DNA of 64,000 nucleotides from Cokeromyces recurvatus. Lineage: Eukaryota > Mucoromycota > Mucoromycetes > Mucorales > Mucoraceae. The notes under the pieces were generated by a model that ran no database searches, was not told where the DNA came from, and saw only the letters and a program-made list of their open reading frames with translations. The translations under genes and the position numbers were made by a program. Positions 1 through 64,000 of this stretch are shown here, piece after piece (the stretch's first letter is position 1; every line of letters starts with the position of its first letter). The DNA lies in assembly GCF_025118155.1 (NCBI RefSeq), contig NW_026251412.1, positions 124,001 to 188,000 of the forward strand, given 5' to 3'.

Positions 1-776
1 ATTTGTAAGGTACCTCTAAGGTGCCTTCATAAAATTTCCACAGTATCCTCTTCGAACTTGGTGATATTCTATTTTTCCAGACAACTTTTAAACATTTCAT
101 TTATGATCTTGTCTCTTTGCCTATCAGTGTACCTGATGTATATAAAGAACACAGATTTTGGGTTTTTAGTGCTTGTTTTTCTAGTTTCTTTTTCTTTTTT
201 TCTTTTCCTTTTATATATATATATATAACAGTTTTCTCGGCATACTTACGATCCAAATTAGCCTGCTAGTTAGATTGTTATTGTTTTAAGAGTAACTTCT
301 GGATCTGTAAACTCCATCAAGACATTCTCCATTAAATTAAAAGATTTGTACTTTTTCTGCTGAAAATACTGTCCTATTCACCTTCATAAAACACACATAT
401 ATACACATATATATTGTTTATGAAGAGCTGGAAATCATAACCACTGCAAGAAATTCACTAAAGATAAATCAAAAAAGAAAGGACATTATTCTTGAGTGAC
501 TAGTAGTTAAAGAAATGGATTTTCGGAAGAACTATATTTCTCTTGATGAGGCTCGATTTTTTTTACGTATATTATGTATTTAAGGCTGGTACAAGATAGT
601 GAAGCCTACTAAGACCGTTATAACAACATATAAATATACTTCTATTAACATTTTGAGTGTTACCATTTCAAACACTTATGCTATTAATATTTTTTTTTTT
701 TGAGAAAACCTTATTTTAGTTACCGCTAATAGAAAGATTATATGTAAAAAAAACTACAAGGATTAGAGCTATAACT
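1..776. other. Non-coding, no recognisable gene
   Basis: The stretch is AT-rich with short poly-T and TA microsatellite runs. No open frame of credible composition is present. It directly precedes a decayed transposase fragment, so its right part may be the 5' half of that element, eroded beyond recognition. Confidence 0.5.
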
Positions 777-1110
777 GTGCAGTATCTTGCCTTTTTTTTT
801 TTTTTAAGTAATACCATAGATAGACTTGATAAGAATGGCATAAAAGAATATTATCTTATAATGGACAATGCTGCATCTATACTTAAACCTGAAACTATAA
901 GAAGCTTGATTGAGATCAGAGACAATAGATACACTGGTCTACCACTGATACCACCGTATTCTTTTTTTCTCGAATCTAATCTACTTATCCTGGTCAAAGA
1001 TCAAATATAAGCTTAAGATAAGACCTTTTGATACAAGTAATACTCTTGTTTAAGCGTAAGTCCAAAAATATTACTAGTGGTGGATCAAGCATTCCGCAAA
1101 CGTTTCTTTT
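777..1110 (+). pseudogene. Tc1/mariner-type transposase, decayed C-terminal fragment
   Basis: The frame starting near 777 reads YYLIMDNAA, then an LPLIPPYSFFLE stretch. These match the second Asp block (hMDNAxxH) and the PPYSPxLNPIExxWSKIK block of Tc1/mariner DDE transposases. After about 1000 the reading continues only with frame changes: SKIKYKLK is followed by a WIKH-like block near 1085. The usual His after MDNA is lost, the conserved LNPIE is corrupted and the N-terminal helix-turn-helix half is absent. This is a dead fragment. Inverted repeats were not found. Confidence 0.7.
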
Positions 1111-1244
1111 TAGCAAATATTTAGATATTGAAAGAAACTTGTAGCTAACCTGCTTTCACAATTTATTGCTTAGCTTTTCTTATTTTTAACTTTGGAGTTT
1201 CTCATTTTATTCTGAGCTGAATTTCCATTCTTATTTAGACCATT

Positions 1245-1296
<52 letters not shown>

Positions 1297-1745
1297 ATAA
1301 TAAATTAGAAAAGAAAAGACGGTTCTACTTGATGAATTCGGATCAAGTATCATTTTATCATATGTTACACCTGATCTTTTGTGTTGTTAAATAAAATACA
1401 TGCAACACTAATTCTTACATTTGAAACAAATAATTAGAAAGCTTAAATTACCATATCCGGATTATTGCCTGCATAATAAATAACAGTGGCTGTGTTTTAA
1501 GATAAGCCAACAAAATGGGGGAGATGTAATTAATTTTTTTTTTTATGTTTTTAAATATACCAAATTAAGGTAAAAAACAGTAATTTTTTTTTTTTTTTTT
1601 TCACTGTGCTCGGTCACTCCCTAAAATTTCATTTCATTATTTTCTTTTTTTTTCTTTTTTTTTTTTAAAAAAAAATATATTTATTTATATATTCTTTTTT
1701 GTATATATTTTATTTTATTTTTTACCTTCAAATAATCATCTCGAA
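1111..1745. other. Non-coding upstream region of the phosphodiesterase gene
   Basis: The stretch contains a poly-A run of more than 40 bases (about 1250-1294) and several poly-T runs, and no credible coding frame. The right end must hold the promoter and 5' leader of the gene starting at 1746. No clear TATA or initiator signal can be singled out from the AT background. Confidence 0.5.
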
Positions 1746-3807
1746 ATGCTTATTTTAAGACATAATACTTTACCATCTGAGGATCTTTTTGTCATTGAAC
1801 GGGTAAGATTTATTCATTTTTTTTCTTTTTTTTTGTAATGATCAAGTTCTAATATACATACATGCATATATATTTATTAACATTAGCGCATGATCAAAGT
1901 TGCAGATCCGAAATATAATGTCAAAGATCTTACTCATTTTGTAGTATTGGATAAATCTCGAGCCGAACTTTATGGTTATCTTCTTGGATTTATGGAACGA
2001 CTTGGTTTATGCGAATCGATTGGTGTCACACCATCAGAATTTCTCGATTTTTTAATAGACATTGATCATGGTTATTTACCTAACGCGTATCATTCTTTCT
2101 ATCATGCAGTAGATGTAGCGATTGTATTATATCAAATGGTTTGTGGTTATGGTGTAGCCAATTATATATCTAGAGTTGATATTGCTGCATTATTAATTGC
2201 TGGTTTATGTCATGATATTGGACATGTAAATATATATAATACAAAGCTAATTATTATGAATATTAATATTATTTTTTTTTTTTGGTCTCTCATTATATTA
2301 GCCGGGAAAAAATAATAATTATCAAGTAAATCTAAAAACAGATTTAGCTATTCGATATAGCAATAAATCTGTTTTAGAAAGTTATTCATGTACACTTACA
2401 ATGGATCTATTAACAAAACATAAATTATTTAAAAGACTAGAAGATGCAAGCTCTAATTTGGGTCTTCCTACTTCGGAATCTGAAATGAGAACAATGATTA
2501 TTAAGATGATTTTAGCAACTGATATGATATTTCATTATGAATTGCAAGAAAATCTCGCTAATATTTTAGAGATTATATCAGAAGAAAACTTAAGAAAAGA
2601 AGAATTATTAAAGCCACACCCATCTTCTATGCATAAACCAGTTCTACCATCTACAACAGAAGAAAATGAAGACGAAGACGAAGAAGACGAAGAAGATAAA
2701 GAAGAAAGAATAGAAGAAAAGTCAGTAAAGGATTCATCAGATCAGGAAGATGATCATACTGAATCCACACCAATGTTAAGTTCAGAAGAAGAATATATTC
2801 GGTTAAAAGATATATTCTCAAATCAGGGAGCGAAAAGTGCAATATCTTATTTTAGAAGAAAATCCTATTTTGAAGAAGATATGATTCCTTTAAATTTAAA
2901 AACGATACCAGTATTCCCTGCAAGTCCAGAAGAACTAAATGACGATGATAATGATTATATGATAGATAAGAATAATAAAAAGATGTCATTAGAGGTCCTT
3001 CATTCATCAGGTATTGACCTTATAACAAGTACAATAACAGAGAATGGAGTTGAAAAGATTGTATATATACCACCGAACTATATAATGGAACCTCAACAAA
3101 GATTAATTTTATGTCAAATTGTATTGCATGCAGCAGATATCAGTAATGCGCTTAGACCATGGCCTATTTGTCTAAGTTGGTCTAATTTAGTATGTGAGGA
3201 GTTCTTTCTTCAAGGGGATGCTGAGAAAGAACATGGTTTAGAAGTATCACCTAATATGGATCGAAGTCAAGTGAGCCAAACAACGATTGGTTTACAATTT
3301 GGTGACTTTGTCGTTAGCCCTTATTTTGAAATTTTTGCTGCGTTATTCCCTAAAGCAGATGAACTGTTAAAGACACTAGTCGAGAATCGAACACAATGGA
3401 TCAAATTAGAAGAAGAAATAAAGGATAAGAAAGATAGAGAAGAGAAAGAAGGAAATCAAAGATTACCCTCCAGCATGTTACCTGATAGACCTATCATTAA
3501 TCCTTCCGGTAGAAGAGTTAGTGTAGCAGCTGGTATGGTCATTATTCCTGATGAATTAGAAGAACGTACAGTGGGTTCTGGAAAATATAAACGAAAATAT
3601 TGGGGTGTAAGAAGTGTTAGTCATAGTGATATTTCTTCAATCCGTAAAGATCAACAGCATCGCGACCGATCAGAAGTTATTCGTAGAAGAAAGAGTGAAG
3701 AACCTAATCTTATCATAACACGCAAATTACGATATGCTCCAATGTCACCAAGAAGATCAAGCCGAGAAAAAAAATCATCTACTTTACCAGTAATTAGCCA
3801 AAAATGA
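1746..3807 (+). CDS. Class I 3',5'-cyclic nucleotide phosphodiesterase with acidic insertion
   Basis: The product hydrolyses cAMP (possibly cGMP) to the 5' monophosphate and so switches off PKA signalling. Three exons join cleanly: 1746-1802, 1887-2225 and 2302-3807, giving 633 residues. Metal-binding signatures are in order: YHSFYHAVDV (about residues 87-96), the HDIGHPGKNN block (128-137, split by intron 2), SVLE, ATDMIFH, and HAADISN (about 408-414) with the third metal Asp. A highly acidic, Ser-rich segment of about 175 residues (roughly 220-395) separates ATDM from HAADISN. Family members usually have only a few dozen residues there. The basic C-terminal tail is rich in RRSS/RRK motifs that could be kinase sites (inference). 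The ATG at 1746 is the first in frame with a good donor after it, but an additional upstream exon cannot be excluded. Confidence 0.93.
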
Positions 3808-4027
3808 TGTATACGTAATAAAGAGTCTATTCCATGCTTATTATAATATATTGAATGTAAATACAATCCTTTTATTTTTTTTTCTAAGAATGAATAAATA
3901 ATGCATATTATTAATATAATGCTACAACCCATTATAACAATATATGTGATAAAGAAACCTCCTAACCAGTATAATATATATATATATATATATTTATACA
4001 TTTATTTATTCTTCTTGGTTAGTCTAA

Positions 4028-4961
4028 ATGATTAAAGATATAACTTCTCTGTTTACTTTAACAGCTTATAATTATGTGCTCTCTGTCATTTTTACACCAG
4101 TGCTACAAGTAATCAACCTCACTGCAACTTATGTGTCATTGATTGCAGAGCTTGTAGTTTTTAATGAGCCAACTAAAGCCTTATATATCATATATAAAAC
4201 TTTTTTCTCTTACAGATGTATATATTGCTTCTTGCATTCAATTAATCATTGTAGCAATTTGTTCTGATTTTAATGGCACTGGTTTCCAAGATAAAGATAC
4301 ATCAGAGATACCATTCTCATATTTAGTGTCTGATTCCTTCCACTCTAATGTATTAACCACTATCCATATGCAGCCAGATGTAGAATCCCTATCATCAGTT
4401 GTACCAACAGAAGAAGAAAAGGAAAAAGTATCAAGTCAATTATTATTCGTTATTGAAACCACATTAAAAGAGAAGAATGCTGCTGAAGGGCTTTTTGTTT
4501 CGATTTATTTTTTAAATGCTGTTGTTGCTTTAACACATTATTTTTACTACTCATTTTTACAAATGATTTATTTAGCATATTGGGTTTTATTAATAATTCA
4601 TTTCTATCTTCGTCACTTTTATCAACGTTTGTACAAACTTTATTATTCTCTATTGTCTTCCTTTTATTGTTATTAACTGTATTATCATTTGACAGTCGCT
4701 TGCTGTTGTCAGTAGTTTCCAAATCTTAATAATACACATGTAGAATCTGCAACTATGTCTAGATTAAATTCAAATATTTCAGTTGTTAACAAGACATCAT
4801 CATCTTCTTCTTCAAATAGCTCTCCTCTTCAAATCAAGTCACATGATCGTCCTAAACCAATAGACAACAATTTGAACCCAACATCATACACCTTTTTCAG
4901 AAAGTATTCGTACACTTTAAAAAAAACATACACCCTCATTCATATAACATTGCACATACCA
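4028..4961 (+). pseudogene. Unrecognised gene remnant, possibly rearranged
   Basis: No family is recognised. A hydrophobic N-terminal piece (4028-4160) looks like one or two membrane segments. The frame around 4200-4490 has natural composition (acidic and Ser-rich, ending near EKNAAEG), and the same frame resumes at about 4716-4960 with Ser/Asn-rich sequence. Between these, the plus strand gives an implausible Tyr/Phe/Leu-rich stretch while the minus strand is open and Lys/Asn/Gln-rich. That is the composition expected of a disordered region. This fits a segment of about 230 bp flipped inside one gene. A simple multi-exon gene with unusual introns is the alternative. Exon borders could not be resolved. 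Confidence 0.35.
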
Positions 4962-6120
4962 TGATCACTATATATATATTCATTATTTTAATGTTAAAAT
5001 ATAGTAAAATTTTTTTATTTCTTATTATTATTATCACGATGGTTGTTTTGTAATGAGAGTAATTCTTTTCTCCTGTCATCACCTAGAAAGCTTCATTATT
5101 ATTAATAGCATCAACTGATGTTTATTTTTAGTGATCAATAAAAATAAAGTAAAATAGACAAGTAAAGAGAGCTATGAAGACTTCCAATTGATAATGATAT
5201 GAAGTACGGTTTTCTTCTGGAGGTGTAAATAAGGTTATTATGAGGCTTAAGTCTATCTTAGGGCTTTGTAAAGATGATTCTTTACTAGTTAAATCAAAAC
5301 GACAGTGTTATAGGATATGACTGGAAGTGTTGTGATCTGGTCTCATATCACCATATAATTGTATAGAATAAAAATACCCTTTTAGACAATAGTTAAGCTC
5401 TCTTGTCAAGAACGAGATCTAAGGTCAATCTCAAATTGGCAAACAAGACAGGTTTACGATGGTTTGGTTTAGTAAACTAAAAATATACTCGTTGACAGGA
5501 TGGGTAAAGTACTGGAATACTTTTAATTGGATATATGTAAATGCAACCTTAAAACACACAAGGATAAACAGGGACACGCAATAATAGATACATTTACTAT
5601 GCTAGATGTAAGGGACAACTCGATTCTTATTTATGATAAACAATAATAAATAGGTACAGAAAGACCAAGTTTTTTTATCGACTAAATATTAAGCTAAAAT
5701 TAACTAACGAAGAAAACTGGGGGATATAGGAAAATTTGCAGCCTTTTTATACTTTTTCAGCGCTCATGTCATAGTTGAGCATTTAGTGTGAGAAGAAGAC
5801 ACTAAATGAAACGTTCCGCTCAGAAGCCATTAGTTTGGAATTTGACTATTTCGCCATTCCTCTATTTCATTTCAGTTTATACTATAACGGCTATTTTTTT
5901 TTTTATTTGAAAATGGACAAGGCAAAGTTTTTGGTGAGCAAGGAAATGAGGCTCATGTTTACAAAATAAAAGTTGACAATGAACAATATCCCTTAGACTA
6001 ATTGACAACCTACGATCAGTACATAGATCTCAAACTACTTGAAAAATTAAATAAAATTATAAATTGAAGAACGAGAAGAAGAGATAACTAGCTGAGAAAC
6101 TCTGGAAACCCCGTATAGCA
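4962..6120. other. Non-coding, probably decayed transposon flank
   Basis: There is no open frame of credible composition. The part from about 5900 onward probably includes the 5' side of the decayed transposase that becomes recognisable at 6121. A small inverted repeat lies near 5785-5815 (CATTTAGTG against CACTAAATG). Confidence 0.4.
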
Positions 6121-7215
6121 TCGAAAGAATATTGTAGATATAATGACTCAGATAAAAATGCATTCATTTATTATCTATATGAGGAAGGTCTAAGCTTACG
6201 CAAGGCAGCTGCGAAGCTTAGAGTACCAGCATGAACAGCACAAGGTTGGAAAAACAAATTTGAAGATGGAGATGATGTTTTTGAAAGAAAAGAAGGAAGC
6301 GGTGGACCAAAATGCAGATCAGCAATTTTAAAAGAAGATTATCAAAAGCATTTGATCGAATTGATTGATGATAATCCCTCTCTAGTCTTAGATCAAATGA
6401 TGGAAAGTCTTGCTTCTCAATTTAAAGATCTTGAATTTCCTAAAATGACACTGTATAATTTTGTCACGAAAAAGTGCAAAATAAGATAAAGCATGCCTAG
6501 TTTCATTCACTCGAAAGAAATAGTTTTGGAGAAGCTTCAAGAGAGAAAAGAATGGGTCCAGCGCTGGCGGCAAACAGATATGGATTATATACTACATCTT
6601 TATAGATTAACCTGGGTTCAATATAAATATGAACCGCTCAATAGCTTAGAGTTAAGAAGGGTGAGCGTGCTATTTTAACTGTTCGGAAAACCAAAGCAAG
6701 CAATTTCACCATTTTGGAGACTATTGCTTCGTATGGGGCTTTAAATATTAGCGTAAGACGTCCAAAAAAAGAATTGAGTCGTCTAGAAAGAGAAAAGTTG
6801 GAGAAATTACTGCACCAGGTGCCAGTAGAGGTAAAAAGGGGGTACTGTCACTGGTTATTACTTTAATTTTGTGGCTGCAACTTTGGATGTACTTGATTGT
6901 TAAAAACAATTGAAAAGGCACCATATTGTTAAGGAAAATGCCCTCATTTATACTCATCTCGATATCCAGAAATATATTGAGCAAAGAGGATATGAGTGCA
7001 TTTATCTTCCTCCATATTCTCCCGAGCTTAATCCTAATGAACAATTTTGGTCAGTATGCAAGAGTAAACTAAAAAGAGAGAAGCTTTTGAAAGAAGAAAC
7101 ACTGGCATCTAGAATTGCTGAAGCCTGTTATAACATCTACTTGAATGATTTGGAAGGTTTTTGCCAATACTCTATATCAAAATTCCAAGATTGTGTAGAT
7201 GGGCTACCATTGTAA
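6121..7215 (+). pseudogene. Tc1/mariner-superfamily (mucoralean) DDE transposase, inactivated
   Basis: One continuous frame from 6121 reads a helix-turn-helix N-terminus (EEGLSLRKAAAKLRVPA, then a GGPK-type linker) and is broken by a TGA at 6232 and a TAA at 6487. It continues through KEWVQRWRQTDMDY (catalytic-domain entry; after this the first-Asp block is scrambled). After several frame changes it recovers at 6910 with YLPPYSPELNPNEQFWSV and a C-terminal helix ending at 7215. The DNA that should encode the second Asp block (MDNAPIH in relatives) reads KENALIY, so the catalytic Asp is gone. The element is non-functional. No matching inverted termini were found. Confidence 0.85.
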
Positions 7216-7334
7216 TCTCTTTGTACAAAACTTCTGTTCGACTTTTTTTTTTAAGTATACAAAATTTCTTTAATAAAGTAAACAAAAAATTTATTCCACT
7301 AGTGTAAGAATCTTTTTTTTTTTTTTTTTTTGAA

Positions 7335-7571
7335 GTGTCTGAATTCTTTCTGAAAGAGGTATATAAAATCTTGTCTGAAGTAATTGATAATATGCTTAGT
7401 CATCTTCTTAATAATGACAAAGTTGCTAATGTGACCTTATCATTGGTGGATGCCTTTTTTCAAGAGTCTTCATTAATTTATGTTGAACCCCTTTCTGGTT
7501 TTATGAATATTAAGAACAAAGAAATCATCTCATACATTTACAATCAAAAAGTCTGCTTAAAGACTTGGTGA
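7335..7571 (+). CDS. Short ORF, doubtful
   Basis: The 78-residue frame has fairly natural composition (amphipathic, SLVDAFFQESSLIYVEP in the middle). It starts just after a poly-T run and shows no intron signals, partner exons or recognisable domain. It may be an exon remnant or chance. No function is assigned. Confidence 0.15.
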   Translation: MSEFFLKEVYKILSEVIDNMLSHLLNNDKVANVTLSLVDAFFQESSLIYVEPLSGFMNIKNKEIISYIYNQKVCLKTW

Positions 7572-7705
7572 AAAACTATTTTCTCTCTAGTTATGATATT
7601 AATTTCTACATTATTTATATATGCATATATATAATTCTATATGATGTGTATAAACTGGATAAAATGTGCTTTTTATTACATTGAACTTTACTAAGTAAAT
7701 AAAAT

Positions 7706-8224
7706 TTAATAGCTAATCTGCCAAAGTTTTCTACGTCTGCGAAAGTCAATAGATATCCGTAGACATGCCAAATCTTCATCATTTGACGTATATGCATTTA
7801 TGAGAACACTAAATTTTCCCTATTGTTGAAACAAATACATAAATTAACTTTTGAAACACACTTTTAAAAGACTTACTCTAGGGATTTCCTTGGGTAATGT
7901 GATTTTTTGAGTAACCTTTATTGATTTGAACAAGTTAATATTCTATTCTTTCAACATTTATGGTAATACTTACAGTTAGGTATCCATCTTGAATAGGGCA
8001 TTGTAGTTCTACCTTGTCTTTATTATCCTCCAATTCCTTACAAATATCAAAAGATTTGTGCAATAATCTAATTGCTCCTAATTTAACTGCCACATCAGCC
8101 ATAGCTCCAGGTAAAACAGGTGTACTTAAAGTTCCATTAGCTTGAATGATTACGTCACCTCCTGGAACAACAAGATCAGGCTTTATATCAATATGATCAA
8201 TTTCTAGCACAAATGAGGAGTCAC

Positions 8225-8270
<46 letters not shown>

Positions 8271-8493
8271 AGAGAGAGAGAGAGATATGATTAAAATACG
8301 TGTATCCTTTTAATATCGATATATATACTTTACTACAATCGTTAATTTCTACATTTTTGTTATCAATAGTTATATATTGAGAAAGAGAATTTGGCCAATA
8401 AACTTGCCTAGCTGATACTCTAATGATATACAATGTCAATAAAATAGCAAGAAAGGTAAGCCTTCTCCATGTTGTCATTATATATGCCATCAT
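7706..8493 (-). CDS. Secreted ML-domain (PG/PI transfer, NPC2-like) protein
   Basis: The product is a small lipid-binding protein of the ML family, which binds sterol or phosphatidylglycerol/phosphatidylinositol in the secretory or vacuolar system. Four exons join in frame: 8493-8337, 8224-7974, 7915-7877 and 7819-7706, giving 186 residues. The N-terminus has a basic stretch and a hydrophobic signal segment (LTFLAILLTLYII) ending near VSA. The ML signature follows: NDC, then VLEIDHIDIKPD, VPGGDVIIQANGTLS, AIRLLHKSFDIC, LQCPIQDG, TLPKEIPRGKFSVLINAY and the late Cys in LACL. Cysteines match the family's disulfide pattern. Intron 1 contains a run of about 43 T (coding sense) next to its acceptor. 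The first donor (gtagta) is inferred from the reading frame. Start could be any of three nearby Met codons. Confidence 0.9.
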
Positions 8494-10691
8494 TATAAAA
8501 TAAATGAAGGATTACAATAATGATAAGAGAAAAAAAAGAAGAAGAAGAAGAGGGTTTGCTTATGAGAATATTTAAATACTTTTACTTATTTTATTTTTTG
8601 TTTTGATCATGCGTATTACGTCAAATAGTTCCAAGTGATACAGGTTTTCTTATTGCAATTCTTCTTTAAACGAATATAGCTTTACACTACATCTATTTGT
8701 TATTATTATTTAAAACTTCAAAGGAGAAAACAACATTTTATAGCCATTTAGGTAACAATATAGTAGTAGCATCTTCTATTAATAAAAAAAAATAAGATAA
8801 AAGGCTTTTTTTTTTCTTTTTATTATACAGTGCTTTGCATTTAAAAAAAAACAAAAATTAGCAAGTATATATATTTTGTATATCTATCTGAATGTTTGTG
8901 TATACTATATAGTACAGCTTTTTTGTTGAGTAGTAAAATGATTTTATTAAGATGAAGAACGAGTCCAGCCTTTATAGTTCTTCATTAGAGTCAAACAATT
9001 CATTCATGAAGTTTTTTCGTACCGTTCTGCAGTCATTGTAATTCTTTAATCGATTATTTAGGTTCTGTAGCGTCTATTTTAACTTTCCTAATTATAGCGT
9101 CAGTGGGTTGTTTATTAACGATAATGATGTTTATAACAACGATATAAGTTATAACTACTATATTCTATGGCCAATTCTGAACTCGTCATCAAAATCAATT
9201 CAGAAGACTAAGTTTTCATTGAGTGAAAAGAGATTAGAAGCTGTATCCCAGGATCTATAATGACAATCGGCATTTCTATAATACTAATGGTATTCATTTC
9301 AAATATAGATAGCGAGATCGAAATAGCATTCTTGGAAACAACAGGCCCCTTACTTTAACAAAATGATCCAAAGGAAACTCAAAATTAAATCAAGGCTGGA
9401 TACAGCCTTTTCGCCATGCTGCATGTCATCGTGCGAAAGTTCCACTATGGCGATATTGAAAAAAAAATGGCTCTTTTTTTGTTCAGGCGATACGTTTGTA
9501 TCTTCTCTTTTTCTTTAAAAACATATCCGTTAACGTTTTATTTTATGGTGTTTTTTCAGCAACAGAGATTAGGATTTGGAGAGTATTTATGCCGGCAAGC
9601 AAAATTTATGTGACCAATTGTATTGGTTCAGTCAAAGTGCCAACAGAATCAAAAACGTCAGAGGAAAAATCGAGGAAGTTGATTGATCTATTTTGATTCT
9701 TCAGAGTAAGTTATACTTGATCCATATTTTGACATTTAATTTATCATTGATATCTTTTGTTAGCGACTAATCAAAGAATCATATCAATCCATCGATCAGC
9801 TACAAGGATCACGCATTGATAATTCTGAAGAAAAAGGCTAGGAAGTTGGCGGGTACGTAAAAGTAACAAGTTTGTGTGACAACTTCAAAATAAACACCCT
9901 ATTCAAATTGCCACAGATTTACATCAAAAAATCAAGTCAAATGCAAATCAATAGCTTACCAATTAGGCTAGATAACAGTAGTAAAATAATTAGGGCATAC
10001 CTATTGCTGGTTTTTCATTAAAATAACATAGTCTACTATATATGCTTAATACTTGGAATATTTTATAGTTATTTAATTAAAATATACATGTTAACTTGTA
10101 GACCAAGTAGGGATAAATGGACTTATTATATAACAAATATTTGTTATTTCGATACTGAAGTTAAAAAAAGATTTTCTATTATAATAAATACAATCATCTT
10201 CATTTATTATCTATCATCAAAACGAGTATTCTCAAATCAATTAAGAGTGGCGGAAGCTATACAGAAAGTAAGATAAATATTGCAGTAGCTGAAGCTAAAT
10301 ACAAAAGATATTGTTATGCAAAGGCGAGAAGGAAACTAAATTGTCACTACAAAATTGCAGATATTAAACAATTAGAAAAAATAGTTAACACGTTATAATG
10401 TTACAGGATTTTGAGTTTTTTTGTTTTTTTTTTAAGTCAAAAAAAAACATCAGATGTATGTAATAGACCATATTAATCCAATAACCACCGATCAGATTAA
10501 CTGAAGAGTCAGTGTCGAGTCTGGAAAGACTCCAAGTTCAGAGGATTAAGCAAACGCGGGAGTTCCTATCTTCCAAAGTTCCTTGATAGGCTTGCCGGAT
10601 TTGTCAGGGAGCAATGTATGCTTTCTCAAGTCATTGGTCATTGTAGGCTAAGAAAAAAAAATGCAAATGGAATCTTGCGTAATTTATATTA
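8494..10691. other. Intergenic, with scattered eroded coding-like blocks
   Basis: No intact gene is seen. Three patches look like decayed coding DNA. Around 9410-9850 frames switch, with a short natural-looking stretch near 9590-9690 (VPTESKTSEEKSRKL). Around 10240-10400 there is a Lys/Arg-rich tail. Around 10500-10650 the composition is GC-richer with two competing open frames. None could be assigned to a family; all are probably transposon debris next to the element at 10692. Confidence 0.4.
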
Positions 10692-10798
10692 CAGTCTGGG
10701 AAACTAGGTTGGGCCAATAAAAAAATAATTGGGTCATTCAAAAATTAAATTGGGACACGGATGTAGAATTGGGACATCCAAATGAAAATGAGACAGAG
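10692..10798 (+). repeat. Left terminal inverted repeat of the Fanzor element
   Basis: It matches the reverse complement of 12938-13025 across the whole length except for an extra segment of about 19 bases. That segment arose by internal duplication around the AATTGGGACA motif, which is present twice here and once on the right. Confidence 0.9.
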
Positions 10799-10984
10799 AT
10801 GTGATTAAAGAGTAATTTAATTAAAGTAAAGGCTATTGCGCACGTAGTGACTATGAATACATTGTTTTGCCCTGGCCAGTTCTGAGTGTTATTTTGTATG
10901 AAAAAAAAAACCCCTTTTTGCAAGAAAAGAGGAAAATGTATAAAAGTAAAGAGAAACAGAATCAGTAAAAGAAATATTTGAACT

Positions 10985-11390
10985 ACTACTACTACTACTA
11001 TGATTGATTTAACCAATTCACCAGTTTAACACTAGAAATGATGAGTTCAGGAGGCGGTTTGTTGTGGAGAATATAGTCCAATTCGTGAAATATTCGGTAT
11101 ACTACCGGCTAATGAACGGACCAAATGCAGGAAACTTTGGGATGGCGGTTTTTTTTTTTTTTTTTTTTTTTTTTTTGTAAGTGAGCCTGTTCAAGACGAA
11201 GGAAAGCGGGTCAGGGATGGTGTGTGTCATTTGAAAGTGGCTATTCATGTCGAAGCAGTCAATAGCATGGTCCCAAGTAAGCCTTGAGTCTGAGTGGAAG
11301 ACACGATGTTGTGGCTTGCCACCGAGGAGCCAACCAAGTTACCATCGAACATATTATTATTTTGGATCAGGAATAATTGTAAGTCGTGCG
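10985..11390 (-). pseudogene. LINE reverse-transcriptase C-terminal fragment inside the Fanzor element
   Basis: Reading the minus strand gives the block LGWLLGGKP, then a WDHAIDCF segment, HTIPDPLSFVLNRL and, after an expanded T-run (about 11150-11175), FHELDYILHN, PPPEL and finally VKLVNWLNQS before a stop. The same order of blocks occurs at 62972-63454, so this is the conserved C-terminal tail of a non-LTR retrotransposon protein. Several stops and frame changes are present. A (TAG)n array directly follows the stop, like the simple-repeat tail of a LINE 3' end. This is a 5'-truncated insertion. Confidence 0.75.
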
Positions 11391-11589
11391 TCATGCTAAC
11401 ATTCAAAATAAAGACTGAGTCTGACTTTAACCGAGAAAAATGCCCTAAAAGTATAATTCAGACAGATCTAACAGCTTTGTCACTTTAGAACGTTTTCCAT
11501 AAATGGTAGAATTTGTTGAAATTTGATACTTTATTAGTATGTGTAAATTCAAATTAAACAAATGATCTGTCAGAAATATTTGCAACAAC

Positions 11590-12793
11590 ATGCTCCAGCG
11601 CATTTTACCAGTCGACTGTAAAGAAGCTGATGTGGTTCTATTGCAAAAAATAACAAATAGTACAGTTGAATACAGATGCATATCTAGCGAAGACGTAGAA
11701 ATTTTCCAATTGGGAGATGTTATGAAGAATGAAAACTTGGCTGATGTTTCTCTTTGCGGGCTGGATCCCAACCGACATCAGGTTTTTGCTGCTGCTTATG
11801 GGGAGGGTGATGAATCCCATCAAATCAGACGATGCTCTACTAAAGAGTATTTTACCTTAACAGGGTCTATAAGACACGCAAAGAGAGAAACAAAAAAAAA
11901 TGACTCGAGAAAATATGGAGGATATACTTCTCAACATTCCTACAACCAAGACAGCTGTTCTTTCAAACTATTTGCAATACGTAATTTATATTTTCTTACA
12001 TCTAAACAGAATACTAGCATTTAACAACTTCTCAACTGCTGAAAGTCTCTTTCACCTATACCAGGGAGTTCAAAGGGCCCGACAAGAAATGGCTAATGTC
12101 CTCATTAATGGTGGAAAAAAATACAATAAGGCCAAAAGAAAGAAGACAAAGAAGAAGAGGAAGAAGACAAAGAAGAAGAGGAAGAAGACAAAGAAGAGGA
12201 AGAAAAGAAAGAAAAGAAAGAAGAGGAGGCACAAAGAAGCGAAAAAAAAGATAAAGAAGTTCCCCAGCAGACAAAGTGAGTATACTAACATCAAAGCTGA
12301 GAGACAAACACTATATTCATCAACTATTATTTTAGGAACACCAAGAAGCTTTGGAAGCCCCAACCTTTCAAATACGACAAGAGTAAATTGCCTATTATAG
12401 CTTTCGAAAATGGCATGTTCGGAAAAGACGGTGTACATTTGAAGGGTCTCAGGGTGGGAGTGACAGGAGTTCTTTACAAACAACTCAAAATAAGACAGAA
12501 ATCAGGAGAACTTTTACTTGCTTCTGTAGATGAGTTCAAGACTTCAAAGGTACAACAAAATTTACCAAAACTGGTCAAAGAATAATTTATTAATACTGTA
12601 AATATAGACCTGTCATGTATGTCTTCAAACATGCTTGACTGATGCTTACATTGGGTTGCACAATGTTCAAACTTGCCAAAGTTGCGGAATAATGTGGCAA
12701 CGCAACGTTAATGCGTCGAAAAATATATTCAAAATCTCAAGACAAGTGATTGGTGGTCATGGGCGTCCACGGGAGTTCACGAGAGAACAATAG
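11590..12793 (+). pseudogene. Fanzor (TnpB-like RNA-guided nuclease family), inactivated
   Basis: Fanzors are eukaryotic relatives of TnpB: RuvC nucleases guided by an omega RNA. The order of blocks fits a Fanzor C-terminal half. GLDPNRHQVFAAAYG at about 11755-11800 is the RuvC-I block with its Asp. It is followed by RRCSTKEYFTLTGS and, after a frame change, by IPTTKTA. Then come YQGVQRARQEMANVLINGGK, an expanded Lys/Arg tract, and, after another frame change, LPIIAFENGMFGKDG and ASVDEFKTSKVQ. Finally there is a zinc-ribbon half CQSCGIMWQRNVNASKNI and GGHGRPREFTRE before a TAG. The Asp expected in the RuvC-III motif (RDVNA) is Asn, and the first Cys pair of the ribbon is corrupted. The N-terminal half is not recognisable. 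The copy cannot make an active enzyme. Confidence 0.85.
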
Positions 12794-12937
12794 GTCTTGT
12801 TTTTTTTTAATATCGCCGTCTCGTACACGGTTTCTCTTGTTAAAGAGATTTAGATATTTACAGGTATGCTGCATCTATTTTTTTTTTTTTTTTCGTCCAG
12901 AAAAATCTAACATTTCGTCTTAATTTAACTTATTCTC

Positions 12938-13025
12938 CTCTGCCCCATTTTCGTATTTCTGTCCCAATTTAATTTTTGAATGATCCAATTATTTTTTTAT
13001 TGGCCCAACCTAGTTTCCCAGACTG
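12938..13025 (-). repeat. Right terminal inverted repeat of the Fanzor element
   Basis: It is the inverted counterpart of the left end and finishes in CCCAGACTG followed by TA. The DNA between the Fanzor stop (12793) and this repeat is where the omega RNA of related elements lies. It contains a T-run and no open frame. Whether a guide RNA was encoded here cannot be judged from one copy. Confidence 0.9.
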
Positions 13026-13532
13026 TAAAAGAGAATCATGATAAGTATGACTTATCACATTTTTGTCCAATCAAAGCCCAAAGTACAGCAAAGCGAGTGC
13101 GAATAAATACATAGTAACTCTAATTTAGCTCAAAACAACAATCATTTGCTAATAAACGGCCAATCATTCTCCAGTTAGCGCCATTTATTTTTTTATTTTT
13201 TTTCAAAACGGACAAAATTTACTAGCCGCACTATACAAAATAAATATGCTTGCTTATCCAGGTTCCTTAGATTACGTAATATACTTAAAGTATAAACATT
13301 GTAAATATTTGTGATAATTTCTCAAAAGAAACATTGATAAAGCTGAATAGATCAGCTCTAATTTATATTGAAAGAAAAAAAAATTTTTTTTTATTCATTT
13401 GAAAGGTTATATAGTTGTTTAAGAAATATACCATTCGTAATAGAGATAGTTAATAATATTATATATGTTAACCCTTTGCATTTGGAAATATTTGTCTATA
13501 TCATCAATTTTATCATTTGATGGTGGAATATA
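13026..13532. other. Non-coding, downstream of the Gag-like gene
   Basis: AT-rich sequence with no coding frame. It separates the transposon insertion from the stop codon of the Gag-like gene and probably holds that gene's 3' untranslated region. Confidence 0.5.
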
Positions 13533-14681
13533 TTAAGCATCTCTTGTTGAAGAAAACGCTTTAAGGGTTCTTTTATGTTTAAATTTCTTTGCTTTTAATG
13601 CTGATCGCGAATCATCAGCAGCAGATGCTTTACGTTTCAGTGATTTTGATATTAAATAACTAGCGTCTATGAATTTTTGCTCATCTAACTGACGAGTAAA
13701 AGTGTAAACCGTTTGTAGATCTGATCGCCTAGCTTCAGGTATTTGTTTAAGGCTAATTAATAGCTCGTTACGTAAAATAGTAGGCAATGCATTCTGAAAT
13801 AATATAACTAACAAATCAGGATCCATTGGATGAGAACGTTGTATTAAATTATTGAATCTTTCTATAAATTGATCAATTGTTTCTGACGTATGTTTTGTAA
13901 TGTTTAATAATAAGTTTGTAGCATGCTCATGTTCATTTTTCTTAGGTACATCAAAGCGTTTCTTAAAAGCTCTCATAAAATCCCGCCATAAAGGTTCTCC
14001 ATCAAAAGGAGAAAATGCAATGTATTCGTTATACCACATTTTTTGTTCTCCACTTAAACACATTGGCATCAGACGAAACCAGTTTTTATCAAGATCTAGG
14101 CTATATGTTCTCAATACTTTCTCAAAGTTTTGTAAGCAGATATCCACAGTTGGAAATATAGGTTTTGAAGAATCACGAACATAACCTTTCCATTGGAAAA
14201 AGGGAAGATCAACAGGAGTAATAAAAGTAGGAGCAGCCAGGGGATCATTAGAAGGCATAGGTATTCGATTATACAAGTCCATAAGACGATTCAGAAGCGT
14301 TGACTGTTGCAAGGCTTGAAGCATCTCCCTTGAGCACTCATCACGTCTATCAGAAATACGTTGTTGTTCGGCAAATGATAAATTTGTTAAAGCAAGGAAC
14401 CAGCTATGTGCAGAATATGTTTCCCGTGTTTTCATTTCAGCAATCCATTCTGCTCTCGCTGCCTTTCTAATGGTTAAGATAATTTTGTCATATGAACTTT
14501 GATTACAGCTGACGCTATTTGGTATATATTTGCTTTCAACATCAGTTAAGCTATTAGAGTCACCAATAATAGCATTAACTAAAGTAGATTGATTATGTTT
14601 GTCATCAATAGACGTAAAGTTAGCTTTTGTTGAATTCGGTATAGCTAATGACGAAGACTTTGTAACAGTATTGCCAGTCAT
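13533..14681 (-). CDS. Retrotransposon Gag-like protein, intact single ORF
   Basis: One uninterrupted 382-residue frame. The middle (about residues 160-315) has the retrotransposon Gag pattern: WKGYVRDSSKPIFPTVD, LSGEQKMWYNEY, LWRDFMRAFKKRFDVP, then ETIDQFIERFNNLIQR and LFQNALPTILRNELL. The C-terminus is very basic (SLKRKASAADD, KAKKFKHKRTLK) and lacks a CCHC zinc knuckle. No protease, reverse transcriptase, integrase or LTR was found next to it, although neighbouring elements are riddled with stops. The likely explanations are a recently inserted truncated Ty3-like copy or a host-retained gag gene. It lies about 190 bp downstream of the TFIIIC gene, in the same direction. Confidence 0.8.
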   Translation of the reverse strand: MTGNTVTKSSSLAIPNSTKANFTSIDDKHNQSTLVNAIIGDSNSLTDVESKYIPNSVSCNQSSYDKIILTIRKAARAEWIAEMKTRETYSAHSWFLALTNLSFAEQQRISDRRDECSREMLQALQQSTLLNRLMDLYNRIPMPSNDPLAAPTFITPVDLPFFQWKGYVRDSSKPIFPTVDICLQNFEKVLRTYSLDLDKNWFRLMPMCLSGEQKMWYNEYIAFSPFDGEPLWRDFMRAFKKRFDVPKKNEHEHATNLLLNITKHTSETIDQFIERFNNLIQRSHPMDPDLLVILFQNALPTILRNELLISLKQIPEARRSDLQTVYTFTRQLDEQKFIDASYLISKSLKRKASAADDSRSALKAKKFKHKRTLKAFSSTRDA

Positions 14682-14868
14682 TTTCGTTTAGTGAAATATA
14701 GAAGCTAAAAAAATAAAAAAATAAAAAAAATAAAAAAAAGCTAATTTTATTTAAAAAAAAAAAAGGGCGTAATGCATAAAAACATGTTGAAGGTAATTTA
14801 ATTTAGTGTATTTTTCCTTAAAAAAAAAAAGAGAGAGTATGTGTGATCCTTTATTCACATATTTGTGG

Positions 14869-15724
14869 TTAACTCATGGCCATGTAAACTTGTGGCGTAA
14901 CCCAGAAGCAAGTTTGAGTCGATTTCTCGATAGTAAAATCGTTTGTACATCTAAATGCCATCTTTTTTCCAAAAATGGACGGCTTTGTTTGAGTACTAGA
15001 ATCAACAATTATTTGTGTTTGTTTTAAGGCTTTTTGCTCAACCAAATTATTCAAAAGTTCTTGAATTTCTCTTCGAGTAAGTCCAGAACTCAAATGACGA
15101 TAAATATCCGATTCAGTAATACCAGGCTTTCTTAGGACAATGTCAATAATAGCATCTTTGCAGCCTTTTATAACCATATCTGTAGCATGCCCATTAACAT
15201 CAGTCCATAAGCAAGGTATAATAATTTCTTCTTTCTCTGGTTTCTTATCAGTTTCTATATTGGCTTCTATCATTCTTTCTTTGGTTTTCTCGCTAACCGA
15301 AGGTGTAACAATATTTTTGTTAATGATGGCCCATTCATTAATAAAGGCTATATGAATATAGCGAACAATATTGAAACCAACACGACATACTAAGGCTGGA
15401 TCATTAGAACAAAGAAGTTGAAGTGCCCGCAATATATCTTTATCAGAATAAGAGTTATTCAATTTAAGTTTAAGCTGATATAAAGATAAACCAAGCTCAG
15501 CCTCCTGGTAAAGTAAATCTACAATATATTTAGATAATGTATTGAAGGCTTGATCTTGTGTAAGTAAGAAACTTGATAATGCATTTTTGAATTCATTTGT
15601 ATTCAATGTTTTCAAATGAAGCTTGTCAAGAGAAGGAATATATGACATAAATTCGTCATTATCATTAACTTTTTCTATATCTATTTCAAATTGAATTAAA
15701 GATGCATCTATGTGTCATTTAAAT

Positions 15725-15774
<50 letters not shown>

Positions 15775-18700
15775 AGAATAAGCTAGAGTGTTATATTCGC
15801 ATTATATTCTATATATTTACCAATTAATCTAGATATAGAAGGCAATAATTCTATTCGCTTCAGCTCTTTTTCTAGATTGGCCATAGTAATTAAAACCTAT
15901 TCAAGACTATATATTAGCTTATATAACATAAATAATGCTATAATAACTTACCTTATTTTCTGAAATAAGATTCAATAAACAAGCCATCATTCCGCTACTA
16001 ACGAATTCGGCAGAAAAACGCACTTTACTTTTTGCAGCTGATAAGAACTTTTCATACTCTACTGCTTGTTTAAACATATTTTCTGGAAGTTGCCCGACCA
16101 TAGTATTAAAAAATTTAGCAGATAAACTCATCAAAGTACCTGGAAGAGCACGCTCTTTACGTTTTTTAATTAAAATGCCATTTTTGTTCATTTCATTAAG
16201 CATTTTATCATGAACTTCTTGAGGGAACTTTTTTAAAATTGAGTAAGAGAAGAATGGATCAAAAACTTCGATAGGAGTTATGAGACTCATCTACATATAA
16301 TCGGCAGTTAATTCCTTCTTTATATACATATATATATAATGTCTATAAAGTATTCTTACCAATGCATAAGATTGGAACATAGAGCACTGTCTTTTGAATT
16401 TATCATTTTCTACTTCTAATAAATAATCTGGCTGATCGTACTTGTTATCATGATATCTTCGTAATGTATATGTATGATCATAAAGAACTAATTGTTTAGC
16501 AGTGATACTTGGTCTTTCATGGAATAAATCTTCGAAATAAACAGTATGTTCATTATTATTTTTAATAATGGTGTAATTTTTGTCTAGTTCTTCTAGAGTA
16601 CGAGGAAGACGAATTTTATCATGGCCACTAATTTTTGTGGGTTAAAAATCCTACCTTATATTTTTTTTTCTTCTTCTTACCTGCTTTTATCTTCAACCAT
16701 TTTTTTAATAAAATACGTAACAAACCCAAGAAGATCAAAATGGATTATTTCTTCTGGATCATGGTCTTGAAGTTCACCACTTTGAATACCTTCTTCATAA
16801 ATATGTTCCCAAAGTAATGAGTTAGATTCAAATAACTCTACATATGAAGGCTTTAACATTAATTTATCAAAATGGTTTCGGCAACTATTTAATGATTTAT
16901 CAGGGAATATTTGTTTCACAGCAGCCCACAAAAAGCGACGATTAGTAGCACGTTTACGTAAGACAATTTGAGATAAAACTAAAAGCTCATTGTCTTGAGC
17001 AGTCCATGTAGTTCGCTTCCTACGTGTTTTTCTTATATCTATATTTGTATCATTTTGAAGGACAGGAATTTTATCTATGTCATCCAAGAAAGGCAATTGG
17101 TCCCTGGGTTCATTTCCAGTAAGGGCCTGTTCATCTTTATCGGTATGTGTCTCTAATTCAGGCTCCAAAGTAAGAATATGTATTTTATTGCCTTTAGGCC
17201 TTCCTATATGTTGGAATGCACGACCATTGCTGAGCGTAACTACACGACGCTTATCTCTAATTGAGCTACCTTTAACTTTGCGACGCACATAAGGTACAAG
17301 TCGACGCTCAACTTTCTTCCTTTCAGAAAATTCACGTTTAGATTCAATAGCATTTTCAACTTTTTGATAATAGCTATGGACTTCCGAAACCTTAACTTTT
17401 AAAGAATCTGCAATAGTTCGAATAACTACAGGATTATCGAGGGGTGTAGTCATTTCGGTTTTATCGATATAACTATTAAGTACTTTTCTTTGTGCACTAT
17501 TAAATACAGAACGAGCAGTCCAATTAACATAATGGTACAAGGATCTAAATAGCATCAACTCATTTAGATCTGTAGGTTCAGGAGCTTGCTCATGTTCAGG
17601 GATATCCTTAATCTCAGGATTCGTACAAGCGTATTTAAGTTCACTCCAAAAGCGATTAAGATCTGATTTGCTGACTATTGTATGTTCGCGCACAATAGGC
17701 TGTCCAATCCTTTTTCTATCCCTAATCACTAATAAATTATTTAACTTGTATTCAACTGCCATACCAGTAAATTTTAAGGGGCTTGTCTCTTCCATCAAGG
17801 TATTCGTATTCATGTTATAAGGAGTCACAATCCCAATATATTCCAAAACAGTTAAAAGATCAATTAATCGCTTTCTAAATCTGTTTTTAGCTGTGAATAA
17901 TTGACCCTTTATCTTTTTAGGTATGTCAGCTAAAATAACTGACGCATTCTTAGGATCCTGTACAAAATTGATTACTTCATCCGTTGGGTTTCCGACACCA
18001 ATCATTTGACATAGTAATAATATAGTCATGTTATTCATTATAGCTCGAAGACTAATTTTGCACTCAACCTTGTCTACCTCGAGTAAGTTCTCATCTTTTG
18101 CAAACAAATCGAATAAAAATTGATGTAGAATTTTACTACGAACCATACGTGCACGAATCCAACCCAATTGTAATGATCGGATTGGCCAAGAAGATGATTT
18201 ACCTATCTCATATTTTCTTCCAAATAGTTTCAAATTTTTAGCGTATTTTTCAAGATGTTGTTTAAAGGCTTCAGCTTTCCTAGAGTCACCTTGAGAATTA
18301 ATGTGTTCATCCTTCATACGTTCAATACGTTCGTCTAATCGCTCAACTGGTATATCTATTGTTTCAACCTTACAAATTGAATAAGAAGGTGCTAAAAATA
18401 TTTTACGATCCTGTAATGTACGAATGTAACTATGATATTCTTCACTTTCTGTGTCAATGTCATGTCGAACAGCTAACTTTCGCTTTAAAATTTTTCCATT
18501 TAATAAAGGACATGGAGCTATCTCAATCTTGGCTAAACCCTGTTTAACTAATTCATCTACTGTTCTAGCAAGTGTCTTGTTACAAATATTATATCTTTTA
18601 GATACATTAAGCTCTTCACATTTCTTTAAATATGCATCCTTTAGTGGTTTGCCCATTTCAACAATAGGCGTTTCTTGCAATACAGCATTAACAACTTCGA

Positions 18701-20395
18701 GACGAGTTTGTAAATACTGGTTCACCTGCTTTGATATATTCACATGATGATGTTTAGGGATAAGTTCTTTTTTAGAAGGTGGTGTACAAGTACCAGGATC
18801 TGCTGTTTCTTGAGTTGATATGGATGAAGTGTTTGGGATTTCAAGATTTACCGTTTCAACCATTAATGGCTTATCTTCATTCAGTATTATTAAAGTAGAT
18901 TCAAGTTCAGAATTATTATTAACATTAACTGAAAGAGGTTCATTTGAAGATTCAACTAAATCTGATGCAGAATCGGTTGACATATTCTCTACTGAATTTG
19001 AAGAGGCTGCTTCCGATTGTGTTTTAGAAGTAGGAGCAGATTTAGTAGCTGGAATGACAGGTGCGTTACTTGGCTTTGAAACTTTACTAAAATAATCGAT
19101 AATTGTTTTCTTTTTTGGCTCTTTTTGAGTCTGTTGTATCTGCTGTGTTTGTTGTTTATCCTGTATTGAATCTACTGGATCAATTTGCTCTGTAGTATGT
19201 GATGATTGCGCTTGTAAAATCGGTTGGGGTTCTTGAATATTATTCAAAGTTGAAGGCATAAGTGCTGTAGTAGGTTGCGATTCAGATGGATTTAATAAAG
19301 AACTTTCAGATGTAATATTATTATCCATATCCATAGCAGTAGATGATTCAGCATTAGATGGTTTAGCAATTATTGAAGTTGTAGCATCTTCCTCTGAGTT
19401 GGCGGTATGAACAGGTTGATCAGCATTATCTAAAGTATCAGAAGTATTGGATTCTGATTGGTTATCAGTTATATTTTTAGACTTCTTTGACGGCCTACTG
19501 TTTGTGGCTGAAGCTGGAGGTCGTCCTCTTTTAGTATTCTTTTGAATTGTAGTAGGCTCGACATTTTGTCTAGGTCTTCCTTTTTTTGCTTCAGGCTTTT
19601 TTTTAGATTTACCAGTAGCAGTTAAAGCACTGGAATCACCATCTTTTCTCATGTTTTTAATAATATTATTGACACCTTTTTGTGTATGAGGTACATCTAC
19701 GAAAATATTTTTTTCAGTGAGCTTGGATTCATCAACTTCAGATTCAGGTAAAGGTGGTATTTCAATATCGACATTTTGTGTTGCTTGATAAGCAGCATAA
19801 GTATAATAGCGGTATCTCCTCATTCTGCCTTCAAATTCCAAATAACGCACAACACCGAAACGCTCATATCCTTCACCTTTTAATTCGACCATTCGTTCTA
19901 GAATTCTGCTTAAAATACGTTGTTCTGTTGCCTGAATTCCAAGACTAATAGCTGATTGTGTTACGCCCTTAGATCCTGCAGCATCTATTATTTGAAAGCA
20001 TTGCCTTTCTAAGGATGAGTCTACAAGAGCATGAACGATTGGTACATTGTTTTTTGTACTTTTAATTCTTATAGGAAATTTTGCTTTTTCACTGGTAAAA
20101 TGAGATAATTTTACGTTGTTTGATTGAGTTTCTGTAATTTAAGAGTATGTGAATGGATATCATTTATTATATAAGTATTTTTATTACCTTCGGGAGTCTT
20201 TAATAATTGAAGACAGCGTTTTGGAATTCCTGTATCATCAATACAGACATTCATTTTTCTAAAATAACCTTTTAGGCAAATTTCATCTACAGTACGATTG
20301 AACCATTTTCGCACAGACATTTTAGTAGAATTGAAACCCTATTATGTTGGTTAATATGTAACAATATATATACATATTGAATAGAATATGTATTT

Positions 20396-20426
<31 letters not shown>

Positions 20427-21939
20427 TTATTTACCAATGCGTGCAGTACATCCCACCCTACAACAACCTGATTCGATGCATCTTTCGCAAACGTAACTAA
20501 AGCATCAAGTACATCTTTTTGAGAAAAAGCTTTACCATCTATATTAACATTATAGGGAACATCGCCTGGGTTTTTATCTTTGCCTTTATTGTCCAAAACA
20601 ACTTTTGACTTTTGAACATGAAATCTGGCGTGAACGCAAATATTGGTAAACATACTGTTAATTGAAACACCGCTTCTCGTGATTGCACCTTTTTCTTCCA
20701 AACTTTTACAATAATGGCCAGTAGAACGACTATCCAGATTTAATAATTTAGTAAGTGAAGCTTGATACACGCCTTGAGATCGACCACGAATAATTTCTTT
20801 TAATACAGTCACTAAATTGGGCGACAATGCTGTTCCAGGCTATTTAGAAAAAGGAACTGTATTAAGATTATATTTATGCATACATTTAAAAAAAAAAAGT
20901 AATACTTAACATACAGGAATACCAATATAGAGTTGCTCTTCTTGAAGCTGAGATGAGCCCTTAATATGTAACTGAGAACCATATTTGTCTTTAACTTCCT
21001 CATAGCTTAAACATGATATATTTTTAATTAGAGGCATATTTGCTGGCTCCTATTTAAGATAAAATTTTGCATAAATACTTCTAATTTACATTTTGTTAAA
21101 AAAAAAAAAATAACGTACTTCTACTTCTTTAGAAGTAATATTATATGGATGTACTATGTTGGATGCGGATTTTTTTGATGATTTTTGTTTCTTTTTAGAC
21201 ATGTCTTCATCATCATCATCTGTAATGAATTCTTCACTTTTGTCAGATTCTTCATTATCATCTTCAAATTCGAATTCACTATCACTTATGACATCTGGTA
21301 CAAACTCATCATCTGAATCAACATTGCTCACTTTTTTTTTTCCTTTCAACTTAGATTTAGTCTTAGGTTTTGCCTTTGCTCTTTTTACTGGAACTGCTTT
21401 AGCTTTGACAGGCGGTTTTTTTCTTTTACTTGTGGCAGATGTAGAAGACTCACCAATTTCACTTAAGTTAGAACATTCTTTTCTGTCCTTAACATTTATG
21501 TTTTCTGGCTGTTCTATATCCGCTTCTCCCATTGCAACATCTTTATTTGTTGTTGTTTGTAAATTTATTTCTGTCGTATTTTGTTCTATATCTTGATCTA
21601 CTGCATCGTCAGAATCTGAATTTGCTTGATCCATTGGCTGATCATCTGATGAGGAACTTTGTGTTTGAAAAAATTCAAGATCAGGTTCAATTTTTAAATA
21701 GTTCCAAAAAAACGATTTATAATTATCATCAATTAGAGGCTTAATTGATAATCCAGACTGGGTTGCTATGTCATTAGAGATAGATTCTACATAACTCCAG
21801 ACTGTATCAATACTGGAGCCTGTTTGTATAGGTGTGAGATAAGAAGAAATAAAATAAAGGCTCTTTTTTTTTTGAATATACCTGAAGGACCATCGATGGC
21901 TATTTCCTCTTTTACACGCTTAAGTAATATATCAAGCAT
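14869..21939 (-). CDS. TFIIIC largest subunit, B-block binding (GTF3C1/Tfc3 type)
   Basis: It binds the B box of tRNA genes and recruits TFIIIB for RNA polymerase III. Ten exons join in frame: 21939-21882, 21819-21119, 21049-20915, 20839-20435, 20338-20188, 20131-16681, 16627-16360, 16290-15952, 15896-15821 and 15707-14869. The product is about 2140 residues, close to the animal protein. The N-terminus (MLDILLKRVKEEIAIDG) and the winged-helix B-block (MFQGV-type: GRSQGVYQASLTKLLNLDS, about residues 315-335) identify the family. Also visible are an acidic low-complexity N-terminal linker, two AT-hook-like motifs (KKGRPRQ, KRGRPPA near 666 and 684), a PIP-box-like KKKTIIDYF near 825, a SANT-like segment (WTAQDNELLVLSQIV) in the C-terminal half, and the terminal winged helix (LRKPGITESDIYRHL). 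Intron 9 carries a T-run of about 42 before its acceptor. Small exon-border errors are possible. Confidence 0.93.
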
Positions 21940-23740
21940 TGTGATAGGAGGTTATGTTTGTTTTGTAAGTGATGATAACCTTTATGACTCCACGCACTCT
22001 TTTTATAATGAAATGAATAAGAGTTCGATTCCTACTAACTGTAAAAATCCAAGAAAAAAAAATGCAAACAAAAAAAGTCACATTTCGATTATGGAGCATA
22101 TTGATTACTTGAAAAAAATCCAGTTAAAAATCTTGATAAAAATATTTATATTAAAGACTAAGCTTTAAGATCCACATGGATTTTGAAGAAAGTTCAAGAG
22201 AAGAAAAAGACTTTGGTTAGTTGGCAAATTGTTTTATATTTAAAATGGTGATCAAGTTAATATGAAGTTTTCAATTTAATTATACTCTTTGGTCTTGTAT
22301 AAATAATCAAAGAAGTTATAACTCAATAAAAGCAATGAAGGTGGATGTTTATAGTGAAGAGGAAATAATAATCAAGTTTACAATGGATTGTACAAATAAC
22401 CGGCTAACTAACAAATGAGCTAAGGAAAGGGATTAAAATATACACACAGTTAGTACGTTGGAAGCTAATATAAAAGAAAAGGAAGGGAACCATCTGTAGT
22501 TTTTAGGCGTTTCAATTCTACAGTCTATTTGGAGACAGCAGATAGCATGCAGCTGTGGAGAGTAACAACAATATATTAATAAAATTGAAGCCCAATGAGT
22601 ATACTGATATACTACATATCAAAGTTGCTCGGTAAAGTTCTTACACTGAAATACCGTCTGTACTGTCAATAGATACTAGTACAAACGTATAAGGTAACCC
22701 CCTATACCAATTCCATAGACCAGTATCAAGTACCTTAGATTGTCGTACTTGCAAACAGTTTCATTAACTATTCATACAAGATAGTTTTACTCCCCTTTAT
22801 AGCAGTATCAACTCTAAGTTGATCTTAGCTTGCCCGTCTTTCTTTGGGATAGGCTCCGATCCTTTGGTTATCAATAATTCATGTTTGAGTGTAATTGTGT
22901 TTTTTTCTTTAGCGTCTTGTTTGATATCTCGGTGGTGTTTCTCAGACCTTATCTTTATCATATATAGTAATTTAACATGTGAACATTCTATCAAATGGCT
23001 TCATATGCACTATCAACTCCTAATACCATTAAAAATGGCTGATCTATTTTCTTTCAAGAAACCAAAGTCATTGCAATTAGCTTTTACTTGATTAGTTGTT
23101 TGGTTAACGATCTGTTTCATCAAGCACTTCCTTCTCCTAGTGTCGATCTAATGTAATGGTTATTCTTTTAGTAGACTATCATACTCATACCGTTTAAGGT
23201 CTTTTAATTTTCTTCTGCCTTTTTTTTTTCCACTTGACTCCTGAGAGATCTGTAACACCTTCTCTCTCTCTCTCTCTCTCTTTTTTTTTTTGGAATTGGT
23301 TGATGCAATAAAATTGCTACAAATTCATTGGTTATTTTAAACTTATAATCGTTCTGTCAATAAATGTCGAAAGAACAAAGATATCGGACTATAAATTTAT
23401 TTTCTATATTCGCAAAATCAAGCCGAAAACCGAATCCAACTGTAAATAGCATATACACATAGCTTCTGAATAGTATGTATACTGCAACAATAATAAATGA
23501 TGACTGGGGATAAAGAGAAATAATATGTATGCAAACTCTTTTATATAATTGTTCAAATCAATAATTAACTGAATATAACACTTGTTGTAATAGGAAGATA
23601 TATATAAAAAAAAAAAAAAAAAAAAAAAAAAATAATAATTGTCGGCCTTAATAATAAATAAATAAAATATGTTGCCTTTTAATAAATATAATATCGTTTG
23701 TTCCTTTTTTTTTTTTTTCTTTATAAATATAACAAAATAA
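21940..23740. other. Divergent intergenic region, no gene
   Basis: It lies between the divergent TFIIIC and Sec14-like genes, so both promoters must be here. Short open frames at 21960-22170 and 22797-23091 have no exon partners or family signal. A CT microsatellite (about 23263-23282) and a poly-A run (about 23608-23631) are present. Confidence 0.5.
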
Positions 23741-25012
23741 ATGACACCTGAAGAACGTATTGAGATAATAAATCAATTGAGAAAAGAGCTCGGCGATATT
23801 AAATACAATGTCACTAATGAGGTAAGACAGTTTTTGTTAAGTTGTTACTACTATTCTTAACATGACTTGTTTTATATAGTACCTTGAACAATTCTTAGTC
23901 GCACGTAGTTGGAATATTGTAATTATTTATGAGCAATACTTATTAGTATTTATGGTTATTAATAGAATAATATTCATTTAGGCTAATGCTAAAGATCAAT
24001 TGTTAAAAACATTTCAATGGCGTGAAGAAAATAATATTGGTCATCATCCCGTTGCCACAGCAGAAAATAAGCTACCTGTACTTTATGCAGTACGTGGATA
24101 TCAATCGATACCTGACAGTAACTTGGAACCACTTCCCGGTATATCTGAATCTGTTTTGAGAATTAATAAATATATGGGTGGTGCTTGTCTTCATAAAACA
24201 GATAGAGAAGGCTGTCCAGTATACATTGAAAGATTGGTAAAAAAGAAATTGCCTTATATGTATCTATCTATAATAATAGACTAATATAAATTGAAAAGGG
24301 CTATCACAAAGCAAAGGAACTTGCTAAAAATGCAAAAGTAGAAGAAGTAAACGGTTATCATATTGGCTGTAATGAGTTTTTACATAGAGTCATTATGAAA
24401 GATTGTTCAAGAGCTGCTGGTCGTCATATTAATCGAGAAACTGTCATTTTTGACTGCACTGGCATGGGTTGGCATCGTAAGTATAAGTTTTTATTAATAA
24501 ATGAAACAATAATTGACACACATCGATAGAATTACACATGCCAGCTTTAAATTTCATTCGGGCTATTGCGGATGTTGATCAAAAATATTATCCAGAAACT
24601 TTAAATAAGTTCTACTTGGTAAATGCTCCTAGTGCCTTTGTTTATGTTTGGAAAATTGTTAAAGGTTGGCTTGATCCAGGTGTAAGTTACTCATATTTTT
24701 TTTCTATTGATAATAAATAGTAAGTAATTAACTATTTTTTTTATTTAGACAATTGCTAAAATTCAAATTATTGGATCTGATTTTAAGGAACCTTTATTGA
24801 AACAGATTGCGCCAGAGAATTTACCCTCTTTCCTAGGAGGTGAGTGTAAATGTGAACATATGGAAGGTGGTTGTGTTCCTTCTCAAGTATTGAAAAACGC
24901 AAAACCACTTGAAGCTAAAGATCATAATGAGAAAGTGCCAACTGCTTATAATACAAATATTATGAATCAAGGGAAAACATCTGAAGTTGTTCGAGGCCCG
25001 TCAATGTATTAG
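23741..25012 (+). CDS. Sec14-like CRAL-TRIO lipid-binding protein
   Basis: Sec14-family proteins present phosphatidylinositol or other lipids to membrane enzymes in the cytosol. Five exons join in frame: 23741-23821, 23982-24236, 24299-24476, 24530-24681 and 24749-25012, giving 309 residues. The N-terminal CRAL-TRIO-N helices contain LLKTFQWREENNIG. The lipid domain shows PVYIERLGYHK, VIFDCTGMGW, the hallmark YPETLNKFYLVNAP, then VKGWLDPGTIAKIQIIG and ENLPSFLGGECKC near the C-terminus. The Cys-rich end (GGECKCEHMEGGC) and the short extension after it are typical of Sec14 homologues. It is convergent with the P1 gene, with stops about 240 bp apart. No membrane segment or GOLD domain is present. 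Which lipid it carries cannot be told. Confidence 0.93.
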
Positions 25013-25248
25013 ACATGAAAAGTAAATATTTAGACATTTTTCTTTTTTTAAAAAAAAATAAAAACAAAAATAAAAATAGTTGGAAGCTATAAACAAAAAA
25101 ACACAAATAAACAAAAGTATTGCTTCTTCTCTGATCCTTTTTTTTTCTTTAATTTCATCCTTACAACAAACTTTATTTCTATTTCAATTAAAAATAAAAA
25201 AATTTGACGTTGTGAATGTATTTTTTAATTAGACGAAGTTGAAATGGT

Positions 25249-25689
25249 TTAATCGAAGAGACCTAAAATAATATAAATTAGTAATTTGTACTTGATCTTT
25301 CTATATTATAAGTATATATTTACCGAAACCCATATCTTCATCAGATTCTTCCTTTTCTTCAGCCTTTTCTTCTTCGGCAGGAGCATCAGCAGCAGCAGCA
25401 CCACCAGCAGCGGCGGCACCAGCAGCAGGAGCAGCACCAGGAGCACCGACGTTCAAGAGAAGAGCCTTGAGATCTTGACCGGCGAGAGCCTTAGCGTAGA
25501 GAGAGAACCAGATGGGTTCAACTTCAACACCGGCAGCAGAAACGAGAGCTTGAAGCTTGTCAGCCTATAAATGAAATAATTAATGGGGGCTTCATCAAGA
25601 AATAGTGGCTAATCTCAACTTACAGTGATCTCGATGTTGTCATCTTCGAGGATGAGAGCAGCGTAAACGACAGCAAGTTCGGCAGACAT
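25249..25689 (-). CDS. RPP1: 60S acidic ribosomal protein P1 (stalk)
   Basis: P1 pairs with P2 on P0 to form the ribosomal stalk that recruits elongation factors. Three exons: 25689-25624, 25564-25324 and 25262-25249, giving 106 residues, the usual size. The N-terminus [20 protein letters not shown] is diagnostic of P1 rather than P2. An Ala/Gly hinge follows, then an acidic linker and the conserved end [12 protein letters not shown]. The last exon encodes only the final Gly-Leu-Phe-Asp and stop. Codons are strongly biased to C- or T-ending Ala, Leu and Lys-AAG forms. This makes the exons much GC-richer than their surroundings, as expected for a very highly expressed gene. Confidence 0.97.
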
Positions 25690-26024
25690 GCTAATTTCGA
25701 AATTGACAATTGAAAAATTAGTATGATTTTTTTTAACAACGATTATCTTTTTTTTTTTTTTGTTCCACTTTAAATAGTGTCAATTATTGTCACTAATGTA
25801 TAAAGATAGATTCTCTTTTCTCTTGTCATTTTAAATGATTGATTATTTTTAGATACGTACGCGCAATAGATGGATGTATCTGGAAGGAGGATGTTTAGAC
25901 GCTTGATGGTATTGTAACCATTTGGGGATTCAATGCTCTGCTGTTGCAAGAATGAAGCACAGTCACAAATAACAATTATTATCGGACATTCAAAACAAAA
26001 ATACAACAAAAATGTTCAAATATA

Positions 26025-26153
26025 CATTCTTCCTTAATTCACATGGCACACTTTTTTTTTATGGCACAATTTTTTTCATTTTGGCACACAATCTTAATCG
26101 AGTTTGGTACAGTTTAAAATTTTTCTTAGCGCCATGTGATTTAAGAAAGAGTG
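26025..26153. mobile_element. Short MITE with TA target duplication
   Basis: The ends are inverted copies of each other: CATTCTTCCTTAATTCACAT on the left pairs with ATGTGATTTAAGAAAGAGTG on the right, with three mismatches. Each end is flanked by TA. The 129-bp interior is non-coding, mostly T-runs and TGGCACA motifs. It lies upstream of the P1 gene start, in its promoter region. A related right end occurs at 29973-30000. Confidence 0.75.
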
Positions 26154-27639
26154 TATACATAGGACAGTAAAGAGACTACTTATCTAATATGAGCGAGTCT
26201 AACAATAAAAATTAGTTAAAGTTAGTATGAATGCTCATAAATGAATTTTATTCTGCATAGGAGTCATTATATTGACATATTTAAATATCTAAAAGGTTGA
26301 TCTTGCTTTTTTGTACTCTTTATTGTTATTCACAAGGCATATAAAATAAAAATAACTCGGGGGTTCTTTCTTTTGATTTTATCTTTATATGTTTAGTGTC
26401 CTAAAAAAAAAAGTATACATTAACTAACTGACTATATCGATGATATCGCCTTTGTTTACAACTGGAATAAAAGTAATCGTAAATTCTCTTATTTTTAATA
26501 ATATAAAATTACCTCGAATATTCAAAATTGGAAGACAACGTTGTTTAGGTTAAATATATATTCTCCTGCTAAGTCTTATTTAACTGGGAGCAATTTTCAT
26601 CTTGAAGAGAAATATTCAGGGCAGAAATTCCCAGTCACTGCCCATAAATTATTTGTTATTTTTAAGATGTTCTTCATCTATTCATTTCACTCATCTAGAG
26701 GCTTTAACAAATAATAATAATAATAGTTTAAATATGACAATATATACATATACCGACTTCAGAATATGAATCCTCCAAGGACTGTGTTAACAGCCTTCCA
26801 TTATAATTCAATTCCAATGACTGAGCATGAAAATATAAGTAATACAAAAAATATGTGTAAATGTGTATAGAGAATACAAATGCAATTAGTTAAGCTTCAA
26901 ATAGACTTCAATTGTATGATATTTGAGAATTAACATTTTGTTATATACATCGAGCAATCAGAATGTTTAAGATTATGCAGCTAAGATAGATAATGTATTT
27001 TTATTGTGGATACTATGTCAGTAATAATACGAAAAAACGAATCAAAAGCCTTTTCTGGTTGAATTATTATTTGAACGAAAATAAAAATCATTACTAGAGT
27101 TTAAAACTGATTTAGCAGACATACTACAAGATCATTATGGAATATTTAGATGAAGAAATTAGAAGAATAAATGATTTCATGATGAACATTAATGGGTTAA
27201 TGAAAATGGAATATGTTAACTTCATAAAGACAATATCGATACCAAACTGTTTTTTATTGTAATTTGTAGGGGAATATGCTAACTTCTTAGTTAATTCAGA
27301 GAAAAATTCATAAGACCTGAAATAGCGTTTATTTTTTATTTTTTAATAAAGACTATCTAATAATGCTATCTTAAAATTTGCTGATGTTTAGATTAGCATC
27401 TACAGATTAATATAAACTTTTAAAATTAAGAATGCTTTTATCTATCAAAAAACTCCATCCTTTTATTTAAATATAAGAGAGCGAGAAAATTGTTTAATTA
27501 TTTAGCAGCGTACTATTGCTTCCGAATGTATTTGATTGTAGAGCTTGACTATTACGCGTAAAGATCTTTTTTTTTAGTATAGCTTAGAGATAACAGAGCC
27601 TAGTTTTAAAAGGGGAGAAAAAGATTGATTCATTTCTAT
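26154..27639. other. Gene-free AT-rich region
   Basis: No coding frame, RNA gene or clear repeat is seen. It leads into the minisatellite at 27640. Confidence 0.5.
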
Positions 27640-28098
27640 TAACCAGTGTCAAAAGAAGATTATGAAAGAATATTTAGAGTAGCCAGAGTTTAGAAGAGAC
27701 CATTATGAAGAAAAAAGATAGAATTAAATGCTTGAAGTAGCCAAAGTTGAGAAGACACCATTATGATGAAAAAAGACAGGATTGATTGTTTAAAGTGACC
27801 AGTATCCAGAGAAGCCCACTAGGATTGATTTTATAAGGCGACCAGTATCCTTAGAAGCCCGCCATAAAGAAAAAAGACAGGATTGACTATTTAAAGTGGC
27901 CAGTATCCAGAGAAGCCCACTATGGTAAAAGACAGGATTGAATATTTAGAGTGACCAGTATCCAGAGAAGCCCACTAGGATTGATTTTATAAGGCGACCA
28001 GTATCCTTAGAAGCCCGCCATAAGAAAAAAAAAAAAAAAGAAAAAAAGACAGGATTGAATATTTAAGGTGGCCAATATCCAGAGAAGCCCACCTAAAA
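27640..28098. repeat. Degenerate minisatellite, about eight units
   Basis: Units of about 43-74 bp share the core GACCAGTATCCAGAGAAGCC and a GACAGGATTGA segment. A two-unit block of about 73 bp (about 27797-27868) recurs almost exactly at about 27951-28023, so the array has a higher-order step. Units diverge toward the left edge, where CCAGAGTTTAGAAGAGACC replaces the core. An A-rich expansion interrupts the last complete unit. No open frame spans it. Confidence 0.85.
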
Positions 28099-28707
28099 GG
28101 GTAAATATTAGCTTATGTGTGATAATTAGTATTTAGATAAACATACCATATAAAAGCAAGCAATGTTTGATTCATTTACATTAATCAAATTTTAGAGAGC
28201 CTACTATAATTAAAATTTATAGTGATCTACATCAAAAGACAACTACTATGAAAATAAAAAAGAAAGTATAAAAGCATATATTTTTATTTATATATGCTTC
28301 TATTCTATAAAAGATAGACAACGTAAAGTCCATCAAAAAAGAATAAAATAGTTAGAAAAAAATACATTTTTTAAAAATAAGGAGAGAAAAAAAGGGAGAA
28401 AAATAGACCCTGAGAAAGTTTACTTTTACATAAACAAAGAAAAAGTTTTCCAAGATTAATAGTCAATATCTTTTTGTGGCTTATTATTTATCTTTCATAT
28501 CTTTTATACACAAAAATAACTATGATAATTATTAAAGATATTATATTGAATTATGTTAAAGAAGCTTAAATACTTTCTTTACTACTTGATGATAGATCAT
28601 TAAATATGTAACTTTTGTTTTGTCAGCTATTGTTTTATTTAAACGGAGCTACAGCCAATATTTCATTTTGCAGGTACATTTCCTTTCTAATGAATAAAAA
28701 ACTTGCT

Positions 28708-28768
<61 letters not shown>

Positions 28769-30974
28769 TTGTAAAAAAACAGATACACTTGGAGTTCCAA
28801 AATAAAATAGTTTACAAATATTTGCACTCAAAACACTGCTTATTTTTAGATCGTTGTTTACTAGGACTAGCATATGTGTTTAGCACTTCTTTATATCTTT
28901 TGTGTAGTTATCATTTATCGAGTGTGACTTTTTTTTAATAAATAGAATTGTAACTTGTTAAGAAAACCTCTGCTTTTTAATAGCTTACCATTTATGCAAT
29001 TGTGAGAGTGCGTTAAATTACATCCCTACAACATATATACCTAACTTCCTAATTGTACTTTATTTTCGGTCTTTTGGTAATTGGGTTTTTTTTTCGTCTT
29101 ACAAACGTTTTCATTAAAAATATACATACACAGCAGTTTGATTAGACAGCACAGATCAAGTCTTCAATATAATAGGTATTCCTTATCTATTCTGGTTATT
29201 TTATATATTGCTTCTGTATAGTAATTGACAAGGATATGATTACATATTCTACAAAAAAAAAGAGTGTTGGCAAGGAATAGGCTCACTTTGTTAAACAAAC
29301 CTTAAGGTAAAATAGAAAATAATCATTATAACTACTATTACTTTTTATTGATACAGTTCATATAAATGCATACACTTATATTAGAAAAGAGAGTTTATCA
29401 TAAAAATATATGGTTTATATTTTAATATTTAATATCTTCTAAAGCTAGTTTAGGACACATCATGCTGGAAAATGAAATTGATTGATATAAAACTTGTTCC
29501 ATGTAGAGACATGCTTAATATGTGTCTATTGTGGTAATAATATCGTTTATTATTATCTGTTATTTATATCATATATTGATAGGCTTATATAATATAATGT
29601 TCAAAACTTACTACAAGTAAACGATATTACACAATTAAGTTTACCCTAATTAGAATACTTATATGTATATAGCATTTAACCAACAATAATATTATCGTCA
29701 GTATCAGATCACTAACAACTATTGCTTGTTATTTTATCAGATTAAACTATCTGTGTCAAGTCATGGTGCCTGAATAAACAAACTATATCAAATAATATTG
29801 TATGCTGGTGTTTAATTTAGCTGAATCAAGGTTGTACCTTTAAAATGTCAAATATAGATTGGTTACTATCTTTTCCCTTGGATCAAGCATTCCTAAAATA
29901 GAATCATGACATTGATAAAAAATGCTTGTTAAAAACTATAAAAGTTGATCATTTTGAAAAAAAAAAAAAAAATGTGTGCCACGTGATTTAAGAAAGAGTG
30001 TAACATTATCATGAAATAGCATGTGTGTATCATTTAGAATAGACCCCCCCTTTTTTTTATGTATAAACCTGAAAATATCACCTAATCAAGAAATGTTTGT
30101 ATAAATTAATTATTTTTATTTGAGACTAAGCCTTTACTAGTATTATAATATTTTTCAGAGGAAATAATTGATTTGGGAATAGTTGTAGGATTAATAATAA
30201 TGATAATGATAATTCTTATTCAATGTATCAGTGATATATTTTGTGGTAGTTAACAATAGTACAATAACTAAACAATACTAACTGTATTATGAACTTGAAT
30301 CTATCAATTATTCTTACGAATGTAAGAAGAAATGTAATGATGTGCTTATATAACATAGGAATACCAATTTTATTTAAGCCTGTACGTTTATATCCAGGAA
30401 AAGAGTCATATTATCTAAACAAGCAAGTAAATATATTCTAGAAAGAGATATACCTTATTAGACAAGAGAGAGCTTTGATATTATATTATGAGTCAATAGA
30501 AAAGAGTATAGTTGCGTTCTATATCGTTAGATTTATAAAATCAGCTATGGATATAAACCGATAAAAATGAGACAAAAGGGCATTTCACTATGATAAATAA
30601 CAATAGGAATCAATACAGCCGCTTTTTTTTTTTGTAGGTGTAATTAAGGCTCATGGTTGCAAACTAGTATCTATACCTCCATACCTATTCTCCTTGAACT
30701 TAATTGGAGAGTACTTGTTTAAAGCTAAATATATACATATATATACAAATATATATATATATTTATATAAACTACGTAAGGGAAGTAATGAATTAATACC
30801 TCGTATTAAAGAGGCATTTATGATTATTATTCTAAAGATTTGTTTAGGATAGGTTAAAAATACAACTTCTTATTGAAGCAAAATGATCACAAAAAGAGGT
30901 TGACCTTAAGATAATCTTAATCTTCAGTCTACATATACTCCAACTTTGTTTCTAAAAATAAAAAAAAGAACAAT

Positions 30975-31018
<44 letters not shown>

Positions 31019-31111
31019 TATTAATGATTCTACATATCTCTTTTATATTTAAAATAAATTATAAAACATGGGAAACTATATTAATATTTAATAATCAAAA
31101 ATTAAATGTAC
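28099..31111. other. Gene-free AT-rich region with poly-A tracts
   Basis: Two long poly-A tracts (about 28711-28765 and 30984-31016) create artefactual Lys-rich frames. A MITE end lies at 29973-30000. No gene is supported. Short Tc1-end-like fragments may be present (GGATCAAGCATTCC at about 29880 also occurs at about 1083). Confidence 0.5.
29973..30000. repeat. Solo MITE end related to 26025-26153
   Basis: GTGCCACGTGATTTAAGAAA followed by GAGTG and TA matches the right end of the 129-bp MITE with one change. The opposite end was not found nearby. Confidence 0.6.
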
Positions 31112-33151
31112 TCAAGTCTGTGGACAAGCAAATCCACCTGTGGCTGGTGTTGCAATAACAGTAGGCTTGTATCCTAGCCAGTCTAATCCAAAAAAATGTA
31201 AAGTGATCCAAAAATGCATTGGTAATACTTCTCTATGTTTGCTATTATCAGTATTATTACTATCGTTAAGACCCTCTTCAGACAAGTTATTAAAAATAAT
31301 AGGATGCTTTGGTGAACAGGCTTTGACTAAATTGACAAAGGTTGCATCTGTACTATCTCGTGCCTGATAATCGACTCGAATCGGTAATTGAATAGTTGAA
31401 ATGGTATCTGGAGCCAAAATGATATGTTCAGGATTCATATCCTCGTTATGTGTACCTTTACCAATAATAAGGCCTGTTAGTGCATCCTTAGCAATAACTT
31501 GTACTTGAACAAGTCGAGTTGGAATATGGTTTTGTCGATTATCTACCGTCACATTCACGAGCCACTCGCTTTCGAATGCAACATTTCCTACCATTATACC
31601 TTGCTTTGTTTCAGATACTTTAGTAGCAGAGATTAATGAGGCCCCCTCAATACGTATTAGAGGAGTACGTGGCCATAAAAAGTAAGTGATGAAGACAAAG
31701 ATAATTAAACTAAGGAAGGTGCAAAGCACCCAACCTCTCCTACCACAGCCACGATTTTTAGATTGCTGTAATTTTCGTTGTTCTCTTCGTTTCCTTTCTC
31801 TTTCAATTGCTTCTGGACTCGGCTTTCTCCCACAGCTTATAAAACAACAGCCGATCCAAAAGCCACAACTTTTATCATCCTCTTTTGGCTTTTCCTTTTT
31901 ATTAGTTAATTTTGCTGTGGACCCTACAGGGTTATGGTTTTCATAATAACTTGATTTTTCGATATCATCCTCATCTCCTCCCCAATGTTGATCCTTTTGC
32001 TGGTAATATTCTTCATATTTATGAAAACTGTCGCGACCTATGGCAATGGAAGCTTCATTATAACTTTGATTATCTATATTCGTGGAGGAAAAGATGGTAG
32101 AATTCAAAAAAAGATTGTTAACAGAGAGAGGAGACTGGTTATTCGTCTTTTCCATTTCCTTAAATTGACTATAGATGGATTTCTTTTTATCTAATTGATG
32201 ATAATGAACAAGCGTATCTTGGCTACCCCATGGCCGACTATTGCCTCTATTAAGACGAACAGAACTGGATGGGGAAGAAGATGAAAGTGTTAGATCCAAA
32301 CCAAGAAAGTGAGTAGAGTTACTGTTATCAAACAATGATAATTTTGGTGATTGTTTATCCAATGGATGAACTATTATGAATATAAAATGAGTATTATTAT
32401 ACAATTTATGAATACATATACATATATATATTGTATAATAATATTAATCACCTTGAGAAGGCTTACGGATATAATTAGTTTTTATATCAGTTTCATCTGC
32501 AAAGGATGTAGTACATGACCTACTTGAAGTAGGCGTTAAACTTGTTGATGAAGTCTTCATAAACGTATCAGCAATTGTTAATCTTCCGGGCACAATATTA
32601 CTAGTTGAAGAACTAGTTATTTTTGCACTTGATGGTTTTCCGAGAAGTGCCGAGTCTAATCGATCTTTATACTGTTGAACATTTAATATTGAACTTGTTG
32701 ACGACTTGGTGGGTATATTCATAAATCTATCTGCTACAGATAGTTTGCTATCAGTAGATGTTTTTGTTTGTGTATCAGGTAAGTTAGAATTTGATGATAT
32801 AACATGGACTGAATGATTTGAAGTGTATGCATTGCTTTTATGATTAATTATTGGAGTTGATGATACAAAATTATTGGACATAAATCTTTCTGCAATGGAT
32901 AGTCGAGGGGTTTCGATAGTTATCAGATCTGATGACCTATGTGCCTGTTCTGGCTGTGATGAATGAGCAATACCCTCTGATGATTGCTTGGTTTTCTTTT
33001 GATTTATAGTGTTTTTTGTTGAGATTGAAGATGAAGGCGTTATTTTTTCATTTTGCTTGTGTAATGATGATTTTTGTCTTGATTTAATGGATGACTGTCC
33101 TACAGAATTATTACTAGATGAATAAGGTGAATGCGGCCGTCTTGCTACCAT
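31112..33151 (-). CDS. Single-pass membrane protein with LEA2-like C-terminal domain
   Basis: Two exons (33151-32452, 32370-31112) give 652 residues. The first 440 residues are Ser/Thr/Asn-rich and disordered. They carry three copies of a nine-residue motif: RLSIAERFM, KLSVADRFM and RLTIADTFM at about 83, 136 and 190, spaced 53-54 residues apart. Before the membrane a basic cluster (EAIERERKRREQRKLQQ) follows a Cys-rich patch. One transmembrane helix (about 446-466, GWVLCTFLSLIIFVFITYF) is followed by a domain with the beta-rich pattern of LEA2-type proteins (SEWLVNVTVDNRQNHIP, ISTIQLPIRVDYQ). By the positive-inside rule the long N-terminus is cytosolic and the C-terminal domain lumenal or vacuolar. 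The role is unknown; yeast Tag1-like vacuolar proteins are a possible comparison. Confidence 0.85.
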
Positions 33152-33358
33152 AAAATGTTTTCTTCTCTAATTGATAAACAATACAACAACAAAATTTCTA
33201 AGAATTAAAGTTTTAACAAAGAATATATAAAGTAATTGATATATAAAAAGAAGAAAGCGAGGAAAAAGGGAAAAGGAAAAAGAAAAGCATCTTCGAAATA
33301 GGGAGATTTCCAAGTAATAAATAGACAGTTTTTCGTTTTACAGTACCATTTAGGGAGC

Positions 33359-33417
<59 letters not shown>

Positions 33418-35515
33418 AAGAAAGAAAGAAAGAAAGAAAATAGATTTGCCATTTTAAAACGGAAGTAATGCTGCCCTCCTTCTTTATTTTAAGTACATTT
33501 TACGTTATTATCTTTCCTTTCTCTCCTTCTTCAACGTAAGAGTTAATTACTAATCAATTATAAAATAACTTTATTTTACCATTTTAGCAACCATCCTTTT
33601 TTTTTCTTTTCTTTTTCTTTTTTTTTTTTTTTTTTTTTTGTAACGTGTGCCATAGCATGTATTTTGACCGTGCACCATAGTTTGTAATATAGCGGAGAAA
33701 TATGTGAATATTTCTTTTTTTTTTTTTAATTTCGTTCGTTTATAACTAAGCGTTATAAATAAAATGTCATCTTATATTGTGATAGCTTAACTACTATGTA
33801 AAGCATATTTCTTATCCTCCTCCTCCCTCTCCTTGTTTGTTTTTAATAATTCTTCATGTCTTTTTCTGTATGTAAATCTTTGTACTACACGCCAATAACT
33901 TACTTTCGTATATTGATCTTGACGCACAGTAGAAAAGGGATATATAGCATTATCAAGGTTATTTTAATTATCGATTTAATAATATAGAGAGGGATTGAGG
34001 ATATATGTTAAATTCCATATTATAAAAATTTAGAAAGTTGCTAACTATACAACAGTGAAATAGAATGTTATATACCATTACAGACAATATTTATTAAATA
34101 AATAAATAAAAACTAAGGTATGTAATAAATATCATAAAATCTTTAATTATGAAAACTTTTAGTTAATAAAATAACAAGTTGTATGCCCTTAAAGTTATGC
34201 TTTTCTCCTTTTTTTTTCTTTTTCTTAGTTGTCTTCTTTCTCCTCTTCATCATTCTCCTTTAAAGTAAGAAGCTAAATATAAACATAATCAGTTTAATAA
34301 GTTCGACCTAAAAGGAAAAAAAAAAAGAAAGAGTAATGAAGGTGTATGGATATAGTTAACAACGTAACAGAGTCATATTACGTTCCAAAATAAAACTGAG
34401 AAAGGATATTTATATATAAACTTCAAAATCTGTCTTTCTTTATAAGCTGATATACAAGCAATAATCAATATATAAATAACGATTCAACACATCTCGTTAA
34501 ATTAAAACAGTATATACTTGTGTAAAAGAAGACTTAAAAAGATGTAATGTAAAAGAGTGCAGGAATCCTGAAATATATAACTATGATATCAAAACATGAA
34601 TGATATATTGAAAGAGGTATGATTCATAAGATATAGGATGAGCTTTAAATTTGCTTTGCATAATATGCGTCTTTATATGCTTTAAACATATTAGAATATT
34701 AGGGACTATAAAAAAGACAAGGTTTTCTTTTTTTTTTTTTTTTTTGACTAAAATACTTACTAACAAATTAATTGTCAAATTCAGTGATATGAAACTTGTA
34801 TCATCAATTAGTAGTCTATACATCAGTATTTTGTTGAAATAGTTTACTAAATAAAATAATGTAATATTGCCATTTATGTTAAAAAAGGTCGATGTATATT
34901 ATTCACAATACAAAATATGGTGTCATTATCACTATATAAACGACCCAATTCAAATTTACATAATAATAATAAAGTAACAATAGTATGTTGGGATAATAAT
35001 GAAAATGATATCAATAGGTATTATTTATTATTATATATCAACCATACGAAATAATTGAAGCATTATTTATATGTATATACAACTTAATTTAGGTAAAGTA
35101 TGAAGAATAGCAAGGAAAGCGTACTTGTCATTAAAGATGTATACATTTTACATGGCTCTTTAATAAATTTCTATAAGAAAAAGTAACTTAGATTTCCTAA
35201 GCTATATAACAGTTTAAATATGAGCATGATAAAAAGAAAAAAAAAGGGGGGGAAGAGAGAGACTATTTAATATAAATAACTGCCTAATTGGTCTTGTGGG
35301 TCAAATCAAATAAAAACATTTTAGTTTTGATACTGAAATATATTTTAACGCTTAAATAAACAAACATGAGTTGTACATGAGAATTAATTTAAAAGTAAAC
35401 AAGATGAAATCATGGAAACTATTTTCCTTTTTTCTTTTTTTTTCTGTTTCTTTTTCGCATAAATAAATACACAAGTATATTCCTTAGTCCTTAGTTATTA
35501 TTATTCTTATTAAAT
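33152..35515. other. Divergent intergenic region
   Basis: It contains poly-T/poly-A junctions (about 33364-33440 and 33599-33640) and a CCATAGCATG motif repeated near 33650-33690. A 45-residue frame beginning at 34919 has natural composition but no supported splice partner. No gene is called. Confidence 0.45.
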
Positions 35516-36172
35516 ATGTCTAATAACATTTCTCCAGTCACTATTACAAATAGTCTTTCTCATTCCATTGATAACACAACTAACAGTCTGAGTAGGAATC
35601 ATCCATTAACTAAAAAAGAAAATAATATCGATCAGAAAAGACAATCGATTCGAGCTAAAGTCTTGATGACTAAGAAGGGAAATAAGAGAATTATCTTATC
35701 CAAGTCAGCAATAGCTATAAACAAAAGAGAATTATATAAGCCTATAACTAAAGCTCATGGCAAGAAAAGGATATTTATGTCAGTCCCAAGCCATATTTAT
35801 AACCATTGTTTATTATCAGAAAAGACGCCAACAGTTGCTGCTAATTCAAAGTCAAGATACAGTTTTCCTTTTACTCATACTGTTGACAAGGATACCAAGA
35901 GAAACAGCAATTCTAAAATGGACTCTCCTATTTCCATTCATGATGGCTCTGTTAGTACTGCTCTGACTGTCCCTAATTCGCCCTTATTCAATGTTGCCAA
36001 CAGTCGTACTAGCAATGGATTCCTTTTTCTCGGTACAGAAATGGACTTTTCTATCATTACTGATGTTCAAGAGGAACTTCTTTCACCTACTCGTACTTGG
36101 TTTGATGAACAAGTGTTATTCACTGGAGGCTTACCATCGCCAGAGGCAAGTTTTAATAATCTCTGGGATTAG
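35516..36172 (+). CDS. Unrecognised 218-residue protein
   Basis: A single uninterrupted frame with good ATG context. The N-terminus is Ser/Asn-rich. A basic central block (RAKVLMTKKGNKRIILSKSA, then GKKRIFM) is followed by Ser/Pro-rich sequence. A compact acidic-hydrophobic C-terminus (DFSIITDVQEELLSPTRTWF, then GLPSPEASFNNLWD) looks like a conserved short segment. The two SP/TP sites at the end could be proline-directed kinase targets. No known domain is recognised; a DNA-associated or regulatory role would be guesswork. Composition and lack of stops argue that it is a real gene. Confidence 0.6.
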   Translation: MSNNISPVTITNSLSHSIDNTTNSLSRNHPLTKKENNIDQKRQSIRAKVLMTKKGNKRIILSKSAIAINKRELYKPITKAHGKKRIFMSVPSHIYNHCLLSEKTPTVAANSKSRYSFPFTHTVDKDTKRNSNSKMDSPISIHDGSVSTALTVPNSPLFNVANSRTSNGFLFLGTEMDFSIITDVQEELLSPTRTWFDEQVLFTGGLPSPEASFNNLWD

Positions 36173-37123
36173 GAAGTTATTGCTTAATAAATATCCATGT
36201 ATAATTGTTATCAAAACATGTACATGTATATTGTTATTTTACCTGCTTAACTATAACCTTTAACTTGAAATCAATTAAAAATTTTGTGCATTATAAAGGG
36301 GTTACTTTATTATTTAAACATATACTTGAAGAAAAGAAAAGGAAAAAAAAAGTATGTTACTATTAAGGATTGCTACATAATATTCTATTTTAACACTATT
36401 GTTTAGATTCTATTATAATCAAGTTAAAGTTTTCTGTATAGATGTACTTTGATTATATAAACTATAATGAAGCAATTCACTGTTATTGTGATTACTGACA
36501 ATAGTGATATTTATATATACTTGTCTTGTTGTTTACAGTTATTGGATACATTTTTATTGTTGATACCATTCATCACTATAAAGATGAAAAATAGTCTTGT
36601 CCTCGAGTTATTATAACTATAATTTACGAGATTACAACGCTATTCATAAGCCATAGTCTTTTTTTTTTTTTTTTTTTTTTTTACAACTATATATGGCTCT
36701 ATTAAAAGAAAGATAATATTCCTCAAAATCACACTGAAAGAGCGTTTGAAATTAAATATGCTATAGCAAGTTCTATTCTTTTATAGTCTATGGTAGATTG
36801 ATTCAAGTCTATTTATATATATGTATATATGAATAATAGCTTAATTTTCCTTCATATACATATGCATAGATAATTCGGACAAGAATACAATAGAAAGCTA
36901 TTTATACTAGCTATAGACTCTATTATACACTTTGGCTGGTTATAATAATAGAAAGGAAAGTTATACCGAGTCCTATATTGAATTTTCCTTAGTCTTTGTC
37001 TTGAAAATTCATATTCAAATAAAACAAAAATAAATAATAATCAACTAATTTAAACGTTAGACTGCAGAAAATTCGATTCTTTTTATATATAATTAAAATA
37101 AATAATTGGATTAAATCTTACAA

Positions 37124-37172
<49 letters not shown>

Positions 37173-37531
37173 GTTGAAGCCTTCAAAGAAGATACTTTTA
37201 AAATATCCCATCTTAAATAAGCCGCTCATTAAGTAACATAGAACCTGAAAATTTCGTTTGTAAATGAGTCAACGGTTTCACAGTTCAATAAAACTTAAAC
37301 TGTCGTCTTTAAATTAATGAAGCTAGACAATCCTGCTGCTGCTGCTATTTATGACAAATTGTAATTTCTATAATTAAATAATTAATATTGAGCAAATCAA
37401 AACTATTTATTTTTTTGTTTCTTTTATACTCCGTTATTGTTGAATACAAGAAAAATAAAATAAAATAAAAAAAAATAAAAAAATAGCGAGCCTTTTTATT
37501 TTCTTTTTTCATTTTTAAAGAAAAAAAAAAT
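36173..37531. other. Intergenic, no gene
   Basis: AT-rich sequence with a poly-T run (about 36660-36682) and a poly-A run (about 37128-37169). It contains the promoter of the EXORDIUM-like gene; nothing specific can be singled out. Confidence 0.5.
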
Positions 37532-38672
37532 ATGAAACTATTATTCATAGCTACTTGTTTATTATCTGTCATTATAAATTTTATAGTTTCTGCTCAACAA
37601 ACTGTACAAAATAGCAATACCGTATCAGCCATCATATCCCAATATGGAAACAGTTTTAAAAATGCAGGCGGAAATGTTCTATCTGATAAAGTGAATGGTA
37701 ACAAATAAGTCGAATCTTTTATATATATATATATATATATATAGCAAATAGTAGTAGTAAATGAATACTAATTCAACACCAACAAAAAGTTTATATTATC
37801 TTCTATGGTAATTGGACATCAGAGCAATCTATTCAAGAACAGAATATTTTTATGGAATTCATTGATAATATCTCGCATAGTCCTTGGTTCAGTACTAGTA
37901 AGATATTTTATACACATGTATAAAATAAAGAAGAAGGAGAGAAAGAGAAACTAACTTTTTTTTTTTCTTTAATTTAGTGAAACAATATGCAGGCAGTAAT
38001 GGTAAATCAGTTACAGGGCCTCTTAACTTAGTAGCCGCTGTTAATGACGCTGGAAGTCATTCAACTAGCTTGACAAATGCTCTTCATAAACAAATTGTAA
38101 TTGATGCTGTTAAATCAGGCTATCTTTCACCTACAAATCGTATAGATAGTAGCGGTGTCTATATCATTATGGGTGGACCTGATGTATCAGATGCTGACTT
38201 TTGTAAATCAAATTGTGGCTATAATAGTTACAGTGATGAATTCCAGTACATGTTTATTGGTTATCCCGGAATTTGCCCTGATATGTAAGTTAAATTTTAT
38301 AATAATAACTTTGATTATTCATACTTTTTTTTTTAAAACACACACACACACACACACAGTTGTATTCCATCATTAATTCAAAAGCAATCACCCAACAATT
38401 CACCTGCAATGGATGCTGCTATTACCATCTTTTCTCATGAAATTCAAGACGTTTTAACTGATCCTAGAGGAAATGCATGGGAAATTGAAACTAGTAGTGG
38501 TGTCACTATTGAATTAGGCGATTTTTGTTCAAGCCAAGGAACAAGTTCAGAGCAATTTGGAAATGTCATCAAAACACAAGATGCAAACTATAACTTGCAA
38601 TTAGATGACAACAAGTATTTGGTGCAAACAATCTTTGATCTTGAGACTAAGCAATGTTCTCTTGGTCAATAA
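37532..38672 (+). CDS. Secreted phosphate-induced protein 1 (EXORDIUM-like)
   Basis: The family is best known from plants as extracellular, growth- or stress-linked proteins. Its biochemical role is unresolved. Four exons join in frame: 37532-37697, 37790-37897, 37978-38284 and 38360-38672, giving 297 residues. A signal peptide (MKLLFIATCLLSVIINF) ends near VSA-QQ. Family blocks are VYIIFYGNW near the N-terminus, SSGVYIIMGGPDVSD, FCKSNCGYNSY, YMFIGYPGICPDMC, the metal-site-like SHEIQDVLTDPRGNAW, and GDFC. Cysteines are paired as expected for secretion. The last intron ends in a (CA)n run at its acceptor. It is convergent with the EH-domain gene, with 247 bp between stops. Confidence 0.9.
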
Positions 38673-38919
38673 ATTATAATATTTAATCGTTGGCTTTCTT
38701 TTTTTTTTTTTATTTTTTTCATGAAACGATTTTTTTTTTCTTTTCTTACTATTATTATTATTATTATTATTATTTATACCCTCATATAGTGATATATTCA
38801 AGACTCTTATAAATGAATATACTAGTAATGAGTTATATATTGGCCATCGGTAGTATATTGTATGTGTCTATAAATAAGATGCATGTAGATATAAATACAA
38901 AATAAAGTTTATGAATTTA

Positions 38920-41631
38920 TTATGTATGAGTAGAAGAGCTTCCAAAGATATCATCAAAACTTGTATTATGTTGTTTCTCTGGTAATTGTGAATTGGCTGT
39001 AGAAGGACTACCAAAGAGTGAACTCAATTCGTCTTTTACAGAAGCATTTGTATTAAATTGAGAAGTCGTACTTGGTGGTTCAAAAGCTGATAGATCAAAA
39101 CCATACTTGTTAGAATTAGGATCATTTTTTAGTGTAGGACTGCCTGAAGTCATTTTTGTATTTGTTGTTATAGAAGATGGCTTTTTGAAAAGATTAGCAA
39201 GCAGATCGTTTGTTGTGTTTTTAGGACTAGTTGAAGTGGTGATAGTAGCAATAGATGTAGATGAGGTTGTTGTTGGTTGAATAGAGGATAAAGTAGGAGA
39301 AGTAGTAGTAGTAGTAGTGGTAGTAGCAGCAGCAGCAAAGTTATGCTCCATAGTATTTAGATCAGGGAATTTAGATTCAATTTCACTTATATCTACGTTG
39401 GGTGAAACTGAACTCTTTTGTTGTTCATTTTCTTCCTTTAATTTATTTAAAGAAAGCGTAGGCGATTGCTTTTGTTGACCTGCTTTGAAACCTGCAAATG
39501 GGTCAAATTTTGGCTGCTGTTGAGAGTTAATTGTTGAGCCAGTATGATGCGATATAACAGGTAAAACAGTTTCATGAGGCTCCGTTACTTTGGCAAATAA
39601 TTCACCGCCTGAGGATGCTAAATGGGGAGTAGATAATGTAAAGAAATCATGAGAAGAAGAAGTAGTAGTAGTAGAAGTAGGCCCAAAAGGTGAAACAAAC
39701 AGGTTTTGATTATTACTGGTAGGACTGGCTGCTTTAGCTTGTTTCTCCTTTTCTAGTTCTTCATTTTCCTTTTTTAATTTATTAGTCTCTCCTTGAGCAT
39801 TTTCGATACGTGTTGTATAATGCTTTATTTCTTGCTTATACATTTGTAATTCCCTTGTTAATTCCTCTTTTTTCTTTTTTTCTGCTTCTAATTGTCGCTC
39901 TGCTTCATCTGCTTCTTGCTTAAGTTTGGATAAGGCTTCTTTTTGTTGATCAATTTGCTTTTGTAAATCTTGAACAGCTTGAGATTCGATATGAAGTTGA
40001 CTTTGTATAGTTTTTACACGAGTACTTTCAGAGATTGTATTGGACTGAAGTATGGATTGTTCTTTAGCCAAATCATTTTGGTTCAGTTGGTGTTGTTGTG
40101 AAATAGAAGGGGCGGCTGTTCCTGTAAAATCAGAGTCTAGTCCTAACAAATCTATATTTTGTTGTTGTTGTTGTTGTGGTGGTGGTGGTAGCTGTAATGC
40201 CTGCGAAGTATGATTATGACTAGGAACTACAAAATTATGTTAAAAAAAAAGAACTATGATTAGGTTTTTTTTTTAAAAAAAATAAAATAAAATACATACT
40301 GGAGCTAAAGGTAGGTAAAGCATTTGAAAGTTCACCTCCAGCAATTCTATAATTAATTAAATGCATAGCTATAGCGAACTCTTCTTCATTTAATTGACCT
40401 GTTGAATTTGTATCTGCTAAATCCCAAATGCGAGCAAGATCTGACTCTGGTAATTTTGAATGCTTAAAGAACACAACAGCATCTGAACCAGAAACATACC
40501 CTAGATTATCACTATCAAGTCTACGAAAAAGGCTTTATATTTTGCATACTCTTCAGAAGTTATATCAGTAGTTCTAATAGTGTTGCCTTTAAATACAGGT
40601 GATCTCATAGGAACGAGAGGTGGGCTGTTTACTCTTAAAGTATTGTTACGTACAAGAGGTGAAGGAGCAATTGATCTTCCGGTAGCTGATGCATAGATGT
40701 TTGCAGGTAAGGTGGCAGGTAAATTGGTTACACCTTTCATAGCACTTTCAATATAATGCATAGCAATAATAAATTCTGTTTGATTTAATGATCCTGATTT
40801 ACGAGCATCAGCTAAATTCCAAATATGTTGTAATATTGTGGGAGGAAGTCCCGACCTCATAAAAGTAATTTTGGCTTGTTCACCTATATAACAATAACCA
40901 CAAAAATAAAAATTAAGTTGCGCTATTTTTATTTTTTTTACAAATATACACATATTCATTTTACCATGTAAAATATTATTAACAGGGTTTAATGATTGAA
41001 ATATATTCATGTATTTTAACCTATCTTCTGGAGTAATTACATCTGTATTAGAGATTACAGGTGATGATTGTTGTTGAATATTTCCTGAAACATTTCCACT
41101 AAAGTCAGGTAAAGGAGCTAAATATAAATAAATATAAATGTATATACAATGTTTCAATGTTAATGAACATGTGTATAGTTTCAATCAAGATATGTATGTT
41201 TACCTTTAGTTGCTAAAATGGGCTCAGTCGTCATTATACCATTCTGTGCACAAGCAATTAGCTTTAAAATAGTACAAAATTCTTGTTCTGTAAGAAAACC
41301 CTTTTTATCATTATCAACAGCATTCCAAAACTATATTGTTATGAGTTAATTTTATGTTATGTTCATCAATGTCCTTGTTTTACCTGCATCAAGATGTTTT
41401 CGGGGATGCTTGATTTTCTTAAGAATGCCAAGGTTTCATCTTGCAAGATGATGCCCTTATTATCTGCATCTATTTTTTTGAATAAATCCAAATAAGTGTT
41501 TTTCTCTGGTATAGTTAATAATGATTGCCAATTAGCTAATAATAGTTGTAAATTATAATTAATAGAAAATTGTGTTAAAAGGACTATAACATTTAAATAG
41601 GAACTCTTCTTTTTTTTTTACCATTAGACAT
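38920..41631 (-). CDS. EPS15/Ede1-like endocytic EH-domain protein (frameshifted as given)
   Basis: It is an early endocytic scaffold that binds NPF peptides and adaptor proteins. Six exons: 41631-41622, 41535-41384, 41330-41204, 41117-40965, 40883-40300 and 40226-38920, giving about 777 residues after allowing one missing base. Three EH domains are visible: EH1 (FKKIDADNKGIILQ, FWNAVDNDKKGFL), EH2 (IWNLADARKSGSLNQTEF) and EH3 (LDSDNLGYVSGSDA, IWDLADTNSTGQLNEEEF). A coiled coil of about 100 residues and a Thr/Ser-rich tail with DPF-type motifs (FDPFAGF) follow. In exon 5 the frame breaks at an A5 run (40526-40530). One more A restores the frame through EH3. No UBA domain is seen at the end, unlike yeast Ede1. 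Confidence 0.9.
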
Positions 41632-41798
41632 ATTTATTATATATTATTTAAGAAAAAAAAAATAGAAAATAAAGTGTACAATATGCGAATTATAAAAAAT
41701 AAGCATGCTCTGTTTATAATTCTATTTGATCATTTCTCCGCAAAGTTGTAGTACATAGTACTACATTGAAAACATGTGTTATTATGTAATCATCAGTT

Positions 41799-43499
41799 CT
41801 ATATCAGCTCAACATAATTTGCAGGAAACTATACAAATATAAAAAAAAAATCAGTATGCGTGTGTAGATTGATAGTTCTTTGATAATATAACTTACTGAA
41901 CCTATTTGACCAGTAGTGCAAAGTTTACCGGTCCACCAATCATTTTGATTATCCGTTTTATTTGTAATGACTATAATATCGCCTTGTTGGAAACTTAAAT
42001 CACCTTTTTGTTCAGCTATAAATTGATATAATGCTCTTGCTCTTTGGGGTTTTGAAGCTTGACTTGGAGGTGGAGGTGGAACAGCTCGATGAGAGTTAGA
42101 TTTTTGCAAACTAGGTGAATATGAAGATGAAAGCTGTGCAAAAGATGGCTGTGGTGATGTATAATTAGATGAAGGAGGAGTATTATAGATTGATTGCTCT
42201 TTCATTGGTGGTGGTATTACTGTAGTATTACTAGGATTAATATTAGGAGCACCATAACTACCTACAACCTGACGTGCAGGAGGGATACGTAAAGTACCCG
42301 GTGCAGATATGGACGTGTTTCTATATAGGCGTTCATTTTCATTTTGATTTATTGTACGTTGATACATAATACCAGTACTACCTAATGAATGAAATTTGGC
42401 ATTTAAAGCTCTATAGAGTGCATCAGCTTCGTGAGGAGGAGGCACTGTGCCATTTAAAAGTTCTTTAGCTGAATAACGTTGACCATAAAGCTTTTCATTT
42501 GCATCATTGCGAGTAAATATTACGGAGCCTTCCAAAGATATGCCTGCAAATAATCCACGAGTTTTACTATACGAATAAACAGCAGCAATATGTTTAAGTG
42601 TAGCTGATCCAGATGCTTCTGCATTACGTCCAATAGGACCAGCAGCAACTATTAATATATGTATGTATATGTATTATATATATAAATATGTTGTCTGTTT
42701 ATAATATATGTATATGTATATATTTAAAGAAAAAAAAAGGGGGGTTTTACTTGACACATTTCCACCTAAGGTTATGTTACCAAAATGACTAAATGTTTTG
42801 ACAGCTTCCTTCGTATTTAAAACCAGAACAAAATCCGTTAATTCAGCGCCTGTATTATGCATATTCATTAAATTTTAACGGAATTTCATTATTATTGTTA
42901 TTGTTATTATTTGCTTAATTTACCTATCTGACCACCTGCGCCCATACCACCTGTAATGATAGCAGATGGAGCAGACCAGGCTATATATTCAAATAAACAT
43001 TTAAGTATAATTATCATTTATACATTATTTGTTATAATGTTCCTTACATCCATCAGGTAATCTAATCATAATAAAGTATAAACACATGTCTTTTTTTTTT
43101 CACTTGTTATAAATATTATATATTTACCTTGCAACAACTAAACCACTACCCACTCTTCCAGAAAATAAGAAACCAGCTTTTAAAACAGTAAAAATGGCTA
43201 AACCTTGCGCTTTATCAAGAATTGTAGATGGGATAACAATATCAAGACCTTGGCCAGGATCTAATTATAATATTTATTAAAATATATCCATTTATGTTCT
43301 CTTGTGTTCTATGATTATTACCAATAAAAGAGTGAAGGATTTTGGTTGCTTTTTTACATTCACCTGAAAAAAAAATTTTTTTTTAATTATTTCCCAAAAA
43401 TAAACTTTCAGTTACTTTTTTTTTGTTTTTCATTCAAATACCTTTCAAGCTTGTTGGTAAAGGTGAATTAATTGAGCTTGGCAAACTAAGCTTTTTCAT
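41799..43499 (-). CDS. Ysc84/SH3YL1-like lipid- and actin-binding SH3 protein
   Basis: These proteins bundle actin and bind phosphoinositides at endocytic patches through the SYLF domain. The gene has eight exons. The SYLF domain spans MKKLSLPSSINSPLP, then GLAIFTVLKAGFLFSGRVGS, RLPDGSWSAPSAI, GGMGAGGQIGAELTDFVLVL, GGNVSIAAGPIG and YSYSKTRGLFAGISLEGS. A proline-rich linker follows (VPPPPPSQ), then one SH3 domain (ARALYQFIAEQKGDLSFQQGD, DWWTGKL, and FPANYVEL from the last 30-base exon 41828-41799). The codons for RLPDGS lie on a 14-base exon (about 43057-43044) between two introns. The whole protein is about 400 residues. It lies upstream of, and in line with, the EH-protein gene, whose ATG is only 168 bp from this stop codon. 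Confidence 0.93.
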
Positions 43500-45648
43500 C
43501 AATTAGCTAATTCTAATCTGAATTGTATGCAATCAAGTAGTAAGATCTAAAAAGAGAAAGTGAAAAAAAAAAAAAAAAAAAAAAAAAAATAGAAACAATA
43601 AACCTGATATAAGCTGCTATATTTATAAAATACAATAGCTGGAATTAAATTATCTTGATCAAGAGCACAATAATAGGTAGTGCAACTTTGTAAATATATG
43701 CATCATGATGGCTATTATAACAATACATAATATCACATTTTAACTTTATATTTTTAAACTAATTTCAATATTGAAAATATTTTATTTTTGTTTTTGCTTA
43801 TCAGATCAGAAGATATATTGTTATTTGATTGGTTGATTCAAAGAAACTATGAATACAATGTGTTGGCTAGAATAGTATAAAATGAATTATAGGTAAAAAA
43901 AAGTTAAATAAAAGTAAATAGATACAAATTTAGGCATATATAAAATAAAATAATTGATATTTTATTTTTCTCAATTAATTATTCAAGATGATATAAATAT
44001 ATATATTTATATACATATTCTTTTCCTTCATATACAAATTCTTTATTTAGAACGTCAGGAAGTTTTATACGCACTACTGCTGACTCTTTGACATCAGGTA
44101 ATTGTATTCTTATGGAAAAACAGTAGATTATTACTATTCATCCGGATTCCGAAACATGATCAATAAAATAATTTTGCAAATACTATATATAAAATAACAA
44201 TATACTTTCTTCGTTTTTTTCAAAAGCATGATTCTTTATATTTTCACTAAGGATGAAAAACTTTGATATTAAGGAATACGGTAATACAGATTTTTTTTTA
44301 CTTGAAAAGTGTAACTTTTTTCCTCATATCATATAGTAAAAAAGTTCCAGTTTCAGTTCTAGTTAGCTCCTTTGCATTGAAAAAGATGTAAGTTTATCAG
44401 CCAATATTTAAAAGACTATGACTATCTTGCAAATTATCAACTAGTTCGTTTGATGCGTGATCAATAAAGCTTACTAACTAATGGGGGAAGAAATGAATAC
44501 ATTGTATATTTGTCATATTTATTTACAAAGCGTTTAAAGCTTCTTATGAATTAATAAATATTATTGAAGATCTGAATATATCTACATACAATTTTTCTTT
44601 AATATGTCTATCATGGACTCCACGCTATGTAAATATTGATTTGAAATTTGAGTGTCAAAACATGCTAAGCTGTTACCCAATTGAACTCTATGCTTCTTAA
44701 ACACCAAGAAATAAATGATTTACTGTTTCGCGTAACCTTTTGAATAAAAATAAACAGTATGCATGCAGCAGACTTGCTGTCTAATTTAATTTACAAGTTT
44801 AACAAAATTGGTAAAAATATAAAGAAATAACAGGATTGCATGCTACAATTGAATCTGGATACGTAACTTTTTACATTTTGTTCATAATAAGTCTATAAAA
44901 AGTTAGCGTAATATATACACCCGTCAAATTATGATAATGTTCTATAATGTATAGTAAACTACTGAAAATACAAAGCACTGAAAGTGCTCTTGGGAAATTT
45001 TGAATCGTTAATTTTATATAAATTTCAGCACTTTTAACTGGTAAGTTTTTAAACCATTATAATTAAATATGAAATATGAAATATAGCATAGCCTTTACCT
45101 AGTTAGTGTGTGGAAAACCGAAAACAATAAGTTGACTAAGCTTCAATAAAAAAAAAATAAAATTTTGCTTTTGAACCTATATAGTATATGCTATAGTAAA
45201 TAGCCCGCAAGTTATGTAAGGTACTATATTCAGGGTTCTATGATACAAGTCTAGAAATATTTAATCGAGTACTTAATTTTGGACCATTTTAAAGGCGATT
45301 TATTTATTTCATTTTATTTTTTTTGCAAATAGATATAGTTTACTAAGACATGCATTGATATATTTATTACTTAGCGCCTTTTATTAACTATAATGGAGCT
45401 TTTTTCTTTTTCTTTTTTTATAATAATTAATCGAATAATGAAAACTGACGAGAAGCTAGTTTTAATAATCTCTGAAGAAAAATTTATAAATGATTTAAGA
45501 TAACGTTTAATAAAGTTCTATGAAACGATTGTATCAAAAGCATGGCACTAACGTAATATGAATATTTTAAATTTAGTACAACAACACGACAACAAAGTTA
45601 TTTTCGATCATTGAAAAATTATACGAAATCAAAAAACACAAAAAATAT
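43500..45648. other. Intergenic, no gene
   Basis: A poly-A run (about 43563-43589) lies just upstream of the SYLF gene start. The rest is AT-rich without credible frames or recognisable repeats. Confidence 0.5.
45640..45645 (-). terminator. RNA polymerase III terminator of the tRNA gene
   Basis: A run of six T on the transcribed sense lies four bases after the tRNA 3' end, a standard Pol III stop. Confidence 0.75.
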
Positions 45649-45730
45649 CGTCGCCTGCAGGATTTGAACCTGCGCAGGCAGAGCCTATATGATTTCTAGT
45701 CATACTCCTTAACCACTCGGACAAAGCGAC
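45649..45730 (-). tRNA. tRNA-Ser, anticodon AGA
   Basis: The reverse strand reads GTCGCTTTGTCCGAGTGGTT, with an acceptor stem GTCGCTT pairing AGGCGAC. The anticodon loop CTAGAAA presents AGA. A long variable arm typical of tRNA-Ser is present, then the T arm with GGTTCAAATCC (B box). The A box fits TGTCCGAGTGG. There is no intron, and CCA is not encoded, as in eukaryotes. The product of the TFIIIC gene earlier in the window would recognise its B box. Confidence 0.96.
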
Positions 45731-46316
45731 TTAGTTATTTTGGAGAGCAGTATATAAATAAAGACTCTCTCAAAAATTATTGTCAGCAGTCACGTGACCT
45801 ACCGGACTTGTCCGGCAATTCAGTTCAATTTATTTTATTTTAAGAATAGTTTTTATATTTATGCGAATAAAATCAAGCTTTAAATTTTTATCAAGTTGTT
45901 TAATTGTAATTTGGTGAATTGAACTGAAACTGCAATACAGAAGGTTGTCGATCGAAAATAGGAATAGAAACAGAAAGAAACATCAATACATTAACGACAA
46001 TATAAAGAATAACAGCAATATTCTATTTACATTTATATCTTTGTCTCAATATAAATATAACTAGGAGAAATAGTAGCTTCATCATTTAAAAAAAAAGGGT
46101 TTACTACACTTAAGCACCACATACGTATCAGTTTTTTGAAATTTTTTTATTAAATTGTATTCCGATTGTTATGATTGTAGTCGTCCTTACAACTAAGTTA
46201 ATAGAAATAAACCATCATTTATTACATAGTAAAGAGGTTATTCACATAAAACTAGTATATTGAACTTCACAGCATAATATTCATTCTACACTCAGTTTTA
46301 ATAATAGTCATTGTTA
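45731..46316. other. Upstream of the tRNA, no gene
   Basis: AT-rich sequence with no credible frame. It grades into the repeat-rich zone that begins at 46317. Confidence 0.45.
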
Positions 46317-46373
46317 GAATGTTCGAGCAATAATAATAATTATATACATAATTCAAACAGGATTATGACTGGT
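46317..46373 (+). repeat. 57-bp direct repeat, copy 1
   Basis: GAATGTTCGAGCAATAATAA through GACTGGTGT is repeated at 47711-47768 with a few changes. The pair flanks the LTR-like copy at 46814-47524, so they may be remnants of the two ends of a larger LTR element. Confidence 0.7.
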
Positions 46374-46813
46374 GTATTCAATTACATAATTGTTCTTGAG
46401 TGATACATATCAGATATACATTGATAATATTGAATATTGTTAAATAATGAAATCTCATACAATGATAATGATAGTAGCTCATAAATAATTGGTATTGTTG
46501 CAGCTAGACATATTCACTGAGAATTAATATTGATGTGTCGCAGTCCAATAATAATGATTCGTTAGGTTTCTAGGAACAGCGACAACTCAGGGAGAAAAAA
46601 GAAATAAAGATATATCTTATTGATCGCAGAATTATTCGGAGACGATGTTTTATGTAAAACACTTTATTATAGTAAAACTTGCTTATCTGAATCATATTTC
46701 CATTGATAACACTTACCTTGTAAAAACATATAAATAACCCTCAATTTCTCCATATAATTTTCGTTGTACAATTTTTGTATTATCTTTAATAAACTATACG
46801 AAGTTTTCACAGA

Positions 46814-47524
46814 TGTTGTGTATATAATGATGTATTACATAATATCTTATAATGTACAAATCAGAGTCATGAAGAACCGGATGATATTATGGTTATTAGT
46901 TATACACTTTATGCATACAATATTATTTGATTTCAGTTTATAAGACATTCTTGTGATGAGAAAAAATAATGTTATAATAAATACTAACTCTACAAAATAA
47001 TGATAAGAAAAACATAGTGTAAGGAGTTATTAATGATAAAGATATATGAATTATAGATTATACCTATTAATTATATATATGCATTATTATTTAATGTTGT
47101 CTAAAATACTAACTTATAAATATAATCATATACTATCTATGAGAACTCTATTCTAATTGAATACACTATATAATATAATGAAATTCATTTAAGTAGTACA
47201 TTGAGGAATGAATATAACATAAAGAAGCTGGTTAGAATATAAATCTATATATCAAAAGTGTCTTTCCTATATCATTCACAAGTATGAACAAAGGAGATAT
47301 CATTATTTGGTTTCAAGAAAAATAACCGGCTAAATCAAGCACCAATAATTTAATGTTTATTAGAGTTAACTGAGATTAATTCTCAGTCAGGGCAAAGACT
47401 AGAGCTCTAACACAATAATTTTAATTATTCTATGGGAAATATTCTTCTTTCAAGATATCTTCACTCTGTTCCTGTCTCGAAGTAACCCGTTCTCCACAAG
47501 ATATAAATAAGGATCCATTTTGCA
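46814..47524 (+). mobile_element. LTR-like repeat R1, longest copy
   Basis: It starts TGTTGTGTATATAATGATG and ends GGATCCATTTTGCA, giving the TG...CA ends of an LTR. A second copy in opposite orientation (58202-58799) and a 5' partial (63607-63827) share these borders. No internal gag or pol sequence adjoins it. Flanking five-base target repeats do not match, so the copy may be a recombined or nested one. Confidence 0.7.
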
Positions 47525-47710
47525 CTCATCTTTTGAAAACTCAGTTTTTTCATTTTTTAATTTTTAATTTTTAATTTTCATTTTGATAATAAAAGTTTTA
47601 TACAAAGTTTTCACAGATTTATTCTGTCTTATTCTTTTGTTATCTTTGTCTTATCAACAACAGACTTGTCTTCTGTCTATTCTTCTTCCATTATCTTTGC
47701 TAATCAAAAC

Positions 47711-47768
47711 TGAATGTTCGAGCACTAATAATAATAATTATATATATAATTCAAACAGGATTATGACT
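47711..47768 (+). repeat. 57-bp direct repeat, copy 2
   Basis: It is the counterpart of 46317-46373. Its right edge coincides with the start of repeat R2, which may have truncated it. Confidence 0.65.
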
Positions 47769-48410
47769 GGTGTGTGATGGAACGTAAATAAAAAATAAAA
47801 GAGAAAATAGAAGAGAGAGAAAGGGAACAAAAGGAAGTATAGTTTGAGACTGTTTTATTCAATTAAAAATAAAGAATAAAAATTGAAGGTTAAAAGAAAG
47901 TTAAAGAAAGAAGTTCCAGATTATTTTGTGTCTAAACAACTGCTTGTATTTATATTAATGAATCCTGAATCAAAGAAATAAAAATAACCGTCAAAGAACA
48001 TGAGTCATGAAACAGTGTTAGTATTCGGATATACATCTTGTTGATTCAAGAGACTGATTTATATGAATTATCTATTGGGCGTTATAATGATCTGATTAAG
48101 GTTTTAAATAAAAAAATTTATTGCTTGATCTGAGTGTATGTCCCTGATGTCTTTTATATTTCTATTTTATTGGATTAAAGTCGACCTGAATCCTTTATCA
48201 AGGTTATAAAAATAAATATTTAGAAATGATACGATATCTTACTTAGTTGACACATTTAGATAACTGGATGTCCCTAAGTTTTATATTATTTACAAGATGT
48301 TATGTACAGAGTTTTATTTCATATTCAGGCTCATAGTGTATCCTTTATTATGAAATTCATCTTTTATAATATTACTTGTGCTTAAATTCAGAGCTTGCTC
48401 TATAATAAAT
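47766..48410 (+). mobile_element. LTR-like repeat R2, copy 1
   Basis: It shares about 600 bp of colinear sequence with 54562-55125. Common blocks include AGGAAGTATAGTTTG, TCATGAAACAGTGTTAGTAT, GATTCAAGAGACTGATTTAT and a long block around ACAAGATGTTATGTACAGAG. There is no coding capacity. Size and spacing suggest a solo LTR, but borders are approximate. Confidence 0.65.
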
Positions 48411-50290
48411 ATCATAAAAAGGTTCATATATACTATAACCCAACCGATATAACAAAGTATATCATTTGATGTTCCAATATAACTTATTTATAATGATAAT
48501 AATAGTAAGTGTTACTAATAAAAGAAGTAGTTTTTTTTTTCTGTTCATACATATATATTATAGACTGTTCCATAATCCAACGATAAGGGTTACAAAAAAA
48601 AATGAAAGCAAATCAAAGTAGTAGTAGTGGTAGTAAGTAACACTGGTATTGTGTAGTGATTATTAACATTAGTAAGGATGTGTTGGTAGTAGTATTGTAG
48701 TTATAAGTATAAATAGAGGTGGTGGTATAAGTGAGGTGCCTATAGTAAATATAGCCCTATGTGTATCCTCTATTTCTGATGAAAGTAAGACGGGTGTTTG
48801 GAGAGTGACTAGAATTCGCAGCATATTTAGCCCAAGCCTAGGCTGTGGAATCGAATCACTTCAAGGGTTCCCCACCAAATCAAATGAACCCTTAATTTTT
48901 TTAATTATTCTTGTTTTTTGTACTACACCAATAACTCCTTTTTTTTTTTTACAGCAGCAGCATGAATAATGACGATGATGAAGAAGGATGATATATTATA
49001 GCTTCATTCTACCAAGCAATGGTAGTGGGTACAGGAGGAACAGTAGTAATTACAAATTTTCTATTATTACTTGATACTATTATAGTCAGATTATATATCA
49101 GAAATAAATTCTTACACATGAATGTATACTATGTACCTTGGTATCATTATGGTCTTCAAGCCATAGAAAGATAATAGAGTGTCTAAAAAGCCTTATTTTA
49201 AGCATATACAGATATAAATCTATAGTTGCTGTGTTTGATCATAATGTACATCTCAGGAAATAATCATAAGTAAACGTAATATGCAGACTCTTTTAATTGA
49301 TTAACAGCAAGCTTCTCTAGCTAATAATACATTATGTTATGGCTTACTTAGGAACAAAGACTATAAAAAAAAAAGCTCTACCAAAAATATTGTAATAACA
49401 ATCAATATCTCTCTATAAACTAGTGTAAAGAAGAATGTTCTCGATTACTTCAAAAAAAGAAGATATTGACAAATATAACAATTCTGTCACTGTAACAGTA
49501 ATAAATGCAAGGATATTTCTTTTCCAGAAATATTCAACATTTTTTTTTTTTTTTTTTTTTACTTTATTTTACTGAGACGTTATCTAGATATTGTATAAAC
49601 AAAATGAATAATCTCAACTCTTCCTTTATCCAATTTTACATCTAAAGTTAATATTTTGCCTCATAAAAAAAAAAAAAGTTGAAATGAATTACCTAATAAA
49701 TCCCTTGTTCCGTGTAGTATATTATCAAATACTTGTCAATGCCTACAAACCTGAAGGCTAAAAGAGGTTAAGGATAATATTTCAAAAGCTGTAAATTATA
49801 CAATGAAGACAGCAGTAATATGAACATTATTGCTATGGATTATTATTATTTTTTTTTTTAAGGAAGAAATAGGCATCATCAGAACAAATTATTCTAATTG
49901 ATATCTTTGTTACAAAAAAGAGATATTTATACTGTTCCTCGTTTATATTTGGTATATTGTAACATATTATATATCATTCTTCTTATCTCCCTTTTAGTCT
50001 TTATAAGATTCCTTTACAGCCATTATAATCATTGGAATAGAACCGATTCATTTCAATGTACGTTAAATAAAATAAAATAATAATAATTATTTTACAGTAA
50101 ATCTAAAGTGTCTTGATTATGATATGATCTGTATCTTTTTGTGAACCTAATTTGAATGTATGGCTTCCCGCTTTATAGAAACCTTGACATGTATAAAAGT
50201 TAATAGCTGAAGGGTTATACTCCCAAACACCTAACTACACCACATTATTTGTTTGTCTAATTGATGGGCTTTTTCAAGACTTGATATCAT
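48411..50290. other. Repeat-rich, no gene
   Basis: It contains trinucleotide GTA microsatellite patches (about 48615-48640), a small GC-richer block (about 48780-48900) with an AAGGGTTC/GAACCCTT hairpin, and poly-T runs. No coding frame is supported. Confidence 0.45.
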
Positions 50291-50294
50291 GAGC

Positions 50295-50345
50295 TGATTA
50301 AACAAGCGGATCAAGGAATTCATTATTTATAACATATCTTTGTAT
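50295..50345 (+). repeat. Dispersed repeat R3, partial
   Basis: TTAAACAAGCGGATCAAGGA and the following ATTC recur at about 52397-52424, and TAACATATCTT also recurs there. It appears to be a fragment of the same dispersed element. Confidence 0.6.
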
Positions 50346-50974
50346 TTAAAAGGGGTGGAAATATTACTGTGAATGCAAGTCAAAGATACTTAAACTGGTT
50401 TTCATAGCATACATCAAAGAATTTAAAATCGTTAATCTTTACAACATCATTTTGGCAAACGATGTATGTGAGTAAAAAATGCTTTTAGGCACAACATAAG
50501 GGAGACTAAATGAGATGCATATTAGTTGCCTAATTAGGAAAAAGAAAGTTTATGAGAATATAAACAAAAAAGTGAAAACAAAAGACATTTATTTTACTTA
50601 CTTTTCTTTTCTTTAACATAAACACATTTCATATAGTCATAAAGAAGATACAAAATTGACAACATTTTACTATTCTACACATTGTTACTTTTTATAAGAA
50701 AGAAAGAAAGAAAATTAAATAATGTAACTGTGTGTGTGTGTGTATTAAATGTGGGGTAACACATATTCCTATGGATTTCATATGATTGTGACTGTAATTT
50801 ACAACAACGACCTCCTTGTTCTTATAAAAAAGTAGATATTCAAAGTTATTTTTTCTTCTTTTTCTTCTTTATTATTACTATTTCTTCTGTAGGTAAGTCA
50901 TTAAATAATACTATTTTATTCTTCTTCTTCTTCCCTGCCCTAGGAGGAAATTCTTTTTCTCATGGTTACGCTTA

Positions 50975-51068
50975 TGTAACGCCTTCTGAATCAACAAGAC
51001 ACCCTATCTTGCCCTCCTTGAATTAGGAGGACATTGTAGGGTATCTTGTTGATTCAGAGGGCGTTACA
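50975..51068. mobile_element. 94-bp hairpin MITE with TA target duplication
   Basis: TGTAACGCCTTCTGAATCAA and the next dozen bases form a near-perfect inverted repeat with the right end (TTGATTCAGAGGGCGTTACA), three mismatches in about 33 bases. TA flanks each end. The loop is about 28 bases. If transcribed it would fold into a long hairpin RNA. Confidence 0.8.
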
Positions 51069-51546
51069 TATTGTGATAGCTATGGGTTTTTTCTAACCTC
51101 CTAGTAAAAATAAAAAATACAAGAACAAAGAAGGTGCAACGAATCCTAGCCTCCACGCGGCCACCTTTGGACTGCAGTAATTATTACTGTTGACGAATTG
51201 GGGATTCACTTTTTTATATATGAAATAAAAATGAAAATAAAATACAATAAATAAATATCTCTTTTTTTACGCGTCTTTTAATAATCTTGTGCCTTCTTTA
51301 ACTATTGCTTGTATAATAAAATATCTTTTTGCTCCAAATTGACTTTAAGAAGTATAAAAACAAGTAGAGAAGTTATAAAATAATTGACTTAAATAATATA
51401 GGAGATATAAGATGTAATGTAGTAGTGATTATGTAAACTATTGACTAATATTTTATCAGAGAAACTATCATGATTGTTATTCTTCCTTTACAATCAAATT
51501 TTTTTTTTGAAATCCCATTCATATAAAGCTTTTAAATGATTTAATA

Positions 51547-51685
51547 ATGAGTGGTTTCTTTGGTTCTAGTGAAACTACTTCAAAATGGGAGTAGATATTT
51601 AAGCAAGCTATTTCTAATGTAGAAACAACTTTTGATTCTTTTCTCGAGCAACCTATTTCTCAACGACAGTCATCAGCAAACGAAG
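51547..51685 (+). pseudogene. Possible first exon of a TMF/Sgm1-like Golgi coiled-coil gene, broken
   Basis: ATG at 51547 begins MSGFFGSSETTSKWE, a TAG follows at 51592, and the frame then continues IFKQAISNVETTFDSFLEQP to a good donor (GTAAAT at 51686). The pattern MS-x-F-F/W with a following amphipathic KQAxSNxExTxDxxL helix resembles the N-terminus of TMF1/Sgm1-type golgins. No further exon was found, so this is probably a duplicated gene fragment. The assignment rests on a short motif only. Confidence 0.4.
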
Positions 51686-52389
51686 GTAAATGATGTTCTA
51701 ATGTCCCTTATTAATCTTCTTCTTTCTTTCTTTGTTATGATAACGAACACTACTTTGCACTAGTTTTCTACTGAAAAAAAAAGTATGAGTATATTAACAC
51801 CATTAGGATTATAAAAAAAAAAAAGAATCTACATAGTAAATTGTTAAACGACTTTAATACCATTACTGAAATACAGTGTACATAAAAGAAAGGGAGAAAG
51901 AGAACACTACAACAAGAGTACTTTAAAGAATATGTATTTGATATACCTAATAATAATGTAACTTTGACGTGCCAAAGAATTTAAGTGAGTTTCACATTTC
52001 TGCTATACTCTCTAAGAAAAAGTAAGCAAACATAATAAGTAGCCCATTACATGTACATATATACACATATACTTTTCGGTGATGACTATATGAACCTTTC
52101 TTTTTTTATCTACTTTTCTGACAAGCATATGAAGTACGTTTGATCCAAACAATATGACAGAAATCAACGTGCTATACTTAAGCTGATAAGATGACTAATC
52201 ATTGTATGAAATGGACGCATGAAGTTAGCCAACTAGCAAATATCGTTCTGGGTAATCCTTTTGAGAGAATAGACCCTTTCAACAGCGGTAATGTACACCT
52301 TGTTTCTTTCTTTTAAAAAAAAATAAAAAATAAAAAATAAAAAATAATCTGCATTTACACATTTTGCCATGAGCTGACTTATAATGTCA

Positions 52390-52611
52390 TGTACCTTGAT
52401 TAAACAAGCGGATCAAGGAATTCTATCTAGATTCCCTTGAAAAACTCTCTTGGTCCACTACATCAAATAATATTAAAACCTCTAACACTTCATTATCTAC
52501 AACATATCTTATTCGGTAGTAACTAACACTTTTCTGATTCACATCTTATGTCAGACTTCTTTAACAATTCTTATAAATAGCTAAATAAAAATTATTGACT
52601 CTTGACTTTCT
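52390..52611 (+). repeat. Dispersed repeat R3, longest copy
   Basis: The right part (about 52520-52605) is present in inverted orientation at the window's last 96 bases. The left part (about 52397-52424) matches 50295-50345. It is likely a solo LTR-type element with unknown borders. Confidence 0.65.
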
Positions 52612-52905
52612 TTTATCTTTGTATTATTTGATATTTTACAAGTAATACTACAGTTTTATCTATAATTTTAACAATTAGGTGTTCATATAAGAATATCTAT
52701 GGTCAGAGATGCATTAGAAAAGTATTAGTTACGACAGAATAATCCTATTTAGTATTGTCAGTAGAGTGTACCAACTTCCTTAAGTTTATAAAACATGAAG
52801 AAGTATAATACATAAATAAGTTGAAGCCGCATTCCTTTATACTATTTGTCCAGGTACTTTAAATCTAAATATTTAATAAAGGAAGAGTAAGTGACTCTGA
52901 CTATG

Positions 52906-53400
52906 CCTATTTATTTCGATGGTCGTTGAATTCTTATTAAAAAAAAAATTGTTTGATGATATAAGATTATAGCATATGCATGCATAAAAGGGAAATGTTT
53001 TTTATTTTTTTCTGAATACCACAATTCGGCAACTATACCTAAAAGTTTGGGTTTATAAACAAAAAAATTGAGGTAAATAAAACAACTTGATCGGAAAGGG
53101 CAGCGCCTTTCTGTTGGCCAAGCGGCGATCATGGAGAGATGAACTTTGTTAGCTGTAGATGGGAGTGATTAAATAATAAAATCGGGGTTAGTTCTGAGCT
53201 TTAATGATAACATGCTACCTTCCAGGATCCAATGTTCAACACCAGGCCTTCAATGGAGGTCGATAAAAAGATGTTGTTAAATCGCGGGGTAATTTCCTAC
53301 CATGCAAGAGAGGAAAGCCCGCAGCATTGAGAGAACTCCTGGGAGTAACACGGCTGTAGTAGAAGCAAACAAGAACAGAATCTAATCCACCTCTACACTA
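52906..53400 (-). other. GC-richer, decayed coding-like block
   Basis: On the minus strand, pieces such as PPLKAWC, LDPGR and HDRRLANRKALPFP appear in alternating frames with stops between them. Base composition is clearly higher in GC than the flanks. It resembles eroded transposon protein sequence, possibly LINE, but no diagnostic motif is present. Confidence 0.35.
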
Positions 53401-53611
53401 TAAAGGACTTCCTCTTCAATAATTTTTTTTTCTCATATAAAATAAAAAAAAAATGAAAAAGAAAGGAGGATGGGCACTAAAGTTAATACGTATTGTGTAG
53501 TACAATTGCTATAAAAAGTTACATATTATTTATTTACAACCACTGCCATACTTGTTGCGGTTACAGAATACTTGTAAATTATAATATGTAACAGTAAGGA
53601 AATTAGTTTGG

Positions 53612-54222
53612 TTATACACAAAGACTTGAAATAGAAGAAATATTATGTAAAGAATTGACAAATGAAGAAAATACTATTAAATTTAATAAATTAAAAAACA
53701 ACAACGCACATGAAAAAACATGAAAGAATAAGTTATCATAAAAAAAACCTGTATGGCAAAAATAAGCACACAACTTTTTATAGAACACAGTTTTGGGATA
53801 AAGAAAAAAAAATATTAGTTCAGAGGCAATCGACTCATCAGTGATAGACGAAAATAATAATAATATGAAGCCGAATATTATATTAATAACAACAACAAAA
53901 AAAAAATATAAAACTGATGGCAGACTTGTTATAGCTGATACATCAAATAAGCTATTCAATATTAAAAATAACTACTTTAATAATAAGGAAGGATATTAAG
54001 GATATCGACTTAGTGGCCAAAGCTGATAAAAATGATAGAAGATATATGAATCCTTTTAACATTGGTAGTTGGGTAAGATATGTAGAGAGCTATAAAAACT
54101 TTAGGAGTTATGACAATGATCAAACAGGCAAATTTGGTACTTCCTTAGTGAATTCTGCAAGACAAAGAACCTATGGATTGAGGCTATATATCGTTAAAAT
54201 GAGAATCATGGGCGTATTTTAA
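53612..54222 (+). pseudogene. Unidentified decayed gene, Lys/Asn-rich
   Basis: The plus strand shows natural-looking pieces in changing frames: EIEEILCKELTNEENTIKF near 53630, TDGRLVIADTSNKLF near 53915, then a 69-residue open frame (54013-54222; ADKNDRRYMNPFNIGSW). The hydrophobic minus-strand frame over the same DNA is a shadow. No family is recognised; transposon origin is likely from the setting. Confidence 0.3.
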
Positions 54223-54561
54223 GTCAAAAAAAAAAGGCAATTTTTATTTTTGATGTTTTCAGAACGAATTCTAACGTTAAAGCAAATATCATTCATTTCT
54301 GATTAATGTACACATAAGTCTCTAAAAATTAAAATTGAGTATCTCTAATATGTCGGATGCTGAAGCTTTTGATAAGTTCTTAATTGCTAGTCTCCAATCA
54401 GCACGAAACTAAAATACGTATAATGGATGTAATTGATATGGATCATCCTTTACTTTATTGAGTGAAGTCATTAAAGTCGTTTATCGCATATATGAGGATA
54501 ATTGACAGAAATTATAACAGTAGTGTGGGTTCAAACAATGTGCATGGTAAATATGATGTTA

Positions 54562-55125
54562 TGGCTTAAAGAAGAGCAAAGAGAAAGAAGAAAAGAAAGA
54601 GAACAGAAGGAAGTATAGTTTGGGACTTGTTTATCAATACAAAAAGAATGATATAAGGTCTATTTCGTGTCTACACAACTACCTGTATTTATACTAATGA
54701 ATCCTAAATCAAAGAAGTAAATAGAACTATAAAAAAGACAAATCATGAAACAGTGTTAGTATTCAGATATACATTCTGCTGATTCAAGAGACTGATTTAT
54801 GGATTATATATTGAGCGCTGTAATAATCTGATTTCAGATTTAAATCGTTTGATCTGGGTATATAGGTTCCTGATATCTATTTTAGTGGATCAAAGACGAC
54901 CTAAATCCTTTGTCAGGGTTATAAAAATAAATATGTAGAAATGATACGATGTCTTATAATTGATACATCTAGGCTATTGGGTGTCAATAAGTTTTATATT
55001 ATTTACAAGATGTTATGTACAGAGTTTTATTTTATATTCAGGCTTATACTTTATCCTTTTTTATATAATTCATCTACTATAATATTGCTTATGCTCGTAT
55101 CCAGGGCCTGTCCAATAAATATTAA
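54562..55125 (+). mobile_element. LTR-like repeat R2, copy 2
   Basis: It is colinear with 47766-48410, with small deletions and scattered substitutions. No coding sequence adjoins it. Confidence 0.65.
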
Positions 55126-55773
55126 TCAATTGTTTTTTTTTCTAGATAAAAATTATGATTTAATAAGCCCTCCATAAATAGAGCTTTAGACTTCATTTTT
55201 CCTGTATTCTATTGTGACTATCAGGTCATTATTATATTGATATGTTATACGACTACTACTCATACATAAAGATAAAATAGTACGATGTTTTGAGTGGTAA
55301 AAAGATAAACCAAGGAACCAGTTTGTTAAAACATCGTATAGTTTATTAAGAATTAATAATACAAAAATTGTTCCAGGAAAAAAATAATATGAAAAATGAA
55401 GAAGGTTATTTATATGTCTTTACAAGGTAAGTAATAATAATAGAAATATGATATTAACAACAAATAAATACTAACGTTATAAAGAATTATGTAAAAATGC
55501 TAATTCTTGATTTATGATTTAAGAATATTAAGAAGACAAAATAAATCATGAAACACAGGCGCAAGCAAGAATAATTTTTATTAGAAAAAAACAATTATAT
55601 ATAAAAAAGACTATCTATTCTTCTTGTACAAATTATCTGGCTATTTATACTTTTCTTTTAGCTATAGATGGTATTTATATTGTGTCTCATAGCAATTATT
55701 AAAAGTTAAATTAATAAGCAGTTTAGCTAGAGCAATAATTATTTTTAAACTACCCTGTATTAAAAAAAAAGGG

Positions 55774-57845
55774 GTGGTTGGCTTAAAGCAATCTAGAAAC
55801 CCACGTCCAAGTTTCGAGTTTCAAGAGCTCTCACAAGGGGCAGTATCAAGAACGGTCAACTGGAAATTTAACCTGCAGGAACTTATGTTTAAGTTTATGA
55901 GTGTTGTATTGTCTTTACTTGGGGCTATTTACCAGCTTCCTTTGAGACTGAGTACCATTAAAAGAAAAATCAAAGCTGCTTTCGCAATCTATGGTACTGT
56001 TATTTTTATTTTATTTTTTTTATTTATTTTTTATTTTTTTATTTATGCTTTTTGCTCATGTATTATTTATTTCATATGAATGCAACAGGGTTGAAAAAAC
56101 TCATAGTATGTGCCAAGTACAATACTACTTATGACTTTGATGAGATTATTGATGGATCAGCAATTATTAAAAAATGCACCAAATTATTGCTTCCTTCTCA
56201 TGCTGGAATCGTTAAATGCTGTAATCATCCTTTGGTTGTAAAAAATAGCAGTAATATCATAAAGCCTAAAAAACGTTATGTTTACAACTCAGTAAAAGCA
56301 ACACTGGAAAAATTTTTTATGCGCAAGACTTTCGAGAAGCAAATTGAAGAATGGAAAATAAGAACCTCTGTACCAGGATTCATGTTCGATATTTATGATG
56401 GTCACTTTTTTAAAGATTTTAAAAAAGAAGGTGAAGATGAGCCTTTCATTAATAAAGATTGTTCTTTGATGCTTTCTTTGAATGTTGACTGGTTTCAACC
56501 AACAAAGTCAATGAACTATCATGTTGGTGTCATAAATTTGGTTATCAATAATCTTCCGCGTGCTGAAAGATATAAACAGCACAACCTAATTCTTGTTGGT
56601 TTAATGCCTGGTCCAAATGAGCCATCATTATCCGATGTAAATCATTTTTTACGTCCTATGGTAGATGAGCTCATAGAATTATATGAAGGTGTTATAATTC
56701 GTACTACTACAAATCCTCGTGGTAAGTTTGTTCGTTGCGCTTTGGCGTCTGTAAACTGCGATATCCCTGCAGCAAAGAAGGTGTGCGGCTTTACAGCGTT
56801 TAATTCTTTTGTGCCTTGCCACAAATGTGCTGATAAGTTTCCTGCACAAAGAGGAAATCCAGTTAGACGTTGCTTTAGCAATGTTGACTGCTCCAGCTGG
56901 ACTCCACGTAATAAAGAAACCAATTTTCAACAAGCAAAGTTATGGAAGAATGCTCAGACCACCACAGAACGTAAGAAGATTGAGCAAGAGTACGGTGTCA
57001 GATGGAGTGAGCTCCATAGATTGCAGTATTTTGATATTGTACGATGTACAATTATTGATGGATTGCACAACTTATATCTTGGTACTGCAAAGTTTATGAT
57101 GGATTATTGGAAGACAACGAATAACTTCATCACAAGCAAGGATCTTTTTGAGATGGGTACTGTTGAAGCGAAAAAGATTGTCGTACCCCCTCAGTATACA
57201 ACACTAGGGTCAAAAATAGCAGCCAACTTTTCTGGTCTGAAAGGAGATGAGTATAGGTCCTGGACCATCGTATACTCGGCTATTTTGTTGAAAGGAAGAC
57301 TTGTTGATGAACATATGGCCAACTGGATGAGATTTGTTCAGGCAAATCACCTTTTGTCTGCTCCTTCTATAACAAGAAAAGAAATAGATGTTGCTCACAA
57401 TTTGCTTGTTGAGTTTGTTAAGAAGAATGTTGAGTTATATGGAGATAATTTTATTACTCCTAATATGCATTTACACCTTCATCTTAAACAAACTATCCTT
57501 GACTTTGGCCCTATTTACTTAACTTGGCTCTACAGTTTTGAAAGAGCAAATGGTGATATCAAAAAAATTGATATTAACTTTAAGGAAGGTCTTGAATTCA
57601 CGTACATGGAAAGATATCTTCAACATGTACATTTACAAGACTATCTACAACTATTACCAGATATTATCAAGAATAATTCAATCATGATAAATATTCTAAA
57701 ACTTCTTCTTCCTGGTGATATTTTTAAAGTAGATTCAAGCAATAGTTGTTATATGGACATCGATGATAGCGAGCCACAACAACAGCTAGATAATCATCAC
57801 AAACAATTCCATTTGACATCGTTTTTAGCTGATACTACACGTTGA
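55774..57845 (+). CDS. CACTA/EnSpm-type (Tnp2-like) transposase, largely intact
   Basis: The main frame of about 585 codons is uninterrupted and joins an upstream exon (to 55993) across a GT-AG intron (55994-56088), giving at least 658 residues. A Cys-rich N-terminal part (LIVCAKYN, CCNHPL) resembles the zinc-binding region seen before Tnp2 domains. The core has SLMLSLNVDWFQPTKS, the carboxylate-bearing MPGPNEPS, a second Cys cluster (CHKCADKFP), and IIDGLHNLYLGTAKFMMDYW, the hallmark DxxHNLxLGT block. Near the C-terminus are NMHLHLHLKQTILDFGPIY and SFERANGDIKK, which are diagnostic for this family. The true start is uncertain. CACTA-type termini were not located, although a CACTACAAAA occurs at 57988, in the wrong orientation for the right end. 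Confidence 0.8.
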
Positions 57846-58201
57846 ATGTGGTACATTCATCAACATTTTACGATAGTGATAGCAGTACTTTATCTCCAGT
57901 GGAGTAAAAATTTTCACGTGTGAAAATAAGTATGTGCAAATAGCAAAACCCAAAAATATATAAACCCGAAGATTTTCTTACGACGGGCACTACAAAACTG
58001 TGGTGTGGTGTGTATGTAATACTTGTAAAAAAAACCCCCCGTTAGGAAGCATCGCTTTAACTATCGACTTCAATTTTTTTCATTTCACAATAAAGTGCTT
58101 TTGGTTCTTGAATAAAAATAAATTACTGTTTTTTTACAATAGATATTAATAATATTAATGTTAGGCAATTCGAAAAAAAGAAATAGATGATTGAATAATG
58201 A
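57846..58201. other. Non-coding 3' flank of the transposase
   Basis: It contains a short GC-richer patch around 57975-58040 and no open frame. It should hold the right end of the transposon, but no inverted partner was found upstream of 55774. Confidence 0.4.
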
Positions 58202-58799
58202 TGCAAAATGGATCCTTATTTTATATCTTGTGGAGAACGGGTTACTTCGCGACAGGAACAGAATGAAGATATCTTGAAAGAAGAATATTTCCCATAAAAT
58301 TATTAAAGTTAGTTTATTTGAGCTATCTAGTCTTTGCCCTGATTAAAACAAAATAATGAAATCTCCTTTGTTCATACTTGTAAATGATATAGGGAAGATA
58401 CTTTTAATATAGATTCCTTTGTATTATTTTTATTCCTCAATGTACTACTTGTATGAATTTCATTATATTGTATAGTGTATAGATAGGATAGTATATGATT
58501 ATATTTATAAATTAGTGTATTAGATAATAACGTGGATATATAACTAATAGGTACTATTTATAATTCATATATCTTTATCATTAATAACTGTTTACACCAT
58601 GTTTGGCTTATCATTATCTCGTAACGTCAATATTTATTATTATATTATTTTTCTCGTTATAAGAATGTCTTATAAACAGAAAACAAATAACATTGTATGC
58701 ATAAAGTGTACTACTAATAACTATAATATCATTCGGTCCTTCATGACTCTGATCTGTATATTATAAGATATTATGTAATACATCATCATATACACAACA
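58202..58799 (-). mobile_element. LTR-like repeat R1, inverted copy
   Basis: On the minus strand it begins TGTTGTGTATATGATGATG and ends GGATCCATTTTGCA, the same borders as 46814-47524. It is shorter through internal deletions. It abuts the interrupted transposase frame that starts immediately to its right. Confidence 0.75.
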
Positions 58800-59096
58800 A
58801 TAGTAATAGATAACTGCAGAATTCACCATTCTGCATTTGTTGTTGATGTTATCAATAAGAGAGGGTATAAACCTTTGGTCATGCCTTCTTACTCTCCTTT
58901 TTTAAACCCGATCGAAGAATTCTGGTCAAAAATAAAGAGCAACATCAAGAGAAACCCACTTGATAAAGCAGATACTTTGACATTTTGCCTTCTTGTAGCT
59001 TGCGGATCAGTTACTGTTCAGGACTGCCAAGGTTGGGTTAGACATGCTGAGACCTTCTGGGATAGGTGCATTAATAAAGAACTAGGCTTAAGGTAA
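58800..59096 (+). pseudogene. Tc1/mariner transposase C-terminal half, truncated at an LTR
   Basis: From the LTR border the frame is open: IVIDNCRIHHSAFVVDV (second catalytic Asp block), MPSYSPFLNPIEEFWSKIKS (third block) and a C-terminal helix ending at 59096. The Asp and Glu motifs are both intact here. The N-terminal half is missing to the left of the repeat, so the LTR insertion or a deletion at it cut the gene. Confidence 0.85.
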
Positions 59097-59699
59097 ATGT
59101 TACTACTATATGTTATCTTTTCTTACGTATTTCATACAAAATAAAAATTCACTTTGTACCAAAAGTTTATTACACGTTTTCCAAAAAAAAAAAAGGTGTG
59201 CCGAATTTATTTTGAAGTCGTACCAAAAAAAATAAATCAACCGTACCAGCTAAGACTAAAATCCTGCAGTAAATTTTTATTGTTTGTTCACTAACTGAAC
59301 GACACAAAAGACTAAGAAAAAGGTCGTTCAGTTTGGCATATATTTATACTAATTAAATTAGGGATAAGGGGGGATAATGACTCCTTTTTTTTCACCAACA
59401 TTTTCCCTTTCATTCCCAAAGGGGTTTTCTTTCCTTTTTTTTCCATAGTAATCTGACCAGGTCATATATAAATGCAATGTGCTCACTGGTCATTTTTTAA
59501 TTTTAAATAAATTTCTTATTTAATCGTATTGGATTTATAGTTAACTCCAACCCCTACTTTTAAAACCCGATAACGTACGCGTTTATCATTTAATTTTTTT
59601 ATTTTATTTTTATTTTATTTCTTCTTCCATCTCAAAATCTTTAATGAATCTGTGAAGGTAACCACGCAAGTAAAAGAAACACATTGATCTTGTACACAT
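59097..59699. other. Transposon 3' flank and intergenic DNA
   Basis: Non-coding. The first part is probably the 3' end of the Tc1-type element. No inverted terminus could be matched. Confidence 0.4.
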
Positions 59700-59882
59700 G
59701 AACCCTGCCCTTCGCCGGAGAAATTCGCCGGCTGCTTGATGACTCTTGTAGTTGTCCCCAGCTGGGAGTGGGAGCCGTACTGGTCTTTGTGGGAAGATGG
59801 CACAGTTGAACCCTGCCCTTCGCCGGAGAAATTCGCCGGCTGCTTGATGACTCTAGTAGTTGTCCCCAGCTGGGAGTGGGAA
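59700..59882. repeat. GC-rich tandem duplication, about 110-bp period
   Basis: GAACCCTGCCCTTCGCCGGA through CCCAGCTGGGAGTGGGA (about 72 bp) occurs twice, with one base different, separated by a spacer of about 38 bp. Both strands are open through it; the minus frame (59890-59615) repeats KQPANFSGEGQG. The internal palindrome CCGGAGAAATTCGCCGG could form a hairpin. GC content is far above the surroundings. Origin unknown; a retrotransposon gag fragment is one possibility. Confidence 0.7.
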
Positions 59883-60452
59883 GTTGTCATCTTTCTCTTT
59901 TACTTTGCGTTAAAAAAAAAAAACTAAATGGTAAATGTGCAACTGATTTGTTAGATGCTACACTATATTTTTTTTCTAGATGAAGATGTTTCATTATGTC
60001 TGGATCTGAATCTTCTATTATTGTCTAATTGGTGTTTAACAAGAGAAAACTTCTAGTAATCTAATAATTCAAAACTACCTATGCTTTCTAAGCGAACTTT
60101 TATTTGATAAACACTGTTTTTATTTTACACAAACTCATAGCATAACTTCTAGCCAGTTATATGCAACTGATTTGTGTCGCTGCTATTTTACCTTTTATCT
60201 CTTTTCACACTTCAGTTGTAAACTCTAGCTGAGTAACTGTGATATATACTACGCTTTAAAACGCATTAGCTGTAAACTTCATTCTTTCTATTTACCACAA
60301 GCATTTCTGTATTGTTTGGTGTACATGACTTAAATTCTCTTTCAATAGTTTAACATTATTAATAAAATAAAACATTATCTTTTACAACTTTGTTAATAAA
60401 CTTTAATAATTTGTTACTACTATATTAAAAAAAAAAAATAATAATACTAAAA
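59883..60452. other. Intergenic, no gene
   Basis: AT-rich sequence between the duplication and the 3' end of the multi-exon gene; nothing recognisable. Confidence 0.45.
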
Positions 60453-62614
60453 CTAGGAGCTAGGGCTTTGTGGGCCTTCTTCGGCCACTTCATCTTTATG
60501 CTTGTTCTCATTTAATCGAACAAGAACAGGATTGACAAAGTCAAGTAAAGAGACACGGGTATTGTCATCGGTTCCAAAGTAGGTCTCCCTCAATACTTTG
60601 TCATGCTCTTTACTCAAAACTGACAAAGCGTTCATTGTTTCGTCCAAAGATACCTAGTGCGATTTTCAAGTTAGTCGTTTTCTCAATATACTTGACAAAT
60701 AAAAAAAAATAAAGATGCATATACCCCTAAACTAATAGTAAAATTTATGAAAGGAATAACACCTTCAGATTTTCTTTCGAAATCCTTGATAATATCCACC
60801 CTTTGTTCTTTGTTCATAAGATACAATCCGGGGGAAGGAGTGGACATACTCCAATGTCGGATTGCATGATCTATATGTATAAGGTATTTAGCAAACATGT
60901 AATGTGTTTGTCAATTTTACTTACTATGAGTGTGAATAAAGTGAACTTTCAAGTTCTTAAAACTATTAAAACTAGCATATTTATATTTTCTAGCAAGAGT
61001 ACGAAGCATCATTAATAGACCGAACATCGCTTTGTAATGGTCAAAGCTAGTTTTTCCTTTATTGTTTTCAGCAAATGCTGAAGATACTTCAGACAATAAG
61101 ACTTCAGTTGCAATGCTATTACATAAAATCGTTCCATCTGCATTGTATCTGAGACGTTTATCTGTAATGCCTTGATCTTTGAGTTGAACTGTCATGGCTT
61201 TAAGTTCTATTTCACCTGGATAAAAGGTGACATTATGACCATTATCCTTGAGATATTTGTTACATGCTTGCAATAAAGGATCAATAACATAATATCGCAA
61301 GCAACTTTCAGAAGAAGATAACGTTTCTGAGGCACCATCAAAAAGATTTGAACTACAAAAATGGTTATTTTTTATTTATTTTTATTTATTTATTTATTTT
61401 TTTTTTGGTGTTATGAAAACTTAAATTTTGATGCAACTTACAATATATTAAAGATGCATGTCATTAAATCTCTTTTAGCAATTAAATCGACTGTACTACT
61501 GCAATTTCGAAACATCTTAACTTTATCAAACCATTCTTCTTTGTTACCCTGTTATCATTTTGAATATAAGTAGTGTTATTCTCCACATTTAAATGTGTTT
61601 TTTTTTTTCAACTTACTGTATCAAGTGCCTCCAATAACAATTGTTTAAAAATATGATCAACCCATTGCATTTTGATATTTGGAACCTGCTTGTTCAGTTC
61701 TTGGAAAAGCTCTACAGGGAGCACTGGTCTACGAAGAACTTTTTTACCACACCAAATTACATTGTGTGATTCAGGACTAAAAATCAAACCAGGTTTTAAT
61801 TATTAATTATTAAATAATGCAAAGTTATTATATTACCTTAAGGCAGGTAAAACAGTGGATTCTCTTATACTCTTTAATAATCTTTTCCAGGATTCCCAAA
61901 TACCATCAATATCATTTTCGTCTTCTTCTTCGCCACTATTGTTGGGAATGTCTTGAGTTTCACCTTCATCTTCTTCGCCTTCTACTTCGTTGCTCTTGAA
62001 CAATCGCATAATTCGTACTCGTTGTCTCTTCCTACTTCTACTTTCGCCTTCATCGGCAACTTCTTCGGCCATTTGTCCTCGTAATTGGTACTATAAAGAC
62101 ATTTTAAATTAAAAAAAAATTTTTTTTAATAGTGAACTAAGAGAATAATGTAGCTTACCTTCGATTTTTCATAACTAATGGAGGTTGAAGCAATAGCACT
62201 AGAGTTTTTCCAGAACTCATTAATAATCGCTTTTCCTTTTGCAGACTAAACAAACTTTATTATTAGCTCTTCTCTACGATTTTTTCTTTATACCTATTCT
62301 TACTTTTAAAGCACCTTCCATTTGACGTAACACTGTATCTGCTATTGTACCAGGAATAACATAAGCTTGCATTATTTTTGTATCTTTTGTGAGAGCTTTA
62401 TTTCCATTTCGAGTGGTAATTGTAGGAATTTTTTGTAAAAGTTGCATAAGATAAGCATTTGCGGGGCTCTTCTGCTATAAAAAATTCTACAAAGAAATAA
62501 TGAGCATGTAAATCATCAAGATGAAAATCAAGACATTTTACCTGGGAAAAAGAGCTTTTCGTATGCCTCAGAATGGAACGTATCTATAAAATGAGTTGGC
62601 TTTTGAGTAGTCAT
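60453..62614 (-). CDS. Unrecognised multi-exon protein, about 540 residues
   Basis: A chain of about nine exons can be spliced from ATG at 62614 (MTTQKPTHFIDTFHSEAYEK) to TAG at 60453, all with GT-AG borders. Notable segments are an Arg/Lys cluster followed by an acidic tract (RSRKRQRVRIMRLF, EGEEDEGE), IWESWKRLLKSI, VIWCGKKVLRRPVLPVELFQ, a long helical exon (60917-61300) and an Asp/Glu-Ser tail ending GPQSPSS. The basic-plus-acidic composition suggests a nuclear protein (inference). No domain is recognised. The join between exon 1 and exon 2 is off by one base around a T5 run (coding sense, near 62542), so either the border is misread or the gene is frameshifted. Confidence 0.65.
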
Positions 62615-62971
62615 AGCGATAGTAATGGGAAATAAACACTTAACAACATATTGTAAATAGGTTTCTGGTTTTTTTAATAAAGGGGATCGGTAATCAAATG
62701 TAGCTTTTTTTTTTTCTTGGTACGATTAAATGAAAGGAAAAGAAAAAGTGACCATAATGCGCACAATAATTTTAATATATGCATTGCCCGCATTAGTTAA
62801 TAAGATTAAGAGTAAAAAAAAAAACAAAAAAAAACCTCCTAAGAGTCAAGAGGGAAAATGAAAAAAGTATTGAAGAATAAAGAAAAAATAATAAAGAGGA
62901 AAGTAAAAGGAAAGAAAGATAGATAAAAAGAAAAAAAAATCAGAAACAAGACAGAGAAACTAGCATTTTTA

Positions 62972-63454
62972 TCATTGCAACCATTTCACCAAATTAGCAT
63001 CTATATCAGTTGGAAGAGGAGGAAGATCTTCACTATGAAAAATATGATCCAATTCATGTAGGATCAGGAAAATTTCAGGCCAACGTACAGACCAGAAAGA
63101 GATAGATGGAAAAATTTTTAGTAAGAAAGAAAGAGGGTCTTTGATGGATCTGGGCATTTGTAGACGACGGTGTATGTGCAGACATTCAGTAGCATGGATA
63201 CGAGAAATATTAACTGCAGGATGGAAAAGATAGGGACGAGGTTTTCCACCAGGAAGCCAACCAAGACGCCAGTGAAGTACCTGGTTACGCTCCATACGCG
63301 TCATTGGGAGCCATAAAATAGGATCAATCACCAAGGTTGGACGACAAGTAGAGATCGTTTGGGCATTTGGACCATTACAGAGAGTGTCATTACTTTCTTG
63401 TAACAATTGTTGTTTCAGCGATTTAAAAACACGACGGTCCAATGTTTCCAGCAC
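62972..63454 (-). pseudogene. LINE reverse-transcriptase C-terminal fragment
   Basis: A 160-residue open frame reads DPILWLPMTRMERNQVLHWR, GWLPGGKPRP, RIHATECLHIHRRLQMP, DPLSFLLKIFP and WPEIFLILHELDHIFHSED, ending VKWLQ. The block order equals that of the fragment inside the Fanzor element and fits the region after the polymerase domain of mucoralean non-LTR elements. The polymerase core and 5' ORF are absent: a 5'-truncated insertion with an open end. Confidence 0.75.
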
Positions 63455-63606
63455 AAGTTCACATTTTTTTTATCAAAGAGAGTTGGAGACTAATTTATAC
63501 CATTGTGAGCGGCTTGAAGCTGTGTGTGAATAAGGCAGTAGTTTTTGTATCAAAGTTTCATCAGGTTAGTTGTAGTGTTCTAGTTATGTATTTGGCTTGT
63601 AATATC

Positions 63607-63827
63607 GTTATGTATATGATGATGTATTACATAATATCTTATAATATATATAGGTCAGAGTCATGAAGGACCGAATGATGTTATAGTTATCAGTAATGCA
63701 CTTTATGCATACATGCATACACTATTATTTGAGTTCGGTATACAAGACATTCTTGTGATGAGAAAAATAATATAATAATAGATATTGACGTTACGAGACA
63801 ATGATAAGCAAAACATAGTGTAAATGT
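63607..63827 (+). repeat. LTR-like repeat R1, 5' partial copy
   Basis: It matches the first 220 bp or so of 46814-47524, including TGATGTATTACATAATATCT and ACATTCTTGTGATGAGAAAA, then diverges. It is truncated on the right. Confidence 0.7.
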
Positions 63828-63904
63828 GATATTTCTTCTAGAATATCAAATAAAAAATATTAAAAAATAAAAAAATAACATTAAGACAAAAAGAGTCAAT
63901 GAGA

Positions 63905-64000
63905 GCGAACAATAGTTCTAAGGTCAATAGTTTTTATTTAGCTATTTATAAGAATTGTTAAAGAAGTCTGACATAAGATGTGAATCAGAAAAGTGTTAGT
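63905..64000 (-). repeat. Dispersed repeat R3, inverted copy at window edge
   Basis: The reverse complement reads ACTAACACTTTTCTGATTCA and continues colinear with 52520-52605, including AGACTTCTTTAACAATTCTT. It runs off the end of the window. Confidence 0.75.

Follow-up and report, generated by a model that had tools for sequence, protein, structure and literature searches.

A probable omega-RNA scaffold beside the decayed Fanzor1 gene of a Tc1/mariner-type transposon in Cokeromyces recurvatus

The window analysed here is a 64-kb stretch of DNA (C19:124001-188000) from the 28.05-Mb, 64-contig genome of Cokeromyces recurvatus (Mucorales), and its positions 10692-13025 form a TA-flanked TIR element carrying a decayed Fanzor1 gene. 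Fanzor proteins are eukaryotic relatives of CRISPR cutting enzymes, and their guide RNAs have so far been found by sequencing expressed RNA. Beside the gene end, 12810-12872 holds two hairpins plus UUACAGGUA, which covary between Fanzor families. We consider it likely that the element is a decayed, non-autonomous Tc1/mariner-type Fanzor1 transposon, that the RNA core is its omega-RNA, and that cutting of empty sites led to retention of the element. The features are as follows.

10688-10691, +: left flank ATTA; TA at 10690-10691 is the target-site duplication, and ATTA is the predicted target-adjacent motif, on the basis of left ends genome-wide
10692-10776, +: left TIR, with subterminal GGGACA repeats
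11624-11627, +: junction of a missing 533 bp that exist in other copies
11758-11772, +: GLDPN, read in translation, presumed RuvC-I motif of the Fanzor frame
12276-12335, +: probable intron GTGAGT..TTTTAG
12325-12552, +: Fanzor RuvC stretch ..GMFGKD..SVDEFKTSKV, from tblastn; its first matched residues may be intronic
12550-12607, +: probable intron GTACAA..ATATAG
12611-12784, +: Fanzor zinc-ribbon/TNB stretch CHVC..CQSCGIMWQRNVNASKN, from tblastn, with PF07282 at 12608-12727
12810-12872, +: structured RNA core with covariation (model R1, 70.3 bits, E 4.9e-17), read as putative omega-RNA scaffold
12815-12831, +: hairpin 1 of the RNA core
12833-12848, +: hairpin 2 of the RNA core
12855-12863, +: UAUUUACAG, with donor-like GUAUG from 12864
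12941-13025, +: right TIR, with AG at 13012-13013, 12 nt short of the end
13026-13027, +: TA target-site duplication; the guide is predicted to start at 13028

The element reads from CAGTC at 10692 to GACTG ending at 13025 with TA on either side, and thus has the TA duplication and CAG..CTG TIRs of Tc1/mariner elements. The inverted ends with TA duplications reported by the initial annotation are therefore real, and its description of them as near-identical applies to the outer 66 nt (98% identity), whereas the full 88-nt arms (10689-10776 and 12941-13028) are 89% complementary. A left-TIR identity of 0.80 was probably an alignment fault and was not used. The TIR pattern CAGTCNNNNAAACTAGGTTGRGCCAATA has 96 genome sites at up to two mismatches and none for the reversed-pattern control; 24 pairs bracket 112-3575 bp and 48 sites are single. 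TA and the true end are kept in 91 of 99 TIR ends. Miniature elements of 112-325 bp with the same TIRs lie at C23:337071-337213, C23:982962-983073 and C30:24899-25223. At C64:715416-718657, an identical 14-nt flank stands at both ends in TIR orientation; this inverted layout may stem from an anomaly of assembly or duplication. Immediately right of the window element, 13533-14681 on the minus strand is a 382-residue frame that is gag-like by impression.

The Fanzor gene was recognised through its relatives. Window frames read alone had no Fanzor match in Pfam, and PF07282 at 12608-12727 gave E 0.005 and 21.9 bits, under the 26.3-bit cut-off. In tblastn with open-frame pieces of same-genome relatives, L064, L056, L046 and L067 matched 12325-12552 and 12611-12784, with a best E of 2.5e-23 computed at a database size set to 56 Mb; L121 gave no row. 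This upholds the earlier claim of a gene related to Fanzor and TnpB in a mariner-like TIR element, for which frames 11590-12793 had been named as the place to search. The RuvC and zinc-ribbon (TNB) relation to known Fanzor1 members is thus present by way of same-genome relatives. We take GLDPN to be the RuvC-I motif from its likeness to GLDPG of L121 and from what is generally known of such motifs. Judging by frame continuity, the two frame breaks are probably GT..AG introns, which would account for part of the breakage reported earlier. The third RuvC aspartate has become asparagine (WQRN, against WQRD in L014); all three RuvC acidic residues are therefore present in L014 and not in the window copy, which is by sequence descent a decayed Fanzor1 member. 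A full-length open protein is absent from it, given the missing 533 bp and the frame breaks. On the evidence of its letters, the window copy is dead, because 533 bp are missing and WQRD reads WQRN, and an active nuclease is not expected.

Genome-wide, PF07282 has 105 matches, 31 of them within 4 kb of a TIR-pattern site. The subfamily b relative L121 keeps a 330-residue frame with GLDPG that passes PF07282 at 36.5 bits, and its best homologue, in Umbelopsis isabellina, is 72% identical. In PDB searches, L121 matched GtFz1 weakly (E 0.0025) and L064 matched TnpB-like chains (at best with E 0.0029, behind one unrelated design); pieces of L041 and L013 gave nothing usable, SpuFz1 reaching no better than E 0.18. 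Relative to L041, nine copies of subfamily b have 117, 129 and 99 substitutions at the three codon positions, shared changes being counted more than once, and this even spread makes the copies look neutral now. A second type of Fanzor protein, with FGNAKFGSS..YVDEYLTSQTC whole or in pieces, occurs in L045, L049, L057, L059, L060 and L069 and has no convincing RNA core.

A search of the element against its own genome gave 108 matches, pieces and TIR halves counted, including about 20 long relatives with 85-94% identity (copies differ by 6-15%). The relatives have the same ends and the same interior, so the TIRs are neither confined to this locus nor joined elsewhere to unrelated interiors. At such divergence, the recent movement proposed by the initial annotation is unsupported. 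Among 16 aligned copies or parts, seven lack the same 533 bp (the window copy, C56, C4, C47, C30, C7:217261 and C12), five span the point and retain the segment (C17, C1, C26:128355, C7:73898 and C9), C45 and C26:33063 have part of it, and two further copies are uninformative. Loss common to seven of 16 copies indicates that the shortened form multiplied. The junction is not a clean fit to an intron or to an inserted element, and deletion is our working reading. C30 and C12 have a further common loss of about 445 bp that removed the gene end and RNA core and kept the right TIR; hence neither gene end nor core seems needed in cis for movement. In L018 (C7:217261) and L019 (C7:73898), a 192-bp loss is found in both and the 533-bp loss in one only, which suggests recombination or conversion between copies.

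Inside the element (C19:134692-137025), no DDE transposase was seen among its frames or the listed PF13358 matches, in agreement with the initial annotation, and the element is therefore non-autonomous. Movement in trans by an enzyme encoded elsewhere, also proposed there, is supported, with partners found only as relatives. An intact autonomous element with the exact TIR of the window element was not found among the genome loci read. Next to a broken transposase-like gene (L075) at C1:705175 is a TIR end that departs from the pattern at two positions. Over 122 bp, this end and the right end of subfamily b are 72% identical (E 1e-14); the L075 pieces had no transposase match in Pfam, and their kinship is based on similarity to frames beside DDE_3 matches. 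L076 and L077 carry DDE_3 domains (E 1.8e-23 in L076) and more distant ends, CAGCTGAAGAAAATAGGTTGGGCC, the left end of L077 being degenerate. Fanzor-type ends read CAGTC..AAACTAGG, against CAGCTGAAGAAAATAGG for transposase-type ends, and the right-end RNA owes an AG and a small inverted repeat to these differences. The best reading of the Fanzor elements is that they belong to a Tc1-like group as its non-autonomous members. Elsewhere in the window, DDE_3 transposase gene fragments lie at 6883-7101 (C19:130883) and 58668-58979 (C19:182668).

The initial annotation had pointed to 12794-12937 as the place for a guide-RNA scaffold, and structured RNA was found there. Model R1, whose training set includes the window copy, has 12810-12872 as its sole strong match in the 64-kb window, the next scoring 12.7 bits. 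A run over 62 loci yielded 30 matches with E no higher than 0.001, and the three transposase loci had none. The core lies on the gene strand, 71-172 nt past the TNB match, in ten Fanzor-anchored loci; a conserved structured RNA thus accompanies the 3' end of the Fanzor gene. The pattern CGCCN11GGTTN{10,40}CAGGTA has 28 genome sites against none reversed. Twenty-two of them are beside a Fanzor end on the same strand; 21 of these lie 3-176 nt downstream, and the other falls within a copy of subfamily a. Under a strict rule, the count is 18 of 28 (binomial tail 7e-50). The 28 sites comprise seven model sequences, six close relatives and 15 others, and nine of these 15 are beside Fanzor. Six sites have no detected Fanzor nearby (C3:17406, C5:534319, C16:289007, C26:146284, C62:105115 and C63:797262); four of them have the same 61-nt length, and such sites of equal length are perhaps Fanzor-less ghost elements.

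Among the 30 Fanzor-anchored loci L045-L074, the core was present at E up to 0.001 in 11 (L051 and L073 overlap), weak in 12 and absent in seven. A second TIR family, whose end (CTG followed by TA) was judged by eye, has the same core in L030, L046, L066 and L067 and weakly in L063 and L064. On viral contigs, 48 pattern stretches were treated as chance, since their best model score was 27.0 bits, whereas 29 of 30 Fanzor-side matches reached at least 36.9 bits, L029 with 24.2 bits being the exception. The parts covered of the open-licence PMC literature on Fanzor, including Mucor and Rhizopus, and on covariation hold no description of this RNA core.

The motif T..TTACAG/GTAWG, first found in subfamilies a and b, occurs at up to three mismatches in 22 of 26 labelled right ends and in none of 14 labelled left ends. 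The motif is preceded in families a, c, d and e by GCCRY-N7-RYGGU and by a second hairpin whose sequence varies; in subfamily b, the motif and hairpin 2 are kept and hairpin 1 is not. In nine sequences (8 distinct, aligned by MAFFT), 89.4% of cells pair, and the covariation score is 0.526, against 0.241 when shuffled and at most 0.256 when slid. A larger alignment of 24 distinct rows, fitted to model R1 and thus favouring it, has 39 cells in which both partners changed, compared with 10.7 after shuffling. Folding of 12794-13023 from the window copy alone gave no excess stability (z 0.04), so the RNA signal comes only from comparison between families. RNAalifold predicted hairpin 1 only, with hairpin 2 absent, and Rfam had no match in 12500-13100 at E up to 1. 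From the covariation, 12810-12872 is probably an omega-RNA scaffold.

According to our model, a DDE transposase encoded elsewhere would have recognised CAGTC-type TIRs and inserted the element at TA, and ancestral copies would have made Fanzor protein together with an omega-RNA from the right end. In this RNA, hairpin 1, hairpin 2, UUACAG, the TIR end and TA would be followed by the neighbouring host DNA, which would serve as guide. The right end, TA and A together read CUGUAA, the complement of UUACAG, and pairing of the two would close a helix beside the guide; this agrees with a proposal, in the part of PMC10711439 used here, by which TIR and duplication become part of the scaffold. The target of the complex would be an empty site, in which (A)TTA precedes the right-flank sequence; once this site was recognised and cut, repair from the filled copy would keep the element; this retention step is taken from published TnpB/Fanzor models.

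The target motif in this model is predicted from flank asymmetry. The flanks of 99 TIR ends were sided by Fanzor orientation (29 left, 33 right, 37 unknown), and eight ends were dropped, seven without intact TA and one degraded left end whose TCTA would have counted against the motif. Over all families, 24 of 25 left ends have T at -3, against 18 of 31 right ends (p 0.0014), and ATTA is found in 17 of 25 left and seven of 31 right ends (p 0.0010); at TA sites of the window, T precedes TA in 32% and AT in 10%. Within subfamily a, to which the window copy belongs, the left/right differences are not significant (p 0.16 and 0.06). Among 17 two-ended elements, ATTA is left-only in ten and right-only in two (p 0.039). 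Nearest-neighbour siding of unlabelled ends is weak (35 of 47 right in leave-one-out when confident), and the ends sided in this way, with ATTA in six of six left and two of five right, are supportive only. The left excess of TTA suggests a target-adjacent motif, predicted as (A)TTA. The excess could instead come from target choice by the transposase or from orientation bias, with no nuclease motif. Right flanks are also T-rich at -3 compared with window TA sites, hence the transposase may prefer TTA/TAA, and ATTA also stands to the left of the Fanzor-reduced C30 copy, in which the 533 bp and the RNA core are both missing. Against this, left and right TIRs are nearly alike and hard to tell apart, yet the bias is stronger on the left; we regard such a transposase or orientation effect as the less probable source, though one with a substantial chance.

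The conserved 3' structure could also serve the Fanzor transcript as some other cis element, such as a 3'-end, stability or splicing signal. The distance of the core past the TNB match in the ten loci is that of a 3' UTR, its end CAG/GUAAG resembles a splice donor, and its distance of about 150-240 nt to the right end exceeds that of published Fanzor1 omega-RNAs, which counts against the omega-RNA reading itself. However, covarying stems are common to many diverged Fanzor families, and published omega-RNAs lie at the same place with two or three stem-loops, according to parts of PMC11423790 and PMC10711439. A separate cis function is thus unlikely in our judgement. That the TIR pair and the Fanzor similarity arose by chance or are unrelated would agree with the blank Pfam result for the window frames alone, but about 20 long relatives alike in ends and interior, 96 TIR sites against no control site and the tblastn E of 2.5e-23 speak so strongly against it that we count it as already refuted and next to impossible.

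Within the omega-RNA reading, splicing might make the RNA by joining scaffold to guide, a speculative idea that we think improbable. The two-hairpin core ends at the donor-like CAG/GUAAG, and the TIR contains an AG 12 nt before its end (CCUAG/UUUC..GACUG), present in all eight right ends examined, which have the same TIR and are not independent. Removal of 149-196 nt, most of the transposon right end, would join UUACAG to UUUC..GACUGUA and so place a third hairpin immediately ahead of the guide. The five UACAG/CUGUA pairs can all form in five of six sequences of this TIR family and in two of three of the second TIR family; in family e and L064, the full third hairpin is not formed after predicted splicing. 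Transposase-type ends (CCTATTTTCTTCAGCTG) are without this AG; as a caveat, the AG belongs to the TIR common to the whole family. If true, a eukaryotic RNA-guided nuclease would have its guide RNA assembled by the spliceosome, which would be a new route to such RNAs.

The following comparisons hold for the parts of each cited paper that were covered. PUl-4-type Fanzor1 elements in Tc/mariner (Bao and Jurka 2013, PMC3627910) are alike in carrying Fanzor1 only, in the TA duplication and in having TIRs in common with transposase-encoding mariner elements; the table in that paper includes Fanzor1 families of Mucor, Rhizopus and Phycomyces, and no RNA is described in the parts covered. SpuFz1 elements of Spizellomyces punctatus (Saito et al. 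2023, PMC10432273) are alike in their many copies, conserved ends, Fanzor-less ghosts, right-end non-coding RNA and conserved bases outside the left end (CA; TAM CATA, against the predicted (A)TTA in Cokeromyces). Unlike the Cokeromyces core, which lies about 150-240 nt inside the right end, the 75-nt SpuFz1 scaffold includes the inverted repeat. PpFz1 of Parasitella parasitica, also in Mucorales (Xu et al. 2024, PMC11423790), likewise has two stem-loops before the guide; its omega-RNA is 75 nt with guide segment C50-C58, and the Cokeromyces core measures 49 nt from GCC to CAG, a likeness by description only. The TAM of PpFz1 is ATN, compared with the predicted (A)TTA. The reRNA model of SfAV Fanzor1 (PMC10711439) differs in concerning an insect-virus element, and the UUACAG/CUGUAA helix of Cokeromyces is sequence complementarity only.

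Copies with a common large gene deletion mean that Fanzor-dead forms have multiplied, and that movement is separable from Fanzor function in cis. What is new is a scaffold common to many Fanzor families of one fungus, proposed from covariation alone. Mucorales Fanzors thereby gain an RNA model that can be used in searches, together with predictions of guide position and target motif.
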